Positions 1 to 64,000 of a stretch of 64,000 nucleotides of DNA are shown piece after piece. The notes below the pieces were generated by a model that was given only the letters and a program-made list of their open reading frames with translations, was not told the origin of the DNA and ran no database searches. Where the stretch lies: positions 1-64,000 of the forward strand of contig NZ_CANMNK010000006.1 in the NCBI RefSeq assembly GCF_947499265.1. The letters are read 5' to 3'. The position numbers and the translations under genes are program-made. This DNA comes from an uncultured Roseobacter sp. (GTDB taxonomy: Bacteria; Pseudomonadota; Alphaproteobacteria; Rhodobacterales; Rhodobacteraceae). Position 1 is the first letter of the stretch. Each line of letters opens with the position of its first letter.

Positions 1-396
1 ATCGATTGTGGCGGTAACATTGAGTCTTGGCAGGAGGCGAAATTGCAGCTTCTTGACGGGCGAGGCGCGAAGCACATAAGCGTTGGCAAGTTCCGCAGCA
101 TCGTCTCCAAGAGCTTGTCTGCCATGCCAGAATTGAAGCACGTCTCATTGAGAGTCGAGTTTGGAAACGACAACACAGACCTGTGCCTCATGTCGCTGGA
201 AAATCCTAAGCATCGCGGTGATCGCGTCGTGATTGGGCTTGGCAATACGCGCGCCGTCTGCAAACCGGCTGAAAAAGCTTGGCGAGAAGTCAGTGGATCA
301 GGTCAGTGTTTTGGCAGCGAAGAAGTATCAGCGAAACCATCCTCTTGTTGCTCTACATCCAAGGTGCCGGAAGGTGTCAGTTCTTGCTGCGCATAG
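1..396 (+). CDS. Hypothetical protein, 5' end cut by the window
   Basis: The frame is open from the first base to the stop at 394-396, so the N-terminus lies outside the window; the TTG at 43 is only the first internal start-like codon. About 131 residues are visible. The middle is charged and ordinary, and the last 25 residues are rich in Ser and Cys (two CC pairs), which looks like read-through into non-coding sequence or a degenerate end. I do not recognise a family. It sits at the edge of the accessory region, so it may be the remnant of a mobile-element gene. Confidence 0.35.
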   Translation: MDCGGNIESWQEAKLQLLDGRGAKHISVGKFRSIVSKSLSAMPELKHVSLRVEFGNDNTDLCLMSLENPKHRGDRVVIGLGNTRAVCKPAEKAWREVSGSGQCFGSEEVSAKPSSCCSTSKVPEGVSSCCA

Positions 397-808
397 CAAC
401 GTAAATTCGGCAAAGCTGACATTCTTTGGAAATTTGACGACGAACGCTTTGTCCCGCGTCTTTCCTACTCGATGATGTCGAAGCCAACGAGAGCTCGCCG
501 GTCAGCCTTCGTTCATTCATCGAGCGGCGAAGCATCTTGAAGAGCCCGTTTCCATTTGAATCCTGCAATGCAGCGAAGGGCCGCTATCAAAAGCAAGGCT
601 ACGAACCTCATCAGCCGGTTTGGGTTCGAAGTGCATTTGTGGCTGCGCTACGCGAGGTGGCTTGCGCTTGCATGGCAAAAGAGCTCTGTTGAACAGCCTA
701 GAAGATCCGCTGTGCTGCAAAAGGCGGTCGAGGCCCCGCATCTGTCATGCAACGCCATGATGTGCAACCAACCCTGTGCGGAACGGTTCAAGTGAAATGA
801 GGAAGCCA
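397..808. other. Gene-free stretch, nothing recognised
   Basis: Only short overlapping frames without convincing start sites or family resemblance. Part of it (about 570-745) has the look of the GC-rich noncoding filler common between roseobacter genes. Confidence 0.4.
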
Positions 809-1861
809 ATGAGAATTACCACAGTTGCATTGTTGGCCTTTTGGGCTGCGTTCGTTTCAATGACGACGACGCTTCGGGCGACTGCGGGTGAGCATAACGC
901 AGGGGTGCAGCAGATCGCAATTCCCGCGCCAGAACGCGGAACTCATATTGATGTGACCATCTGGTATCCGGCATCTTCGGGGGGCGAGACTGTCCTCCTT
1001 GGCGACAGTGTTTTCTTCGAGGGAACCGAAGCAGTGCGAGATGCGCCAGTCTCAACTGGGCGGTTCCCCGTCATCCTCCTTTCGCATGGTGCGGGTCTGG
1101 CTGGACGTGCGGAGGCGATGAGTTGGCTTGCTACGGCGCTCGCCAAACAAGGCTTTATCGTGGCTGCTCCTACGCACCCTGGCAATACCGGCCCGGACCG
1201 TTCTGCGGCAGAGACAATGAAGCTTTGGCTGAGACCGCCCGACTTATCGGAGACACTTAACGCCATCGAAAAAAGCCAGGCTTTCCAAGCCCATATTGAA
1301 GCCGACAGAATCGGCGTTGTGGGGCTGTCGATGGGCGGCAATACCGCCCTTTCTATCGCGGGCGCTCGCCTCGATTACGAGCTTCTGGCAAGCTATTGCG
1401 ACACGAATGATCTTAACGCATCGCTGTGCGATTGGGTGCGCCTAAGTGGCGTCGATCTGCGCGAGATGGACAAGGAGGCCGCCAGTAGGGACAATCGAGA
1501 CAACCGGATGAGTTTTGTCATGGCGATAGATCCAGTCCCCGCCGACGTTTTTTTGGTCGAGTCATTTGCGGGAATTTCGATCCCAGTCACGCTGATAAAC
1601 TTCGGCGCAGAAGGTGAAATTCCTTTGACCGCGCAAGCGGCGAACATCGCGGAAGCTATTCCCAACGCCACCTACGAGGTGATCGAAGATGCCAGTCACT
1701 TTTCCATGTTCGCAAATTGCAAACCGGGGGCTGAGGAGATCGCCCGAGAGGAAGGCATTGAAGAGCCGATCTGTGCAGATGGGAACGGGTACTCGCGGGA
1801 CGCGATACATGCACAACTGATCGAGATGATTGCGACAGCCTTTGATCGTGTAGTGAGATAG
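809..1861 (+). CDS. Secreted alpha/beta hydrolase (dienelactone hydrolase / PAF-acetylhydrolase-like)
   Basis: A probably periplasmic esterase or lipase-like hydrolase of unknown substrate. The N-terminus is a signal peptide (MRITTVALLAFWAAFVSM, then a small-residue region). The nucleophile elbow GLSMGG lies near residue 180, the oxyanion region LSHGAGL near residue 95, and a late Asp/His pair (EDASHFSMF) supplies the likely catalytic His. The frame is open from ATG 776, but GAGGAA sits 5 bases before ATG 809 and the signal peptide starts cleanly there, so 809 is preferred (797 is also possible). It stands alone on the plus strand with no operon partner. Family is secure; substrate is not inferable. 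Confidence 0.8.
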   Translation: MRITTVALLAFWAAFVSMTTTLRATAGEHNAGVQQIAIPAPERGTHIDVTIWYPASSGGETVLLGDSVFFEGTEAVRDAPVSTGRFPVILLSHGAGLAGRAEAMSWLATALAKQGFIVAAPTHPGNTGPDRSAAETMKLWLRPPDLSETLNAIEKSQAFQAHIEADRIGVVGLSMGGNTALSIAGARLDYELLASYCDTNDLNASLCDWVRLSGVDLREMDKEAASRDNRDNRMSFVMAIDPVPADVFLVESFAGISIPVTLINFGAEGEIPLTAQAANIAEAIPNATYEVIEDASHFSMFANCKPGAEEIAREEGIEEPICADGNGYSRDAIHAQLIEMIATAFDRVVR

Positions 1862-2423
1862 GATCAATTCACGTTACGGATGATGCGATTTCACGCACCC
1901 ATTGGACACATCAGAAGGTGACCGGGCTCTAAGCATTCGCTGGATGCATCTACGCTACCTACCAAAAAGACCGCTTATTCAACGTTATGAATACCGATGG
2001 TTGAATACCTTGTTCTTTATGAAGCAGTCATTCATCCGCGAATTGGAAACGGCAACTAAGTCCCGCAAATCGTGAGTTCGCCCATCAACTGATTTTGCGG
2101 TTGCAGCGAAAGTCCGCAATGACGGGCCGCGCCGCAGCATGGCGAGGCCATGACGGATGTCCGGTTTGGGCCGTCCGTATCGGGTCGTAAAGGATGGTTT
2201 CGAACCGATGCAGCGCCCGCCCCGAAGTCGGCAGCGAGCCCATAGTGCGCAATGCTGCACGCTGCACGAAGGTCCGCTCTTCAATAGATGCCACTGAACT
2301 TGCTCGCTAGAACTCCCTTTGGAAATTCGAAGCAGCGACCTGCACACATCTTGGCTTGACGCGTTCGAAGTGTGCGAGAAGGGGATTGACGAGCCAGCGT
2401 TCTTGGTGCTCGCTTGATCTGCT
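1862..2423. other. Gene-free stretch
   Basis: A minus-strand open frame covers 1985-2716 but overlaps the membrane protein and has no recognisable protein features. The GC-rich part near 2080-2300 looks like noncoding filler. Nothing else supported. Confidence 0.4.
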
Positions 2424-3260
2424 ATGATTGAATACATTGTCGAAACCGTTTCAAGTGCGTCTCCGCTTGCTTTGGGGTTGATGTGTGGAGGTTTCTTACT
2501 ATCCATTGCAGCCTGGGCTGAAAAGGAAGCTAACGACGAGATAAAAGGACGTTTAATCGAACGAATTGAAAGATTCGTTGCATATTCGACCATCTTAGAC
2601 ATACGAGAAATTGTCACTTCAGGATTCGATGTGATTTTTGGGAAGCACCCTTTAACGCTTCGCTTCATCGTTTCATCAACGCTGTATACAACAGCTTGGC
2701 TGGTGTTGATCAGCATTTTCGTTGCTGCCTACTGGCACAAGACCGACAACGTAAATGAAAGCGAGACACTACTATACATAATCAGGGATATTTTGAGCTT
2801 CAACTCAGATGCACAATACTGGGTTTTAGTGCCAATTTTGGCAGTGAACTACATCGGAGACTTTCTTTCAATCATTGTGACGCGTGTACTCGTATCCAGG
2901 ATTCAAGGCGTCATAAGTCTGCTGGGATTGCTAGTGGTCGATGTCGTCACAAGCTTCCTAATATACCTCGTTAGCTTCAACAGCATCATTACAGCATTTG
3001 GAGCGAGAACCGTATGGGGGTTCGAGGAGGTGCTAGGAATCATCTTGTTGACTGACGCGGATGCGGGTCCGGAGCTACTGCTATCAACGTTTAGCACAAC
3101 ATTCTGGTTTCTTTTTGTTGCGCTTGGGCTGTTGATCTTACAGGTTGCGAAGCGGTTCTTTAAATTTCAGAACTACAAAAAGCGGCCATTTTTTTTCATT
3201 GGGTATTTGTCGACGATACCAGCTTTTTTGTTTGGCGCATTTGTTGCCATAGTCCTTTGA
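2424..3260 (+). CDS. Unknown six-helix membrane protein
   Basis: A 278-residue protein I do not recognise. Hydrophobic segments fall at about 12-31, 81-103, 132-152, 163-186, 217-241 and 255-277, consistent with six membrane helices. A charged cytosolic stretch (34-78) follows the first helix. No enzyme motif is visible. Base composition is clearly more AT-rich than the flanking core-type genes, which suggests transfer with the mobile region. There is no strong ribosome binding site before the ATG. It could be a defence or stress membrane effector, but nothing in the sequence shows this. Confidence 0.6.
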   Translation: MIEYIVETVSSASPLALGLMCGGFLLSIAAWAEKEANDEIKGRLIERIERFVAYSTILDIREIVTSGFDVIFGKHPLTLRFIVSSTLYTTAWLVLISIFVAAYWHKTDNVNESETLLYIIRDILSFNSDAQYWVLVPILAVNYIGDFLSIIVTRVLVSRIQGVISLLGLLVVDVVTSFLIYLVSFNSIITAFGARTVWGFEEVLGIILLTDADAGPELLLSTFSTTFWFLFVALGLLILQVAKRFFKFQNYKKRPFFFIGYLSTIPAFLFGAFVAIVL

Positions 3261-3441
3261 TTGGCGAGCGTTTGTTTTTGGTTTGGCGTGCACCGCCCGA
3301 GTGGAGGTTTCGTTGATTGAGTCAAAACCCCAGAGCGGCATTATTCCGACTTTTATAAAAGCCGACATTGGCGCAAACGCAGCAAAAGCGCGCTTCGTCC
3401 CGCGTTGCTGACATCGGAAGATAAAATATTAGGAGGGCGAT

Positions 3442-3645
3442 ATGACAGACAGAGACAATGTGCGCGCTTTGGTTGGGGATATCATTAGCGAAAATAGGTC
3501 AAAGGTTTCTGACCCTGAGTGGGCTGATCACGTAGTGTCTGAGCTGCGCGGTATGCCGGTGAATTTGGTGCAATACGCTTTGCTGGCTGCGATAATGCGT
3601 GACGCCGCTGACTTGATTGAGCATCTGAAGTCGAGAAAAGAATAG
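3442..3645 (+). CDS. Small acidic hypothetical protein (67 aa)
   Basis: A strong ribosome binding site (AGGAGG, 6-7 bases before the ATG) supports a real gene. The product is a short, mostly helical, acidic protein without membrane segments or known motifs. It lies immediately upstream of the relaxase remnant, where small accessory proteins are common on mobile elements. Function unknown. Confidence 0.5.
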   Translation: MTDRDNVRALVGDIISENRSKVSDPEWADHVVSELRGMPVNLVQYALLAAIMRDAADLIEHLKSRKE

Positions 3646-3689
3646 GAGCCAAAGGTCGCCTCCAAGTCCGAGTTTGTCAGTACTGGCCC

Positions 3690-4226
3690 TTCAGCTACCA
3701 TCTCTTCGTGAAGACGATAAAACGTAGCGCCGGGCGCTCTGCCACGGCAGCCGCTGCCTACCGTGTCGGGGAGCGCATCGAGTGCCAGCGTGAAGGCCGC
3801 GTCCAAGGTTGCACCCGCAAACAGGGGATCGAGGTGTCCTTCATCCTGGCACCGAAGGACGCCCCGGACTGGGCCACGGATCGCTCTCGTCTCTGGAACG
3901 AGGTTGAGGCCAGCGAGACCCGCCGCAACTCCGTCACCGCCCGTGAGTGGGAACTGGCGCTGCCGCCCGAGATCAGCGCCGAGGATCGGTGGCAGATCAC
4001 CCGCGACTTCGCCCAGGAGCTGGTCAGCCGCTATGGCGTAGCCGTCGATGTTGCAATCCACGCGCCGCTCCGCGAAGGCGATCAACCGTCTGTGAATGAG
4101 CGACTGAGGGACGTTCTGAACAAGCCGCGTGAAAAGCTGGAGGTAGAGGACGAGCGCGAACAAGAAAAGGACCAGGAGGTGGAGAAGGATCGGGACATCG
4201 ACCGGGGGCCTACGCATGATCTCTAG
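3690..4226 (+). pseudogene. Remnant of a MobA/MobL-type relaxase
   Basis: Relaxases of this family nick DNA at oriT to start conjugative transfer. The sequence FSYH-FVKTI-RSAGRSATAAAAYR is the hallmark N-terminus. Homology begins at about 3690, before the first usable start (GTG 3708), so the native start is lost. The relaxase domain runs to VDVAIHAP, where intact members continue into the HNPHAH-type metal-binding motif. Here it jumps directly to an unrelated charged tail rich in Glu, Lys and Asp, giving only 172 residues. The metal-binding histidines are missing, so nicking activity is not expected. I read this as an internal deletion in a transfer gene. Confidence 0.75.
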
Positions 4227-4245
4227 TTGTTGACTCGCCTAAGTC

Positions 4246-5058
4246 TTATGAGCGGTCGTGCCGGTCGATTGGCTGAATGAAGAGCACTAGGCCCTGCACT
4301 ATGGAAGTTAGTGCCAAGAGAATTACCGCCGCCAGCATCGCCTCGCCCCTTCCACCGCCAATGTCCATAGTAAGCACGTAAATCTGAACCGCCAGCGGAC
4401 TAGCGGATTCATTCAACCCACTAAGAATGACGAAGCTGACCCCAGAAGTCAGAAGCAGGACGGCTGCATCTCCAAGACCTCGCCCTACAGCCATTATCGT
4501 AGATGCGACGAGTGCGGGCATGGCAGCACGGAACTGCACAGAGCGCACAGCATGGTTCGCGTCAATACCGAGCGCAGAAAGTTGTGGCCGATACATCCGA
4601 TCAGCGCTCAGTAAGCCGTCAACAAAGCTGTTGAACATGATCGGAACCATCATGCAGGCTAGGGCGGCAATTCCAGTAGCCGCACTAACTCCAAGGCCAA
4701 AAAGACTGCCAAAGAGAACGGCGCCCGCGACGCCCCAAACCAGACGCGGAAGACTTGCCCCGACTTCCATTATTCGGCGCATGATCCGCGCAAAACTACG
4801 TCCGCTATCAGAACTTGATGTTGAGGTTTCCAAAAAAAGGATCGAGGACAGCAGTGCAATCGGTGCGCTTATCGTGGTGGCACTCCCGACAATGACCAAT
4901 GTGTTCAAAGTCGTTTCCAATACGCTACCTCGGTAGGATAAACCTAAGGGATCAGAGTCTGCGAGGTGGTTGTAGGCCCCATGGCCGAGCATAGAGAGTA
5001 AAGCCAAAATCACAACGACAGGCAAAAGAACGGAACTTTTTTCAAGGATGCGCATCAT
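4246..5058 (-). CDS. Phosphate-type ABC transporter permease (PstA-like)
   Basis: Inner-membrane permease of a PstSCAB-like importer, 270 residues, with about six hydrophobic segments. The cytoplasmic coupling loop (MAVGRGLGDAAVLLL) matches the EAA-type loop of PstA/PstC permeases. It is the last gene of a four-gene minus-strand operon (binding protein, ATPase, PstC-like, PstA-like), 15 bases after the PstC-like gene. No phoU or pho regulator is present, so the substrate may be phosphate or another oxyanion. It runs tail to tail with the relaxase remnant. Confidence 0.8.
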   Translation of the reverse strand: MMRILEKSSVLLPVVVILALLSMLGHGAYNHLADSDPLGLSYRGSVLETTLNTLVIVGSATTISAPIALLSSILFLETSTSSSDSGRSFARIMRRIMEVGASLPRLVWGVAGAVLFGSLFGLGVSAATGIAALACMMVPIMFNSFVDGLLSADRMYRPQLSALGIDANHAVRSVQFRAAMPALVASTIMAVGRGLGDAAVLLLTSGVSFVILSGLNESASPLAVQIYVLTMDIGGGRGEAMLAAVILLALTSIVQGLVLFIQPIDRHDRS

Positions 5059-5073
5059 ATCCAGAGCTCCAAT

Positions 5074-5916
5074 CTAGCGGTTTTTCATCAGTTTGGACGC
5101 GAGAAATGCCCCGAGTACATTTATGAACACGATGAGCGCCCCCAGGATGAGAATGGCTACATACACCATTCCAAGATGCTCCCCAGATGCGGCCCCATGG
5201 TTCTTCAAAACCATTGTCGTAAGCGTGTGTGCGCCCTCAAATAGGGCAGGGAGAAAGCCGGCATGCGGAACGTTTCCAATCACGAAGGAGACGGCCATCG
5301 CTTCCCCCGCGCCCTTGCCGAGCGTGAACGTTGCCGCAAGCGTCAAGTCGCCACGAATTTTTTGGAATACGAGACGGTACACCGCTTTACGCTCAGGGAT
5401 TCCCAAAGCCCTAGCGGCATCCACGATTTGACCACCTTGCTGTCGGAGCCGCGCATAGAGAACCAGTGTGAAAGATGGCCAGGTCATGAGGAAGAGCGCG
5501 ATCACGCCACTTGCAACTGACAATCCAATGTACCGGGCAACGAGCTCGAGGCAGAAAAGACCTACGAGTACCGACGGTAGTGACGCAAGTACTGTCAGAA
5601 CGAGTATAGACACTCGCCTTTCAGATGTGCTGGCGAAAAACGCCAAACTCACGGCTGCTGGGACACCTACCAGGACGCAGGCAATCGTTGACAAGAAGGC
5701 GCAAAATACGGTGCCAACCAGTAACGGCAATACGCCAAACGCGCCCGTTTCGGGTGCCCAACTGGCCGACAGCATCATACCAATTTCAACGGTTTGAAAT
5801 GCGGGCACGGCCCTGATTGCCAAGAGCAGTACTAGTGCAATCACTGTGATGGGGGGGATCAGCCCCACGCCAAAGATAAGGACCATTCGCCAGCTTGGCT
5901 TAAGAGCAGGCATCAA
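5074..5916 (-). CDS. Phosphate-type ABC transporter permease (PstC-like)
   Basis: A 280-residue permease with six predicted helices and the coupling loop LGKGAGEAMAVSFVIGN, typical of PstC. Its ATG overlaps the stop of the ATPase gene by four bases (5913-5916), indicating translational coupling. It should form the membrane channel with the PstA-like partner. The substrate is inferred from family only. Confidence 0.82.
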   Translation of the reverse strand: MMPALKPSWRMVLIFGVGLIPPITVIALVLLLAIRAVPAFQTVEIGMMLSASWAPETGAFGVLPLLVGTVFCAFLSTIACVLVGVPAAVSLAFFASTSERRVSILVLTVLASLPSVLVGLFCLELVARYIGLSVASGVIALFLMTWPSFTLVLYARLRQQGGQIVDAARALGIPERKAVYRLVFQKIRGDLTLAATFTLGKGAGEAMAVSFVIGNVPHAGFLPALFEGAHTLTTMVLKNHGAASGEHLGMVYVAILILGALIVFINVLGAFLASKLMKNR

Positions 5917-6719
5917 ACGACCCTCTGAATCCGATTGGGAGCTTGCCCGACCTTATTCAGTCGAGGATTCGCTAATTCGTCTCCTGCATTCAGCAGACGC
6001 TGTACAGTAAACGGAGCAGATGACGCACGTGCTTCGTGTGCTGGTCCGTCGAACTCCACACGCCCCTTGTTCATGACGATAACACGACTAGCCCAAGCAA
6101 CCAGCCGAGTGTCATGCGTGATTAAGATGACAGGTTTTTCGGCGGCTTCCGCATGGATCATGCGAACGATATCCAAGCTCACTGGGTCATCGAGGCCAGA
6201 CGTAACCTCGTCTAGAACCAGCATTTTCGGTCTCATGATGACGGCTCTCAGGATGGCTAAGCGCTGTCGCTGCCCTCCGGACAAGTCTGTAGCGTTCATG
6301 CCCAAATCGATCTGTCCGAGACCGTATTTCTTTAGCAATGCTTGTAATTCGTCGTTGTCCAACACTGGGTCGGGTTTGCGGAGAGCGAGTTTAGGGATCT
6401 CGACTAGGTTCTCCCAAGGCGTCCCAGGAAACATGATCGGGTCCTGAAATACCAAACCAACTTCAGAGCCAAGTTCCGGCAGTCCCCACTCATCAATCGG
6501 TCGGCCCAGTACGGAAAGCAAGCCTTTGAACTTGAGCCCAGTGCTGCCTTGGCCCGGCCGAAGCTGCCCGGTGAGAGCCTTAGCAAGTGAACTTTTGCCC
6601 GACCCGGAGTCGCCTAGGATCACGATCAAACCTGGTTTGTCGACGCGAAGCTGGACCCGGCTCAGTATGGTGCTTTCACCCGCCCGGACAGAGAAGTTAC
6701 TCATATACACGTATTGCAT
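5913..6719 (-). CDS. Phosphate-type ABC transporter ATP-binding protein (PstB-like)
   Basis: ATPase subunit of the importer, 268 residues. Walker A is GDSGSGKSS (near residue 36), the signature is LSGGQRQRLAI, Walker B is MLVLDEVTSGLD and the switch His is in LITHD. The protein ends with a basic tail. It is second in the operon, between the binding protein and the permeases. All catalytic residues are present, so the protein looks functional despite its location in a decayed mobile region. Confidence 0.85.
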   Translation of the reverse strand: MQYVYMSNFSVRAGESTILSRVQLRVDKPGLIVILGDSGSGKSSLAKALTGQLRPGQGSTGLKFKGLLSVLGRPIDEWGLPELGSEVGLVFQDPIMFPGTPWENLVEIPKLALRKPDPVLDNDELQALLKKYGLGQIDLGMNATDLSGGQRQRLAILRAVIMRPKMLVLDEVTSGLDDPVSLDIVRMIHAEAAEKPVILITHDTRLVAWASRVIVMNKGRVEFDGPAHEARASSAPFTVQRLLNAGDELANPRLNKVGQAPNRIQRVV

Positions 6720-6745
6720 GACCGCGCTCCCTTTCGACCCGCGCT

Positions 6746-7621
6746 TTACGAAGCAGGCGTGAAGCCTGCCTCCCTAATCGCTTGATGACCTTCCGGGGAT
6801 TGAAGGAGGTTCAGAAAGTCGCGCGCGAGAGGTGTTGTAGACGGAGCCATCTCCAGACCTTGACGCGGCAACAAGCAGAAGAGGGTCCGTGTCAACGGAT
6901 AGTCCGCATTACGCTCCGAGGAGGTGCCGGTGCTCAAATCATCGACAGCCAAGATCTTGAGCGGCTCGCCTGAAGCAATAGCCCGTTCTGCATCGGCAAC
7001 AGAAACATAGCCGATACCACGGGTCGCACTGATAAGATTCAGGACTTCCCCATTGGAACCGCCCACAGCGTCCGAGCTGAGAGGCTCGCCTGACATCCCA
7101 ATACCGTCCTGGAAGGATTGATAGGTGCCATGGGCGGCTGCTTTCCCGATGAAGGTCACGTCTTCGAAGCCTTCAACTCTGAGACCACTGCTCAGCGCTC
7201 TCAGCTCATTAGTGGTGACATTCTCACGGGCGAAGGTTTCATGGGCCACAATTGCAATCTGATCAATTGCCATAGGGATGAACAATACACGACGCAGCTC
7301 GTTCTCGGTTGGCTCTCTGGCCGCCGCCCCGGCGTGCGCATGACCGGATGCAACATCAAGAATGGCAACGGCAGAGCCGCCTGCAACAATTGTCACGCTT
7401 ACGCCTGGGTTCGCTTGCTCGAAAGCAGGTGCCAAAGCCATGAACAACGGTGCGGCAGTTGTCGCAGTGGATATGTTGAGTTTTTCACGTCCACTGCAAG
7501 CCGGTAATCCAGCAAAGAACGTAGTTGCGAGTGCAGCCTGCATAAGCGATCGACGTGTCATGTCGGGGGTTTCGTTGTCGCCGATAGAATGCGGCATGTG
7601 AGAAGTGTTGACCCCAAGCAT
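6746..7621 (-). CDS. Phosphate-type ABC substrate-binding lipoprotein (PstS-like)
   Basis: Periplasmic binding protein of the importer. The frame is open from 7738, but a strong GGAGG lies 5-6 bases before the ATG at 7621, so 292 residues are expected. A twin-arginine pair (TRRSLMQAALATTFFAG) is followed by a lipobox-like LPAC with Cys 42, suggesting a Tat-exported lipoprotein. The mature part has the PstS-like features AGGSAVAILDVASG and SNGEVLNLI with VGGSNG. It is first in the operon. Its promoter region contains an AGCT-N5-AGCT dyad (7656-7676) shared with the neighbouring unknown gene. Confidence 0.8.
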   Translation of the reverse strand: MLGVNTSHMPHSIGDNETPDMTRRSLMQAALATTFFAGLPACSGREKLNISTATTAAPLFMALAPAFEQANPGVSVTIVAGGSAVAILDVASGHAHAGAAAREPTENELRRVLFIPMAIDQIAIVAHETFARENVTTNELRALSSGLRVEGFEDVTFIGKAAAHGTYQSFQDGIGMSGEPLSSDAVGGSNGEVLNLISATRGIGYVSVADAERAIASGEPLKILAVDDLSTGTSSERNADYPLTRTLFCLLPRQGLEMAPSTTPLARDFLNLLQSPEGHQAIREAGFTPAS

Positions 7622-7655
7622 CGTCACCTCCTTTTTATATATCCTGTAATCACTA

Positions 7656-7676
7656 TAATAGCTAAAATAGCTATTA
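7656..7676. promoter_or_regulatory. Dyad in the binding-protein promoter region, AGCTAAAATAGCT core
   Basis: TAATAGCT (7656-7663) and AGCTATTA (7669-7676) form a perfect inverted repeat with a 5-base spacer. The 13-base core at 7660-7672 recurs twice at 9032-9067. It lies 35-55 bases upstream of the PstS-like start codon, in a suitable place for an operator. Confidence 0.5.
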
Positions 7677-7784
7677 AGTACATTTAAGAGATATCGGTGA
7701 GAGCGATTCGAGTCAACCTTTATGGCCGTTATGTACATTTATAGTACTATATAGATCTGGCAAGAAGTGCTCAGGTTAAGCCGT

Positions 7785-8993
7785 TCAGCCAGGATGCTCG
7801 TCTACTTGCCAGTCTTTTGCCAACTGGTGTTCCAACGCCCTACGATAATCGCCGAGCTCGATTTCTTCACGAGCATCGAGGCGTTCACAGATGAGATCGT
7901 GTAGTCGTTTTCGTTTGATAACTTCACTCGTTATAGCGCTATTTTTATTTCCAGGATTTGTTTTTACAACGGTATCTGTGAGGTTGGAAATATAGTAAAA
8001 TAAGCCATCTTCACCCAACTCGCCAAAGCACTTTCGTGTGTTTTCCTTTATATCAGAGATATACTGCCGGATGGTCGAGTTAGTTGGCTTGGCTATCAAA
8101 TCTGCTAGCCTACGTTCTTTTCTCATACTGCGTTGACGCTTTGTCCAAGTATGGTTTTTGTATGGTATCAATACGATACGGGCGGAAATAGGTCCGTGCT
8201 CGTCCTTGGATAGCACCGGACCTAGGAGAACCTCCGAGCTGTCGTTCAATTTCTGAAGGGCCTGCACACGGTAGCCGTTACTGCCGTTCCAGTCGTTCGC
8301 ATGTCCAAATAGGTAAAGCGCTCCGTCGGCAAAAACGCCCCCCCCTAAAACTGTGACGGGTTTCTTTCCTCTAATGTATTGGTTCTCGTAAGTTACAAAA
8401 CGACTATCCTCTCCACCTTTTGGGCGAATAGAAAAAATGAAGCGAATTACATCAGCCTCATTGGAGCTCCTGCGATATCCAATAAAATCTCCGTAGTAAC
8501 CTGACGGGATTTCTTCGTTGTTGTTGGTTTCGGGAAGTTCTAAAGCAAGCCGACTAAACGGGTTCTTCATAACGCTGACGCTTTTCTTGATCTGGCTATG
8601 AAAGGCTCGGACCTTTTGGTCCAGGTTCTCAGCGTCGGCCTTGCTATATCCTTGGATGTCTTTGTAGCTGGGCCAAACGGTAAATTTCTTGCGGAACCTG
8701 AACACAAAGAAGTCCGCCAGTAAGGCCGACATTTCTGTATGTGCCTTTGGAAGGTTACCCGCAGGACCAAACACTTCAGCCAGTTTTGAACTTTCGCGGA
8801 GATGTTCTGCGCCGCGTTCAAGAGCGAAGAGGCGTATCTCTCGGCGTAGCTTGCGCATCAAAGGTGACCCACCGCGCTTGGCTCTACCGCCATTTATACG
8901 GGCGTCTATCGTGGAAATCTCAGTAACAATCTTGTTTAGGGCTGCTATTTGCTCCGTCCGAAGCGTGAGTGCGTAGATCATAATTTTCTCCAT
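7785..8993 (-). CDS. Unknown protein of an accessory region (402 aa)
   Basis: I do not recognise this family. The N-terminal 100 residues are basic and helical (R-rich around MRKLRREIRLFALERG), the middle is mixed alpha/beta with a glycine-rich turn (VLGGGVFADGALYLFGH), and the C-terminus is charged and helical. There are no membrane segments. AGGACAA precedes the ATG at 8993; a second ATG at 8981 has GGAG 6-7 bases upstream and may be the true start (398 aa). Composition is AT-rich compared with the core genes. The same palindromic motif occurs upstream of this gene and upstream of the transporter operon downstream of it, which hints that it is or is controlled by a DNA-binding regulator. 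That role is inference. Confidence 0.6.
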   Translation of the reverse strand: MEKIMIYALTLRTEQIAALNKIVTEISTIDARINGGRAKRGGSPLMRKLRREIRLFALERGAEHLRESSKLAEVFGPAGNLPKAHTEMSALLADFFVFRFRKKFTVWPSYKDIQGYSKADAENLDQKVRAFHSQIKKSVSVMKNPFSRLALELPETNNNEEIPSGYYGDFIGYRRSSNEADVIRFIFSIRPKGGEDSRFVTYENQYIRGKKPVTVLGGGVFADGALYLFGHANDWNGSNGYRVQALQKLNDSSEVLLGPVLSKDEHGPISARIVLIPYKNHTWTKRQRSMRKERRLADLIAKPTNSTIRQYISDIKENTRKCFGELGEDGLFYYISNLTDTVVKTNPGNKNSAITSEVIKRKRLHDLICERLDAREEIELGDYRRALEHQLAKDWQVDEHPG

Positions 8994-9031
8994 TTGTCCT
9001 AAAGGTTACATCAATAAAACGATAGGTAGCG

Positions 9032-9067
9032 AGCTATTTTAGCTGGAGAATACCAGCTAAAATAGCT
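9032..9067. promoter_or_regulatory. Paired operator: 15-bp perfect inverted repeat
   Basis: AGCTATTTTAGCTGG (9032-9046) and CCAGCTAAAATAGCT (9053-9067) are perfect inverted copies separated by 6 bases. Each arm contains the palindromic core AGCT-N5-AGCT, with centres 23 bases apart, about two helical turns. It sits between the divergent genes starting at 8993 (minus) and 9144 (plus). Confidence 0.6.
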
Positions 9068-9143
9068 GGAGATAGTCAATACAAAGACTCTCTGTGGCTT
9101 GCGTAGTTTGATCTAAAATCAAGTTGCTAGAAAGGAGTTTGAG

Positions 9144-9332
9144 ATGATCAATGATGATGTATCACGTCTGCAGGAAGCGATACGCCTCAAAGAGAAGCAG
9201 TACAAAGCAGCGCAATCTCGGGAGCTTGCATATGAGATGTGGCTGGGGCTGGACCGGTTGCGCACTGAGCTAAGCAAGCTTGAGTACTCGGACAGCTTAG
9301 AGCAAAGATCGATTGAAGGTGGTTTTCGCTAG
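9144..9332 (+). CDS. Small hypothetical coiled protein (62 aa)
   Basis: AAAGGAG sits 8 bases before the ATG. The product is a charged, helical protein with a heptad-like pattern (LQEAIRLKEKQYKAAQ), without known motifs. It is divergent from the unknown 402-residue gene across the paired operator, and a strong terminator follows at 9430-9453. Function unknown. Confidence 0.5.
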   Translation: MINDDVSRLQEAIRLKEKQYKAAQSRELAYEMWLGLDRLRTELSKLEYSDSLEQRSIEGGFR

Positions 9333-9364
9333 TTTTTCCGTCGTGAGAGAGCCGCGCATCAGAT

Positions 9365-9430
9365 ATGAATGCTAGACTTTGTGATGGGTGCTCCGAGCGA
9401 GTAAATGAGCTGTTGCTTAAGGAGGAGTAA
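9365..9430 (+). CDS. Possible micro-ORF with a CxxC motif (21 aa)
   Basis: Begins MNARLCDGCSERVNE and stops at 9428-9430, directly at the foot of the terminator hairpin. The CDGC pair is notable in so short a frame. There is only a weak ribosome binding site. It follows the 62-residue gene by 32 bases and could be a zinc-knuckle peptide or chance. Confidence 0.2.
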   Translation: MNARLCDGCSERVNELLLKEE

Positions 9431-9453
9431 AAGGGGGGCCATAGCCCCCCTTT
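9430..9453. terminator. Bidirectional Rho-independent terminator
   Basis: AAAGGGGGGC (9430-9439), loop CATA, GCCCCCCTTT (9444-9453): a perfect 10-bp stem with A/T ends on both sides, between the convergent genes 9144-9332 and 9474-9752. Confidence 0.8.
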
Positions 9454-9473
9454 CGAGGCTGCAAAAAATATCA

Positions 9474-9752
9474 CTAAGCGGCCTTATCGTCTGGTGTGGG
9501 CCTTACTTTTTTCCTGAGTTGATCGGGATCACTCAGCATTTCCCGAAAGGTTGAACGAAGCACGCTCACATCAACCCCGAGCTCCTTTGCAACTTCGTGC
9601 ATCTCGGTAATCAACTCGCCCTCCTCATGTGAAACAACAGACGCATAGTTCTTGTCGCGCTTAGAAATCATGACTGGAAGGCTATGATGGGCCTCTTCGA
9701 GTACTGGGCCAAGTCCCTTGCGCAAATCTGCCACTGAAACAGTAGTGGTCAT
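9474..9752 (-). CDS. Orphan antitoxin, Phd/YefM-like
   Basis: Antitoxins of this type bind DNA through the N-terminal fold and neutralise a toxin through the C-terminus. The N-terminus (TTTVSVADLRKGLGPVLEEA, then VMISKRDKNYASVVSHEE) matches the Phd/YefM pattern of a short beta strand, helix and hairpin. The C-terminal 45 residues are charged. AGGAG lies 6-8 bases upstream of the ATG. No RelE, Doc or PIN toxin is seen on either side; the upstream neighbour is the chimeric coupling ATPase. The toxin may have been lost, or this is a solitary regulator. Confidence 0.65.
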   Translation of the reverse strand: MTTTVSVADLRKGLGPVLEEAHHSLPVMISKRDKNYASVVSHEEGELITEMHEVAKELGVDVSVLRSTFREMLSDPDQLRKKVRPTPDDKAA

Positions 9753-9771
9753 ATCGATCTCCTTTTTTTGT

Positions 9772-11553
9772 TTAGTGAAGTTGGTTCATTGCTGAGGTCT
9801 TATTGAGTGCAGTTGAGAACTGACTTAGCGCCCATTCACCCCCACTCGCAAATTCATCCAATTCACGGTTCTTATGGATCAGGTCTGCATTATATACGTT
9901 TGCACATTTTCTACTTTTCCTTTTCCCGTTGCTGTTGTTCCAAAAGGCGTCGTTTGAGTCATTTCCTGTCCCGCGTGTTTGCGGTTGAGAAAATACCGGT
10001 GTTTGGTTTGCATCGCACACCTTCCGTAGCGAAGGCGTTCTTGAAGCTATATGTTTGCTGCTGGAGCAAGCGTCGAGTTCCCCGCTGCTTCTATTTGTGA
10101 CTGAAGTACGCTGACACAAAAGAGTGTGCTCATGCGTCTGCAGCATCGGGCCGTCGGCGGCGTTTACCACGAGGATCGCACCGTCCATCTGCGTGGCAAC
10201 CGTGATCATGTTCTTCACGTAATCCGCGTGGCCGGAGCAGTCGACATGCGCGTAGTGACGGTTGTCTGTCTCATACTCCACATGCGCCGTCGAGATCGTG
10301 ATCCCGCGGGCCTTCGCCTCAGGCGCCCCGTCAATCTGATCATACGCCTTGAAGTCGCCGAAATACTTCGTAATCGCCGCCGTCAGCGTCGTCTTGCCGT
10401 GGTCCACGTGACTAATCGTGCCAATATTCACGTGCGGCTTCGTGCGTTCAAACTTTTCCTTTGCCATGACGTCATCCTGTTCGTTGTAGCACTCATTCAA
10501 AAGGCGATTTAGTTCCTGAGGTGTAGGAGCCGCTCGCTCAGCTTTAGATGGCCGTCGCCCGAGAGCACAGTTTTTGCGGCTAACTGGAGCTATCTTGAAA
10601 CTTAGTTGGGCGTTTCCAGTAGACTTGTTGAGTGCAAGCTCTCCCTTTGGATCAAGGTACAGCAGTTTGTGCCGTGTAGGCTGAATGGAATAGCACAGCC
10701 ACCCAGTCCCAGAGGTCTTTCCAGAGCCGGGTCCACCAAAGAGCAAAGCTCGGCCTTCTTCGAGGAAGAAGCGCTTTGTTTTGAACTCTTCACTACGCAA
10801 ATTCCTGAAGCGTACATCGTGACGTCTGCAGAGTAACCCATTTAGCAAACGCACATTAAGCCCCTTCTGATCATTGCAGAGTTGCGCAAAACTACGATCT
10901 CGCTGTGCAGACACACGCAGATATCGATCTATTTCTCTCGCGTGCCATTCACATAAAGTAGCAAGTTCTTTTGCATAAAGAGCGTTCAGTTTCATTCTAT
11001 ATTCTAGTGTTTCACATTCATTTTCATCGCCATCTCGTTGAGCGCGATAGTATGCGAGAAGCACGGCGTTGCTCATGGCGGCACTTAGTATCGAGAATAA
11101 CAAGGAAAGAACTATCCGAGCGCCAGGTCTTATGAGGGCGCTACGCGTCTCAGAAACGTATGACTTGTCTTTTACTAAGCTCGCTAAGGAGCACATTGGG
11201 TTGCTCATTGCTTCCCTGTGAAGGGGGAAGCTCAAAACCCGGCCATCTTTTCTATGAACAAAAAAACCGTCTGAGTCATAGTCAGACGGGTCGTTAGGGT
11301 TTTCAGTAATCTTGGTCACTTTGAAGGTCGTCTGATTCAGAATGAACTTTACTTTGAAGCCACGACGGGTTGCGCTGCGAACGAGGCCTGTAGATTCGTC
11401 ACAAACTAAAGCCGTACGCTCGTGCCCTAGGTAGGCGTCTTGTATGGCGCGCTCAGCCTGATGTCGCTTGGAGCTGACAAGTTTTGTTAGTTTGTCGTCT
11501 ACATCTGAGGTATCCAACTCACGGTAGCTTCTCGGCGTATTCTGACCTGCCAT
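9772..11553 (-). CDS. Chimeric ORF: VirD4/TraG-like ATPase fused to the EF-Tu N-terminus
   Basis: A 593-residue open frame in three parts. Residues 1-360 resemble a type IV coupling protein, with a hydrophobic segment at about 148-168, Walker [11 protein letters not shown] at 273-282 and [10 protein letters not shown] at 297-306, as in VirD4/TraG. At residue 363 (base 10467) the sequence becomes EF-Tu, starting exactly at its initiator Met ([17 protein letters not shown]) and running to about residue 482. The last 110 residues match nothing I know. The EF-Tu piece has altered key residues: Gly to Ser before HVDHGK (S381) and Pro to Ser in DCPGHAD (S440). It cannot be a working elongation factor. 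Likely a non-functional recombination product that has stayed open. Confidence 0.7.
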
Positions 11554-11735
11554 CTCTTTACTCCTTCAAAAGTGACTATTGGGAAGCACCCCGAGGAATC
11601 AGGGCGCACTTAAGGGTCATTATGTACACAAAGACCATAAAGTCAAGCATGGCCAAAGTGTCCACTATGCTATGCTGAGAATGTACAGTTTCGAGATAAG
11701 AAGCTTACGGGCAAGAACGGTTCTCTGATTGCGGC

Positions 11736-11947
11736 CTTGTCAAGCGGGTGAGCGATGTGTCCGTTCGGGGTCATGGTTCTCTCCGAGGTCGCAGGACTTG
11801 CGCCTCATGACGGTGTTCGGTGGTTGACCGTCTCCAATGTCGTTTGCGGGGTGAGTAGGTAGGCCTGCGTCCCAACCGTTTTTGCGAGATCGATCTTCCT
11901 CCGTCCCGTCGGAACTTCGCTCCCCGCCTTCGGGGCGGGAACTCAGA
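11736..11947 (-). ncRNA. Candidate seekRNA/bridge RNA region of the IS element
   Basis: IS110/IS1111 elements encode a structured guide RNA in their long noncoding end. This 212-base stretch is the only long noncoding segment of the element. It contains a stable hairpin (CCCGCC 11923-11928, loop 11929-11933, GGCGGG 11934-11939) directly after the transposase stop. The guide loops themselves could not be identified by eye. Confidence 0.35.
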
Positions 11948-12988
11948 TCAGCTGGTGGCCTCCTTCGTCCATTCGTAGTCGGTTTCGCTCTTACAGAGCG
12001 TCAGCATGAGCACGGCGATCTTCCGTGCGGTCGCAACGGCCGCCTTGCGGAATCCGCGCCGCCCGGCCAGTAGCACGGCCCAGCTCTTCAGGGGCGAGAA
12101 GCGTTTGACCTGGCGGATCAGGCAGGATGCCGCCTCGAACAGCAGACCGCGCATCGCGCCGTCACCGCATTTCGACACTCGCCCAGACCAATCCACTTCG
12201 CCGGACTGATGCCTCTTTGGTGTCAAGCCGAGGAAAGCCCCTACGTCTGAGGTCCGGCTAAATCGGCCCGGATCATCGACCAGGGCGATAAAGCTGAGCG
12301 CGTTGACCGGCCCGACGCCAGGGATCGTCATCAGACGGCGCGCGACGGGATGTGCTTTGGCCCTCCCTTTCACGGCCTTGTCGAGGTCATCCGCTGCCTG
12401 GCATAGCGCGGCATGGGCGGCGATGAAGCCATCCGCAATCGCACGCAGAACCGGATCGGTCTCGCCTGCCTTGGCCAGCTGATCGCGAAACGCCTGGCGC
12501 TGGCGTCCCTGGCCCATGCCGGTCATGCGGATTCCGAAAGTCTTCAGAACGCCGCGGATGTGCCCTTCGAGGTCTTTTCGAAGTCGGATCAACCTTTCCC
12601 GCGCACCAATCAGGCTGCGCAACCGATCTGCGTCTTCGCTCCGGATGTGCACCGGAGTGAACCAGCCGGTCCGGGCGAACTGCGCCAGTCCTTCCGCGTC
12701 CGCAACGTCGGATTCGTTCAACCGCGCCGAGAGGCTCTTGTGCGCCTTGCGCGCATCGATGCAGGTGGCGGGCAAACCCAGCCGCGTCATTCCGCGTTGC
12801 AGCCAGATCGAGAGCATCCCGCTATCGTGCACGATCCGGCGAGGCCTTAGATCACGGTTGCGGAACCAGCCTGCGACGCCTTCGGGATCGGCAGGAGAGA
12901 CCCCCCGCGCGATCGTCTTGCCATCCCCAGCCACGACACAGATCGAAATCTCTTTCAGCGAAACGTCCAAACCGGCATAATATTCCAT
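11948..12988 (-). CDS. IS110 family transposase (DEDD recombinase)
   Basis: A 346-residue transposase of normal length for the family. The N-terminal RuvC-like DEDD domain starts YYAGLDVSLKE with the first Asp at residue 8; NESDVADAEGLAQFAR near residue 95 is the conserved DAxxLA block. The C-terminal Transposase_20 domain has TIPGVGPVNALSFIALVDD and the serine-bearing HQSGEVDWSGRVSKCGD. GAGGAG precedes the ATG. The frame is intact, so the element may still move. Confidence 0.92.
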   Translation of the reverse strand: MEYYAGLDVSLKEISICVVAGDGKTIARGVSPADPEGVAGWFRNRDLRPRRIVHDSGMLSIWLQRGMTRLGLPATCIDARKAHKSLSARLNESDVADAEGLAQFARTGWFTPVHIRSEDADRLRSLIGARERLIRLRKDLEGHIRGVLKTFGIRMTGMGQGRQRQAFRDQLAKAGETDPVLRAIADGFIAAHAALCQAADDLDKAVKGRAKAHPVARRLMTIPGVGPVNALSFIALVDDPGRFSRTSDVGAFLGLTPKRHQSGEVDWSGRVSKCGDGAMRGLLFEAASCLIRQVKRFSPLKSWAVLLAGRRGFRKAAVATARKIAVLMLTLCKSETDYEWTKEATS

Positions 12989-13069
12989 AGGTCGTTCTCC
13001 TCACGGCATTTATCCATGAGGCCAACATACCGGACCTCGTTCGCCTTCGGAGAGCGATCGCCGCAATCA

Positions 13070-13373
13070 CACCATGTCGTTTTTGACTGCATATATTGCC
13101 TGGCCAAAGATCAATCGCTTAGCCGTGACAAAACCCCACGGCAATACATCTGCGCTTTTTAGCAGGGTTTTGCTCCTGGATACGGTTGGATGGCTACCAC
13201 TCCTCAATGACCGCTTATGGAAAGCTGCGGTGCAGCACGGCATAGTATGGTCAAAGTCCGCTGAGGGCCGCCTTTGTCCAACTGATTTGGAGCCGTCAGC
13301 GAGTTGCTGAGTTGATCCAGAGTTCAGCGGTGGACCCAATACGAGGGTCCTGGCGAGGAAGACTAACTCAACC
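13070..13373. other. Unassigned stretch between the IS element and the ParB fragment
   Basis: Open frames on both strands overlap here but none shows a recognisable protein. It probably contains a deletion scar, since ParB homology stops abruptly at its edge. Confidence 0.35.
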
Positions 13374-13690
13374 TTAAGCTTGCCTGAGAACCTTCTGCAC
13401 ACCGACGTCATCCGCATCGGCGATATCGACCGCAACACTGACCGGGATCTTTCCACTTTCGACCGCGCGCAAGAGGCAGTGTTCATGGCTTTTCAGAAGC
13501 TTGATGACGCCGCGAACGTATTTGGTGGAAAGCTGTGTTTTGGCCGCGATCGACCGGTCCGAGTAACCCTCTTCTTTGAGCCGCCGAATGTCTCTCAGTA
13601 AATCAAGCGAGTGGTGGTGACGGCGCGCCAGGTTTTCCACAAGGCTCATCACAAGACAGTCTTCGCTGCCTGAACACCACGCAGGCGTTT
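13374..13690 (-). pseudogene. Internal fragment of a ParB/RepB-like partition protein
   Basis: The sequence SEDCLVMSLVENLARRHH followed by the HTH part (RDIRRLKEEGYSDRSIAAKTQLSTKYVRGVI) is the middle of a ParB/RepB-type protein, which binds parS-like sites during plasmid or chromosome partition. Family resemblance starts about 13 codons before the GTG/ATG near 13652, in a different frame from the upstream recombinase, so the N-terminal CTP-binding domain has been lost. The protein stops at KVLRQA, where full-length members continue. A GTGA overlap with the recombinase stop would couple translation. Expressed alone it would be an HTH domain of about 92 residues. Confidence 0.7.
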
Positions 13691-14645
13691 GTTGATTTCA
13701 ATGTAGCGATAATCCCGGTCCGGTTTGAAACCAACAAGACTGTAGGCTCGCAGCAGGCTGCCAAACCGGCTTCGATACGCGCCACTCGACGGCAGGCCAG
13801 AGGCTTCGTTAATCACAAAGCCGGAGAGAAATCCGTGTTGCTCCAGCGCTTCTTTCAGACCTTCAAGCATTTCTTCGTCAGACATCCGTTGAGACCGTGC
13901 GCCGATAATCGCGCCCGCAGCCTCAAATAGGTCTGTACTGACGATGGCTTCAAAGGCGCCAACCGCGCGGACCCAAGTGCTGGGATCATTGCGGACATGG
14001 CGTTTCTTCAGTTTGAACGAGTTTCGGTTCCAGACGTTGTTGCCGATGTACTTTTCGTTGGTCAGTATTTGACGCACAACGGCGGTCTCTTCATCAGGTC
14101 CTGGCACAAGCGTCACGCGATCTGTTTGAATGCTTTTGTGCTCGCCGCGCGCTAGAATGCCTTTCGTGTTGCCTGCCTCATCAATCAACATCCGTCTCAG
14201 ACCAAACCCGAGCGCACCATTTTGGCGGTAGCCCAGTTCAATCAGTCGGCATTGGCCCGCGAACACCTTCTGGGACAGCTCTCGGCTGTATTCTCCAGCC
14301 ATCGCCCGTTTGCATATGTATTCGTAGTAGGCGTTTTCATCCGTGTCTTGGAAACGCCCCAGCGACTGATGTCGTAAACCAGCACAGTTTTAAACTCAGT
14401 TTGGCCAACCTCGACATTTTCGATCAATTGGGTCAGACAGACCGACGCGGCCTTGAATAGGTAGTCCGCTTTCTCCCAGCATCTGAGTATGTCTTGATAA
14501 TCTGATAGCCGCGCTCATCCGCATAACGCCGGATCGCATCCGCCTGATTTTCGGTCGAGCAACGCTGATGCTTTATCGACATGCGGACATACTGTGCAGC
14601 TTTGCGGCGATTGTCTTTTTCACAATTGTTATCTGGCCAACTCAA
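13649..14645 (-). pseudogene. Large serine recombinase, frameshifted and internally deleted
   Basis: Three pieces of one site-specific serine recombinase lie in order. The N-terminus is at 14433-14645 (RKAAQYVRMSIKHQRCSTEN, with the catalytic Ser replaced in the motif YVRMS-ST by its usual neighbour pattern). A middle piece at 14242-14427 contains VLVYDISRWG, after which the frame shifts. The C-terminal part at 13649-14302 begins MAGEYSRELSQKVFAGQ. In that part the sequence PGPDEETAVVRQILTNEKYIGNN skips about 40 residues found in intact relatives, an in-frame deletion. The C-terminus is also cut and joined to ParB. The protein is not functional as a whole. Confidence 0.78.
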
Positions 14646-14733
14646 AGCTGCGGCCCTCCATCATCCAAATTCGCAAACCTGTACGGGATCTTTGCGATTC
14701 CTTTCTCAATCTTAACGAGAGAGAGGCGGAAAC

Positions 14734-15114
14734 ATGTTGCATAAAAAGGGCAACTCGTTTCATCGAGAATGTGGGGGGCGTGTTCCTGCGTCAGAGTATC
14801 GACAGGCCATCGCTGCTGCGCTGTCTCAAGAACTCGGTGGTGCTGGTCAGGCAGCAAAAGCAACCATGCGGTGGACCGGCGTGAGCGAACGGACAGCAAA
14901 GAACTGGATATCCGGTTCCTACGGAGCAACAGCCGGACATCTGATCGAACTGATGAGGCATTCAGACACCGTGCTTGCTGTTGTGCTGGAACTGGCTGGG
15001 CGAAACGAAGCGATGACGACTGAGCGCCTCAAGCGAATTAGAGAAGAACTGGAAGGCGTGCTTACAACCATTGAGACGATCTGCGCCGCTGAGGACGATC
15101 AAACGGCGGGCTAA
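14734..15114 (+). CDS. Small putative DNA-binding protein of mobile islands
   Basis: A 126-residue protein whose centre (MRWTGVSERTAKNWISGSYG, then HLIELMRHSDTVL) looks like a helix-turn-helix of a type often seen beside serine recombinases in alphaproteobacterial islands. The C-terminus is a charged helix (TTERLKRIREELEGVL). GAGAGGCGG lies before the ATG. It is divergent from the broken recombinase, with only 88 bases between the starts. It may have regulated the recombinase or marked its attachment site. Confidence 0.6.
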   Translation: MLHKKGNSFHRECGGRVPASEYRQAIAAALSQELGGAGQAAKATMRWTGVSERTAKNWISGSYGATAGHLIELMRHSDTVLAVVLELAGRNEAMTTERLKRIREELEGVLTTIETICAAEDDQTAG

Positions 15115-15866
15115 GAGCTTACATTGACATCTGGCGGGTCGTGCGGCGTGGAAAACTTATGAGTTGCGAAAGGTAAAGTTGCTGCGTCGGCCTGAGAATT
15201 TCGCTTTTGAGATCAATGGCCCGGTATCCTGAAAATGGAAAAACTATGTGTCGCTCCACAGTTATTCAAGCATTTGAAACCAAGGAGAAATATGTAATAG
15301 GAACGTTTTTCCCACCATATTGGATCTTAGTTCGCGCTCTCCCCCTGCCATTTTACAAAACCTGGCAATACCCGCTCAACACATCACATTGGCCTGAATA
15401 TGGGCTTGATCCGCGTATGCTTGCCGTGGAGTGAAGCGTGCGAAATTGACCAAGGTCTACGCCGGGATTAGGCCGCATTCGCCTGTGGTCACACCGCTCT
15501 TCGGCATCGTGCCGTTTCTCGGGGCATCCGTTTCGATTGCCCTGTCCGCGATCATCGTCCAGCCGCTAATTAGTGCTGCAGGCCGAACGCTGAGCAGTCT
15601 CGCCGCGCTGACGGCGCACCTGCATTTGCTGCTCAAGACTTTTCTGCGATTTCAGGAGTTTGCTGTTCGGTTACAAAAGTTTATTTTTCAGGGCGCCGCG
15701 GTGTGGCCAGTCGCAGCGACCGGCAGCTCACCGTTTTCCCGCTGCACCTGGAGAGTAATCGGCGTGTTTTGGCGGATCGCCGGGCCGATCAGTTGCCCGA
15801 TGCGGGGCAAGCGTTACACTTGATCCGACCACTCACATTAGTGGCGTGTTTGGGATTTCAGCAATT
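15115..15866. other. Gene-free stretch upstream of the secretion operon
   Basis: Two short plus-strand frames (15207-15434, 15431-15823) lack ribosome binding sites and family resemblance. The promoter of the secretion operon should lie here, but I cannot point to clear -35/-10 boxes. Confidence 0.4.
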
Positions 15867-18059
15867 ATGGCGAGCTCTGATATCGACCTGCGAGCCCTGG
15901 ATCATTTGGTCGAAATCGCCCGGTATCACGGTGTGCAGGTTGATCGTCAGCGGCTGATACATGACTACTCCATTTCCGAAGCCGTATTGAGCGAGATGCG
16001 CTTTTTGCGGATTGCCCAGGATCTTAAGCTTGAGGTCGCGGCCAAGCGGTTGTCCTGGCAAAAATTGCGTGCTCTGGGGCATGCTTACCCCGCGCTTCTG
16101 GTGTTGAATTCAGGTGAGACGTTTCTCGCGTCAGGCTTTGAACGGGACCCTGACACCGGGCAGGAAATCTTGCTCATTGTGCGAAAGGATGCCGCGACAA
16201 ACCAGTATCTGCACGAACCGGTTGTGTTGGAAGACCTTAAAACGGGCTGGACCGGCACGGTATATCTCTTTCGGCCAGCGCATCAGGATGACGACGACAG
16301 CGGGACATTTAATCTTGGGTGGTTCGTGCGTGAAGCGGGTCGGCAGAAACGGATTTTCGCCGAGATCATCGTGATCGCCCTGATGATCCATGTCACGGCC
16401 CTCGCGGTGCCCCTGTTTTTCCAAATCACGGTGGACAAGGTGCTGGTTCACGAGAGTTTTCAGACGCTCAATGTATTGGCCGTCGTCGTCGTGATCATTC
16501 TGTTGTTTCAAGGTGTTTTCAACTTCCTGCGCGACTACCTGCTGGCTTTTGCCACCTCGCGCATCGACATGCGGACGGCGACGCGCACCTTCGGCCATCT
16601 GGTGCGGCTGCCATTATCGTTCTTTCACCGTGCAACCGCCGGTGTACTGACCAAACACATGCAGCAAACCGATGAAATCCGCCAGTTTCTAACCGGCAAC
16701 GTACTGGAAACATTGCTGGATTCCACAGCCTTGCTGGTCTTTCTACCGTTGCTTTTTCTCTACTCCTGGCAGCTTGGCTTTGTCGTGCTGGCGTTCTCTA
16801 TTCTGATCGCACTTGTCATCGCGGGGATGCTGCGGCCGCTTTATAGCGCGCTAACCCGGCTCTACGCGGCGGAAGGTGAGCGTCAGGCGCTGCTGGTGGA
16901 GACAATCCACGGTGTCTCAACCATCAAAAGCCTGGCACTGGAGCCGCGCCGCAACCGGGTCTGGGACACCAGCTCCGCCCAATCGGTGCGCACGCATTTC
17001 CGGGTTAACAAATTGGGCACGATTGCGGAAAGCATCGTGGAGACCCTCGAACAGTTGATGGCGGTTACGGTGTTGTTTCTCGGCGCGCATATGGTTTTTC
17101 AGGGAGAATTGACCGTGGGCAAACTGATCGCGTTCAACATGTTGTCGGGCTATGTCAGCCAGCCGCTGATCAAGATCGTGCGCATGATCCACGAGTACCA
17201 GAAAGCGCGTTTGGCCATTAAAATGCTTGGCACAATCATGAATGCGCGCACTGAAACCGGCAGCCAGTCGCAGGCGGCCACGCCGCAGATCACCGGCGAG
17301 ATTGCATTTGAGGATGTACGTTTCTTTTACGATGGCGTCGAAAAACCCGCGCTGGACGACATCAGCTTTGACATCCGTGAGGGCGAGGTCATTGGGATCG
17401 TTGGGGAAAGTGGCTCTGGCAAGTCGACGCTGGCGCGGCTGGTGCAGGGGCTTTACACCGCGAACGACGGACGCATCGTAATGAACGGGACCGATATCCG
17501 CGAGATTGATCTGGCCCACCTGCGCCAATCCGTCGGGATCGTATTGCAGGAGAACTTTCTCTTTCGCGGCACCGTCCGGGAAAACATCGCGTTGACCGTG
17601 GCCTCTGCGTCCTTGGAGGACGTTAAACGTGCCGCTCGACTGGCCGGGGCGGCAGGTTTCATCGAAGAGCTGCCATCGGGCTATGACACGATGCTGGAGG
17701 AAAATGCCACCAACCTCTCCGGCGGCCAGCGTCAGCGCCTTGCGATCGCGCGGGCCTTGCTGCGTGATCCACGTCTGTTGATCTTTGACGAGGCCACCTC
17801 CGCGTTGGATGTGGAGTCCGAGACGATTATCCAGCGAAACCTTGGCAAGATCGCAGATGGGCGAACCATGCTGATCATCGCGCATCGGCTGTCGACGCTG
17901 CACATGGCCGGGCGCATCATGGTCATGAACAAGGGGCGGATCGAAGCCTTCGCGCCCCGTGACGCATTGCTTGAAAAGAATGGCCCCGATCGTTCGCCAA
18001 CCTTTCAACGCATGTGGGACATCCAGGTGCGCAATGCGATGGGGGATGTCGATGCGTGA
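15867..18059 (+). CDS. Type I secretion ABC transporter with Cys-less C39-like domain
   Basis: HlyB-type exporter of about 730 residues. Residues 1-125 form a C39 peptidase-like domain without the catalytic Cys (DIDLRALDHLVEIARYHGV), as in exporters that bind rather than cleave the substrate. About 170-460 is the six-helix membrane domain. The nucleotide-binding domain has Walker A GESGSGKST (near 512), signature LSGGQRQ (near 616) and Walker B LLIFDEATSALD. The frame is also open from GTG 15846; neither start has a good ribosome binding site, and ATG 15867 is preferred. First gene of an operon with the HlyD adaptor, an acetyltransferase and a repeat protein. No outer-membrane TolC partner is in the window. 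Confidence 0.9.
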   Translation: MASSDIDLRALDHLVEIARYHGVQVDRQRLIHDYSISEAVLSEMRFLRIAQDLKLEVAAKRLSWQKLRALGHAYPALLVLNSGETFLASGFERDPDTGQEILLIVRKDAATNQYLHEPVVLEDLKTGWTGTVYLFRPAHQDDDDSGTFNLGWFVREAGRQKRIFAEIIVIALMIHVTALAVPLFFQITVDKVLVHESFQTLNVLAVVVVIILLFQGVFNFLRDYLLAFATSRIDMRTATRTFGHLVRLPLSFFHRATAGVLTKHMQQTDEIRQFLTGNVLETLLDSTALLVFLPLLFLYSWQLGFVVLAFSILIALVIAGMLRPLYSALTRLYAAEGERQALLVETIHGVSTIKSLALEPRRNRVWDTSSAQSVRTHFRVNKLGTIAESIVETLEQLMAVTVLFLGAHMVFQGELTVGKLIAFNMLSGYVSQPLIKIVRMIHEYQKARLAIKMLGTIMNARTETGSQSQAATPQITGEIAFEDVRFFYDGVEKPALDDISFDIREGEVIGIVGESGSGKSTLARLVQGLYTANDGRIVMNGTDIREIDLAHLRQSVGIVLQENFLFRGTVRENIALTVASASLEDVKRAARLAGAAGFIEELPSGYDTMLEENATNLSGGQRQRLAIARALLRDPRLLIFDEATSALDVESETIIQRNLGKIADGRTMLIIAHRLSTLHMAGRIMVMNKGRIEAFAPRDALLEKNGPDRSPTFQRMWDIQVRNAMGDVDA

Positions 18060-19434
18060 CCGCTTTGGATACCGCAGGACGGCAGACCTGGCGCAGCATC
18101 AAGGCCGCCCAAAGGAGAAGGTGGATCGTCGCGCGCTCGACTTTCAGCCCGATGCAGTGGAAGTGGAGTTGCGCCGGGTGCCGGCCGCGGCGCGTGTGGC
18201 GCTCTATGCGATCTTGCTGATCATCGCGACTGCCATTGTCTGGGCCTGGTGGGCGAAGATTGATCGCACCGTCACCGCGCGCGGCAAGCTCGTGAGCCAG
18301 TCGCGTACCATCGTGAAACAACCTTACCGTCCTTCGGTGATCCGGACCCTTGATGTGCGTGCCGGGGATGTGGTGCAAGAAGGGGATATCATCGCCTCCC
18401 TGGATCCCACCCTGACCGAGGCAGATCAGGGGCAGTTACTGGCCAAGGCAGCGCTGCTCAGCGCTGAATTGTCCCGGCTGGACGCGGAAAGCGCCGGGGT
18501 CGACTTTGCCCCACGGGCGGCTGAGAGAGACGCAGTCATTCAGCAGGTGGCCTTGTTTCAGCGGCGCGAGTTGGAGAAAGCAGCAGCACTTGAGGGGTTC
18601 GAGGCGCGTCTCAAAACGCTTGAATCGCAAGCCGCTGTCGCCGCGGCGCAAGAAGCGCAAATCGTGGCATCGCTTGCTCTGGCGGACAGCAAACTGCAAA
18701 CAGCAATCCGGCTTGTGCAGCGCAATGCAGGATCAATGATTACGCAACAGGAAGCGGAAACCGAGGTTGAGAAACTCAAGGCACAACGGCGTGAAAAAAT
18801 CGAAGAAGCGGAAGGGTACAGGCGCCAGCAGCGCGTCGTCGAAAACGAACGGCTTCAATATCTGTCGTCCCGGGCCACGCAGGTCGAGGATCGGCGACTT
18901 GAGGTGAAAAACGAGCTAGAGCAACTGCGTTTCGAGATCCAGAAAGCCAACCGTGTGGCGGAGTTCGATGCGTTCTACGCCGAAACCGATGGGGTCATCA
19001 TGGATGTGACGCAGAAATCCGTGGGCTCTATCGTTGAGACGGCGGAAGTTCTGTTCACACTGGTGCCGACGGACGAGGGGTTGGATATCGAGTTGGAACT
19101 CAGCGCGGAGGACATCGGATGGGTGCATCTGGGGCAGGCGGTGCGCGCCAAGCTCGATCCCTTCCCATTCCAGCGCCACGGGACGATGCAAGGAGAGCTG
19201 ATTTCAATCAGCCCGGACGCGTTTCAGCGAGAGATGAACGGCCGAACAGAGGTCTATTACCGGGTCCGGGTGGCGATCACCGACAACCGGCTGCGCAACC
19301 TGCCGGAGGGCTTTCGGCTGGTGCCGGGCATCACGACAACAGCTGAAATCCGGATCGGGGAGCGCACGGTGCTGTCCTATCTGACAGATCCGTTTCACCG
19401 GGCGCTGGATGAAAGCCTAAAGGAGCCGAACTGA
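18052..19434 (+). CDS. HlyD family periplasmic adaptor of type I secretion
   Basis: Membrane fusion protein of 460 residues linking the ABC exporter to an outer-membrane channel. A short cytosolic N-terminus is followed by one membrane helix (VALYAILLIIATAIVWAWW, about 48-67), a lipoyl-like half (VIRTLDVRAGDVVQEGDII), a long coiled coil and the closing beta-barrel region (VTQKSVGSIVETAEVLFTLV). The open frame reaches 17959, but GGGGG five bases before ATG 18052 and overlap with the exporter make 18052 (or 18046) the likely start, overlapping the exporter stop by 8 bases. Confidence 0.9.
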   Translation: MRDRFGYRRTADLAQHQGRPKEKVDRRALDFQPDAVEVELRRVPAAARVALYAILLIIATAIVWAWWAKIDRTVTARGKLVSQSRTIVKQPYRPSVIRTLDVRAGDVVQEGDIIASLDPTLTEADQGQLLAKAALLSAELSRLDAESAGVDFAPRAAERDAVIQQVALFQRRELEKAAALEGFEARLKTLESQAAVAAAQEAQIVASLALADSKLQTAIRLVQRNAGSMITQQEAETEVEKLKAQRREKIEEAEGYRRQQRVVENERLQYLSSRATQVEDRRLEVKNELEQLRFEIQKANRVAEFDAFYAETDGVIMDVTQKSVGSIVETAEVLFTLVPTDEGLDIELELSAEDIGWVHLGQAVRAKLDPFPFQRHGTMQGELISISPDAFQREMNGRTEVYYRVRVAITDNRLRNLPEGFRLVPGITTTAEIRIGERTVLSYLTDPFHRALDESLKEPN

Positions 19435-20159
19435 TGCGGCGCATGCGGCCCAACCTGATCACCCAAGGCGCGCGTCCCGATGTGCAGGACGCAATTGCGG
19501 CGCGTGAGGCAAACCTTTTGGGCAAGCATGGGCCCGATCATGCGCAGGACGCCTACATTGCCAATGCAAAGCAGGGTGATCTGGTGGTGCCGACAGACGC
19601 ATTATCCGAGGAGACACAGGCCGCATTGGCAGCAGAAATGGGCGAAGATGCCGGGCCGATCGTAGGGTGGGGGGGCGAGATCGACCTTGGCACATCAGGA
19701 TTTACCGAAGGTATTGGCCTGGCTGACCCGAGTGATACAAAGGCGTTGCTGGCGCTCTGCAAAGCGATGCATGCGGAGACCGACTACCGCAAGATCCCCT
19801 TTTCAGAGGAGATCATGCGCGCGCATATTATCATGTATCTTGACACCCCCGCGACCCACCGGATTTTCGTGCATAAAGAGGCTGGCCGTCTGCAGGGAGC
19901 CCTGTTTGGCCATGTGAGCCCCTACTTCTTCTCGGAGGCGTGCATCGCCAACGATGATCTGCTCTATGTCGCCCCCGAGGACCGCAGCCTGCGTATCACA
20001 CGCAAGTTGATCAAGGGCTTCGAGGTCTGGGCGATGACCTGTGGGGTGCAGGAAATTTGCCTGTCGGTTTCCACCGGGCTAAGCGAAGACCGTGCGGAAA
20101 AATTGCTGAATCGGCAAGGTTTCGCTCGCATCGGCGCGATCTTCAAAAAGCAAGCCTGA
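19434..20159 (+). CDS. GNAT acetyltransferase with an extra N-terminal module
   Basis: The C-terminal 150 residues form a GNAT fold (LLALCKAMHAETDYRKIPFS, then DDLLYVAPEDRSLRITRKLI as the acetyl-CoA region and LSVSTGLSEDRAEKLLNRQGF near the end), similar to acetyltransferases found in tailed-phage genomes. Residues 48-90 are a separate module (G48, V51-V52, L57-S58, E60, G70, D72, TSG 87-89) that matches residues 17-60 of the next gene product without gaps over 25 positions. The start codon shares one base with the HlyD stop (TGATG). In this operon it may acetylate the repeat protein before or during export; that is inference. Confidence 0.75.
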   Translation: MRRMRPNLITQGARPDVQDAIAAREANLLGKHGPDHAQDAYIANAKQGDLVVPTDALSEETQAALAAEMGEDAGPIVGWGGEIDLGTSGFTEGIGLADPSDTKALLALCKAMHAETDYRKIPFSEEIMRAHIIMYLDTPATHRIFVHKEAGRLQGALFGHVSPYFFSEACIANDDLLYVAPEDRSLRITRKLIKGFEVWAMTCGVQEICLSVSTGLSEDRAEKLLNRQGFARIGAIFKKQA

Positions 20160-20216
20160 GCCGGGAGCAGCGGTGCTAAGCCAATTGGGAAACGGTTCGA
20201 TTTAGCGAGGGATAAG

Positions 20217-22592
20217 GTGATGACGGTGTATGATCCAATGCAGGCTCCAATTCATGTCAAACTTGGCGAACGCGTGGTGCGTGGTGGCTCCTTGTCGCCC
20301 GAAATGCACAACAGGATAGCCGAAGAGCTTGGGATCGACCTGGCGGTGATCACCGTGGGCAGCCCGCTGGCAGCGCGCAATCCCACCTCAGGCCTCGATG
20401 CATTCTGTGGCGGCGGCTCAAGCTCAAGTTCTTCTTCGTCTTCCTCGGGCAGCATGTCGCGCGCCTCAGCGTCTCGCTTCACTTCGTCGACAACGCTTAC
20501 CCCCTCGTCGACCACCTCGCCAAGCACCGGAAGCCTGTCACGCGCGGCTGCATCGCGGTACACATCCTCAATGTCCACGACCACGTCCTCGACACCCTCG
20601 CGCAGCACGTACAGCAGCCCCAGCAGCGTGTCTCGATCGACGGCATCGCGGTATACGTCGTCCTCGCCGTCAACCTCCTCTTCAACGACCACATCGCGGC
20701 CAAGCAGCCTGTCGCGCTCCGCCGCGTCCCGCTATACATCTTCCATGTCGACCAGCCCGTCGCCTTCCACCACGACCACGCGCTCCTATTCCACGTCGTC
20801 CACTGCGACCACCCGGTCATATTCAGCACCGTCCACACCAAGCAGCAGCGCGTCCCGCAGCCGGTCTTTCTCTTCCGGCGAAGAGTCCGATCGCTCATCA
20901 TCGGCGAGCCTGACGCGGTCGACGGCGTCGCGGTATACCTCCTCAATGCGCACCACGTCGGCACCTTCGGGCAACAGCGGATCGTCACCCACGCCAACGT
21001 CTCGCCCCACAACGGTCGCGGAAACGTCGCCAACAACGTCGCGCAGCAGCGGCTCGACCGGCTCCAGCAGCAACCCCGTAACTCGCGCGAATGCATCGCG
21101 CTTCACGTCTTCGCTGCAGACAACGCCCAGGGCCTCAAGCACGACGCCATCCACCACGCACACAGTCGGCAGCCCGGCGTCCGTTACGCGTGCCAATGCC
21201 TCTCGCTTCACGTCCTCCCTCCAAACAAAGCCGACGCGGAGCCGCGCGAGCTATCCGTCCCGCGCAGCCGCATCAGAGTCCTATGCAGCGCGTTACGCCG
21301 CCAATCAGGAGCGGCGTCAGGCGGCTAACAGGGCCGGGCTGGAGATAGGCCACGATATGACCGGACAGCCGGGGCCAACCGTGCAGGCGGCCAGTGCCGC
21401 AGGTCATCTGGCGTCCTATACGGGCGCTACGATGACGGCACAGGGGTTGCAGAACTATGCGCAAAATCGGCGGGCATCGACTGTAACGCGGAATTACCGG
21501 CACGGCACTTCGTTTCAGAACCGAGGCAGCCTCACACCGTTTTCCCAGCGCAAGTTTACAACGGCCTACAGTACCAGCCTGCCGCGCGGTGCCACCGGTG
21601 CGACCGGTTTTTTCCCCGACAGCTTTGCGCCAGCACCAACCAATCCAAATGCGGTTGACTTGGTCGAGCGGAAAGCCGTCTCCAATGTGCGGATGACGCC
21701 ACAGGTGCGCAACTATGCAAGCTCCTTGCAGGGCGGTGCGACAATGGTCAGGACCGGTCAGAATTTCGGGGTGAATTCGGTCACTTTTGAGCTTGGACGC
21801 CCCAGATTGGGCAACACGACCGTGGTGCAACCCAATGTCGCCCAGCAGGGATTCAACTTTGTCGATAGTCGTGGGCGTGCGGTGACCGCGGCGACCTCGG
21901 GCCCGAATGCAGGATCAATCGTGGTGAACCATGGCCCGAACTGGTCAGCGGTCGGCAATCAGGCGCTGCGCTGGGGGGGCCGGGCACTGGTTGTCGCCGA
22001 TCCGCTGGTGCACGGTGTTGTGGCTGGCACCAACACGCCCGCCTCCGCGCCCTGGCACGAACGCTGGACGGCGGGTATCTCTGCCGCGGCGCAACGTGCG
22101 GACAACGTTGTAGTCGCGGGCGGCGCAGGGATCGCTGGCGCGGGGGCGACATCGCTCACCGGCCCCGGGGCGTTCGCCGTCGGCGCGGGCACGGCCGTGG
22201 CTGCGGGCACCGCTTACGAAGACACGCCTGTTGACCGTTGGGTCAACCGCCAGGTCGCGCGGGCCGAGCCTGTCATCGGTGCGACGCTGAGGGGGGTGGA
22301 CACCGGCGCACGATACGTCGGGCGCACTGCGACGCAGGCCGCAGATTACGTTGCCAATTCCTATGTCGGTCAGCGCACGGCAGATGCTGCATCGGCGGTC
22401 TCGTCGGGGTGGAACTCCCTGACATCCTCGGTTGGAAATCTGTTCAACCGACCGGCAGCCCAGGCCGAGGTTTGGTCAGGATCGCGCAGCCCGTTGCGCA
22501 GTGGCTCACTTGTGGCACCCACAGGCATCGCGACCCCGGTGGAAACCCGCACGCCATCACGCAGCGGAGGGGGTGGGCTGTTTGGATTTTAG
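20217..22592 (+). CDS. Ser/Thr-rich repeat protein, candidate type I secretion cargo
   Basis: A 791-residue protein of unknown family. Residues 1-64 carry the module shared with the acetyltransferase and end ARNPTSGLDAFCGGG. A low-complexity Ser/Thr region (about 65-345) holds seven copies of [ST]R[AS]xASR[FY]TSS, with its Arg at 82, 109, 140, 167, 234, 290 and 325. The remainder is Ala/Gly/Arg-rich, with a glycine-rich hydrophobic stretch near 640-665 (VVVAGGAGIAGAGATS) and a C-terminus GGGGLFGF. There are no RTX GGxGxDxxx repeats. AGGGATAAG precedes the ATG pair at 20217-20222. Position after the exporter genes suggests it is the exported substrate. Confidence 0.7.
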   Translation: MMTVYDPMQAPIHVKLGERVVRGGSLSPEMHNRIAEELGIDLAVITVGSPLAARNPTSGLDAFCGGGSSSSSSSSSSGSMSRASASRFTSSTTLTPSSTTSPSTGSLSRAAASRYTSSMSTTTSSTPSRSTYSSPSSVSRSTASRYTSSSPSTSSSTTTSRPSSLSRSAASRYTSSMSTSPSPSTTTTRSYSTSSTATTRSYSAPSTPSSSASRSRSFSSGEESDRSSSASLTRSTASRYTSSMRTTSAPSGNSGSSPTPTSRPTTVAETSPTTSRSSGSTGSSSNPVTRANASRFTSSLQTTPRASSTTPSTTHTVGSPASVTRANASRFTSSLQTKPTRSRASYPSRAAASESYAARYAANQERRQAANRAGLEIGHDMTGQPGPTVQAASAAGHLASYTGATMTAQGLQNYAQNRRASTVTRNYRHGTSFQNRGSLTPFSQRKFTTAYSTSLPRGATGATGFFPDSFAPAPTNPNAVDLVERKAVSNVRMTPQVRNYASSLQGGATMVRTGQNFGVNSVTFELGRPRLGNTTVVQPNVAQQGFNFVDSRGRAVTAATSGPNAGSIVVNHGPNWSAVGNQALRWGGRALVVADPLVHGVVAGTNTPASAPWHERWTAGISAAAQRADNVVVAGGAGIAGAGATSLTGPGAFAVGAGTAVAAGTAYEDTPVDRWVNRQVARAEPVIGATLRGVDTGARYVGRTATQAADYVANSYVGQRTADAASAVSSGWNSLTSSVGNLFNRPAAQAEVWSGSRSPLRSGSLVAPTGIATPVETRTPSRSGGGGLFGF

Positions 22593-22667
22593 CGGCTTTC
22601 ATGATCGGATCAGGGCGCGCGGCGACATCGACAGCTCTGCACCCCTTTCTTTTGAGAGGGACGCAGC

Positions 22668-23246
22668 ATGAGTGCTGAGGCGCCCGAATACTACCTGATC
22701 GACTTCGATTGGGACGGCTACACGCAATGGACCCTTGGGCCTGAGGCGGCGGATGCAATGCTGGCGACCTGGGTTGCGCAGATGCCCGAACGGGTTAACA
22801 AGCTGCTGCACTTTCTCGGGACAGAAGGGGTTATTCGCACCCGTGAACGATTTGACGCGGACGAATTGGAAAACCTTGAATGCTTTATTATGCAGCACGG
22901 CGATCTCTATCAGCACCCGCAAGATCAGGACTACTATCTGACCGATTTCACATTTGAGCTGTGCAAGGATACGGCCGCGTTGATCGGCTCGCTGTGTCAG
23001 GACAGAGTTCCAGACCTGCAGTGGTCTCTGAACAAAGACCGGACGAGCCAGATGATGTACCAGTCTATCGGAATGAACTCTGTCATTGATGGCGACCACA
23101 TGCCGATCCCGCATGCGGTCGTCGAATTTGCGCAAGAAGGTCTGCGGAAGAGACGCAAATTCCTTGGGGCCTTCAGGAAGCAAAGATGGGGCTTTCTGAC
23201 CCGTATGATGTTGGTAATCAGCTATGAACAGGAGACGACCTCATGA
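22668..23246 (+). CDS. Unknown acidic protein in the secretion operon (192 aa)
   Basis: Not recognised. A soluble protein with an acidic, aromatic-rich first half (YYLIDFDWDGYTQWTLGPEA; QDQDYYLTDFTFELC) and a basic C-terminus (EGLRKRRKFLGAFRKQRWGF). GAGAGGG lies 8 bases before the ATG. It is translationally coupled to the next gene by an ATGA overlap. It could be a chaperone, immunity or modification partner of the repeat protein; no motif decides this. Confidence 0.6.
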   Translation: MSAEAPEYYLIDFDWDGYTQWTLGPEAADAMLATWVAQMPERVNKLLHFLGTEGVIRTRERFDADELENLECFIMQHGDLYQHPQDQDYYLTDFTFELCKDTAALIGSLCQDRVPDLQWSLNKDRTSQMMYQSIGMNSVIDGDHMPIPHAVVEFAQEGLRKRRKFLGAFRKQRWGFLTRMMLVISYEQETTS

Positions 23247-23509
23247 TGATGCCGCGCGCCTCCTTCCGGATTGTGCTGGGCGTGTTTCTGATCATTGTCT
23301 GGAGCATCAACATCTGGCTGACCGGTCTGCGCCTGGACATGATCCTGGTGCTGATCATCGTGATTGTCTCGACCATTCTGACCGTGCTGGAATGGCGCCA
23401 GCATCCTGGCATCCAGCCGCGCCAGAAGGGCGAGACGTCTCCCTATCTTGTCGTGTTTATCGGCGCCGCGATGGGCCTGGATGCACTGATCAAGCTCCTG
23501 TGGAACTAA
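23243..23509 (+). CDS. Small membrane protein of the secretion operon (88 aa)
   Basis: Two hydrophobic segments (about 8-52, probably two closely spaced helices, and 68-86) with a short basic loop between. The ATG overlaps the upstream stop by four bases. Its own stop overlaps the stop of the convergent PurC-like gene (23506-23509). Function unknown; probably the last gene of the secretion operon. Confidence 0.6.
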   Translation: MMMPRASFRIVLGVFLIIVWSINIWLTGLRLDMILVLIIVIVSTILTVLEWRQHPGIQPRQKGETSPYLVVFIGAAMGLDALIKLLWN

Positions 23510-24183
23510 GGTGTCTTCTGCCGTTCCAGAACGGCGCTGGCTGAATCCAGATGAAAGCGCCGCATGATCTCGCTGTACCCTCGTAGTCCGTCGCCCGATC
23601 CGGCAAACGCAATGCGGTGGTCCAGAATATCACCGCTGTCCATATCCTGCAGGCATATGACATCCGGGCTGAGCTCCGAGACCAGCATGATGACCGGCAG
23701 CGGGCTGCCTTCGATAAAATGAGCGCCGAATTCCATCCTAATATCTTCCAGCCGGACACCAATTCCGAAAAATGCCCCGGTGAGCAGATCATTGATCCGT
23801 AGGGCTAAATCGACCACACCGCCGATGTCTTCGGGATCAATGAGATTGAAAGCCAGCAGATGGTTTTCAGACACGCGTGTGGGGCGTTTATCGAGGCTGT
23901 CCGGGCGCACGAAGAATTCAACCAGCGGCGGGATCAGCTGGTGTCCCTGCTGAAGCCCGAACTCCGAGACCAGATCCCCCGTAGCGAGGTTGCGCACCAT
24001 CAGGTCGAAGGGAAGTTGGACCGTTTCAAAAACAGCCTGCGCCTGCGGTCCTGACCGCGCAGCGAAATGCGTGCTAATCCCGTTCTGGCGCAGAAACTGA
24101 TGAAGATGGACCGAAATCGTGTTGGCCAGCGGCGCCTTGCCAGGCAGGGCACGCCGCTCGAGACCCGGATAGCTGACGACCAT
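23506..24183 (-). CDS. PurC-like (SAICAR synthetase-fold) protein, N-terminally truncated
   Basis: PurC joins aspartate to CAIR in purine synthesis. Recognisable blocks are PGKAPLANTISVHLHQF, MVRNLATGDLVSEFGLQQG (VRNxxxGS in true PurC) and MEFG followed by LVSELSPDVICLQD (DExSPDxxRLWD in PurC). The nucleotide-binding YEGKAK start is absent. Coding-like sequence continues upstream of the ATG but meets a TAG at 24268-24270 with no start codon between. The Asp and Arg of the late active-site block are replaced. Either a pseudogene or a diverged paralogue; the housekeeping purC must lie elsewhere. Confidence 0.6.
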   Translation of the reverse strand: MVVSYPGLERRALPGKAPLANTISVHLHQFLRQNGISTHFAARSGPQAQAVFETVQLPFDLMVRNLATGDLVSEFGLQQGHQLIPPLVEFFVRPDSLDKRPTRVSENHLLAFNLIDPEDIGGVVDLALRINDLLTGAFFGIGVRLEDIRMEFGAHFIEGSPLPVIMLVSELSPDVICLQDMDSGDILDHRIAFAGSGDGLRGYSEIMRRFHLDSASAVLERQKTP

Positions 24184-24879
24184 ATCGGAGGTTTCAAGCG
24201 TCGGGCCATCGGGTGTTGTGGTAAAAATTCGGATGTCTTCGGGTAATGTCTGATCGTCGGCGATGATCTAGCCCTCCGTGGCATCATAGTCGGTTGCCGG
24301 GCTTTAGCCTTAGTTGGAAAGACGCTCGCGCAGCAAGCACGGGGTCGCGAATGTGAAACCTTGCGGCGGAATGCAGCCAATGCCGACACCCGACCTGCGC
24401 TGTTCTAGCGCCCACATTCATGTCCCCGCAGATCTGATGGCGTTTGTGGTTGCCCTCTGGTGCGATTTCTCTCAAGTGCTCATCAAAGGGCAGATCAGAC
24501 GAAATGTCCGGATACCACGCTTTTCGAGGCCGCCACCCTTGGTGTGCCGATCTTCTGCCACGCCCAATAGGCGCGCAAAATCGCCTCAGCTTCAGCACAG
24601 CCGATACTTGGCGCCGGTTTGGCGCTCTTTCTGGATCTGCCAGCGCGGACGATGGGCAGATGGTGTTCCTCAAGGGTCAGGCGTAGGATCACCTTGTTTG
24701 GCGTCTTAGCCTGACCCGCGGTTGCGTCGACGTCTTGCCCGCGACCTAGCGTATTCTATGTGCTGTCATGCCCAGGGAAGGCTGACGACGCCGGCTTGTG
24801 TTGCATGGTCTGAAATTTCGACAATGTAGTCTTGTGCAATGTCGCGAAGAAATAACGCCGGACGATCTTGCTTGCCATC
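24184..24879. other. Gene-free stretch between the PurC-like gene and rsgA
   Basis: Includes the degenerate upstream extension of the PurC-like frame (to about 24267). The rest has several overlapping frames on both strands, none convincing. Confidence 0.4.
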
Positions 24880-25974
24880 TCAATGCCCGGGTCGCTTGCT
24901 CCTGGATTTCTGTTTCGTGATTTGGCGCACCATCTTGCCAAATGCTTTGTCCTTGCTGCGCCTTTCGGCCAGGCTGGCAGAATTGAACGCTTCTTCTGCC
25001 ACCAGTTTGCGCCATCGTTGCAGTCTGGCCATATCGATCTGTCCCGCCTCAAGCGCTTTGATAAGGGCACAGTCAGGTTCGGTTTCATGATTGCAGTCGT
25101 TGAACCGACATTGGAGCGACAGCGCATGAATGTCCGCGAATAGGTCTTCGATGCCGGATGCCGCATCCGTCAGCTGCACCTCGCGCATGCCCGGTGTGTC
25201 CAGGACAAGGCATCCGCCTTGTATCAGGTGCAACTGTCGCCGCGTGGTGGTGTGGCGGCCCTTTGCGTCAGCTTCACGAATGCCCTGCGTTTCAATCCCG
25301 TCTGTGCCGGACAGCGCGTTTGTCAGCGTTGATTTTCCCACACCGGACGATCCGAGAAACGCAACTGTCTGGCCAGGTGCACACCACTCTGCCAGCGCTG
25401 TTCTGGGTTCGCTGCCGCGTGCGTCAAGGGCGACAACGGGCACACGGTCAGAGATTTCCTGTGCCTGATCGACATAGATCCGAAAATCGGTGGCGAGATC
25501 GACCTTCGTCAGAACGATCACGGGCGTAATCTCAGCCTCGAAACATAAGGCGATGTAGCGTTCCAGCCGGGCTATGTTGAAATCCTGGTTGCAGGACGTC
25601 ACGACAAAGCAGGTGTCGATATTGGCGGCGATCAGTTGTTCTTGCCGGTCGGTCCCGGGCGCGCGACGTTTCAAGAGGCTTTTGCGTTCCAACACGCGGC
25701 TTTTGATCGGATGACTGCGGTCCAGCATCAGCCAGTCGCCGACGGTCGCATCCGCGCGCGGCGGAAGCGTTTCATCAATGGCGTCGCCAATCACGTGCAG
25801 CCCGTTGCGGTGAACTTCAATCACACGCGAAGGCGGCGTCTCCATCAGCTCTTCAACGCTGATTTGTTGCGCAAAAAACGGCTGCCAGCCATGGGTTTCG
25901 AGGATTGAGCGTTGCCGCTCCGGTTTTCCGTTTTTTGGGGTCGGAGGAAAGAATTTGGAATAGTCACGTGTCAT
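24880..25974 (-). CDS. rsgA: Ribosome small subunit-dependent GTPase A
   Basis: RsgA (YjeQ) is a circularly permuted GTPase that assists maturation of the 30S ribosomal subunit. The motif order is the permuted one: TKVD (G4) comes before FLGSSGVGKSTLTNAL (G1), followed by DTPGMREV (G3). An N-terminal OB-fold region precedes it. The C-terminal zinc site is CRFNDCNHETEPDC. The length of 364 residues is typical. It is a single gene; the RsgA-type C-terminal tail is basic. Confidence 0.93.
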   Translation of the reverse strand: MTRDYSKFFPPTPKNGKPERQRSILETHGWQPFFAQQISVEELMETPPSRVIEVHRNGLHVIGDAIDETLPPRADATVGDWLMLDRSHPIKSRVLERKSLLKRRAPGTDRQEQLIAANIDTCFVVTSCNQDFNIARLERYIALCFEAEITPVIVLTKVDLATDFRIYVDQAQEISDRVPVVALDARGSEPRTALAEWCAPGQTVAFLGSSGVGKSTLTNALSGTDGIETQGIREADAKGRHTTTRRQLHLIQGGCLVLDTPGMREVQLTDAASGIEDLFADIHALSLQCRFNDCNHETEPDCALIKALEAGQIDMARLQRWRKLVAEEAFNSASLAERRSKDKAFGKMVRQITKQKSRSKRPGH

Positions 25975-26054
25975 TTTGGGACGCTTTCATGTCTCGGCTC
26001 TGAGCAAGGCTCAGGCGTAAAGGGTCAGATGTGTCTGAGATTGCGCCTCAAGAG

Positions 26055-26076
26055 ACCGCCGAAAGAGTTCGGCGGT
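26055..26076. terminator. Strong hairpin between rsgA and the FAD oxidase gene
   Basis: ACCGCCGAA (26055-26063), loop AGAG, TTCGGCGGT (26068-26076): perfect 9-bp arms. There is no long T-run on either side, so it may be a structured leader or terminator of the FAD oxidase transcript, which comes from the minus strand. The rest of 25975-26301 holds nothing recognisable. Confidence 0.45.
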
Positions 26077-26301
26077 GCTTTCAAATCTTGAGACTGCGTT
26101 GGGAAGCTTTGTGCCTCCCCCCTTTACCGGGACATAAAATCTCCATTCCAGTAAACGGAACTTAATTTGGCATGGCCCGAAGTTCAAGTTCCAGAAAGGC
26201 CTCTGGTCCGTTAGTAGTGGATTTTATTGAAAAGTCAGTCGGTTAACCTAGGCACGAAAAGGCAGTGGCCGGTTAGTTTTTCTTGAATGTTTGAGGGTCT
26301 G

Positions 26302-27684
26302 CTAGTTGTCGGCGGCCCGAAGATTGTCGCGCGTTCCGAGAAACATGCCGTCGGGATCGTATCGCGTTTTGATCTGTTTCAGGCGTGCCTGATTGGTCCC
26401 GAAAGCGTCCGCGCGACGACCGCCGCTTTCAGATATGAAATTCACATAGGCGGCGCTTGACCCGAGCGCTGCAAGGGAGGCGCCCGCCTGTTTTGCCCAG
26501 GCGATCATCGTTTCATCCTGTGCTTCATCGTGAAAACGCGCGCCGGGCACAGCCATGATCCGAGTGCCGCGATGAGGGTATGCCGTCGCGTCCGGGGCAA
26601 CGTCATCAATGGCACCGCCAAGACCGCACAACAGGATATCGGACTCCTTTGATGGCAAGGTGGCACCGATGTCCAAAAGCCCTGCAATCAATGCGTCAGT
26701 CAACGCGACATGCGCCGAAGGCGACCAATAGTTGCGCGCGCCTTTTGCGTAAGCCTCGTCAATGAACTGCTGGGCCTCGACAAACGGGCGTTGGGTCACC
26801 CAGCTTCCAAGGGCGTCGGGATGCTCCTGTATCGCGGCAAGCGCATCCGCACCTTCATCGACATTGCCGACCCAGCATTGAAGCAAGATAACAACCGGTG
26901 TGCCGTGAACATGTGGCGGCAGGAAAGGCGCGGGCGGCGCCATCGCGATGTCGACCCAGATGGTTGCATGATGTGGCGCGGATTTCAGAAACGCATCCCA
27001 GAGCCGCAGCGCCTTATGGCCCTCTTCCAATGCAAACACCGTTGGCCCAAACAGAACTTTTGGTCCGACGGGATGCAGGCGGAATTCGAACTGCGTTATC
27101 ACGCCAAACCCACCGCCACCGCCCTGCAAAGCCCAGAAGAGATCCGGGTGTGTATTGGATTCCACACGCGTCACTGTGCCATCCGCGAGGATGATCTCTG
27201 CGGCCAGCAGATTGTCGCATGTCAGTCCAAATTGCCGGGATAGCCATCCCATGCCGCCACCAAGCGCGAGCCCGCCCACGCCGGTCTCTGACGCAATTCC
27301 GAGGGGAACGGCAAGGTTATGCACCTGCGTCGCACGGTCTACATCAGCCAGCGTCGCGCCGCCCTGCACATAGGCAACGCGGGTCTCGGGGTCGACCAAG
27401 ACATCGCGCATATCAGAGAGATCGATCATCAGAGCACCGCTTGCCATGGCTGCGCCCGCTATGTTGTGGCCACCGCCCTTGATGCAGATTTTCAGCCCGA
27501 GCGTTTTCGCGATCTTTACGGCGTTCTGCACATCGCGCTTGTTCTTGCAGGCTGCGATTGCGATGGGCTTGCGATCAATCATGCTGTTCCACAATTGGCA
27601 CCGGCTTTCGAACTCCGCCACATCCGGCAATACAATTGGGACACCTGAATTTGAGAACCGGGTTTGTTGTTCTTCATCTAGCAT
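26302..27684 (-). CDS. FAD-linked oxidase, berberine-bridge type
   Basis: A 460-residue flavin oxidase of the PCMH fold, like 6-hydroxy-D-nicotine oxidase. The FAD domain has IKGGGHNIAGAA, with the His (near residue 72) that usually carries the 8-alpha-histidyl FAD link, and GGGMGWLSRQFGLTCDNLL. The C-terminus has the BBE block (AAYVNFISESGG; RLKQIKTRYDPDGMFLGTRDN). No signal peptide. It is divergent from an HxlR-type regulator with a 162-base spacer, suggesting local control. The substrate is unknown. Confidence 0.88.
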   Translation of the reverse strand: MLDEEQQTRFSNSGVPIVLPDVAEFESRCQLWNSMIDRKPIAIAACKNKRDVQNAVKIAKTLGLKICIKGGGHNIAGAAMASGALMIDLSDMRDVLVDPETRVAYVQGGATLADVDRATQVHNLAVPLGIASETGVGGLALGGGMGWLSRQFGLTCDNLLAAEIILADGTVTRVESNTHPDLFWALQGGGGGFGVITQFEFRLHPVGPKVLFGPTVFALEEGHKALRLWDAFLKSAPHHATIWVDIAMAPPAPFLPPHVHGTPVVILLQCWVGNVDEGADALAAIQEHPDALGSWVTQRPFVEAQQFIDEAYAKGARNYWSPSAHVALTDALIAGLLDIGATLPSKESDILLCGLGGAIDDVAPDATAYPHRGTRIMAVPGARFHDEAQDETMIAWAKQAGASLAALGSSAAYVNFISESGGRRADAFGTNQARLKQIKTRYDPDGMFLGTRDNLRAADN

Positions 27685-27846
27685 CGCAGCGCGCCGCCCT
27701 CTTTATCTTCAATCTCGTGACCATGCTGTCGCGATTCGGCGACGCTCGATACTGACGAATGTGGAGTAACTACAGATTCGAGAGTTGTCTGACCGCCCGG
27801 GGGCTCCTAGCATCGGGATGTCATTTGCCAGATCGAGGAAGTTACG

Positions 27847-28602
27847 ATGCCTTACAGAGGATATGGCCAGTATTGCCCGCTTGCCTTAGCGGCGGAGGTT
27901 CTCTGCGAACGCTGGACATTGCTGGTGATCAGTCGCGTGATCGATGGCTGCACAAGGTTCAACGACATACATCGGGGCGTGCCGAAGATTTCGGCAACAT
28001 TGCTAAGCAAGCGACTGGCGCACCTTGAGGAGGCTGGTCTGATCACGCGCCAGGCCCTGCCAAATGGCCGTGGGTTTTCGTATGAGCTGACCGAAGCCGC
28101 GCAAGAGCTCGATCCGATCATCATGAGCCTTGCGGCCTGGGGGCAGAAGTGGTCCCGCGATATGGAGCATGCAGACCTTGATCCCGCATTTCTGGCCTGG
28201 AGCATGCACACGCGCCTGAACATTGCGGCCATGCCGCCCGGCCGGACCGTGATGGAGTTTGAATTCTCAGGGACGCATAAAGGTTTCAGCCGGTTCTGGC
28301 TGGTCGTTGAGGACGGTGACGTCGATATGTGCCTGAAGTTTCCGGGCTTTGAGGTCGATGTGACGGTGTCGGCAGACATCAAACGCTTTGTTGAAGCCTG
28401 GCGCGGGTTTCGCAATCTTCGCGATGAAATTGCATCGGGCCACATCTCGATAGAAGGCAAGGAAGCCTACCGCAGGCAGGTCCCCGATTGGCTGATGCTG
28501 AGCGCGTTGAGTAAGGTCCCCCGATTGCGCGGCAGAGAACGCGATTTTTTCGAAGCAATCCCAACGGTTGAGGATACCACAGAACGTCTTGCAGGCGGGT
28601 AA
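27847..28602 (+). CDS. HxlR-type regulator with a C-terminal SCP2-like domain
   Basis: Residues 1-110 are a winged-helix HxlR domain (YCPLALAAEVLCERWTLLVI, then FNDIHRGVPKISATLLSKRLAHLE). Residues 130-225 form an SCP2-like sterol-carrier-type domain (MEFEFSGTHKGFSRFWLVV), which may bind a hydrophobic ligand. GAGGAAG precedes the ATG. The gene faces the FAD oxidase gene, whose expression it probably controls. Confidence 0.85.
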   Translation: MPYRGYGQYCPLALAAEVLCERWTLLVISRVIDGCTRFNDIHRGVPKISATLLSKRLAHLEEAGLITRQALPNGRGFSYELTEAAQELDPIIMSLAAWGQKWSRDMEHADLDPAFLAWSMHTRLNIAAMPPGRTVMEFEFSGTHKGFSRFWLVVEDGDVDMCLKFPGFEVDVTVSADIKRFVEAWRGFRNLRDEIASGHISIEGKEAYRRQVPDWLMLSALSKVPRLRGRERDFFEAIPTVEDTTERLAGG

Positions 28603-28900
28603 TACCCTAAAAAGCTCAGCAAGTACTGCCCATCACAGTCGGTATCGTGTGTCGCGCCGCATCCCGAGCCAGCGGAAATCCTAAGGTGCCTGAACATCTT
28701 TCCGAACGGTAGGCGGGTGGGTGTATTGTGACGTGGGAGTGCCTTGTTTCTCTATGATATACAATATAGTCTAATTATAGATGGTTTTGTATAATTTGAG
28801 ATAAGGTAGATGTTAGACGACCCAATACGGCAAGAATTCGATTGCTGTGGCCCAAATGCCTTCAATGATGGCCCAAATCGCCCTTTCAGAGGGTGGCCTA
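28603..28900. other. Intergenic region with an AT-rich promoter-like segment
   Basis: Bases 28750-28805 are strikingly AT-rich in a GC-rich setting and contain ATACAA and TTGTAT as a widely spaced inverted pair. They lie just upstream of the dehydratase gene, so they are likely promoter and regulatory DNA. Confidence 0.4.
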
Positions 28901-29887
28901 ATGGAACCTAGCCCCGCAGTTTTAGCACTGGCTGCGAACGCGCTTGCGGCGCGCTACCGCAATCGGGATGCAGTTGTGGAAACGCCCTGCCTTATTTCAC
29001 GCGATGACCGGTTTGCGGGCTCTGACCTGATCTTCAAATGTGAGAATTTCCAGACCACGGGATCGTTCAAACTGCGGGGCGCGATATCGAAGCTGTCCAC
29101 GCTGCCGATAACAACTCCGCTGATCACTGCGTCTTCTGGCAATCACGGTATCGCATGTGGCCATGCAGCGCAGATCATGGGGCACGACCTGATGGTGGTT
29201 CTGCCCGAGACGGTTGCCAAGGCAAAACTGACGCAGATTGAGCGGTATGGTGCCACGCCCATCCTGTATGCTGGCGATTCCGGTTTGGCAGAACGGCACG
29301 CGCGCGCGATGGCTGCTGACAAAGGGTATGTTTACGTCTCTCCCTACAACGACAACGCCATCATGGCGGGGCAGGGCACCATCGCGCTGGAGCTTTTGGA
29401 ACAGGTGCCGCGTTTTGACCGGGTTTATGTCTCCATGGGAGGTGGCGGTCTGATCTCCGGGATTGGTTCGGTCCTCAAGACCTGCGCGCCCGAGATCGAA
29501 GTCGTTGGCGTCAGTGCTGAAAATTCCGGTGCTTTGGCCGCCAGCCTTAAGGCGGGTCATGTTGTCGACACCGAGCATCTGCCGACGCTCGCGGATGGAT
29601 GCGCGGGGGGTATGGATCACGACTCACTGACCCTTCCGATTGCGCGCGAAGTCATCGACAGAGTTGTACATTGCTCTGAAGAACAGATTGAAGACGCGTT
29701 GCGTCATCTGGCCTGGGCCGAGAATTTATTGGTGGAAGGAGCGGCGGCGCTTGCGCTGGCGGCCTATATGTCCGAGCCTGACCTGCCCAAGGGGCAAACC
29801 AATGTTGTCCTTCTTTGCGGGGCAAACTTCGACCGTGCCGCTCTGCAACCGATCCTTACGCAGGACACATCATCCAGTGACCCTTAA
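28901..29887 (+). CDS. Threonine/serine dehydratase-like PLP enzyme
   Basis: A fold-type II PLP enzyme, probably deaminating threonine, serine or a hydroxy-amino acid. The PLP lysine is in TTGSFKLRGA, the substrate loop is SSGNHGIACGHAA and the glycine-rich phosphate loop is SMGGGGLISGIG. No C-terminal ACT domain, so it is of the catabolic, non-allosteric size. The frame is open from GTG 28847, but GAGGGTGG sits before ATG 28901, which also fits the family N-terminus (328 aa). It overlaps the start of the downstream regulator. Confidence 0.85.
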   Translation: MEPSPAVLALAANALAARYRNRDAVVETPCLISRDDRFAGSDLIFKCENFQTTGSFKLRGAISKLSTLPITTPLITASSGNHGIACGHAAQIMGHDLMVVLPETVAKAKLTQIERYGATPILYAGDSGLAERHARAMAADKGYVYVSPYNDNAIMAGQGTIALELLEQVPRFDRVYVSMGGGGLISGIGSVLKTCAPEIEVVGVSAENSGALAASLKAGHVVDTEHLPTLADGCAGGMDHDSLTLPIAREVIDRVVHCSEEQIEDALRHLAWAENLLVEGAAALALAAYMSEPDLPKGQTNVVLLCGANFDRAALQPILTQDTSSSDP

Positions 29888-30515
29888 TCTGCCAGAAACG
29901 GCGAATACGCCTCAAACCGATCTGATCAACATCTGCGATGCGCTGGTAAAGCTGTTCGATCCCTTTGCAGAAGTGGTTCTGCACGATTTGAAAACACAGA
30001 CGATCAGCCACATTACCGGGCAATTGTCACATCGTCAGATCGGCGATCCGTCGTTCATCGACGGCATCAATCCGCGAAAAGACTATGGACCGGTCTTTGG
30101 GCCTTACCGCAAAACAAACCCTGACGGTCGGCAGATAAAGTCTATCAGTATTCTGTTCAGAAATGACGTCGGCGATCCTGCTTCGCTGTTGTGCATTAAC
30201 ATGGACACCTCACGATTTGCTGCAGCGCACGCAGACCTGTCGCGGTTCATATCGATCCCATCTGATGATCACGACAACCCGCTTGCCGACGACTGGTTGG
30301 ATACGCTCAACAGGTTTGTCGCGGACTGGCGGATTGAGAAGGGTGTTTCAGGCACATCGCTCTCCGTCGAGAACCGGCGCAGGTTGCTCAAGGTATTGAT
30401 CGAGCGCGACGTCTTTGACCGATCCAAAGCGGCAGATGCCGTGGCCCGCGCCATTGGGGTTAGCCGCGCGACCGTCTATAACGACCTCAGAACCCTTGGG
30501 ACATCAGCGAGCTAA
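29877..30515 (+). CDS. DauR/YheO-like transcriptional regulator
   Basis: The N-terminal PAS-like (PAS_6) domain (LINICDALVKLFDPFAEVVLHDL; HRQIGDP; KSISILFRND) and C-terminal HTH (DRSKAADAVARAIGVSRATVYNDLR) are typical of DauR/YheO regulators, which control amino-acid catabolic genes. The likely start is GTG 29877, overlapping the dehydratase end by 11 bases (212 aa); the frame is open much further upstream, inside the dehydratase. The overlap suggests it regulates that gene. Confidence 0.82.
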   Translation: MTLNLPETANTPQTDLINICDALVKLFDPFAEVVLHDLKTQTISHITGQLSHRQIGDPSFIDGINPRKDYGPVFGPYRKTNPDGRQIKSISILFRNDVGDPASLLCINMDTSRFAAAHADLSRFISIPSDDHDNPLADDWLDTLNRFVADWRIEKGVSGTSLSVENRRRLLKVLIERDVFDRSKAADAVARAIGVSRATVYNDLRTLGTSAS

Positions 30516-31111
30516 CCGCGATCCGATCTTCAACCGATGACACTGGCACATAACAGCGCGACCCTCACGTTCGCGGGCAGGCACCTTTTGCCATTTGGCT
30601 ATGCGCTGCGCGGATACATCATCCAGATGGCTCACCTCAAAACAGCGCTGAGCTAGATCGCCGTCATCTCACCTGGGCCGTAACTTGGCGTGTGTGTCGG
30701 TCATTGTCCTTGGCACGTTCCTTTGTCGATCACACTCCATGTGTTCTGCAAAGTGGCCCTCTCCACACTGATACATTCGTGGGGCACTTCCTATGACCCC
30801 CTGAGATCAACGCTAAGCAGCTTTCTGACCGGGGGTGTAATGCCCGTGGTCGCGATAGAAAGCGCGTTCAGCTAAAACGCCGCGCTACCAAAGTTGCAAT
30901 CCTCGGGCAGATCCGGGGTCACGTCAGGCTGATGCGTGATGATACCTATTCTACTCCCCTGATCCAGAGTGGGAAGGCCTGGGTCGATGGTGCAGCATCG
31001 ATGTCTGCCCAAACCAAAATATGTCTCACCACCCGTCTATACGGCTATTCGCAACATTGACCGGACCCTGTACACCTCATTAGACAGCGGACCGAAAGAA
31101 GTGGAGCAAGA
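30516..31111. other. Gene-free stretch
   Basis: A 61-codon plus-strand frame at 30690 has no support. No hairpin or repeat was noticed. It separates two unrelated plus-strand transcription units. Confidence 0.4.
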
Positions 31112-32542
31112 ATGAATGTAGATACCTCGCCAGAAAACCCCTGCGCGCGTTCGCATGTCGTTGTTGGCGATGGGATAACAGCGGTGGCTTTCATTGAAAA
31201 TTGTCAGCTGAATGCGGGCGATGAACTGGTGGTTCTGGGCAAGAACGCGTCTCAGCTCGGGCGTGGCGTGGCCTATGCGGCAGGGGAAAGGGGAACTCCC
31301 TGGCGCTTTGCTTACCTGCTGAATTCGCCAGCCGACGATATTGATCCTGCATTTGCGCACTGGCTATCTGAACGGTGGGGTGACGTTCAAAACATCATGC
31401 GCGGGCGAAGGCCGGATTGGCTCGCCGCAGCGCAGCCGCTTGCAGCCGCCGGGGATGTATATGGCGTTAATGCACCACGTGAGCTCTATGGCGATTTTGT
31501 CGTAGCACAAGCCGAAGAACGGATGGAAAAACTCCGCGCAGTTGGGGTGAAAGTCCGGCTGATGGATGTCTGCGCCATTTCTATCGCAGAAGTGGATGGG
31601 ATGCTCCAAATAAAAACAGCGGACGGGCAAACCATTGTCGCGGATTCTGTCGATGTCGCGCCAGGCGGTCCGTCAAACCTGCGCATTGATGGTGACGATG
31701 GCCGGTTCAGCGCACCGACCCTCTTTGGCCATGAAAAGCGTATTGCTGAGCATGTCAGACGTGGCGCAGAGATATTTTGTATCGGCGGCAATGCGGCGAT
31801 GTTGGACGCCTTGCGGTTGTGTCAGAGCATCATTCCAGAAGACGCTTTGCGGTTTGTTGCCTGCGCCCCCGATGGTGAAGTGCCGCCGCCGTTGATCCCA
31901 CGCATACCGCGCAAGTTAACAAAACCGAAACTGTCGACAGGCCACGCCTCGGCCAAGTCATTTTTAGATGAGATATCTGAAGCGATACAGATTGCGAGAG
32001 ATCAAGGCGACGAGATGCGCGAAATTCGGGCCGGTTTTCGTGCCCATTTCCTCGAGAATGGCGTGTCAACATATGTCAGTGAAAGCGCTGAAGCGCGCCA
32101 AGTCCCTGCGACTTTACGGTTTTGGCTCCGCGGCGGGACGCGCGACACTATTGTTGATATGCACAAGCTGATCCAGAGGGGTAAGGCCCGTATGATCAAG
32201 GGCATGGTTGTGGAAATTGAGCATGGCGATGATCGGGCCAGAGTCTTGATCCGCGACACCGAAGGGAAAGAACTGGTTCATGAGACCGGATTTGTCATAA
32301 ATTGTGCAGGTGCCGGACCGACGTCAGAATATGATCCGCTTACGGAGCACATGATACGGCAGGGTTGGGTTGACAAGTGCCCGGTCAGTAAAGGTTTGGT
32401 GGTTGGCCCAGGCTGTTCGACCAGATTGCCGAAGGTCCGTCATTTGTCCCCCGCAACCACCGTGATCGGAGATGAGGTGATGGCAATGCCTCTTTATGAC
32501 GCCCACATTCTGCGGACGTATGCGCGTCGAGCGTATGTTTAG
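31112..32542 (+). CDS. FAD/NAD(P)-binding protein (PF13454 type)
   Basis: A 476-residue flavoprotein of the HcnB-related FAD_NAD(P)-binding family. The N-terminal dinucleotide-binding region is HVVVGDGITAVAFIENC, and a second Rossmann motif is IFCIGGNAAMLDALRL near residue 223. The late VINCAGAGP block is the usual FAD-contacting strand. No partner gene is adjacent, so the reaction is unknown. Confidence 0.75.
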   Translation: MNVDTSPENPCARSHVVVGDGITAVAFIENCQLNAGDELVVLGKNASQLGRGVAYAAGERGTPWRFAYLLNSPADDIDPAFAHWLSERWGDVQNIMRGRRPDWLAAAQPLAAAGDVYGVNAPRELYGDFVVAQAEERMEKLRAVGVKVRLMDVCAISIAEVDGMLQIKTADGQTIVADSVDVAPGGPSNLRIDGDDGRFSAPTLFGHEKRIAEHVRRGAEIFCIGGNAAMLDALRLCQSIIPEDALRFVACAPDGEVPPPLIPRIPRKLTKPKLSTGHASAKSFLDEISEAIQIARDQGDEMREIRAGFRAHFLENGVSTYVSESAEARQVPATLRFWLRGGTRDTIVDMHKLIQRGKARMIKGMVVEIEHGDDRARVLIRDTEGKELVHETGFVINCAGAGPTSEYDPLTEHMIRQGWVDKCPVSKGLVVGPGCSTRLPKVRHLSPATTVIGDEVMAMPLYDAHILRTYARRAYV

Positions 32543-32651
32543 AAAAGTAGGCCCGGGCCTAGTCAGACCTCGACTGACCCTCGCCATTCATCTGCGTCAG
32601 GATCAGCTGGTCTCAGTCTGATCGCTGCCGGTGAGGGATCGTCCAAGGGGG

Positions 32652-33578
32652 CTATGACCTGCCGCGGGTCCAGCTTTCGGCGCCCTTCACATCGACAAAG
32701 ATGCGATATACCCCGCTCGTTGCGGTGATAAACATACGATAGCCGTCGGGGCCGCCGAAACAAAGATTGGAGACAACCTGCGGGACGCGTATTTTGCCGA
32801 GCAGCGTGCCGTCTGGCGCAAAGCAATGAACGCCATCGGCGGCAGAGGACCACAGATTGCCCTGAGCGTCGCAGCGCATTCCATCCGGCAGCCCGGTGTC
32901 GATGCTGGCGAGGACCCCCGCATCCTGCAGGCCCGCCCCGATCACCTTGAATTGCCGGATCACGGAAGGCACGGTGTCATCGTGACTGGAGCCACTCTCC
33001 GCGACATATAGGCGGGTCTCATCGGGCGAGAAACACAGCCCATTGGGTTGCGCGAAATCTGTGACGACCGCGCTCAACTCCCCATCTGTTCCCAGCCGGT
33101 AGACGTTGCGGGAGGATTGTTCTGGATCAGCCTTGTAGCCCTCGAAATTCGAAATGATCCCATAGGTGGGATCCGTGAACCAGATCGTGCCGTCCGATCC
33201 GACGACCACGTCGTTTGGTGAATTGAGCCGCTTGCCCTCGAAGCTGTCGGCGAGAACCGTCAGGCGACCATCGGTTTCCGTGCGCACCACATCGCGGTGT
33301 CCATGACGGCACCCGATCAGGCGCCCCTCGCGGTCGCGGGTGTTGCCGTTGTTGAACCCGGACGCGGTGCGATAGGTCGACAGCCCTTCGGCCTCGGACC
33401 AGCGCAGGATGCGCTGGCTGGGAATGTCGGAGAATAACAGGCAATCATGATCGCCGAACCAGACGGGCCCTTCTGTCCAGGTGAACCCCTCCGCGATGAG
33501 TTCAAGCTCAGACATGGGGTGAGCCAGGGCTCTAAAGCGATCATCGTGAATTTCCAAATGCGGGGGTGTCGAAATCAT
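32652..33578 (-). CDS. SMP-30/gluconolactonase family protein
   Basis: A beta-propeller lactonase of 308 residues that likely opens a sugar lactone. Metal-ligand blocks of the family are present: TEGPVWF (Glu), RLNSPNDVVVG (Asn), QPNGLCFSPD (Asn) and LPDGMRCD (Asp). The frame is open far upstream, but AAGGAAGGG lies 6-7 bases before ATG 33578, which overlaps the permease stop (ATGA). It is the last gene of the CUT2 sugar transporter operon, so the imported sugar is probably oxidised to a lactone. Confidence 0.88.
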   Translation of the reverse strand: MISTPPHLEIHDDRFRALAHPMSELELIAEGFTWTEGPVWFGDHDCLLFSDIPSQRILRWSEAEGLSTYRTASGFNNGNTRDREGRLIGCRHGHRDVVRTETDGRLTVLADSFEGKRLNSPNDVVVGSDGTIWFTDPTYGIISNFEGYKADPEQSSRNVYRLGTDGELSAVVTDFAQPNGLCFSPDETRLYVAESGSSHDDTVPSVIRQFKVIGAGLQDAGVLASIDTGLPDGMRCDAQGNLWSSAADGVHCFAPDGTLLGKIRVPQVVSNLCFGGPDGYRMFITATSGVYRIFVDVKGAESWTRGRS

Positions 33579-34510
33579 ATGCGACCCTTCCTTGTGCTTG
33601 CGGCGATCACAATGGCGATGACAATCGTGCCTGTGAGGACGTTCTTGGCGCCTGCTGCAGCGCCGTAGCTGTTGAGCATCGAGATTACGAGGAACATGAA
33701 AAGCGAGGCGCCCCAGACCCCCGGGACGTTGGAGTTGCCGCCCGCAATCGAGCTGCCGCCGATCACAACAACGGCAATCGACATCAGCAGGTATTCCGCG
33801 CCCATGTTCAGGGCGGCGCCCCCGGAGAAGCTGGCCAGCAGGTAGCCCGCAAGACCGGCAAATACGCTGACACTCAGATAGGTTGTGGCGCGGACAAATT
33901 CGATAGGCACGCCAGCGAGCCGGGCCGCGCGCATGTTCTGCCCGGTTGCCAGGAGCCATCGTCCCCAGACCGAACGCTCCAGCACGATCCAGACGACAAC
34001 GGCGAGGGCAAGCCCGACCCAGGCGACATTGGGGATGCTGAGAAACCGACCTGTGGCAAACTCGGCCAGCTCCTGTGGCGGTTTGATCCGCAGCCCGCGG
34101 TTCGACCAGATCGCGAGCGACTGGTAGATCAGCGAGGCGGCGAGCGTCGCGATGATCGGCGGCAACCGCAAAAGGAAAATGAGCGCGTAATTCGCGAGCC
34201 CTGCGCCCAACCCGACAGCCAGTGCAATCATCAGGCCCAGAAGGGCGGTGCCTGGCATCGACGCCATCGCTTTCAGCGCCAGTGTTGCCGCGAGTGTCAT
34301 CGTCGCCGGGATCGACAGGTCGACGTTGCCGGGCCCAAGCGTGATCACCAGCATTTGACCCAACCCGACGATGGCCGCGAATGCCCCGAAACTCAGCGCG
34401 GCATAGGCAAGCTCTCCCGCGCCTCGGCCAGATGTCAGCCCGATGGTGAGCACAAACGTCAGAGCAGCAGCACTCCACGACCAGATCCACGGTTTGGACA
34501 GGAGGTTCAT
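33575..34510 (-). CDS. CUT2 sugar ABC permease (RbsC-like), second
   Basis: A 311-residue inner-membrane permease of the BPD_transp_2 family with eight or more hydrophobic segments. Conserved pieces include LVITLGPGNVDLSIPATM and VVVIGGSSIAGGNSNVPG. Four-base overlaps link it to the genes on either side. Two different permeases in one operon suggest a heterodimer. Confidence 0.88.
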   Translation of the reverse strand: MNLLSKPWIWSWSAAALTFVLTIGLTSGRGAGELAYAALSFGAFAAIVGLGQMLVITLGPGNVDLSIPATMTLAATLALKAMASMPGTALLGLMIALAVGLGAGLANYALIFLLRLPPIIATLAASLIYQSLAIWSNRGLRIKPPQELAEFATGRFLSIPNVAWVGLALAVVVWIVLERSVWGRWLLATGQNMRAARLAGVPIEFVRATTYLSVSVFAGLAGYLLASFSGGAALNMGAEYLLMSIAVVVIGGSSIAGGNSNVPGVWGASLFMFLVISMLNSYGAAAGAKNVLTGTIVIAIVIAASTRKGRI

Positions 34511-35436
34511 GTCTCGCCGCCTTTCCGGCTGAAGATCAACCGCGCCGTCAGCACGAGGATCAGGATCGCTCCCTGCGCGCCGATCTGCCAGTCCGGGGAG
34601 AGACGCAGGAAGCTCAGGAAAGATGCCGCGAGCGTCAGCGTCAGCGCGCCGATCACCGCGCCCACGGGGCTGACCTTGCCACCGACGAATTCACCACCGC
34701 CAAGGATCACACCGGCAATCGACAGCAGCGTGTAGCGCAGCGCGATATTGGCGTCCGCAGAGGTCGTCAGACCGACCAGCGCCATGCCCGCCAACACCCC
34801 GAAAAACCCGGCCAGACCGTAGGCACAGGCCTTGAGTTTCAACACCGACCACCCGGCGCGTGCGACCGATCTGGTGTTGCCGCCAACCCCGCGCAAAACC
34901 GTGCCGATCCCGGAGCGAATGATCAGAAAATGCGTGAGGATGGCGATGAGGATCGAGGCCACCACGGCCATGGGGGCGAATGGCGGCTTGACGGTCATCA
35001 ATGTGCGCAACCAATCAGGGCTGGCACCACCCGGGCTGGGCAGGATGAAAAGCGCCAATCCGCCCCAGACAAAGGACATGCCAAGGGTGACCACGATCGC
35101 GGGCAATTCCAGCGCGTGGATCATCGCGCCCAAGGCGGCATAGCCCAGGATCAACGTCACAAGCATGGCAAGACCCAGGGCAGGGGTGTCAAGCAGGTAG
35201 GTCGCGGTGATACAGGCGACCAGGCTGACAAAGGCGCCCAGCGACAGATCGATGTCGTTGACCATGATGATCATCATCTGCGCGATGGTCGCCAAAGCGA
35301 TGGGCACGGCGAGGTTGAAAAGCAGGTTCAGTCCAAAATAGCTCATCGCGCGGGGCTGCATCCAGAAGGTGGCGGCGAGCAGAACGGCCAGAGATACCAC
35401 CGGCAGAAGGATCCTGTAACGGGACAGGGCGTTCAT
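34507..35436 (-). CDS. CUT2 sugar ABC permease (RbsC-like), first
   Basis: About 309 residues, with [20 protein letters not shown] and [20 protein letters not shown] as family signatures. The open frame reaches 35580, but ATG 35436 overlaps the ATPase stop by four bases and starts a proper N-terminal helix, so it is preferred. Partner of the downstream permease. Confidence 0.87.
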
Positions 35437-36857
35437 GAGGCGGTTTGCATCTGAAAAGAAGCCTCCAGTATTTTCTCTTCGGTGATGTCCGCGCCGGTCA
35501 GTTCGGCGCTGATCGCGCCGTTTCTGAACACAAAGACACGGTCGCATTGGCAGGCCTCTTCGGTCTCGGTCGAATACCACAGGAAGGTACGGCCCCGCGC
35601 GGCCTCGGCGCGCAGCATGGCATAGACGTCCTGTTTGGTGCCGATGTCCACACCGCGCATCGGGTCATCCATGACAACGATCGGGGCCGGACTGGCCAGC
35701 GCGCGGGCAAAGAGCACCTTTTGCTGATTGCCGCCTGACAGAGACAGGATCGGGTTTTGGACGTCATCGGTACGGATGCCGATGCGCGCTTTCCAGTCTG
35801 CGGCAACGCGGGCCTCACTGGCTGTATCGACAAGACCCAGCTTTGCGCCCTGTCTCAATACGGAGATGGAGATATTCTGCAGGATCGACCACAGCGGCAG
35901 CACGCCGTCGCGTTGCCGGTCCCCGGCCACAAAGACCACATCGGGCGACGTGCCGCTGCGCCAGGCGGAGGAGCGTGACAGGAAAAGTTGCGCCAGTGCC
36001 GCCGCCTGTCCGTGACCGGCCAGCCCGGACAACCCGACGATTTCGCCGGCCCGTGCGGCCAGCCCTTGCGGTGTCCGCACAACCTCTGCGCCAAGAGCAT
36101 GTGCGACGATTGCTGTTTCGGGATCATCTGCCGCCACATGGCCCATGGCATCGACCAGCGCCTGCCGGGTGAAATCCTCCGTCGGGTGTTCGGCGACAAT
36201 ATGGCCGTCTTTCAATACCGTAACGCGGTTGGCGACCTCAAAGATTTCCCCCAGCATGTGCGAGATGAAGACCACAGCGCCGCCCGCCGCGCAGAACCTT
36301 TTGACGTGTGCGATCAACTGACTGGCGATCCCGGCATCCAGCGCAGATGTCGGCTCGTCCAGGATAACGAGCCGCGCACTTGTGCCGCGCGGCGCAAAGG
36401 CAATGGCGATTTCGACCATCTGGCGCTCGGCGATACTCAGGGTATCAACCTCGGTATCTGCGTCTATGCCGTGGTTTGGAAAAACCTCATCAAGGCTGGC
36501 GCGGATTTCCCTGCGCGCTTGGCGGCGCCAGTGGATCCCTTTGAGCGCGTTGTGTGAGATGCGCAGGTTCTCGGCCATGGTCAGGTTCGGACACAGGGAC
36601 AATTCCTGAAAGACCGAGCGTACACCCGCCTGCATGGCCGTGTCGCCAAGATCAAAGGCGATATCACCCTCGCTGGCCTGAAGCCCGCCATTGATCAGAT
36701 TGACCAAGGTGGATTTACCGGCACCGTTATGCCCCACCAGACCGATGCAGTCCCCCCGCGCGATCGACAGGCTGACCCCGTCCAGCGCACGCACCGGTCC
36801 GAAGTGTTTCTTTACCCCGGTCAGTGTGACGATCGGCGCACTCTCGTATTCAGTCAT
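35433..36857 (-). CDS. CUT2 sugar ABC transporter ATPase (RbsA-like, two domains)
   Basis: A 474-residue double ATPase. Domain one has Walker [10 protein letters not shown] (near 37), signature LSIAERQ and Walker [13 protein letters not shown]. Domain two has signature LSGGNQQKV and [11 protein letters not shown] but a degenerate Walker A ([14 protein letters not shown]), the usual asymmetry of RbsA proteins. It is separated from the binding-protein gene by an intrinsic terminator (36869-36906) that should lower its expression. Confidence 0.9.
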
Positions 36858-36868
36858 GAGCGCTCCAC

Positions 36869-36906
36869 AAAAAAGACAGGCGGGCAGACCTCAAAGCCCA
36901 CCCGCC
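36869..36906 (-). terminator. Attenuating terminator after the binding-protein gene
   Basis: On the minus strand GGCGGG (36906-36901) pairs with CCCGCC (36884-36879), followed after 4 bases by six T (36874-36869). Placed between the binding-protein gene and the ATPase gene, where partial termination yields excess binding protein. Confidence 0.65.
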
Positions 36907-36920
36907 CGCGCGGAAGAAAG

Positions 36921-37946
36921 TTAATTGGCCTCTGCGATGACCGCCTGGGCATCTTCCAGCGCGTAGGTCACATTGGCCACCGACCCTTCGGGCGTGTTGG
37001 CCAGCGTCTCTTGCAATGTGTCCTGCGTCACCTTCAGGAAAGGTACCGTGAGATCTTTTGGCACTTCTTCACCGGCCAGCACCTGTTGCGCCACCCAGAA
37101 GGCCAGCGTGGACACACCCGGCGCGATGGAGAGCGACAGCGTCTCGTACCCATTCTCGGCGTGCTGATCCGCCCACCACTGCATTTCGTCCTGACGGTTG
37201 CCCAGAACAATAAGCGGCGTCGGGCGCCCGGCAGCTTTGAAGGCCTGTGCCGCGCCATAGCCATCGCCACCCTGGGTCACAACACCGATGATCTCGGGCA
37301 GGGACGGCAGAATGCCTGCGACAGCCTTCTGCGACACATCCTGTGCCCAATCGCCATGTACGGAGCCGACGATCTCGAACTGCTTGTGCTCCTCAACGCC
37401 CGCGTGGATACCCTCGCTGATCTCGTCGTCAACGAACACTCCGGCAAGGCCTCGAATTTCCAACAGCTTACCGCCCTCTGGAAGACGTGACGAAAGATAG
37501 TCGACCTCTGCCTTGCCCATCGCTTTGAAATCGACAGCGATGCGCCACGCACAGGGTTCGGTCACGATACCGTCAAAGCTGACGACGGTGACCCCGGCAT
37601 CGCAGGCCTCCTTGACCGCGCCGTTCAGGGCGGTGGGCGATGCGGCATTGATGACAATGGCGTCATAGCCCTGCAGGATCAGGTTCTGGATCTGTGCCGC
37701 TTGCTCCGTGGCCTGGCTTTCGGAGGTGGTATAGGCGTCCGCGGCTGCGACGACGCCGTCGGCAACGGCGGCGCTGCCCATCTCTTCCCAGCTTTGCAGC
37801 ATGGCCTGGCGCCAGGAGTTGCCGGCATAGTTGTTCGACAAGGCGATCCGTTTGTCTGATGTGTCGGTCAAATGGGATCCTGCGTGACCTGCGCCCGCAA
37901 TCAAGGCAATGCTCGCCGCGCCGAGCAGCATCTTCGAAATCTTCAT
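36921..37946 (-). CDS. CUT2 sugar ABC substrate-binding protein
   Basis: Periplasmic binding protein (Peripla_BP_4 type), about 341 residues. Signal peptide MKISKMLLGAASIALIAGAGHAG is followed by RIALSNNYAGNSWRQAM and DAIVINAASPTALNGAV. The open frame begins at 37973, but AGGAGG lies before ATG 37946. It is the first gene of the operon. The sugar is not inferable. The upstream spacer (37947-38160) is shared with the divergent histidine kinase and holds a TTGCGGG/CCCGCAA palindrome. Confidence 0.88.
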   Translation of the reverse strand: MKISKMLLGAASIALIAGAGHAGSHLTDTSDKRIALSNNYAGNSWRQAMLQSWEEMGSAAVADGVVAAADAYTTSESQATEQAAQIQNLILQGYDAIVINAASPTALNGAVKEACDAGVTVVSFDGIVTEPCAWRIAVDFKAMGKAEVDYLSSRLPEGGKLLEIRGLAGVFVDDEISEGIHAGVEEHKQFEIVGSVHGDWAQDVSQKAVAGILPSLPEIIGVVTQGGDGYGAAQAFKAAGRPTPLIVLGNRQDEMQWWADQHAENGYETLSLSIAPGVSTLAFWVAQQVLAGEEVPKDLTVPFLKVTQDTLQETLANTPEGSVANVTYALEDAQAVIAEAN

Positions 37947-38061
37947 TTTTTCCTCCCTAATGCGCATGTTCATGCGCTGTTTACCTGCTCAAAAAGAGCA
38001 CAGTCTGGGGAAGGGTGCGGCTGGTGCGTGCGAGCTGTAAAGACAGTCGCCCGCAGATGTG

Positions 38062-38077
38062 TTGCGGGTTCCCGCAA
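38062..38077. promoter_or_regulatory. Palindrome between the sugar operon and the kinase gene
   Basis: TTGCGGG (38062-38068), TT, CCCGCAA (38071-38077): perfect 7-bp arms in the divergent promoter region, a candidate operator. Confidence 0.4.
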
Positions 38078-38160
38078 GTTTTGCAGGCCAAAAGGTGCTT
38101 TTATTCCCCGTATGACTCGGCAAACTTGCGTAAACGCGCAGGGTACGGGGGAGAAAGGCT

Positions 38161-39339
38161 ATGTCTCAGGCTCAACTGGCGCCTCAACGCAGCGATGTTT
38201 TCCTGCGGATTTCGGCGCATCTGGCGCAGCGCACGGATATTGCTTCTGCGCTTGAAGCGGTTGCGGATGAGATTGCGGAGGTGATCCCGTTCACGCATGC
38301 GGATCTGTGCCTGATCGACCGGCCCGGCTGGTTGGCGAGCTACGAGGTGGGCATCCGCACCCGCTGGTCGCGCGCCCGCACCCGCGTGGATGTGTCGCCC
38401 ATCCGGGATCTCTTGACCGGCAAATGCGACTACATGCTCTGTGACAACGCGATGCAGGATCCGCGTCAGACCTTCAAGGATGCCTGTTCGGAGCCGATCT
38501 TCAATCACAAGCTCCGCTCACGCGTACATGTCCTGATGAAGGTCATGGGCCAGCCGATTGGGACGCTGAACATCTCCCACTCAACACCGGCGCGGTATGA
38601 CGCGGACACGGTGGCGCGGGCCCAGCATATTGCGGATGCGCTGTCGCCTTACTTTCACGCGCTGCACACGGCGGAGCTGGCCCAGCGTGCCACGCAATTC
38701 GAACAGGAAGCCCGCGCGCGCGAGGAGGGGTTGCGCAGGGGCGCTCTGGAACTGACCCAGGCTTTGGAGCAGGAACAGCAGCGCATTGGCATGGACCTGC
38801 ATGATCAGACCCTGGCGGATCTGACGCGGCTGCTGCGTGACGTCAACAAAGAGGGCTCTCCGGAGGGTTCAGAGCTGGCGCGCCGCATATCGGAGACAAT
38901 CGGTGATCTGAGACGGATCATCGATACGGCTGTGCCAACGCTGCTGGAGCTTTTTGGCTTTGCGCATGCGGTCCGGGTGCATCTGGAGCGCGCGGTCGGC
39001 ATCGAAGCGATCGATATCGAGGTTACCGATCAGACCAATGGCGCAGCGGACCGGCTTGAGTCCACTGCGCGTTCCGCGCTTTTCCGCATTGCACAGGAGG
39101 CCATCAACAATGCTGTCCGTCATTCGGGCGCCCGCAAGATTGATGTGAACCTCGAACAGGCCTCGCCAAAGGGTCTGGTGATGACGATCCGCGATGATGG
39201 CTGTGGTATCCCGATGGATTTACCGCGCCAGTCGGGGCTCGCGAATATCCGGACCAGAGCGCGGCTGATCTCGGCGCAACTGGATATCCTGGGCGAGAAT
39301 GGCACGACGCTGCGGGTGACACTTGAGGAACCGTCATGA
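38161..39339 (+). CDS. GAF-domain histidine kinase (NarX/DegS-like output)
   Basis: A cytosolic sensor kinase of 392 residues with no membrane helix. A GAF domain spans about 15-165. A coiled linker leads to a HisKA_3-type block (EQQRIGMDLHDQTLADL) with His 214 as the phosphorylation site. The ATPase domain has AINNAVRHSG (N box), DDGCGIPM (G1) and SGLANIRTRA (G2). GGGGAGAAAGG precedes the ATG. Its end overlaps the response regulator by four bases, so the two form a pair. Divergent from the sugar operon, which it may control. Confidence 0.88.
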   Translation: MSQAQLAPQRSDVFLRISAHLAQRTDIASALEAVADEIAEVIPFTHADLCLIDRPGWLASYEVGIRTRWSRARTRVDVSPIRDLLTGKCDYMLCDNAMQDPRQTFKDACSEPIFNHKLRSRVHVLMKVMGQPIGTLNISHSTPARYDADTVARAQHIADALSPYFHALHTAELAQRATQFEQEARAREEGLRRGALELTQALEQEQQRIGMDLHDQTLADLTRLLRDVNKEGSPEGSELARRISETIGDLRRIIDTAVPTLLELFGFAHAVRVHLERAVGIEAIDIEVTDQTNGAADRLESTARSALFRIAQEAINNAVRHSGARKIDVNLEQASPKGLVMTIRDDGCGIPMDLPRQSGLANIRTRARLISAQLDILGENGTTLRVTLEEPS

Positions 39340-40052
39340 AAGTCCTTGTTGTCGAGGATGATCAGTTTCACGCTTCCTATCTGCAGGATGCGCTGTCCGA
39401 AGCGCTGCCCGAGGTCACCGAGATCATTCACGCCGTGGACGGTGCTGAAGGAGAGATTGCAGCACGGCAGGGCGATATTTCCGCCGTTGTCATGGACCTG
39501 CAGATGGAGCGGCGGAACGGGATTGAGGCCGCCTGTACGCTATGGGCGGAACGGCCTCTGACCCGCGTCTTGTTTTGGTCGAACTATGCCGATGACGCCT
39601 ATTTGCGCGGGATTGCACAGATTGTTCCGGATGACAGCGCCTATGGGTATATTCTGAAAACCGCCTCACCGGATCGGCTCAAACTGGCGCTGAGGGCGGT
39701 TCTGGTGGAGGGCCAGATCATGGTGGACCGGGAAATCCACCGGCTCCAGAAGCAGAGCGCTTCCCCGCGCACCCGGCTCAATGACAGCGAATTCGCGGTG
39801 CTGCTGGATCTGGTGCTCGGCTTGCAGGACAAGCTGATCGCGAAACGGCGCCGCATGTCCCTGCGCACCGTACAGAACCGTTTGTTGTCGCTCTATGACA
39901 AGCTGGGCGTAGAGCAGGAACATGATGAAAATATCAGCCTGAACAAGCGCGTGCGCGCATTGAACCGCGCGTTGGTGACGCGGACAATAAATGTCGAGAC
40001 GCTGGAGGCGGCAGAGCGCGACCTGGAAAAATGGTTGAAATCGACGGGGTGA
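39336..40052 (+). CDS. Response regulator with a LuxR-like output region
   Basis: A receiver domain (residues 1-125; acidic pair E7-D8-D9 and phospho-acceptor D54 in VVMDLQM) is followed by an HTH-like segment (LNDSEFAVLLDLVLGLQDKLIAKRR, then MSLRTVQNRLLSLYDKLGV). The LuxR resemblance is loose. It is translationally coupled to the kinase gene. Confidence 0.82.
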   Translation: MKVLVVEDDQFHASYLQDALSEALPEVTEIIHAVDGAEGEIAARQGDISAVVMDLQMERRNGIEAACTLWAERPLTRVLFWSNYADDAYLRGIAQIVPDDSAYGYILKTASPDRLKLALRAVLVEGQIMVDREIHRLQKQSASPRTRLNDSEFAVLLDLVLGLQDKLIAKRRRMSLRTVQNRLLSLYDKLGVEQEHDENISLNKRVRALNRALVTRTINVETLEAAERDLEKWLKSTG

Positions 40053-40091
40053 AATTGACAGGTCCGCGTTGCGGGTCCGGCTCTTGGCGGG

Positions 40092-40961
40092 TCAGCCAAA
40101 GCACATGCGAGAGGCTTCGGTGCGATTGCGTGCTTTTGTGCGTTTGAGAATGGCCGAGATGTGCAGTTTGACGGTCCCAATGGTGATGGACAGCGCGGTC
40201 GCGATCTCTGAATTCGATGCACCGGCGTGCACCATCTGCATGATCTCCAACTGTCGGGCCGTCAGAGCCTCTCTTACGGCGACGCGGCTGCTGTGTTCGC
40301 GTTCCTTTTGTGCCGGGCTCGCCTCGACCATGGCGCGCGCGGCTGAGAGTGCTTTGGTGAAGGCATCAAAGCTGCGTCTCACTTCCATCGCTTGCGGCGA
40401 CAGGCCGGAGGGTCCGCTTTGTTCAGCGGTCAGCAAATGGTCGATGGCGTCGCTCAACGCATTCAGCGGGGCGGACATGTCCTGAGCGGCGATTGCGGCA
40501 TAGCGGCCTTCTGAAACCTCATTCCGCTTCGCGTCCCTCAGGGCCCGCTCAAGCGCCTGCAAGGCCTCGCGCCGGTCGGTGACGTCGAGCGCTACGCCGT
40601 CCCAGATCACCGTGCCATCCGCCATCCGACGGGGCTGTCCGAGGGAGCGCACCCATTTGTATCCTCCGCCCGGGAGAACAACGCGCACCTCTTCGTCCAA
40701 AGTGGAAAGCCGCGCGGCGGAATCTTCCAGCGCTGCGACAAAGCGCGGGCGATCCTCATCATGAATCCAGGCGTGATCGACCGCCTCCGCAGCCATGAGC
40801 GCCGTCGCATCCAGCCCAAAGGCCGCCTGAACTTCGCCGCTGACATAGGTGTAACGATACTTGCCGTCAGGTGTGCGCAGACGCTGCATCGTATGTCCGG
40901 GAAACACACCCCCCAGCAGCGCGGTGACATCATGGGTCAGGGAGAAGTCGGTGTCAGTCAT
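40092..40961 (-). CDS. PAS-LuxR transcriptional regulator
   Basis: About 289 residues. A PAS domain (about 20-130, with YTYVSGEVQAAFGLD and WDGVALDVTDR) is joined by a helical linker to a LuxR HTH (LTARQLEIMQMVHAGASNSEIA, then ALSITIGTVKLHISAILKR). The frame is open to 40997, but ATG 40961 gives the natural start. It is divergent from the catabolic operon at 41091 and is a likely regulator of it. A TATATCT-AA-AGATATA dyad overlaps its start codon (40961-40976). Confidence 0.85.
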   Translation of the reverse strand: MTDTDFSLTHDVTALLGGVFPGHTMQRLRTPDGKYRYTYVSGEVQAAFGLDATALMAAEAVDHAWIHDEDRPRFVAALEDSAARLSTLDEEVRVVLPGGGYKWVRSLGQPRRMADGTVIWDGVALDVTDRREALQALERALRDAKRNEVSEGRYAAIAAQDMSAPLNALSDAIDHLLTAEQSGPSGLSPQAMEVRRSFDAFTKALSAARAMVEASPAQKEREHSSRVAVREALTARQLEIMQMVHAGASNSEIATALSITIGTVKLHISAILKRTKARNRTEASRMCFG

Positions 40962-40976
40962 ATATCTAAAGATATA
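40961..40976. promoter_or_regulatory. Dyad overlapping the PAS-LuxR start codon
   Basis: TATATCT (40961-40967) and AGATATA (40970-40976) are perfect arms with a 2-base spacer, in an AT-rich divergent promoter region. A candidate autoregulatory site. Confidence 0.35.
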
Positions 40977-41090
40977 GATAAATGAGATAACCAGCAATAG
41001 ATATATAACTTTTTGTATTCAATCTCGTGATTCTGCTCTATGCAAGATGCAATCGCGGTCAGAAATTGACGCATTCGGGAGGAGATAAGC

Positions 41091-41990
41091 GTGGATAAGA
41101 TCATCATCGAGGCGCGTGTGAACGAGCTTGCGACGCGCCGCGGTAACCCGCATGTGCCCTTTCTGCCGCATGAGATCATTGCCGATGCCAGGGCCTGTTA
41201 TGATGCAGGCGCATCTGTTTTTCACTACCATGGCCGCAAAGAAGACGGGGCCCCCGATCACGCCCCCGAATTCTACCTGGAAACCAATGCAGGTATCCGT
41301 GCGCAGTCTGACATCCTGATCCATCCGACGCTCGGCTATGTCGCCAATGACGCGGATGCGCGCGACCGGTTCGCGGCCGTCGAGGCGATGATGCAATCCG
41401 CGGACACCGCGCCGGACTTCGCGCCGATGGATTGCGGCAGTGTCAATGTGGACTGGTGGAACCCGGAAACCGGCAGTTATGACACCACGGATCTGATCTA
41501 CAAGAACTCAACAGCGACGCTGATGTATTTCGCAGAGCGGATCGATCACTATGGCCTGAAACCCTACCTGGTCAGCTGGAATGTGAGCTTTACCCGGCAG
41601 ATCGAACAGTTTCTGAAAATGGGCGTGCTGCAAGACCCGGCCTATGTCTGTTTCTGCATGACGGATGAGATCATCTTTGCCGGTCACCCGGGTACGCAGG
41701 CCGGACTGGATGCGCATACGGCGTTTCTGCCGAAAGACTTTCAGACGGTGTGGACGGTCGTGAATTACAAGGGCGATCTGTTCCAACTGACCGAGAATAT
41801 CATCCGGCAGGGCGGCCATATCTCCATTGGGTTGGGCGATTACGCCTATATGGACGGCGCGCGCCACATGACCAACGCGGAAGTGATCGACAAGATCATC
41901 GCCCAGGCCCGCAGTCTGGGTCGCGCGCCTGCGAGCGTCGCGGAAACGCGGGAGATACTTCAAATGCCAAAAGTGAGAATAGCGGCCTGA
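41091..41990 (+). CDS. Beta-keto acid cleavage enzyme (BKACE, DUF849)
   Basis: BKACE enzymes cleave a beta-keto acid with acetyl-CoA, giving acetoacetate and a CoA ester. A 299-residue TIM barrel of the family; the zinc-binding HxH is FHYHGR (His 45, His 47), and ISIGLGDYAYMDGARHMTN is the conserved C-terminal block. The start is GTG 41091 with GGGAGGAG upstream. First gene of the operon with the TRAP transporter, E1, RidA and an aldolase. Confidence 0.88.
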   Translation: MDKIIIEARVNELATRRGNPHVPFLPHEIIADARACYDAGASVFHYHGRKEDGAPDHAPEFYLETNAGIRAQSDILIHPTLGYVANDADARDRFAAVEAMMQSADTAPDFAPMDCGSVNVDWWNPETGSYDTTDLIYKNSTATLMYFAERIDHYGLKPYLVSWNVSFTRQIEQFLKMGVLQDPAYVCFCMTDEIIFAGHPGTQAGLDAHTAFLPKDFQTVWTVVNYKGDLFQLTENIIRQGGHISIGLGDYAYMDGARHMTNAEVIDKIIAQARSLGRAPASVAETREILQMPKVRIAA

Positions 41991-42021
41991 GCCGCAAGAT
42001 AACTCAATGGGAGGAAAGACA

Positions 42022-43026
42022 ATGACACTGAAGCTGAAACTCTTGGCGGCTGCAGGTGCCGCCGTATTTGCCAGCGCAGCGGGTGCTGGCGACCTCAAGA
42101 TGCAGACGTTTCTTGGGGCAAACGCATCGACCACCAAGGCCTTTGAGGCGATGGCCGCAAAACTGAAAGAAGACACCGGCGGCGAGGTCGCGATCACCGT
42201 GTTGCCCGGCGGTGCGGTTGTGGGTGCGGGGGAGACGATTGATGCCATTCAGAACGGCTTGCTGGATGGGCAGTACACCGCGCCCAGCTACTTTGCGGGC
42301 AAGGATGCGGCCCTTGGCGTGTTGGGCGACACTCTGGCCGCCTATCCCGACAGCGCCACACGCGACCGTTGGTTCACCGAAGGTGGCGGTCTGGAACTGG
42401 CGCGTGCGCTCTATGCAAAATACGATCTGCATCTGGTTTGTCCGGTCTACTGGCCATCTGAACAGATCCCGTCAAAGGTCGAAATCGGGTCGGTCGCTGA
42501 TCTCGATGGGATCAAGATGCGCGCGCCCGGGGGGCTGGCCTCTGATCTGCTTAGCCGTGCCGGAGCCGCGCTTGTGACAATGGGCGTTGGCGAAAGCGTC
42601 ACGGCGATGGAAACCGGCGTGCTGGACGCAACCGACCTTGCCAATGTGGCATTGAACGTCGCGCTGGGCATGCACAATCAGGCCAAGTATTCGGTGCTGG
42701 CCCGTCACTCCATGGCCGTGACCGAGATGTCGGTGTCTCTGGACAAGTGGAACGCGCTCTCGGCTGAGAGCCAGCAGAAGTTCGAAGCTGCCTGCAACGC
42801 CATGTCGTCCGACCTGCAAACCACGCTGAGTGACGAAGATGCCGCCGCCGAAGCCAAAGCCAAAGATGAACTGGGCGTGACCTTCATCGCCTTCGGGGAT
42901 GAGGACGCATCGAAGTTCCGCGCGATGACAAATGAGGTCTGGGCCGACTGGGGTGCCAAATCTGCCGACGCGCAGGCCGTCGTCGACAGCCACAAAGCCT
43001 TCATGGCCACCATTGGTCTGAACTGA
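42022..43026 (+). CDS. dctP: TRAP transporter substrate-binding protein (DctP)
   Basis: Periplasmic binding protein of a TRAP importer for a carboxylate-type substrate. Signal peptide MTLKLKLLAAAGAAVFASAAGAG. Typical blocks are GGEVAITVLPGGAVVGAGET, DGIKMRAPGGLASDLLSRAGA and GVGESVTAMETGVLDATD. The GGAGGAAAGAC before ATG 42022 selects this start over 42007. It is followed by DctQ and DctM. Confidence 0.9.
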   Translation: MTLKLKLLAAAGAAVFASAAGAGDLKMQTFLGANASTTKAFEAMAAKLKEDTGGEVAITVLPGGAVVGAGETIDAIQNGLLDGQYTAPSYFAGKDAALGVLGDTLAAYPDSATRDRWFTEGGGLELARALYAKYDLHLVCPVYWPSEQIPSKVEIGSVADLDGIKMRAPGGLASDLLSRAGAALVTMGVGESVTAMETGVLDATDLANVALNVALGMHNQAKYSVLARHSMAVTEMSVSLDKWNALSAESQQKFEAACNAMSSDLQTTLSDEDAAAEAKAKDELGVTFIAFGDEDASKFRAMTNEVWADWGAKSADAQAVVDSHKAFMATIGLN

Positions 43027-43078
43027 TCCTGCCCATCACCGGGGTCGGCTTGCAGGTCGGCCTCCGTCGGAGCCGCAA

Positions 43079-43570
43079 ATGACAATTCTGGACCGCTTTG
43101 CACTTTGGCTTGGCCGCATGACGGCCTGGTGTTTTGGCGCGATCATTCTGGTCATGGTCTACGAGGTGACGGCCCGATACGGGTTCAATGCGCCCACAGC
43201 CTGGGCCCATGAGACATCGGTCCTGCTGGCCTCATTCGGGTTTGTGTTCGGAGGGGCCTTCTGCATGGCGGAGGGCACCCACATGCGCATCTCGTTTCTG
43301 GTGGACAAGCGCCCTGGGCTGGCACGGTTTTCAAACGAGCTCAGCCTTGCAGCGGGCGCAATCTACCTTGCGGGCCTGTGCTATGCGTCCTGGCGGATGG
43401 CGGAAAAGGCGCTGTGGCGGTTTTCGATTTCCGGTGCGTGGGACCCTGAGCGCTCAGGCAGTACGCTTAATTCGCCCTTGCCGGGCTACCTCAAGGCGCT
43501 CCTTTTCGTGGGCTGTGCGTTGTTTCTGCTCTTGGTGCTGAACCGCATGATCCCGCGGCGGAAATTCTGA
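43079..43570 (+). CDS. dctQ: TRAP transporter small permease (DctQ)
   Basis: A 163-residue membrane protein with four helices, typical of DctQ. The family motif region EVTARYGFNAPTAWAHETS is present near residue 30. One-base overlap with the DctM start (43570). Confidence 0.88.
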   Translation: MTILDRFALWLGRMTAWCFGAIILVMVYEVTARYGFNAPTAWAHETSVLLASFGFVFGGAFCMAEGTHMRISFLVDKRPGLARFSNELSLAAGAIYLAGLCYASWRMAEKALWRFSISGAWDPERSGSTLNSPLPGYLKALLFVGCALFLLLVLNRMIPRRKF

Positions 43571-44886
43571 TGGACATCGGCACGCTCACCCTGCTGATCA
43601 TCGCGGCGATGGCGTTGATGCTGATGCTGGGTGTGCCGCTGGCCTTCGTGTCCGGCGCGATTGCGGTGGTTCTGACCGTTACGCAATTCGGTTGGAATGC
43701 GCTCTTTGTGGTGGGCAGCCGTACGGTGGAATTCCTCGACAGCTTTGCCCTGATCGCGGTGCCGATGTTCGTCATCATGGCGTCAATCATGGAGAAATCC
43801 GGCGTGGCAGGTGACCTCTACCGCGCGTTCCATGTCTGGGCAGGCGGGCTGCGCGGCGGGATCGGGGTGGTCACCACCTTTGTTGCGGTGCTGCTGGGCG
43901 CGACAACGGGGATCATCGGTGGAGAGATTGTGCTGCTGGGGCTAATTGCCCTGCCGCAGATGCTGAAACTGGGATACGATAAGAAGCTCGCCATTGGCAC
44001 GATCACGGCGGGTGGCAGTCTGGGCACCATGATCCCGCCATCGATCATCCTGATCTTCTATGGGCTCACCGCAGAGGTCAGCATCTCGCACCTGTTTCTG
44101 GCCACGCTGATGCCCGGGCTGATGCTGGCGGGCTTTTACATCACCTATATCCTGATCCGCTGCGGGCTGAATCCCGCCATGGGGCCACCGTTGAGCGCCG
44201 AGGAACGCGACATGCCATTGGGCGAGAAGCTCCGACTTTTCGGCGGAGTGCTTTTGCCGATGCTGGTGGCAGGCGGTGTGCTGGTGTCTATCTATGCCGG
44301 GTTTGCCTCGATCACGGAAAGCGCTGCACTCGGTGCCTTTGGCGCGGCGGTTGCCGCATGGGTTCGCGGACGGTTCAGCTTCGAGATGCTGCACGATGTG
44401 CTGGTGCAGGCTCTGCGCACCTGCGGCATGGTGTTCTGGCTGGTGTTCGGGACCAACGCGCTCATCGGCGTCTACAATCTCATGGGAGGCATCGACTTTG
44501 CCCGCACGACGCTGGGCGGTGTCTCGAACGAACCCGCGGTCATCCTCGCCGTGATGATCGGTGTCTTCGTTCTGCTGGGGTTCTTCATCGACTGGATCGG
44601 CATCCTGTTCCTGACGATGCCTGTGTTCCTGCCGGTGCTGACGTCGCTGGGCTATGATCCGATCTGGTTCGGCATCGTCTTCAACCTGTCCATGCAGATC
44701 GCTTATCTGACGCCGCCCTTTGGGCCCGCCTGCTTCTATCTCAAGGGGGCGGCCCCGCCGGGCGTGACCTTGCAGGACATATTTGCCGCGCAGTGGCCCT
44801 TCATCGGCATCCAGATTGTCGCCCTGATCATCGTTGTGCTCTGGCCGGGTCTGTCGCTGTGGCTGCCGCAACTGGTTTACGAGTGA
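43570..44886 (+). CDS. dctM: TRAP transporter large permease (DctM)
   Basis: A 438-residue permease of the DctM family with about 12 hydrophobic segments. Signature stretches are GATTGIIGGEIVLLGLIALP, GTMIPPSIILIFYGLTAEVS and LTPPFGPACFYLKG. It energises uptake together with DctPQ using the sodium gradient (family knowledge). Next gene begins 7 bases after its stop. Confidence 0.92.
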   Translation: MDIGTLTLLIIAAMALMLMLGVPLAFVSGAIAVVLTVTQFGWNALFVVGSRTVEFLDSFALIAVPMFVIMASIMEKSGVAGDLYRAFHVWAGGLRGGIGVVTTFVAVLLGATTGIIGGEIVLLGLIALPQMLKLGYDKKLAIGTITAGGSLGTMIPPSIILIFYGLTAEVSISHLFLATLMPGLMLAGFYITYILIRCGLNPAMGPPLSAEERDMPLGEKLRLFGGVLLPMLVAGGVLVSIYAGFASITESAALGAFGAAVAAWVRGRFSFEMLHDVLVQALRTCGMVFWLVFGTNALIGVYNLMGGIDFARTTLGGVSNEPAVILAVMIGVFVLLGFFIDWIGILFLTMPVFLPVLTSLGYDPIWFGIVFNLSMQIAYLTPPFGPACFYLKGAAPPGVTLQDIFAAQWPFIGIQIVALIIVVLWPGLSLWLPQLVYE

Positions 44887-44892
44887 TCCGAC

Positions 44893-46920
44893 ATGGCTGA
44901 TGCTTCGATCCTCGATACGCTCCCGCGTCCTCAGACAAACCGGCTGAGTGGGAAGGACCATCTGGCGCTGCTGGAACAGATGATGCGGATCAGACAGTTT
45001 GAGATACGCGCCAAGGAGTTGTTCCTGAAAGGCGTGATCAAAGGTACGGCGCATTCATCCGTGGGGCAGGAGGCGATTGCCGTCGGCGCCTGCCACGCGC
45101 TTGAACCGCGCGACTTTCTTTTGACCCACCACCGGGGGCATGGCCATACCCTCGCCAAAGGGGCGGATATCGGACGGATGTTCGCGGAGCTGATGGGCAA
45201 GGCCGAAGGCTATTGTGGCGGCATCGGTGGGTCCATGCATATCGCGGATTTCGACCTCAATATTCTTGGGGCCAATGGGATTGTCGGGGCAGGCATGGGC
45301 CTTGGCGCCGGGGCGGCACTGGCGGCCAAGCTGGGCGGCGATGGATCGGTTGGGATCGCGTTTTTTGGCGATGGCGCTTCCAACGAAGGGATATTCCACG
45401 AAGCGATGAACCTATGTGCCCTCTGGAAGCTGCCGCTGATTTTCTTTTGCGAAAACAACCAATACGGTCTGACGACGGCCACGGAAAGCGTGATTGCCGG
45501 TAAGGGCATCGCGGCCCGTGGCGACGCCTACGGCATCCCCAATACAGTTATTGATGGCAACGCGCCGGTTGCAGTTTTTGAGGCGGTGGAAAAGGCTGTG
45601 TTGCGCGCCCGGGCAGGTGACGGCCCCACGCTGATCGAGGCGATGACCTATCGCTGGGATGATCATTCGATGCGCGCCAACCTCGCAGGGTACCGGAGCG
45701 CGACCGAAGAAGCCGGCTGGCGGGATCGTGATCCAATTGCGCGCCAGCGGGCGCTTGTGCTTGAGACAGGCGAGGTCGACGCAAGTGTTTTGGAAGCGCT
45801 GCAAGAGAGCGTGGCCGCGGCGGTCGAGGAGGCGATCACCTGGGCGTCAGACCTGCCCGAACCGGAGCTTGCCAGCGCCTTGCAAATGGTAAAGGTGCCG
45901 CTCGGTAAACCCGATCTGCTGGAACCACCACCCGGCACACGGTCGCTGACCTACAAGATGGCGATCAACGAGGCCTTCCATCAGGAGATGGCACGCGATG
46001 AAACCGTGATCCTGATGGGCGAGGATGTCGGCCCTGTCGGAGGCATCTTTGGGACCACCACGGGTCTGCACGCAGCATTCGGGCTTGAACGGGTGCGCGA
46101 TGTGCCCATCGCCGAGGGCGTTCTTGCCAATTGCGGTGTCGGTGCAGCGCTGCGCGGGCTCAGGCCGATCATCGAGATTCAGCTGTTCGACTTTGTCACG
46201 CTGATGATGGATGCCATCGTCAATCAGGCCGCCAAGGCGCGTTTTATGCTGGGGGGCAAGGCGCGCGTGCCAATCGTCTTTCGCGGCCCGCAAGGGGCGG
46301 GCATCCGGCTGGCGGCGCAGCATACGCAGTCGCTGGAAATGCTCTTTGCCAACGTGCCGGGGCTGGAGGTCTATGCGCCCGCGTCCGCCTATGATGCAAA
46401 GGGGTTGATGGCCGCGGCCATAAGGTCCGACAACCCGGTTGTCTTTCTCGAACACAAACTTCTCTATCTTGGGGCAGAGACACCTGTCCCGGAGGCACCC
46501 TACGAGATCGCCCCCGGAACGGCGCGGATCGTCCGCAAGGGCCGTGATTGCACGGTCATCGCCACCTTGGCGATGGTTGAGCGTGCCCAGCAGGCCGCCG
46601 AACGGTTGGACAGGAAGGGGATCAGCGTTGAGATCATCGATCCGCGCACGATCAAGCCGCTGGATATGAAGACAATCCTGACTTCGGTGCGCAAAACCAA
46701 CCGGGCTGTCGTGGTGCATGAAGCGCCGCTCTTTGGCGGCTTTGGCGGAGAGATCGCCGCCAGCATCATGGAACAGGCCTTTGACTGGCTGGATGCACCC
46801 GTTGTCCGCGTGGGCGCACCTGAGATGCCGGTGCCCTACAACGACCGGCTTGAGCGGGACTACATGCCCGATGCCCGAGATATCGCAACCGCCATCGAAA
46901 CCGCCTGTTACAGGAGTTAA
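44893..46920 (+). CDS. Fused alpha-beta 2-oxoacid dehydrogenase E1 component
   Basis: Thiamine-diphosphate enzyme of 675 residues joining the normally separate E1 alpha and beta subunits. The alpha half (1-325) has GDGASNEGIFHEAMNL with the FFCENN TPP-binding end. The beta half (345-675) has MAINEAFHQEMARDETVILMGEDVG and QLFDFVTLMMDAIVNQAAKAR. It resembles acetoin or branched-chain dehydrogenase E1. No E2 or E3 gene follows in the operon, so it either uses partners from elsewhere or acts on a 2-oxo acid as a stand-alone decarboxylase-type enzyme. Confidence 0.88.
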   Translation: MADASILDTLPRPQTNRLSGKDHLALLEQMMRIRQFEIRAKELFLKGVIKGTAHSSVGQEAIAVGACHALEPRDFLLTHHRGHGHTLAKGADIGRMFAELMGKAEGYCGGIGGSMHIADFDLNILGANGIVGAGMGLGAGAALAAKLGGDGSVGIAFFGDGASNEGIFHEAMNLCALWKLPLIFFCENNQYGLTTATESVIAGKGIAARGDAYGIPNTVIDGNAPVAVFEAVEKAVLRARAGDGPTLIEAMTYRWDDHSMRANLAGYRSATEEAGWRDRDPIARQRALVLETGEVDASVLEALQESVAAAVEEAITWASDLPEPELASALQMVKVPLGKPDLLEPPPGTRSLTYKMAINEAFHQEMARDETVILMGEDVGPVGGIFGTTTGLHAAFGLERVRDVPIAEGVLANCGVGAALRGLRPIIEIQLFDFVTLMMDAIVNQAAKARFMLGGKARVPIVFRGPQGAGIRLAAQHTQSLEMLFANVPGLEVYAPASAYDAKGLMAAAIRSDNPVVFLEHKLLYLGAETPVPEAPYEIAPGTARIVRKGRDCTVIATLAMVERAQQAAERLDRKGISVEIIDPRTIKPLDMKTILTSVRKTNRAVVVHEAPLFGGFGGEIAASIMEQAFDWLDAPVVRVGAPEMPVPYNDRLERDYMPDARDIATAIETACYRS

Positions 46921-46923
46921 CCT

Positions 46924-47325
46924 ATGCCCAAGCGCCAGGTCATTGTCCCGCAAGGGATGGAAAACATCTATGATACCTACCACTACGCCCCCGGTATTCT
47001 GGTGGGCGATACGCTGTATTGCTCTGGCCAGGTGGGCCGCGATGCGGATCTGAACGTTGTTGAGGGTGTGGAGGCGCAATATACCCAAGCCTTCGAAAAT
47101 ATGGGCAAGGTACTTGCTGCCGCGGGGGCCGATTGGGATGATGTGGTGGAGCTCGAAAGCTGGTTTGCCCCTGACATGGGTGATCTGAAAACCTTCATGG
47201 CCGTCAAAGATCGGTTCTTCACCAACCTCTACCCTACCTGGACGGGCTTTGCCGTGCGCGGCTTTTCGATGCCTGGCATCATCGTCGAAATCAAATGCAA
47301 AGCCATCCTCGGGCTGACGTCATGA
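46924..47325 (+). CDS. RidA/YjgF family protein
   Basis: A 133-residue protein of the RidA superfamily, members of which hydrolyse reactive enamine/imine intermediates. Family blocks are GDTLYCSGQVGRD and VVELESWFAPD. The position usually taken by the RidA Arg (in PxRxxV) is altered near the C-terminus (WTGFAVRGFSMPGIIVEI), so it may be a divergent subgroup. AGGAG precedes the ATG. Four-base overlap with the aldolase start. Confidence 0.86.
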   Translation: MPKRQVIVPQGMENIYDTYHYAPGILVGDTLYCSGQVGRDADLNVVEGVEAQYTQAFENMGKVLAAAGADWDDVVELESWFAPDMGDLKTFMAVKDRFFTNLYPTWTGFAVRGFSMPGIIVEIKCKAILGLTS

Positions 47326-48104
47326 GCTGCGATCTCAAATCCTTGCTGGCTCGCGATCAGACGACGCTGGGGACATGGACACAGATTGCGGCCCCTGAAC
47401 TGATTGATTTGATCGGGCTGAATGGCTTTTCCTTCACGATCATCGACTGCCAGCACGGCCCTTTTGGGATCAGGACGGCGGAACGCCTCGCGCGGGCGGC
47501 GGATGCCAACGATGTCGCTTGCGCTGTGCGCCTGCCTGACAACGACCCGGTGCAGATCATGAAAGCGCTTGATGCGGGCATCCGTCACGTGGTGATCCCT
47601 AATCTGGAAACCGCAGAAGCGGTGGAGCGCGCCATCGCGGCCACCCGTTTCGGGCCTCACGGTCTGCGCGGGGCCTGTCCATGCTGCCGCTCGGGCGGTC
47701 ATTTCATTCGCAACTGGAGTGACTATGTCGCCGCCGAAGAGGCACGCGTGGGGGCCATTGCTTTGGTTGAGACGGCCAAAGGGGTCGAGAATATTGAAGC
47801 GATTGTGCGGGTGCAGGGCCTCACCGCATTGATGTGTGGTCCTTTCGATCTGTCGGTTTCCATGGGATTTCACGGCGACTGGCGCGCGGCGGAGGTGTCT
47901 GAAGCCGTTGAGCACATGGTTGGCACTGCTGTCGCAGCGGGGGTACCGGTGATGATGCCAGTATTTTCGCCTGACAAGGACGAGGCCAAAAACCTGATCG
48001 AGCATTGGCGCGGTCGGGGTGTTGCAACCTTCGTGATCGGGTCCGACAAAATTCTTATCGCGGATGCCTTTGCACAGTGGACGGGCAGTCTGGCAGGGCC
48101 ATAG
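47322..48104 (+). CDS. HpcH/HpaI family aldolase
   Basis: Class II-type aldolase of 260 residues that splits or forms a 2-oxo, 4-hydroxy acid. Conserved parts are GTWTQIAAPELIDLIGL, FTIIDCQHGPFG (usual DxEHxP), RHVVIPNLETAEAVE, FGPHGLRGACP and LMCGPFDLSVSMG. The likely start ATG 47322 overlaps the RidA stop (ATGA). Closes the operon; about 180 bases of spacer separate it from the convergent cyclase gene. Confidence 0.87.
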   Translation: MSCDLKSLLARDQTTLGTWTQIAAPELIDLIGLNGFSFTIIDCQHGPFGIRTAERLARAADANDVACAVRLPDNDPVQIMKALDAGIRHVVIPNLETAEAVERAIAATRFGPHGLRGACPCCRSGGHFIRNWSDYVAAEEARVGAIALVETAKGVENIEAIVRVQGLTALMCGPFDLSVSMGFHGDWRAAEVSEAVEHMVGTAVAAGVPVMMPVFSPDKDEAKNLIEHWRGRGVATFVIGSDKILIADAFAQWTGSLAGP

Positions 48105-48282
48105 CTCAGCTCGAAACGCCCAAACGATTTCACCGGATCACAATGCGAGATTTCGCCAACGAACAATTGCTGAGCGCAATTTTCGACAATGTGGCGAAAC
48201 GACCGCGGTGGCAGCTGGGACGCAGAGGGCCGTTTTGAGGCGCGCATTCTGGTCTGTTACTGTCTTTCGCCAAGAGGGAAGA

Positions 48283-51231
48283 TCACACCGCAGTAAAATG
48301 CCCGTTTTGGAACAGCTGCCGGACGCGACGCAAAAGACCGTCGTAGCCGTTTTTTTCGCAAAGGCGGGTCAACTGTCCGACGATTGCTTCGCTGCCGGTC
48401 AATTCGCCAATCTCGTATCTGATGTCGACTTCCGCGGCCAGCAATTGCGCGTGAAAGGCTTCTGTGCCCGTCGGAATTGCAATATTGTACCCGGCCGTCA
48501 GTGCGCCGTGAGCATTTTCAATCTGGCCCAGCTTTGCATAAGCCCGTGCGCGCGGGGCTGACAAAAAGGCGGGAAGCACTTCGATGCGCGCGTGTTCGCA
48601 GATTTTCATGGCCTCGTTCAGAATATCGAGGCTTTGCGCGTGGTCTCCGCGCTGCAGATGGTAAAAGCCCAGGGAAATGCTGCCGAATGCGCGATCATAG
48701 GGCTTTGCTGATCGCCCAACCAAGGCTTTGACCTGCTCGCAAACACGGCCTGCATCTTCGAGATGGCCAGACAGGCTAAGCGAATTTGCATGGGTGCAGG
48801 TTCCCAGCACCGATAGGGTGCCAGCGGTTCTGTTGTTCAGGCGGTCATTTTCCGGCGTGAAGAGATGACCGAAGTCGGTTTCGATCTGAACGGCGGCGTC
48901 GTAGTCCGCCCTGAACCAATAGGCCTGGCTCAGCGCAAATGCAGCCGTGGCGATGAAACCCGGGGCACCCCTGTCGATGGCCCGGTCCAATGTCTGACGA
49001 CCGATCTTGATCGCCTCGCGGAGGTCCGACAGGATTGTCATCATGATGGTCCGGTCGATGCTTGCGCCAAGCGCGGATGCATCATCTCCCACCTGCTGCG
49101 AAAGGCTTTCGATCTCGGCGGCGATGGCCATGATCTGTGTGAAATCCGCCTTGGGCAGCAGAGCGACGCGCAACCCCTGACGGGCCTGAATGCCGATGGA
49201 CGCGGTTCTATGCGGATTAGCGTCGACTTTTTCGGCGCATTTGAGAGCTTCCCTGAAATGGATCACGGCATCATCAAAGGCCGCGCGCTCGATGGCCAGA
49301 TGGCCGCAGCGCACATAGGATGACGCAGCTTCGACCCAGCGCTGCGATCTCTCCGCATGAAAGGCGAGGGACGTCATGGTCGCCAGGTCGCTGCCACGGC
49401 TCATACCATCGATGATGTCCACGGACACGCCGTGCAGATGCCTTAGCCGCCGTTTCGGTAGCCCCGAGTATGTGACCTGATGGATCAGCGCGTGGCGAAA
49501 TTTTGCAACGGGTTTTTCAATGTTCTCGATGAGGTCGAGCTTGGCAAGCGAAACCAGGGATGCGTCATCTTCCAGACCTTCCCGGCGAAGCATCATCCGC
49601 AGTAAATCAACCGAGAACTCAGAGCCAATGACGGCCGCCATCTGCAATGTCTGGCGGGTCGCGGTGGGCAGCGCATCGAGGCGTTGCGCGATCAGGGGTT
49701 GAACACTGTCGGGGACCTTGAAACCACCGCCCTTGCGCCTGACTGCGGGCAATCCGGACGACTTCAGATTGCGGATGATTTCTTCGATGAAAAGCGGTGT
49801 CTGCCCGCAGATGTCATCTACGAAGTCACTCAGGTCTTCCTTGCCGTCCGAACGGGGCAGCAAGTTACTGATCAGATCGCGGCTTGAGGCATCATCGAGC
49901 GGCCCAAGCGTGATCTTGTCAATCGTTCCATCGGCATACCCGGGGACATCCGTCTCGGTGCGGGAGGTGACGATCACCAGAAGCGGGAAGGCCGGGGCAG
50001 CTGCAACCAGATGTGACACAAGCGTTTTGGTATATTGATCGGTCCAGTGTATGTCTTCAAAGACCAGAACAAGCGGCTTTTTTATCGATAACGCCTGAAA
50101 GATCGCCAGCAGCGCATCGACGATGGCCTCTTGTTGCAGCTTCGGACTTAACATCACCCAGGCCGGATCTTCGCTTTTGGAGTGCAGAACAGAGTAGAGT
50201 GCGTTTGCCCGCCGAGCGCGTTTTGCTGAATCCTGTTGCAGATACGGCATCAACTTCTGAGAGATGCGCGCAGGATCAGGGGTTTTCGGCAGGTCAAGCC
50301 AGAGGCCGAGGGTCCGGGAAATCGGCGCATAGGCCACCTGCCTGTCCAGCGCGGTGGCGCTGAATTCCAGCACCTCAGCAGCCGTATGGTCAATCTCGGC
50401 AGTAAACTCGTGAACCAGCCGCGATTTTCCGATGCCAGCCTCGCCCACAAGTGCCACGGCTGCGCCCGCGCCCGAGCGCGCCCGCGCCCAGGCCTGTTGA
50501 AGCCTGTCGAGGTCGGCTTTCCGTCCGACAAAATGCGACAGCCCGCGATCAACGCGCGTTTTCCAGCGAGAAACGGATTCGTTGCGTTTTTCGACTTCAA
50601 ACAGTCTGAGCGGCTGATCCATCCCGCGCACGAAGGTTTCGCCCAACTCTCGAACATGAAACATCTCGCCAACAGCATCGATGACGGTCGGGGACACGGT
50701 GACAGAGTTATTGGCCGCCACGGACTGGATTTTATCGGCCAGATGCACGACAGATCCGGTCAAGGTCAATTCGTCGAAACTGGTGTGGGACAGATTACCA
50801 AACAATACCGGGCCGGTGTGGATGCCCACGCGAATGTCGACGCGGTCTTCCTGCATGTCGGCAATCCGCTCGACCACGGTCAGGCCGGCTTCGACAGCGC
50901 GCAGGCAGTGACTTTCATCAGCTGCGGGAAAGCCGAAAGCGGCCATGGCACCATCCCCCACAAACCGAACGGAGGCACCAAATTCTTCGCAGGTATCCAT
51001 GATCAACTCGACCGCGGGCCCAAGCCGGTCCAAAGCCTCTTCCGGGTCGAGATCTTCGATCAGCGCTGTGGAACTGACAATATCGATGAAGACGATTGTA
51101 CATATCTTCTGCTCGCGCGCTTCGATATGCACTTTACGATTTTTTCGACCTGGTTTCTCGTGGCGATCAGGCAAAGTTTTCTCCAAACAGGGCTGCATAA
51201 ACCGCCTCGCGTGTATTATGATCTTTAACAA
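48283..51231 (-). CDS. Adenylate/guanylate cyclase-AAA ATPase fusion, TPR-like tail
   Basis: A 982-residue signalling protein. Residues 42-215 form a class III cyclase domain (CTIVFIDIVSSTALIEDLDP with Asp 50; VRFVGDGAMAAFGFPA with Asp 93), the two metal sites. The later motif normally VNxAxR reads VVHLADKIQ, replacing the catalytic Asn and Arg by His and Lys. An AAA-type ATPase follows, with Walker A GEAGIGKSR and Walker B LVLVFEDIHWTD, then a long helical TPR-like C-terminus. Start uncertain (51231 or Met 12 at 51198). It is divergent from the RiPP precursor gene by about 120 bases and is its likely regulator. Confidence 0.82.
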   Translation of the reverse strand: MLKIIIHARRFMQPCLEKTLPDRHEKPGRKNRKVHIEAREQKICTIVFIDIVSSTALIEDLDPEEALDRLGPAVELIMDTCEEFGASVRFVGDGAMAAFGFPAADESHCLRAVEAGLTVVERIADMQEDRVDIRVGIHTGPVLFGNLSHTSFDELTLTGSVVHLADKIQSVAANNSVTVSPTVIDAVGEMFHVRELGETFVRGMDQPLRLFEVEKRNESVSRWKTRVDRGLSHFVGRKADLDRLQQAWARARSGAGAAVALVGEAGIGKSRLVHEFTAEIDHTAAEVLEFSATALDRQVAYAPISRTLGLWLDLPKTPDPARISQKLMPYLQQDSAKRARRANALYSVLHSKSEDPAWVMLSPKLQQEAIVDALLAIFQALSIKKPLVLVFEDIHWTDQYTKTLVSHLVAAAPAFPLLVIVTSRTETDVPGYADGTIDKITLGPLDDASSRDLISNLLPRSDGKEDLSDFVDDICGQTPLFIEEIIRNLKSSGLPAVRRKGGGFKVPDSVQPLIAQRLDALPTATRQTLQMAAVIGSEFSVDLLRMMLRREGLEDDASLVSLAKLDLIENIEKPVAKFRHALIHQVTYSGLPKRRLRHLHGVSVDIIDGMSRGSDLATMTSLAFHAERSQRWVEAASSYVRCGHLAIERAAFDDAVIHFREALKCAEKVDANPHRTASIGIQARQGLRVALLPKADFTQIMAIAAEIESLSQQVGDDASALGASIDRTIMMTILSDLREAIKIGRQTLDRAIDRGAPGFIATAAFALSQAYWFRADYDAAVQIETDFGHLFTPENDRLNNRTAGTLSVLGTCTHANSLSLSGHLEDAGRVCEQVKALVGRSAKPYDRAFGSISLGFYHLQRGDHAQSLDILNEAMKICEHARIEVLPAFLSAPRARAYAKLGQIENAHGALTAGYNIAIPTGTEAFHAQLLAAEVDIRYEIGELTGSEAIVGQLTRLCEKNGYDGLLRRVRQLFQNGHFTAV

Positions 51232-51297
51232 CTTGCGGACACAAGAGGGACATTCAACTTACACTCTGAGGTTGTGTCTATTGACGTGGGAACAATG

Positions 51298-51316
51298 TTG
51301 CCCAATGAATTGGCAA
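51298..51316. promoter_or_regulatory. Dyad in the divergent RiPP/cyclase promoter region
   Basis: TTGCC (51298-51302) and GGCAA (51312-51316), extendable to TTGCCCAAT / ATTGGCAA with one extra base, lie upstream of the precursor gene. A possible operator. Confidence 0.35.
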
Positions 51317-51352
51317 GTTATGCAATCAGAAATTTGAAATAGGGGAAATTTC

Positions 51353-51667
51353 ATGGCAGACGGCGAACACAAACACGGCTCCAAGCATCTTTCACTCGAT
51401 GATGTGCAATCAATTATCGGTCGCGCGATTATGGACCGAGGTTTCCGTGAGGCATTCGTCAAGGACCCTGACGGCACGCTGAAAAAGATGCAGATCAGCA
51501 CGACGGTTGACGGGGTCGCCGACGAAAAGGCAATCGCGCTGATCAAGGCCATTGCAGAAGCCTTGGGGGAGGGCAATCGCGGTGTCAGCCTCGAAGAGGC
51601 GCTAGAAACCCTTCGGAAATCCTATCTGGATTCGGCGGATGGCGTTATTCGTCCGAGGTGCGGCTAG
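51353..51667 (+). CDS. Candidate RiPP precursor with NHLP/Os1348-like leader
   Basis: A 104-residue protein. Residues 15-40 (LDDVQSIIGRAIMDRGFREA, then FVKDPDG) match the leader pattern of the Franean1_4349/Os1348 NHLP-type precursors (xxVIGRxxxDxxFRxxFxxDPxxxL). The C-terminal tail after about residue 88 (RKSYLDSADGVIRPRCG) contains the only Cys and is the probable core, rich in residues that radical SAM enzymes modify. AGGGGAAA sits before the ATG. The radical SAM maturase starts 26 bases after its stop. Core length and cleavage site are inferred. Confidence 0.72.
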   Translation: MADGEHKHGSKHLSLDDVQSIIGRAIMDRGFREAFVKDPDGTLKKMQISTTVDGVADEKAIALIKAIAEALGEGNRGVSLEEALETLRKSYLDSADGVIRPRCG

Positions 51668-51692
51668 GGCACCCCGCTCTTAGCGCTGGGAA

Positions 51693-53597
51693 ATGACGCC
51701 GCATGAAAAGAGGCGAGGTGTTCATATTGTCTCCTTGCCCTTCACCTCGTTGCAATACCCGAACCTGGGTGCCAGCCTGCTGACGACGGCGCTGCGGGGT
51801 CGCGGCATAAAATGCGCGCTCGATTACTTCGCATTCGACTTCGCGACGAGGATCGGCGTTGAATCCTATCTCATGCTCTCCCATGAGAATTTTTATCAGG
51901 CATTTTTAGGAGAATGGATATTCTCCGATCTGGTTTTCGAGCGACCCGAAGATCTGGATATGGAATACCTCGCGACCGTCCTGCCAGACTTTGCGGAACC
52001 ACTGGAGGTGCTCCAGCTCATGAGCCTCGCGCTGTCCGCACGCAGCAAAACCCGGGATTTCATCGACAGCTGTGCGGCATCGGTGGCCGCGCAAGAGCCT
52101 GCCTTGGTTGGCGTCACGACCTCGTTTCAGCAAAATCTGGCGTCGGTTGCCTTTGCTAAGGCTCTCAAATTGCGGGCCCCTCACATTCCGATCATCTTCG
52201 GTGGTGCGAATTGCGAGGCGGAGCTGGGCCAGAACCTGTTGAAACAGTTTGATGCAATCGATGCGGTCTGCAGCGGCGAAGGGGACATGTCCTTTCCCAC
52301 CTTTGTTGAGATGTATCTGCAGACGGGCGTGCTCCCGAACGTGGCCGGTATCCTGACCAGAGAGGCCGGCGCGACCGATAGCCAGACAACGCCCGGTGTC
52401 CTCGACCTGGACGCTTTGCCGATCCCCGATTTCTCAGACTTTTACGCCAGCTTTGATGGCACACCCGGTTTGAGCGACCTGTTGCAGCCCGCGCCCACCA
52501 TCGAAACCTCGCGCGGCTGTTGGTGGGGGGCCAAGCACCATTGCACGTTCTGCGGATTGAACGGAAATTCGATGGCTTACCGCAGCAAGTCGCCTGAGCG
52601 TGCCCTTACCGAATTCCGCCATCAAGCGGATCAGTATGGTGCCGATTTCGTGGTGGTCGACAACATCCTGGACTACGCCTATTTTGACAGCCTGTTGCCG
52701 ATGCTGCGCGATGACCCGCACCCCTACCTGATGCACTACGAGGTCAAATCCAACCTGTTTCCCAAACATATCGACGCAATGGCCAAAGCCGGTATTCGCA
52801 AGATCCAGCCCGGCATTGAAACGCTCGATACCGGTATTCTGAAGCTGATGAAAAAGGGCGTTACGGCGCTGCAGAACATTCAGACCCTTAAGCTTTGTGC
52901 GCAGGCGGGTATTTTTGTCGATTGGGGTTTCATCTTCGGATTTCCCGATGAAGACCCGCAAAGCTATCAGCGGATGGCGGATCTGATCCCCCATCTGCAC
53001 CATCTACAACCGCCCGCCGCGTTTGCGCCGGTGCGTGCTGATCGGTTCAGCCCATATTTTTCAAGACCGGCGGATTACAATGTCGATCTCTCTCCGGCCG
53101 CACCTTATCGCTATATTTACGCAGGCGTCGGCGAGGATCTCGGGCAATTCAGCTATCATCATCAGATGTCGGGCGCGGGCATTGATGCGGCGCATGAATA
53201 CTCGCGTTGTACCCGGACCGCTGTCACCAACTGGATCGAATGCCACGGGCAGGCGCTCTACTATATCGAGGATCAAACGGCACAGGATTTTACGCTGATC
53301 GACCATCGGGGCCCGTCAAAGCGTAGATCGCACCTGAGCAGACTTGAATCGGATATCATCCGCCAGTGTAGCTGCATCAATTCATATCATCGCGTGGTCG
53401 AGCAACTGGCGCCCGATTACGAAACGAAAGAGATCGAGGCGGCAATTGACGGGCTGCTGGAGATCAGCGCCCTCGTGTCGGAACGTCGCACATTGCTTGC
53501 TCTCCCCCTTGCTGGTGGGGGCTATAAGTGTGCGCCCAACTGGTCGGAAATCCGCGCTCGAAATCTTCAGGAGGCCGGGCAAAGCGTCGAAGCGTGA
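51693..53597 (+). CDS. RiPP maturation radical SAM protein (rSAM_ocin_1 type)
   Basis: A 634-residue enzyme. The N-terminal part (1-200) resembles a cobalamin-binding fold (PNLGASLLTTALRGRGI, then IPIIFGGANCEAELG). The radical SAM core has ETSRGCWWGAKHHCTFCGLN: the cluster Cys 276, 284 and 287 are spaced Cx7CxxC, the pattern of this RiPP family. RSKSPERALTEF, VVDNILDYAYF, KIQPGIETLDTGILKLMKKG and FIFGFPDEDP are further family blocks. It likely modifies the 104-residue precursor, perhaps by C-methylation, epimerisation or a cross-link; the chemistry cannot be told from sequence alone. Confidence 0.88.
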   Translation: MTPHEKRRGVHIVSLPFTSLQYPNLGASLLTTALRGRGIKCALDYFAFDFATRIGVESYLMLSHENFYQAFLGEWIFSDLVFERPEDLDMEYLATVLPDFAEPLEVLQLMSLALSARSKTRDFIDSCAASVAAQEPALVGVTTSFQQNLASVAFAKALKLRAPHIPIIFGGANCEAELGQNLLKQFDAIDAVCSGEGDMSFPTFVEMYLQTGVLPNVAGILTREAGATDSQTTPGVLDLDALPIPDFSDFYASFDGTPGLSDLLQPAPTIETSRGCWWGAKHHCTFCGLNGNSMAYRSKSPERALTEFRHQADQYGADFVVVDNILDYAYFDSLLPMLRDDPHPYLMHYEVKSNLFPKHIDAMAKAGIRKIQPGIETLDTGILKLMKKGVTALQNIQTLKLCAQAGIFVDWGFIFGFPDEDPQSYQRMADLIPHLHHLQPPAAFAPVRADRFSPYFSRPADYNVDLSPAAPYRYIYAGVGEDLGQFSYHHQMSGAGIDAAHEYSRCTRTAVTNWIECHGQALYYIEDQTAQDFTLIDHRGPSKRRSHLSRLESDIIRQCSCINSYHRVVEQLAPDYETKEIEAAIDGLLEISALVSERRTLLALPLAGGGYKCAPNWSEIRARNLQEAGQSVEA

Positions 53598-53715
53598 GGG
53601 GCCAGGGTGATTTTTTCACAGGTGAATGAGTATATCCGTCTCATCTCCGCTTGCCGTGGCGTGGGAAGAGCCGGAACTGTCTCATTGGTACCGGGGCGCG
53701 AAGATTTGATCTACT

Positions 53716-54861
53716 TCAGTCGTCCAATGCCGATAACAGGAGATTGGCCGCAGCCTCTGCTGATCCGTCACCAGCCAGTGCCAAGGTGACAATGGCGCGC
53801 CGTGACGGTACATAAGCAGCAACGGCTTTCGCACCCTCAACGCCACCGGAGTGCCCAAGCCAGAGCGTCGGGCCTTCGGCAGTGGGCACGTCGTAGGCCA
53901 TCACGCCCAGCCCGTACCAAAGACCGGGATCCGCCATCGGATAGAGGTCATGAAACATCTCTTCGACCTGTGCAGTGGGCAGAATATCTCCTGCAAAAAG
54001 GTCCTGCAGGAAAATCGCCATGCTGCCTGCATCGGCAACGACACCTCCGGCAGCCTGTGCGTGCGCCGGGTTAAATTGATCGGTTGCAAGTGGGGCCAAG
54101 TCAGTGAGGGGATCGTCCGGCGCCAGCACGCGTATGCGCGGTGCCCGGCTGCGCGACAGCACCAGGTCCGTTGCCGCCTGATGATAGGGTTTACCGGTTA
54201 CCTCTTCGAGGACCACGCCGAGCAGGGTGTAGCCCGAGTTGGAATAGCGCCAATATGTGCCGGGGCAGGCGTAGGAGCCGCGCCGGTTCAGGACGTCAAT
54301 AAGGTCGGGTAAATCCAGCACGGCACTGTTTTTGCGCACCTGCGCATCTTCATTCGCGCTGAACAAGCCGGAAGTGTGGTTCAGCAGCATTTGCAACGTG
54401 ATCAGATCTCCGTTCGGCACACCGGACACATAATCGGAGATCGGGGTGTCGAGAGAGAGGCGATCATCGGCCTGCAGCCGAAGAATGGCCGCAGCGGTGG
54501 CGATTTTCCCAACGCTTGCCCAATAGTGCAATTGCTCTGCGCCGGAGCCCTCCTGATGCGCCCAGGGCGATCCACCCTCTTGCCAAACGGCGGCAGTCAT
54601 TGAGCGGGCTTTGGTTGCCCGGAAGGCGGTGTCAAAATTTGCGGCGAGACGGGTTATTTCAGTTTCCGACAGACCGGATTGTGCTGCTGGGTTGAGGGTC
54701 ACGCTCGACTTTGGAAGCGGGTCCCGCAGCGATGGTCCGGCATAGGTCGCAGGGGCGGAGCATGTAGCGGGCACAATGGGAGTTTGTGACGTGCAGGCGA
54801 CGGCAACCGCAATGCCTGCAACTCCGACCGCGAGCATGACTTTCGCCAAATGTCCGTGCAT
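53716..54861 (-). CDS. Beta-lactamase-fold serine hydrolase lipoprotein
   Basis: A 381-residue class C beta-lactamase/esterase-family protein. Motifs: SVGK (SxxK, near residue 117), YSN (YxN, near 208) and HSGG (HxG, near 338), giving a complete active site. The N-terminus is a lipoprotein signal ending in VAVAC, so it is anchored in a membrane facing the periplasm. It runs tail to tail with the radical SAM gene. It may be an ordinary peptidase/esterase or take part in processing of the RiPP. Confidence 0.85.
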   Translation of the reverse strand: MHGHLAKVMLAVGVAGIAVAVACTSQTPIVPATCSAPATYAGPSLRDPLPKSSVTLNPAAQSGLSETEITRLAANFDTAFRATKARSMTAAVWQEGGSPWAHQEGSGAEQLHYWASVGKIATAAAILRLQADDRLSLDTPISDYVSGVPNGDLITLQMLLNHTSGLFSANEDAQVRKNSAVLDLPDLIDVLNRRGSYACPGTYWRYSNSGYTLLGVVLEEVTGKPYHQAATDLVLSRSRAPRIRVLAPDDPLTDLAPLATDQFNPAHAQAAGGVVADAGSMAIFLQDLFAGDILPTAQVEEMFHDLYPMADPGLWYGLGVMAYDVPTAEGPTLWLGHSGGVEGAKAVAAYVPSRRAIVTLALAGDGSAEAAANLLLSALDD

Positions 54862-55307
54862 GATCAGATGTCTCTTTTATGAAGTCTGACTGAGTAAAAT
54901 GCCGTCGTGAAGGGGGCGTTGGGCTGCCACCGCAACGTTACGTATTTTTTGACCGACGTTCCAAGAGTGAAGCGCGTTTTTTCGTTCAAACAGGGCTAAG
55001 GAACCCCCTGGAAAAGAACCAAAATCAGCTTTGCGGCAGGCCGGCATTTTCGGTGTACTTCGCACTTTCACCTGACCAGCTTCTTCCGGTGCATTCTCTT
55101 GCCTGCGCTGATCTTGCGTTTGACCGTGGGAATGGATGCGACATTGGATCATGTGCGCATCGAGATCCTATTACCCGCAGATGCCAGTACCCACGCTTGG
55201 GTTACCGCAGATTGAAAAGGCGAGCCGGTCGCCCAAAGCCGAATTTCGGTTTCAGGGTCGTCGGCTCGCCTCAGTCAAGAAACGTTACATTTCGTGGTCA
55301 AGGAAGC
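54862..55307. other. Spacer between the serine hydrolase and LuxP-like genes
   Basis: No gene was found. It contains the terminator of the LuxP-like operon at 55215-55271. Confidence 0.4.
55215..55271 (-). terminator. Terminator of the LuxP-like ABC operon
   Basis: On the minus strand AGGCGAGCC (55271-55263) pairs with GGCTCGCCT (55226-55218), with an inner hairpin, followed by a T-run (TTTT at 55218-55215). It lies about 40 bases after the binding-protein stop. Confidence 0.7.
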
Positions 55308-56450
55308 TTAGCGGTCAAGCGCCCCCACGCCCGAGAACCGGAAGGCTTCTTGTTCAAGGGCATCGATTTCCTCCACCGTCATTTCGTCATGCGCGATGGT
55401 GATCCGACCCAGGAACACGAACGGCAGTTCCGAGGCGCGGTCTTCAAGATGATACTTGATCGCTTCGGCCGTTGCGGCACCTACATCGTCGCCCATCCGC
55501 ATCGGGGTTGCGTCCAGCTCGCCGCGGCGGATTGCATCCAGCTCCAGGCCGGTGCCACCCCATCCGGTTGAAAAGACATCCTTTTCAGCGCCAACCGCGA
55601 TCTGTGCCTCGACCGATCCCATGGCCATGGCGGTGTTCGCATTGTGGATGATCTTGGCTTCGGGGTAGGCCTGCAGGATCAGGCTGGTACCTTCGAAACC
55701 ACCTTCGCGCTGGTATTCGCCGTAGTGCTCATAGACCGCGTTCCAGTTGCCTTTCTCGGCCACGCAATCCTTGAAATCACCGGACCGCTGGTTGTCGGTG
55801 ATCCCGGGAATGCCGCGGTTCATCGCATAGGTGACATCATTCCCCAAGCGTCCGAGCATATAGTCGCACATCTTGAGCGCACCGAAGGCCGAGGAGAAAT
55901 CAAACCAGTTCGCCGGTTGGTTTTCCAGATAGGTCAGCGGCGTGTGGAACGCCCAGACAAAGGTGGTCAGATCCGGATTGCCCGAGAGCTTGTCGATGTT
56001 GTCGGCCTGTGTCGCCAATTCCGACGGACCGAAAATCACGAAATCATAGAGATCGGCATCCTGGTCTACCTGCGATGCGTAGGTGGATTGCAGCGAATGC
56101 TCAATCTGACGCGAGGCGAATTCAGTTGTTTCATAGGCAATGCCCAGTTGGTCCAGTCGTTTGACCAAGGCCAGATAGTTGCGCGCCCAGAAGTCCGAAG
56201 TGTCTGCCGAGGGATAGATCAGAGCGATCTGGATCGGGTTTTCCAGGCTGCCTTTGAAGGGCACGGCTTCGGCCCCGACGACGGCTTGCAGCGCTTCCAA
56301 AGTGCCCTCGGCGTTGACCTGTTCAGGCACCCAATAGTCGCGTTCGCCATCGTTAGGCAGGGTTTTGAGCGGCAAGTGCCCATCGGCAAATGCCATGCTG
56401 CCTGCCAGCATTGCCGCGACACAGGTCGCTTTGCGTAGATACGTTTTCAT
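55308..56450 (-). CDS. LuxP-like periplasmic binding protein of a CUT2 ABC system
   Basis: A 380-residue binding protein with signal peptide MKTYLRKATCVAAMLAGSMA. The C-terminal third (STGWGGTGLELDAIRRGELD, then PMRMGDDVGAATAEAIKYHLED) is close to Vibrio LuxP, the AI-2 receptor. By hand alignment LuxP Ser79, Trp82, Arg215, Thr266, Trp289 and Arg310 match S85, W88, R222, T273, W297 and R318; Gln77 and Ser265 are changed to D83 and N272. GGAGG selects ATG 56450. Unlike LuxP it lies in an ABC operon, so it may import AI-2 or a related furanose or sugar. Last gene of its operon. Confidence 0.82.
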   Translation of the reverse strand: MKTYLRKATCVAAMLAGSMAFADGHLPLKTLPNDGERDYWVPEQVNAEGTLEALQAVVGAEAVPFKGSLENPIQIALIYPSADTSDFWARNYLALVKRLDQLGIAYETTEFASRQIEHSLQSTYASQVDQDADLYDFVIFGPSELATQADNIDKLSGNPDLTTFVWAFHTPLTYLENQPANWFDFSSAFGALKMCDYMLGRLGNDVTYAMNRGIPGITDNQRSGDFKDCVAEKGNWNAVYEHYGEYQREGGFEGTSLILQAYPEAKIIHNANTAMAMGSVEAQIAVGAEKDVFSTGWGGTGLELDAIRRGELDATPMRMGDDVGAATAEAIKYHLEDRASELPFVFLGRITIAHDEMTVEEIDALEQEAFRFSGVGALDR

Positions 56451-56500
56451 CATGATACCTCCCATGGTGATGAAAAGGGGGTTGCCCCCGGTCGATTGTT

Positions 56501-57613
56501 TTAGGTGGTTGCCGGGCCGCCGAGGGCCGCACCAAGTGCGAGGAGCACGAGGATTGCGACGGCCAGGCCAATGGCCAGAAGGCCGATTTTCCGGTTGTCA
56601 GGATTGGCGATAACTGCCGCCATGCCACCGCTGCCGTCGCGGTCTTTCTTTTGCAGCCAGGTGTAGATCGCGACCGACAGGATGATGACGACGCCGGAGG
56701 CCACCGACTGCCAGAAGAATTCGATCCGCAGTGTCACCAGCGCGTTGATCATCATCGACAGCAGCAGCACCCCGGCCAGAGACCCGATCATCGAAGCACG
56801 TCCACCAAAGAGAGACGTTCCCCCCACAACCACCGCCGCGATGACGTGCAGATTGAAATAGGGGGCCGAGGTTGCCTGCACCGCGTTCAGCTTGCCGGTG
56901 AGCATCAGGCCTGCCAGTGCGGCCATCGTGCCCATCAGAACATAGGCATAGACGCGGTGCCGGTCGACGCTGATCCCGGTCATCTCCGAGGCTTCGGGGT
57001 TCGATCCGATGGCGATGGTGTAGCGGCCAAAATGTGTGGCGCGCAGCAGAATGTAGCCTGCAATCAGCGTCAGCAAGCCAATGACGACCGGTGTTGGCAG
57101 AAATTGCAGGGTCTGCCCGCGCCCTATCTCGGTGATCAGATCGGGAAACCGGGCCAGCACGAGGCCTTTGGCCAGCACCAGCGCAAAGCCTCGATACACC
57201 AGATCCATGGCCAGCGTGCCGATCAGATCCGGCACCCGAAAGACCGTGATCACCAGACCGTTGATCAGCCCCATGCCCGCGCCAAGCGCCAGACAGATGA
57301 TCACCGCGACCCACGCGGGGAAATCGTATTGCTTGATCAGGAAGGCCATCATGATGGCAGAGAGGGCGGCAACGGACCCAATCGACAGATCAATCCCGCG
57401 TTGGGTGATGACAAAGGTCATCGCCATGGCCATGGGCATGTAGAGGGCCGCATCCAACAGGATCTGGTTGATGTTGGACATCCGGAAATACCGGGCGGGT
57501 TCAACTGCGCCCATGAAGAGCGCGATCATGGCAATCATAGCCATGGGCCCCAGGATGCCCATGTAGGGTTCGATCCGCGCGGCGAGGCTTGTGGGTGTGG
57601 CTGCGGCGCTCAT
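56501..57613 (-). CDS. CUT2 ABC permease (RbsC-like)
   Basis: A 370-residue BPD_transp_2 permease; AMTFVITQRGIDLSIGSVA and AAVVVGGTSLFGGRASMIG are family signatures. It overlaps the ATPase stop by four bases. An Ala/Gly-rich C-terminal helix forms an extra tail. Membrane partner of the LuxP-like binding protein. Confidence 0.88.
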   Translation of the reverse strand: MSAAATPTSLAARIEPYMGILGPMAMIAMIALFMGAVEPARYFRMSNINQILLDAALYMPMAMAMTFVITQRGIDLSIGSVAALSAIMMAFLIKQYDFPAWVAVIICLALGAGMGLINGLVITVFRVPDLIGTLAMDLVYRGFALVLAKGLVLARFPDLITEIGRGQTLQFLPTPVVIGLLTLIAGYILLRATHFGRYTIAIGSNPEASEMTGISVDRHRVYAYVLMGTMAALAGLMLTGKLNAVQATSAPYFNLHVIAAVVVGGTSLFGGRASMIGSLAGVLLLSMMINALVTLRIEFFWQSVASGVVIILSVAIYTWLQKKDRDGSGGMAAVIANPDNRKIGLLAIGLAVAILVLLALGAALGGPATT

Positions 57614-58386
57614 GCTGCGGCACCTCCTTGTGTAAGATTTGCGCCCGTGATGAGCCCCAGGACTTCCTGGCTGGTGGTTTCAGCGGTGCGCACAACGCCC
57701 GCACATTCGCCGCGGCGCATCACGTGGATGCGGTCTGAAATCTCAAAGACATCATCCAGCGCGTGACTGATCACGATGACGGCCAGGCCCTGGTCCTTGA
57801 GGACTTCGATCAGTTTCAGCGTCCGCGCGGTTTCCTGCGGACCAAGGGCGGCGGTGGGTTCGTCCATCACCAGTACCCGCAAATCGTCGTGGCGTACCGC
57901 GCGCGCAATCGCAACGGCCTGCCGCTGTCCCCCCGACAGGCTTTCCGTCATCACATCCATGCTCTTGAGCTGCACGCCCAATCTGTCTTTCAGAACGGCG
58001 GTGGCCTGTTCGGTCATTTCGCGATTGTCGAGGATCGGGATGCCCATCACCCGCTTGGTCAGCTCAGAGCCGAGAAAGAGATTTTGCGCAGGTGTGAGAT
58101 GATCGGCAATCGCAAGGTTCTGATAAACCGCATCGATGCCATTGGTGATCGCATCCGCATGGCTCGACATGACCAGGGGCGCGCCGTCGAATGTCATATG
58201 CCCTTCGGTCGGCTGATACACACCGGTCAGCACCTTGATCAACGTTGATTTACCCGCGCCATTGTCCCCAACGATTGCAAGCACCTCCCCGGCATAGGCC
58301 GTCAGATCGACATTGCGCAGGGCGGTGACGCCACCGAAACGCTTCGTAATGCCGTGCATTTCGATGATAGGGGTGGGGTCGGACAT
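57610..58386 (-). CDS. CUT2 ABC ATPase, single-domain
   Basis: A 258-residue ATPase: Walker A GDNGAGKST, signature LSGGQRQAV, Walker B VLVMDEPTAALG. A single ABC domain as in FrcA-type proteins, half the size of RbsA. First gene of the operon, with the GTTACCGGTAAC operator upstream. Confidence 0.88.
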   Translation of the reverse strand: MSDPTPIIEMHGITKRFGGVTALRNVDLTAYAGEVLAIVGDNGAGKSTLIKVLTGVYQPTEGHMTFDGAPLVMSSHADAITNGIDAVYQNLAIADHLTPAQNLFLGSELTKRVMGIPILDNREMTEQATAVLKDRLGVQLKSMDVMTESLSGGQRQAVAIARAVRHDDLRVLVMDEPTAALGPQETARTLKLIEVLKDQGLAVIVISHALDDVFEISDRIHVMRRGECAGVVRTAETTSQEVLGLITGANLTQGGAAA

Positions 58387-58873
58387 CGCGCTGCTCCTTC
58401 AGGGTCTCATTCATGCGTTTTGCGGTGAAGATGAAAAACATGAGACCCGTAAGTGGTCACACCGATGCTGCCCGTAGACAGTCATCTTTTTGTCTTGCCT
58501 CCCCCGCGCGACAGGCAGCCAAATCTAGGTTACCGGTAACGTAGCTCTAGCATTTGTGGAATTGCGCCACCTGTCAAGTCAATTGTAACGGTGATCAGAT
58601 TGGGTCAGGTAACGTGGGCAGTCAGAGAGAGATATATTTTCCTAGAGCTTTGAAAAATTTGAGAAATGATGACACGCAGTGAAGGTTGAGATGGGCGTGA
58701 GACAACATGCTGGAAGCATTTCTCTGAGCGACCCATGGAAGGGAAAACGGGCGATCTCAACGCCGGTCCGACTCGTTGACTCGCTCGGCCTTTGCGCAAG
58801 CCAACCGATTGCCGTGACCTGTCCAATGCCTCAATCGAGCGCCACGCGCGCGGCGGCCATCATGCAAAACGCC
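58387..58873. other. Promoter region of the LuxP-like operon
   Basis: No gene. It holds the operator at 58529-58540 and related half-sites (GTAAC near 58586 and GGTAACG near 58608). Confidence 0.45.
58529..58540. promoter_or_regulatory. LacI-type operator candidate
   Basis: GTTACCGGTAAC is a perfect 12-base palindrome with a central CpG-containing CCGG, the form of operators bound by LacI-family repressors, about 140 bases before the ATPase start. No LacI gene is adjacent in the window. Confidence 0.55.
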
Positions 58874-59293
58874 CTAGCGGGATTTCCGAAGCAGAAGGTT
58901 GATCGCGTTCAGCAAATCCTTGGTATCCGTTGGCTTGCCCAAAGTGATGTCAGCGCCAAGGTCGCGCGAAATATTCAGCAGATCGGCCATTCCCTGGTTA
59001 TGAATGGCGCCCGAAATGGCGATGATCGGCATCTCTTTCATCCAGGGTTCGAGGTTCCAGCTGAGCGCGCCCCGCAGTCTGGAGATCAGGGAAATACCAC
59101 CATCGGGGACTGACTTATTGTCTTTCAGCACGATGATGTCAGTGATCAAAAGGTCGAACTTCGCCGCAGAAATATGTGCAAAAGCATCGGTGGCCGAGGT
59201 GCATGTCGTGATCTCATGCCCCTCCGCGGTCAGAACTTCGCTCAGCACGGTCGCGAGGCTCTCGTCATCTTCCATCAATAGTATCTTGGCCAC
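58874..59293 (-). CDS. Single-domain response regulator
   Basis: A 139-residue receiver only. Acidic pair Asp 9-10, phospho-acceptor Asp 52 in LLITDIIV and late Lys in LGKPTD. Follows the hybrid kinase by about 100 bases on the same strand, so it is probably a phospho-relay partner. Confidence 0.88.
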   Translation of the reverse strand: MAKILLMEDDESLATVLSEVLTAEGHEITTCTSATDAFAHISAAKFDLLITDIIVLKDNKSVPDGGISLISRLRGALSWNLEPWMKEMPIIAISGAIHNQGMADLLNISRDLGADITLGKPTDTKDLLNAINLLLRKSR

Positions 59294-59397
59294 CGGCTAC
59301 TCCGTATGTTCGTTTGGTTCGAGTGGATGGTCCGGATCCCACAGAGCCATCATTGGGGGCAGTAAGTTTCGTTTTCGACAAGCATCCCTACCAGCGC

Positions 59398-61701
59398 TCA
59401 CTTTTCATCTACCTTCGATGTCACGGCGAGCGCCTCTGCCAGGATTTCAGCCAATTCCACAGGCGGGCAGGGCTTTTGCACCATCGGTGCCACGACCTTT
59501 CCCATTTCAGAAGAGGTAAACCCGGTGTAGCCCGACATGTAAACAACCGGCAGGCCCGGGCGCAGTTTCCGGACACGGCTGGCCAATTCAAAACCGCCAA
59601 TGCCGCCGGGCATGACAATGTCCGTCAGCAGCAGATCAACCTGCGTGCCGTCTTCAATGATTTGCAACGCTTCCGGTCCTGATCGCGCGGGGATGAAACT
59701 GAACCCCAGTTCGGCGATCAGATCTTCCATCACCACCAACAGGCTCTCTTCATCCTCGGCAACAAGAATTTGCTGACCGTTGCCGCGCCGAATGGGCAGG
59801 CGCGTGATCGGGGCTTCGCGTTCGTTTTCGGTTGTTCCGCGGGGCAGGATCATGCGGATCGTGCTGCCGTATCCCAGTTCGGAGTAGATGCGCAATTCGC
59901 CGTCGGAATGCTGAATGAAGCCATAGACCATCGACAGGCCCAGACCTGTGCCGGAGTTGGTGTCCTTGGTGGTGAAAAACGGATCGATGGCGCGCCGCTT
60001 CACTTCATCGGTCATGCCGGGTCCGTCATCCGTGACCGATATTTCCACATACCGATACGCCCGGGCATCATGGCGTGCGACATCTTCGGCGTGCTCCTCC
60101 ATCATGCCCTGTGTGATATAGGCATGCAGGTCTTCGCGCCGCAGCGCCAGGTCCACATCCACTTCATCCAGCGCGCGTGCCTTGATGATGATCTTGCGTC
60201 CCTTGCCAGTGCGCATGATGGCGTCCCGGCTGTTCAGGACCAGGTTCAGCAATGCATTGTCCAACTGACCGTGGTCGCAATAGACAAGCAGCTCCGGATC
60301 CGGCGGGACCAAGACAATGTCAACATTCGCCTCGATGGCGGGCCGGGCGAGTGCTTCGAATTCTCTGAAACTATCCGCCAGCGCGCGCGATTTTGCGAGG
60401 CCGGGTTGGCGCTTGGCAAAAGCCAGCAGACGACCGGTCAATTCGCGCCCGCGCTCAACAGCGCCAAGCGCTGTCTTCAGCACCCGGTCTGAGCGGTCGG
60501 AGATGTTATCTGCCCGTGTGAGCTGCATGGCATAAAGGATCGTTGCGAGCAGGTTGTTGAAGTCATGGGCAATGCCGCCGGTCAGTTGGCCAAGGGCGTC
60601 AAGCCTGCCCTTGCGTTCGATCTGCTGCCGATTTTTTTCAAGCAGCGACACATCGTCTAGCACGATGACACACCGCAAATTACTGGCTTCATCTTCCACC
60701 AGCGCGCTGGAGACGCGCACATAGCGGTTCTCGTGGTGCCCGTCCCGTGTCATCAAATGCGTCTCACCGGTGAGCACCTGACCCGCCAGCGCACGATTGA
60801 TCGGGTCCGACGAGGCATCAAGCGGGCGCATGTCCACGATGTCCAGGAACTTGATCCTTTCTGGCCACTGGAAGGGCGTTTGCTGTGATTTTCCGCCCAG
60901 CATGTGCCGTGCGGCGGGGTTGATCACATCGACAACGCCATGCTGGTCGAGACCGATAATGCCGTTCATCGTCGTGTCGAGCACAACGCGTAATTGTTCG
61001 GACGCCGCGCCAAGGTCGCTGTTCACGTCGGAGAACCGGGTGCGCGTGGTGTTGACCGCAGCCAGGATCGCATCGAGGTCATCCACAACCGACGTATCAG
61101 GACGGTCCAGCGCAAGCGGCGGGCCATCCGTCAGCCAATTCGGTTCTGAGACGTAGGCGGCGATCCGACGCAAATGCCGACTGACCAGCCGGGAAAAAAT
61201 CACAAAGATGGCGATGGAAGCGAACCCGGCCTTGGCAACATTTGACAAGAAGACCACCAGCACCTGCGCATAGAGATCTGACCAGATGCGTGCGCGGCTG
61301 AGGCCCAGCTCAAGCGTACCAAGCGGGGTAACCCCACGCGCCTGATCGCGGTATACAAGTTCGATCTTGTCAAGCTGGAGGATTTCGTCGGGATCACTCG
61401 GCACACGCTCCCAGAGTCTGCCTTCGTCCGTAGACAGTTTTATCGACGCGATGTCAGGGTTCGAGAAGATGCCGTCCAATATCTGATCGACCTGCTGGAC
61501 GTCATAAGACCAGAGCGCCAGGCTGAGGCTTTGCCCAAACCCGTTTTGGATCTGCGGGGTGACCTCGCGCAGGGTGGCATCCTGTCGGTGGAATGTCAGA
61601 TATAGCTGAACCGAGGTGGCAATGACCGACAGCAGCGCACTAGTCAGCAGCACAAGAAGTAGCAGCTTGAACGCAAGGCGGTTGTTTGATCGCTCGGGCA
61701 T
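59398..61701 (-). CDS. Hybrid sensor histidine kinase with receiver domain
   Basis: A 767-residue membrane sensor. Two helices (about 9-33 and 147-170) enclose a periplasmic sensor domain. A PAS domain follows (240-350), then HisKA with LDALGQLTGGIAHDFNNLL and phosphorylated His 379. The ATPase domain has GPGMTDEVKRRAIDPFFTTK and GTGLGLSMVYGF. The C-terminal receiver has ILVAEDEESL and LLLTDIVMPGG. It lies 5 bases after the stop of the binding-protein gene (61707), so the two are cotranscribed. Confidence 0.92.
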   Translation of the reverse strand: MPERSNNRLAFKLLLLVLLTSALLSVIATSVQLYLTFHRQDATLREVTPQIQNGFGQSLSLALWSYDVQQVDQILDGIFSNPDIASIKLSTDEGRLWERVPSDPDEILQLDKIELVYRDQARGVTPLGTLELGLSRARIWSDLYAQVLVVFLSNVAKAGFASIAIFVIFSRLVSRHLRRIAAYVSEPNWLTDGPPLALDRPDTSVVDDLDAILAAVNTTRTRFSDVNSDLGAASEQLRVVLDTTMNGIIGLDQHGVVDVINPAARHMLGGKSQQTPFQWPERIKFLDIVDMRPLDASSDPINRALAGQVLTGETHLMTRDGHHENRYVRVSSALVEDEASNLRCVIVLDDVSLLEKNRQQIERKGRLDALGQLTGGIAHDFNNLLATILYAMQLTRADNISDRSDRVLKTALGAVERGRELTGRLLAFAKRQPGLAKSRALADSFREFEALARPAIEANVDIVLVPPDPELLVYCDHGQLDNALLNLVLNSRDAIMRTGKGRKIIIKARALDEVDVDLALRREDLHAYITQGMMEEHAEDVARHDARAYRYVEISVTDDGPGMTDEVKRRAIDPFFTTKDTNSGTGLGLSMVYGFIQHSDGELRIYSELGYGSTIRMILPRGTTENEREAPITRLPIRRGNGQQILVAEDEESLLVVMEDLIAELGFSFIPARSGPEALQIIEDGTQVDLLLTDIVMPGGIGGFELASRVRKLRPGLPVVYMSGYTGFTSSEMGKVVAPMVQKPCPPVELAEILAEALAVTSKVDEK

Positions 61702-61706
61702 CTAGG

Positions 61707-62456
61707 CTAGTTCAGATTATGTTTGATGAGCAGCGTGGCCAGCGACCCATCTGCCTGCATTTCAGCAAGCGCGGCGTTGAAGTCAGACACGATGGTTTCA
61801 TGGTCGGGCCTGAGTTTCGAGACCGCCATATGGATTTCCTGATCAGCCAATGCTGGGTCCATGAATTCGATTTGTTCCAAAAGCGCCGGGTCCGCACCGA
61901 GAATGGAGTGCCGTATCACATGCGTGCTGTCCAGCGTCAGATCAACGCGACCGGCCGCGACCATCTGAATGCCCTGAAGGGTGGTTGTGACCTCGAATTT
62001 GTTGAGGTGATCCGCGCCGTCAAATTCGGGCTCATAGAGAAAGCCCGTCCCCACTGCGATTGTGTAGGGCTGCAGCGAATTCAACCCACGATACATGATA
62101 TCCGATCCGTTCTTTCGAACGAATTTCACCTGCGTCTTGAAAAACGCGTCGGAATAGCTGAGCGACACCTGCATTTCCGGGTCAAGAAACAGGCTGGTCA
62201 CAACATCATAGTCGCCAGCTTTGGCGCCGCTGACCACACGCGACCAGGGCAGGATCGCCGTTTCCACGATATATCCGGCACGTGTCAAAACCGCACGTGT
62301 CACGTCTATCGAGATGCCCTGGCCCGGTAATGTCCCTCCGGAGAAAGGTGGCCATTCATCGGCCACCACGATCAGTTTTTCATCCGCAAAGGCAGGGCTT
62401 TTCGGGAGAAAAAGAGCAATTGTCAGAACAAAAAACCATTTTTTCAACAATGACAT
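61707..62456 (-). CDS. Periplasmic solute-binding protein, family 3
   Basis: About 249 residues; signal peptide MSLLKKWFFVLTIALFLPKSPAFA. SBP_bac_3 fold with VVADEWPPFSG, SIDVTRAVLTRAGYIVETAILPW and DYDVVTSLFLDPEMQV. No ABC transporter lies nearby; instead the hybrid kinase gene follows directly, so it probably presents a ligand to the kinase. The open frame starts at 62483; ATG 62456 begins the signal peptide. Confidence 0.85.
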   Translation of the reverse strand: MSLLKKWFFVLTIALFLPKSPAFADEKLIVVADEWPPFSGGTLPGQGISIDVTRAVLTRAGYIVETAILPWSRVVSGAKAGDYDVVTSLFLDPEMQVSLSYSDAFFKTQVKFVRKNGSDIMYRGLNSLQPYTIAVGTGFLYEPEFDGADHLNKFEVTTTLQGIQMVAAGRVDLTLDSTHVIRHSILGADPALLEQIEFMDPALADQEIHMAVSKLRPDHETIVSDFNAALAEMQADGSLATLLIKHNLN

Positions 62457-62813
62457 GGGAGGATCACCTATGCGCCTGTGCAAATCTGTCGGCGATTGTA
62501 TGAATAAATAGCCTGAGATTACAAGCTAGGGTAGCAAGACGAATGATCTAGTCGCCACGAACTTTTATTGCACAGAGGCGCCTTTCTCGTCCAATAAGCG
62601 TCCTCTTGAGACAGCGGATCAGAGCAACTTTCCCGCATCCGCCCCGTCGCTGTCCGCTCTTATAGGGAAGGAAGCAAATCCGCTGCGCAGCCATTTCGAA
62701 TTCCCGTCCACCCATCTAGGCAGGGGCAATAAAATCGGATGCACAGGAAACCGAACATGCAGACAAACCGAGGCCAGAAACGAAGCAAGCCAAGGGGGCG
62801 TGGAGCCCAAACG
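62457..62813. other. Divergent spacer
   Basis: Region between the divergent binding-protein and hydrolase genes. No gene is supported; a plus-strand frame extends upstream of 62814 but lacks a ribosome binding site. Confidence 0.4.
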
Positions 62814-63527
62814 ATGGGTAAATCCAGTCGATGCATTTACAGGTATGGCGACCTGATCAGATCCATGGTTGCGGCGCTGTTGATGGTCTTGATTTCCAGC
62901 GCGGCACCTGCTGGTGAGGTGTTTTCCACCTTTCCAAAGACCCCTGACACGGATCAGCGATACATCATTTACGTCCACGGACGCATCATCGAAACCGAAG
63001 GGGTCGACCCTGTATCGCCGCGGTTTGGACTGTATGCATACGGCGATATTGTTGCAGCTCTCGCCCGAACCGAGGCGCATGTCATTGCCCATTTGCGCGT
63101 AGGCGATACCGATCCGTTCCACTACTCCGATTTCCTGACCCAAGAGATCAACGCAATGATATCGCACGGCGTGCCAGCGCAAAACATCACCTTGGTTGGC
63201 TTCAGCAAAGGCGGATACATCACCTTGCTCACGGCGAAGCGGTTGCAAATCCCATCTTTGCGATACGTGGTGATGGCCGGATGCACATCAGGTGTTGTGG
63301 ATGGCCGTGATCGGCGGGCGGACGGCTTGCAGGGGTCAATCCTGTCAATGGTCGATGTGGCCGACGACCTGGGCTTTTCCTGCGCCCCGCTCTTTGCACG
63401 CAACCCGCAGCTTTCGCAGGCCGACGACATGACATTCCACGCAGGAACGGCGCATGGCTTTTTCTATCGCGCCGATCCAGCCTGGATTAATGAGGTCCTG
63501 TCCTGGTCAGAAGCTGGCGCAACGTAA
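62814..63527 (+). CDS. Secreted alpha/beta hydrolase
   Basis: About 237 residues. An N-terminal hydrophobic stretch (RSMVAALLMVLISSAAPAGE) acts as a signal peptide. The nucleophile elbow is GFSKGG; YVHGRIIETEG is the oxyanion region and GTAHGFFYR near the end supplies the His. The frame is open from 62739, but GGAG 8 bases before ATG 62814 favours that start. Substrate unknown. Confidence 0.78.
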   Translation: MGKSSRCIYRYGDLIRSMVAALLMVLISSAAPAGEVFSTFPKTPDTDQRYIIYVHGRIIETEGVDPVSPRFGLYAYGDIVAALARTEAHVIAHLRVGDTDPFHYSDFLTQEINAMISHGVPAQNITLVGFSKGGYITLLTAKRLQIPSLRYVVMAGCTSGVVDGRDRRADGLQGSILSMVDVADDLGFSCAPLFARNPQLSQADDMTFHAGTAHGFFYRADPAWINEVLSWSEAGAT

Positions 63528-63587
63528 ATCGGCGGGTGCCGCGCCGGCGAAACCAATGACATCAAAGCCCGAAAGGTTGTCTCGAAA

Positions 63588-64000
63588 ATGCTCTATTGCA
63601 CAGAAATGGGCTCCCAGCAGGGCGATCCGATCTTGTTTCTGCACGCAGGCAGCTTTTCGGGAACGATGTGGCAGCAGATTGCAGGCGGTCTGCCGGAGAT
63701 GCGCTGTCTGCTTCCCGATCTCCCCGGTCACGGATACTCCCGCAACATCGAACTCCAGACCCTTGCGCACGCCGCAGATACCGTTGCGGCACTGCTTTTT
63801 GAGAAACCACGGCACCGCCCGGTGCATCTCGTTGGGCTCTCTTTCGGGGGCTATGTCGGATTGATCTTGATGGCGCGGCATCCTCAGCTGATATCGCGGG
63901 CGATGCTTAGTGGCATTCACCTGGGCGCCATCCCGAACCCGCGGATGATGCAGCTCTTTGCGGGGGCCATTTCGCCGCTTATCCGGTTGAAATGGTTTCG
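63588..64000 (+). CDS. Alpha/beta hydrolase, 3' end cut by the window
   Basis: Open from ATG 63588 to the last base (137 codons visible). LFLHAGSFSGTMW carries the HxG oxyanion motif, LLPDLPGHGYS the strand-4 Asp turn, and VGLSFGGYVGL the nucleophile Ser. The typical pattern of lyase- or esterase-like alpha/beta hydrolases. The acid and His residues should lie beyond the window. It begins 60 bases after the preceding hydrolase. Confidence 0.82.
   Translation, partial: MLYCTEMGSQQGDPILFLHAGSFSGTMWQQIAGGLPEMRCLLPDLPGHGYSRNIELQTLAHAADTVAALLFEKPRHRPVHLVGLSFGGYVGLILMARHPQLISRAMLSGIHLGAIPNPRMMQLFAGAISPLIRLKWF

What the first reader, a model, noticed from the sequence alone, without database searches (positions are those of the whole stretch)
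48283..54861. Undescribed RiPP locus: radical SAM maturase, NHLP-leader precursor and cyclase-ATPase regulator
The 104-residue precursor and the radical SAM protein (Cx7CxxC, rSAM_ocin_1 pattern) are 26 bases apart, and a 982-residue cyclase-AAA protein is divergent from them. No exporter or classical leader protease is adjacent, so export and processing may use unlinked genes or the adjacent serine hydrolase.
Basis: partly seen in the sequence, partly recalled or inferred. Interest (0 to 1): 0.85.

Follow-up and report, generated by a model that had tools for sequence, protein, structure and literature searches.

The report
Conserved methylated-peptide cassette with cyclase sensor
A marine bacterium carries a compact three-gene set coding for a small peptide with an almost unchanging tail, an enzyme likely to add methyl groups to it, and a large sensor protein likely to make a second messenger, which hints at a signalling peptide rather than an ordinary toxin.

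Summary
In detail: a 104-aa Os1348-family precursor (51353-51667), a Cx7CxxC radical SAM enzyme (51693-53597; TIGR03975, 575 bits, cut-off 282) and a divergent class III cyclase-ATPase-TPR protein (48283-51231). The enzyme's closest clade (type A: 10 loci from Roseobacter, Ruegeria, Rhizobiaceae and a Ruegeria plasmid) has all three genes in 10 of 10; the adjacent serine hydrolase is not shared. The precursor tail DGV[IL]RPRC[AGM] is kept in 10 of 10 while codons vary and the rest averages 48% identity: purifying selection on a short core. The enzyme folds like cobalamin-dependent radical SAM methylases; Val98 and/or Ile99 is the likeliest methyl site (inferred from PoyC). The third protein looks like a STAND ATPase with TPR sensor and cyclase output. 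Sister operons in Acetobacteraceae-like genomes show the same trio in 8 of 11, and in one subclade a Crp/Fnr gene follows the enzyme (4 of 5). Best reading: a C-methylated peptide under, and perhaps sensed by, a dedicated STAND-cyclase. Not shown: methylation, cleavage, export, cyclase activity, peptide-TPR binding. Against exclusivity: such cyclases are common without the cassette. New variant of a known kind.

The parts
48283..51231 (-). Class III nucleotide cyclase - STAND-like ATPase (AAA_16) - TPR protein, up to 982 aa; true start probably downstream of the TTG
   Evidence: PF00211 78.9 bits, PF13191 73.1, TPR_12 32.4; AlphaFold2 model pLDDT 80.8, pTM 0.61; top Foldseek hit 6mfv, a STAND protein with TPR repeats, then class III cyclases; divergent neighbour in 10 of 10 type A loci
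51232..51352 (.). Divergent intergenic region (promoters presumed); no palindrome common to the 10 type A loci was seen
51353..51667 (+). RiPP precursor, 104 aa, Os1348 family NHLP clan
   Evidence: NF038399 41.1 bits vs cut-off 40; AGGGG upstream of the ATG
51389..51424 (+). Conserved leader stretch L13-R24 (LSLDDVQSIIGR), likely recognition element
   Evidence: 8 of the 23 invariant columns of A1 fall here
51638..51664 (+). Core tail D96-G104: DGVIRPRCG
   Evidence: DGV[IL]RPRC[AGM] in 10 of 10 type A precursors, with synonymous codon changes
51693..53597 (+). Radical SAM peptide C-methyltransferase of the cobalamin-dependent kind (TIGR03975)
   Evidence: 575.2 bits vs cut-off 281.85; AlphaFold2 model pLDDT 85.0, pTM 0.85; fold hits OxsB, TokK, TsrM, CysS, MgmA
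52518..52553 (+). Cx7CxxC [4Fe-4S]-binding motif (C276, C284, C287)
   Evidence: sequence; invariant in 12 of 12 rows of A2

Best explanation
A self-contained RiPP cassette. The radical SAM enzyme binds the Os1348-type leader of the 104-aa precursor and adds methyl groups to unactivated carbons in its conserved tail DGVIRPRC, most likely C-beta of Val98 and/or Ile99. The divergent 982-aa protein is a STAND switch: an inducer bound by its C-terminal TPR sensor would open the ATPase core, bring the N-terminal class III cyclase domains together and make cAMP (or cGMP). It is the dedicated regulator of the peptide and plausibly its intracellular receptor. Shown by computation: gene content, conservation, domain and fold assignments. 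Inferred: methylation and its site, cyclase activity, regulation. Speculative: peptide binding by the TPR arm.
For: Trio in 10 of 10 type A loci while flanks differ. Tail kept while codons vary. rSAM family 575 bits and cobalamin-type radical SAM fold. PoyC, a Cx7Cx2C B12 enzyme, methylates C-beta of Val/Ile (passages of PMC11285071, PMC5682303). Cyclase protein matches a STAND protein with TPR repeats; metal-binding D50 and D93 invariant in 19 of 19. Type B sister operons: all three genes seen in 8 of 11; in one 5-member subclade a Crp/Fnr gene follows the rSAM in 4, and the fifth contig ends inside the rSAM. Outside types A and B, of 46 large genes within 1 kb of the rSAM, TPR_12 is in 17, BTAD in 16, NB-ARC in 14, Pkinase in 2; of 46 large genes over 3 kb away, BTAD is in 3 and TPR and NB-ARC families in at most 1 each.
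Against: Cyclases of this family also occur without the cassette: 72 of 394 family genomes match at E<=1e-60 although only the window genome of the same sample size has the precursor, and 4 of 4 neighbourhoods checked lack rSAM and precursor. Of 11 further rSAM loci from order and class searches, 1 has a cyclase within 3 kb and none a precursor of this profile. Two transition-state positions are non-canonical in the window (H163, K167), and Arg is Thr in L002-L004. Type B tails lack Val (one has Ile), so the methyl site does not generalise. A charge test of TPR arms was inconclusive. No protease is linked, so a free peptide is not assured. The near genes include closely related actinobacteria, and a Crp/Fnr gene was not found after the enzyme in 5 type B loci.
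Confidence: 0.55

Rival explanations
1. A bacteriocin-like RiPP: the methylated peptide is cleaved and exported by unlinked genes and inhibits neighbours; the STAND-cyclase only switches on production.
For: TIGR03975 is named for RiPP maturation; SARP activators hold the neighbouring place in six actinobacterial loci scanned by name; distribution is patchy, 1 of 394 family genomes (the window's own) and 5 of 54 genomes of the Ruegeria genus, and one copy is on a plasmid.
Against: The core is nearly invariant across genera; beyond the trio only generic transporter families matched between the 9 loci compared.
Confidence: 0.2
2. The modified precursor is never cleaved: it works as a small modified protein, for instance a regulatory partner of the cyclase.
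For: No protease or peptide exporter shared among the 9 loci compared; small proteins of L008 and L010 have no clear separate core.
Against: A sharply conserved short tail after a variable stretch looks like leader plus core.
Confidence: 0.2
3. The tail becomes a cofactor-like or metal-binding small molecule (as PQQ or mycofactocin, recalled) with a fixed structure, using the conserved Cys103 and arginines.
For: Core kept in different genera; invariant Cys103.
Against: No client enzyme or further tailoring gene is shared nearby.
Confidence: 0.1
4. A phage-defence system of Pycsar type built on the cyclase.
For: PADLOC PycC models match the cyclase domain at up to 39.4 bits.
Against: Matches cover only the cyclase domain; precursor, enzyme and serine hydrolase have no PADLOC match.
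Confidence: 0.03

Closest known systems
TIGR03975 / PoyC-type cobalamin-dependent radical SAM C-methyltransferases (polytheonamide pathway)
   Same: Cx7CxxC motif, cobalamin-type radical SAM fold, RiPP precursor next to the enzyme
   Different: Precursor is of the Os1348 type with a short conserved tail, not a long proteusin core; no epimerase, dehydratase, exporter or protease among the scanned neighbours. PoyC itself was not compared, its sequence not being at hand; that it belongs to TIGR03975 is inferred from the motif
TOMM system kinase/cyclase (TIGR03903) and NHLP-Burk precursor clusters
   Same: NHLP-clan precursor; NHLP-Burk clusters have a large Ser/Thr kinase and no close homologue of the NHLP exporters (passages of PMC2887384); the 982-aa protein aligns to TIGR03903 over 62-782. 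That TIGR03903 models that kinase is inferred from its name
   Different: No kinase domain (226.2 bits vs cut-off 705.75) and a radical SAM enzyme in place of TOMM enzymes
STAND ATPases with TPR sensor (PH0952, MalT; AfsR/SARP)
   Same: ATPase core plus TPR sensor, effector at the N-terminus (passages of PMC6468293, abstract of PMC10936776)
   Different: Effector is a class III cyclase and the inducer is unknown
Rgg/SHP and RaS-RiPP systems of streptococci
   Same: Radical SAM RiPPs tied to peptide-controlled regulators (search listing of PMC13361665 only; peptide binding through TPR-like domains is recalled)
   Different: There the regulating peptide is a separate pheromone and no cyclase is involved (recalled)

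Membership tests
TIGR03975 RiPP maturation radical SAM C-methyltransferase | Score over curated cut-off | tested here: met
   575.2 vs 281.85 bits, profile 1-606 of 606
TIGR03975 RiPP maturation radical SAM C-methyltransferase | Cx7CxxC motif | tested here: met
   C276, C284, C287 invariant in 12 of 12
TIGR03975 RiPP maturation radical SAM C-methyltransferase | Cobalamin-binding domain | tested here: inconclusive
   PF02310 23.8 bits, below 32.1; the best 15 fold hits are OxsB, TokK, TsrM, CysS and MgmA chains, all cobalamin-dependent (for CysS and MgmA recalled)
TIGR03975 RiPP maturation radical SAM C-methyltransferase | C-methylation of the precursor | not testable with these tools
   needs mass spectrometry
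Os1348 family NHLP clan precursors (NF038399) | Score over curated cut-off | tested here: met
   41.1 vs 40 bits, marginal; L001 relative 32.5
Proteusin / NHLP precursors (TIGR03793) | Score over curated cut-off | tested here: not met
   16.6 vs 50.9 bits
Proteusin / NHLP precursors (TIGR03793) | Gly-Gly type cleavage site and linked peptidase-exporter | tested here: not met
   no GG in the 104 aa; no peptidase-exporter among scanned neighbours or shared between 9 loci
TOMM system kinase/cyclase (TIGR03903) | Kinase-cyclase fusion over cut-off | tested here: not met
   226.2 vs 705.75 bits, no kinase domain
STAND ATPase with TPR sensor | ATPase core with Walker A/B followed by TPR arm | tested here: met
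   GEAGIGKS and FEDIHW motifs; helices 632-976; top fold hit 6mfv; pTM 0.61, so domain packing is unsure
STAND ATPase with TPR sensor | Inducer-driven ADP/ATP switch and multimer | not testable with these tools
   biochemistry needed
Class III nucleotide cyclase | Fold and two metal-binding Asp | tested here: met
   PF00211 78.9 bits; D50 and D93 invariant in 19 of 19; role of the residues recalled
Class III nucleotide cyclase | Canonical transition-state Asn and Arg (recalled) | tested here: not met
   His163 and Lys167 in the window, variable in relatives; Rv1900c (1ybt), a solved adenylyl cyclase, also has His at the first place but keeps Arg
Pycsar defence | PycC cyclase with effector neighbour | tested here: not met
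   weak cyclase-domain hits only; three neighbours have no PADLOC match

The most novel reading that the evidence does not exclude
The C-methylated tail peptide is an intracellular ligand for the TPR sensor of its own STAND-cyclase, so that a RiPP is converted directly into a cyclic-nucleotide signal (in a type B subclade read by a Crp/Fnr protein of the same operon); the same logic with other outputs (SARP transcription factor, protein kinase) accompanies TIGR03975 enzymes in other phyla.
Probability: 0.25. Interest if true: 0.85.

Novelty: new variant of a known kind. Interest (0 to 1): 0.6.

Why it matters
TIGR03975 enzymes occur in many phyla, yet the open-access library holds two papers that name the model, and I saw nothing on what products of this kind do. 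A three-gene set with a short, nearly fixed core is small enough to rebuild completely and gives a definite site prediction. If the STAND-cyclase senses the peptide, it would be a RiPP-to-cyclic-nucleotide module and would give a ligand to a STAND-TPR protein, whose inducers are mostly unknown (recalled).

Tried and rejected
Serine hydrolase 53716-54861 as leader protease: rejected, no relative in the other 8 neighbourhoods; it is a PF00144 protein with a lipobox-like N-terminus seen by eye. Shared operator in the divergent promoter of type A: none seen. Viral carriage: 57 pattern hits, none a relative. Defence system: only weak PycC domain hits. Charge complementarity between tails and TPR arms: arms of A are more acidic than of B (-2.8 vs -1.1 net charge per 100 residues), but so is the cyclase domain (-6.9 vs -4.1), so inconclusive. 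A hydrophobic-Arg motif seen by eye in several TIGR03975 precursors (IRPR, TIRAC, IIRQP, LRPQ) was not tested against chance and is lacking in type B tails, so it is not used. Recognition domain at the rSAM C-terminus: no PDB sequence match. Reading the cyclase family as exclusive to the cassette: rejected.
Full report
What is there. The window holds three adjacent genes: a 982-aa frame on the minus strand (48283-51231), a 104-aa frame (51353-51667) and a 634-aa frame (51693-53597) on the plus strand. The 634-aa protein scores 575.2 bits on TIGR03975, titled 'RiPP maturation radical SAM C-methyltransferase' (cut-off 281.85), and carries C276-x7-C284-xx-C287. The 104-aa protein reaches the Os1348-family model NF038399 narrowly (41.1 vs 40) but not the NHLP model TIGR03793 nor Frankia_peptide. 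The 982-aa protein has a class III cyclase domain, an AAA_16 ATPase and TPRs.

Conservation of the cassette. A genome scan confirmed 129 relatives of the enzyme, of which the best 80 were kept. Eight of these 80 (L001-L007, L016), a Ruegeria plasmid (L085) and the window form one clade of the enzyme tree (10 rows, SH-aLRT 100), here called type A. All 10 have the divergent cyclase, a precursor and the enzyme. In the nine loci compared gene by gene (L085 not included), the only other matches are between generic families: the window's frame 43570-44886 with frames of L007 and L002, and its sugar-type ABC ATPase with frames of L001, L005 and L006, plus synteny inside the close pairs L003/L004 and L005/L006. 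Distribution is sparse: 1 of 394 genomes of the family, the window's own, and 5 of 54 genomes of the Ruegeria genus have the precursor; in 8 of 8 relatives searched whole it occurs once. Together with the plasmid copy this suggests horizontal movement (inference).

The tail. In the nine precursors of A1 (36 pairs), residues before the last eleven average 48% identity, the last eleven 85%. DGV[IL]RPRC[AGM] is present in 10 of 10, I in nine and L in one, while the codons differ synonymously (for example CGT, CGC and CGG for the first Arg), so selection acts on the peptide. Caveats: L007 and L085 have the same precursor tail and near-identical loci, L005 and L006 are 98% identical, so there are fewer independent lineages than ten; and an equally dense invariant stretch lies in the leader (7 of 11 columns, same call), as expected for enzyme recognition.

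The enzyme. An AlphaFold2 model (mean pLDDT 85.0, pTM 0.85; the motif loop 278-295 is below 50) matches OxsB, TokK, TsrM, CysS and MgmA best. The Pfam B12-binding match is below its cut-off. Reviews state that PoyC carries Cx7Cx2C and methylates C-beta of valine and isoleucine (passages read in PMC11285071 and PMC5682303). Val98, kept in all ten, is therefore the best candidate and Ile99 the second. This is inference; PoyC itself was not aligned here.

The cyclase protein. A model (pLDDT 80.8, pTM 0.61) matches best 6mfv, a STAND protein with TPR repeats, then class III cyclases; a chain of 8bob, an entry on the maltose system, is 49th. D50, D93 and the P-loop residues are invariant in 19 of 19. 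At the places of the transition-state Asn and Arg (recalled) the window has His163 and Lys167, and Thr replaces Arg in L002-L004; Rv1900c, a solved adenylyl cyclase, has His at the first place and keeps Arg. Activity is thus plausible, not shown. The window's genome has two further matches, both to the cyclase domain only (43 and 21 bits). The family at large is common: 72 of 394 genomes match at E<=1e-60, the best after the window (1389 bits) at 706 bits, and 4 of 4 neighbourhoods checked lack rSAM and precursor. By the STAND literature an inducer, often bound by the sensor, opens the ATPase core and triggers multimerisation (passages of PMC6468293); class III cyclases need dimers (recalled), so the coupling is natural.

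Sister systems. In a sample of 299 genomes of the family of Neoroseomonas (L010), 13 matched the enzyme profile at E<=1e-100. Two of the 13 (L111, L112) lie outside the clade and have no cyclase hit. The other eleven (L008, L010, L011, L097, L104-L110) are called type B: 10 of 11 have the cyclase, here upstream on the same strand; the contig of the eleventh (L097) is 3577 bases. A small Os1348-like frame was seen in 9 of 11, not in L106 or L108; all three genes in 8 of 11. Tails differ: DPALGMAE[CM], DPSLGMAEC, DPAFNMAEC, DPIKLAGDM, DPLKGGAGEM, or nothing distinct (L008, L010). In the five-member MAE-tail subclade a protein with cNMP_binding and HTH_Crp_2 domains begins two bases after the enzyme's stop (L104, L105) or in a frame that overlaps it (L011, L097); in L109 the contig ends inside the enzyme. 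No such gene was found after the enzyme in L008, L010, L106, L107 or L108. L009, in the same larger clade, has no cyclase. Of 11 more distant loci from order and class searches (6 of 397 and 7 of 385 genomes matched, two of these being known loci), L134 has a cyclase within 3 kb and none has a precursor of this profile.

Wider pattern with a control. For enzymes outside types A and B (69 of the 80 loci) I compared 46 large genes (>=600 aa) within 1 kb with 46 large genes over 3 kb away. Near: TPR_12 17, BTAD 16, NB-ARC 14, AAA_16 6, Pkinase 2. Far: BTAD 3, AAA_16 2, TPR and NB-ARC families at most 1 each, being absent from the 25 families listed, whose last entries have one member. Six actinobacterial neighbours scanned by name all have BTAD, TPR and NB-ARC domains, two of them matching AfsR below its cut-off; one acidobacterial neighbour is a kinase-TPR protein. 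AfsR's nucleotide-binding and TPR domains inhibit its activator domain until ATP binds (abstract of PMC10936776). The set is not phylogenetically independent, and rows were partly chosen by hand.

Mechanism and verdict. Best supported: the enzyme C-methylates the conserved tail; the STAND-cyclase is the cassette's regulator. The conserved core, the lack of shared exporter, protease and immunity genes, and the Crp/Fnr partner in a type B subclade favour a signalling role over a bacteriocin. That the peptide itself is the STAND inducer is the boldest reading not excluded; I give it 0.25. NHLP-Burk TOMM clusters, with a large Ser/Thr kinase and no close homologue of the NHLP exporters (passages of PMC2887384), and TIGR03903 are the nearest precedent. 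In the open-access library I found no description of this set; NCBI annotation names the enzyme and precursor families.

Noticed in passing
L104:8406-9125, L105:7196-7918, L011:9863-10675, L097:106-1125: Crp/Fnr-type regulator (cNMP_binding + HTH_Crp_2) directly after or overlapping the radical SAM gene in the MAE-tail subclade, closing a possible cyclic-nucleotide circuit.
   Followed up: yes
L009:6691-11320: Thiobacillus sister locus without cyclase: Os1348-like leader, a frame with a CxxxCxxC motif (by eye, a possible second radical SAM protein), the TIGR03975 enzyme, then a protein whose start resembles clostripain-like peptidases (by eye, recalled motif).
   Followed up: partly
L017, L018, L022, L025, L030-L033 upstream of the rSAM: A different precursor family with Gly-rich ends, several with repeats such as CTIRACTIRAC or IIRQPIIRQ, in Acidobacteria, Paracoccaceae and Solirubrobacter.
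   Followed up: no
L037, L054, L059, L078 and others (cluster 1): Another small-protein family next to the enzyme, mainly in actinobacterial loci; in L037, L043, L054, L059 and L078 a BTAD-NB-ARC-TPR regulator lies upstream.
   Followed up: partly
L134:9734-13129: SAM-domain class III cyclase-AAA-TPR protein downstream of a TIGR03975-type enzyme outside the type A/B clade.
   Followed up: partly
L150:10369-11067: A cyclase-STAND-TPR protein outside the cassette also has a Crp/Fnr-like gene nearby (by eye).
   Followed up: no
window 53716-54861: PF00144 serine hydrolase with a lipobox-like N-terminus (by eye); not shared with the cassette's relatives.
   Followed up: yes
window 44893-46920: Single-chain protein with dehydrogenase E1 (PF00676) and transketolase-type domains, like fused E1 alpha and beta subunits.
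   Followed up: no
[quoted passage not shown] possibly type B, not checked.
   Followed up: no
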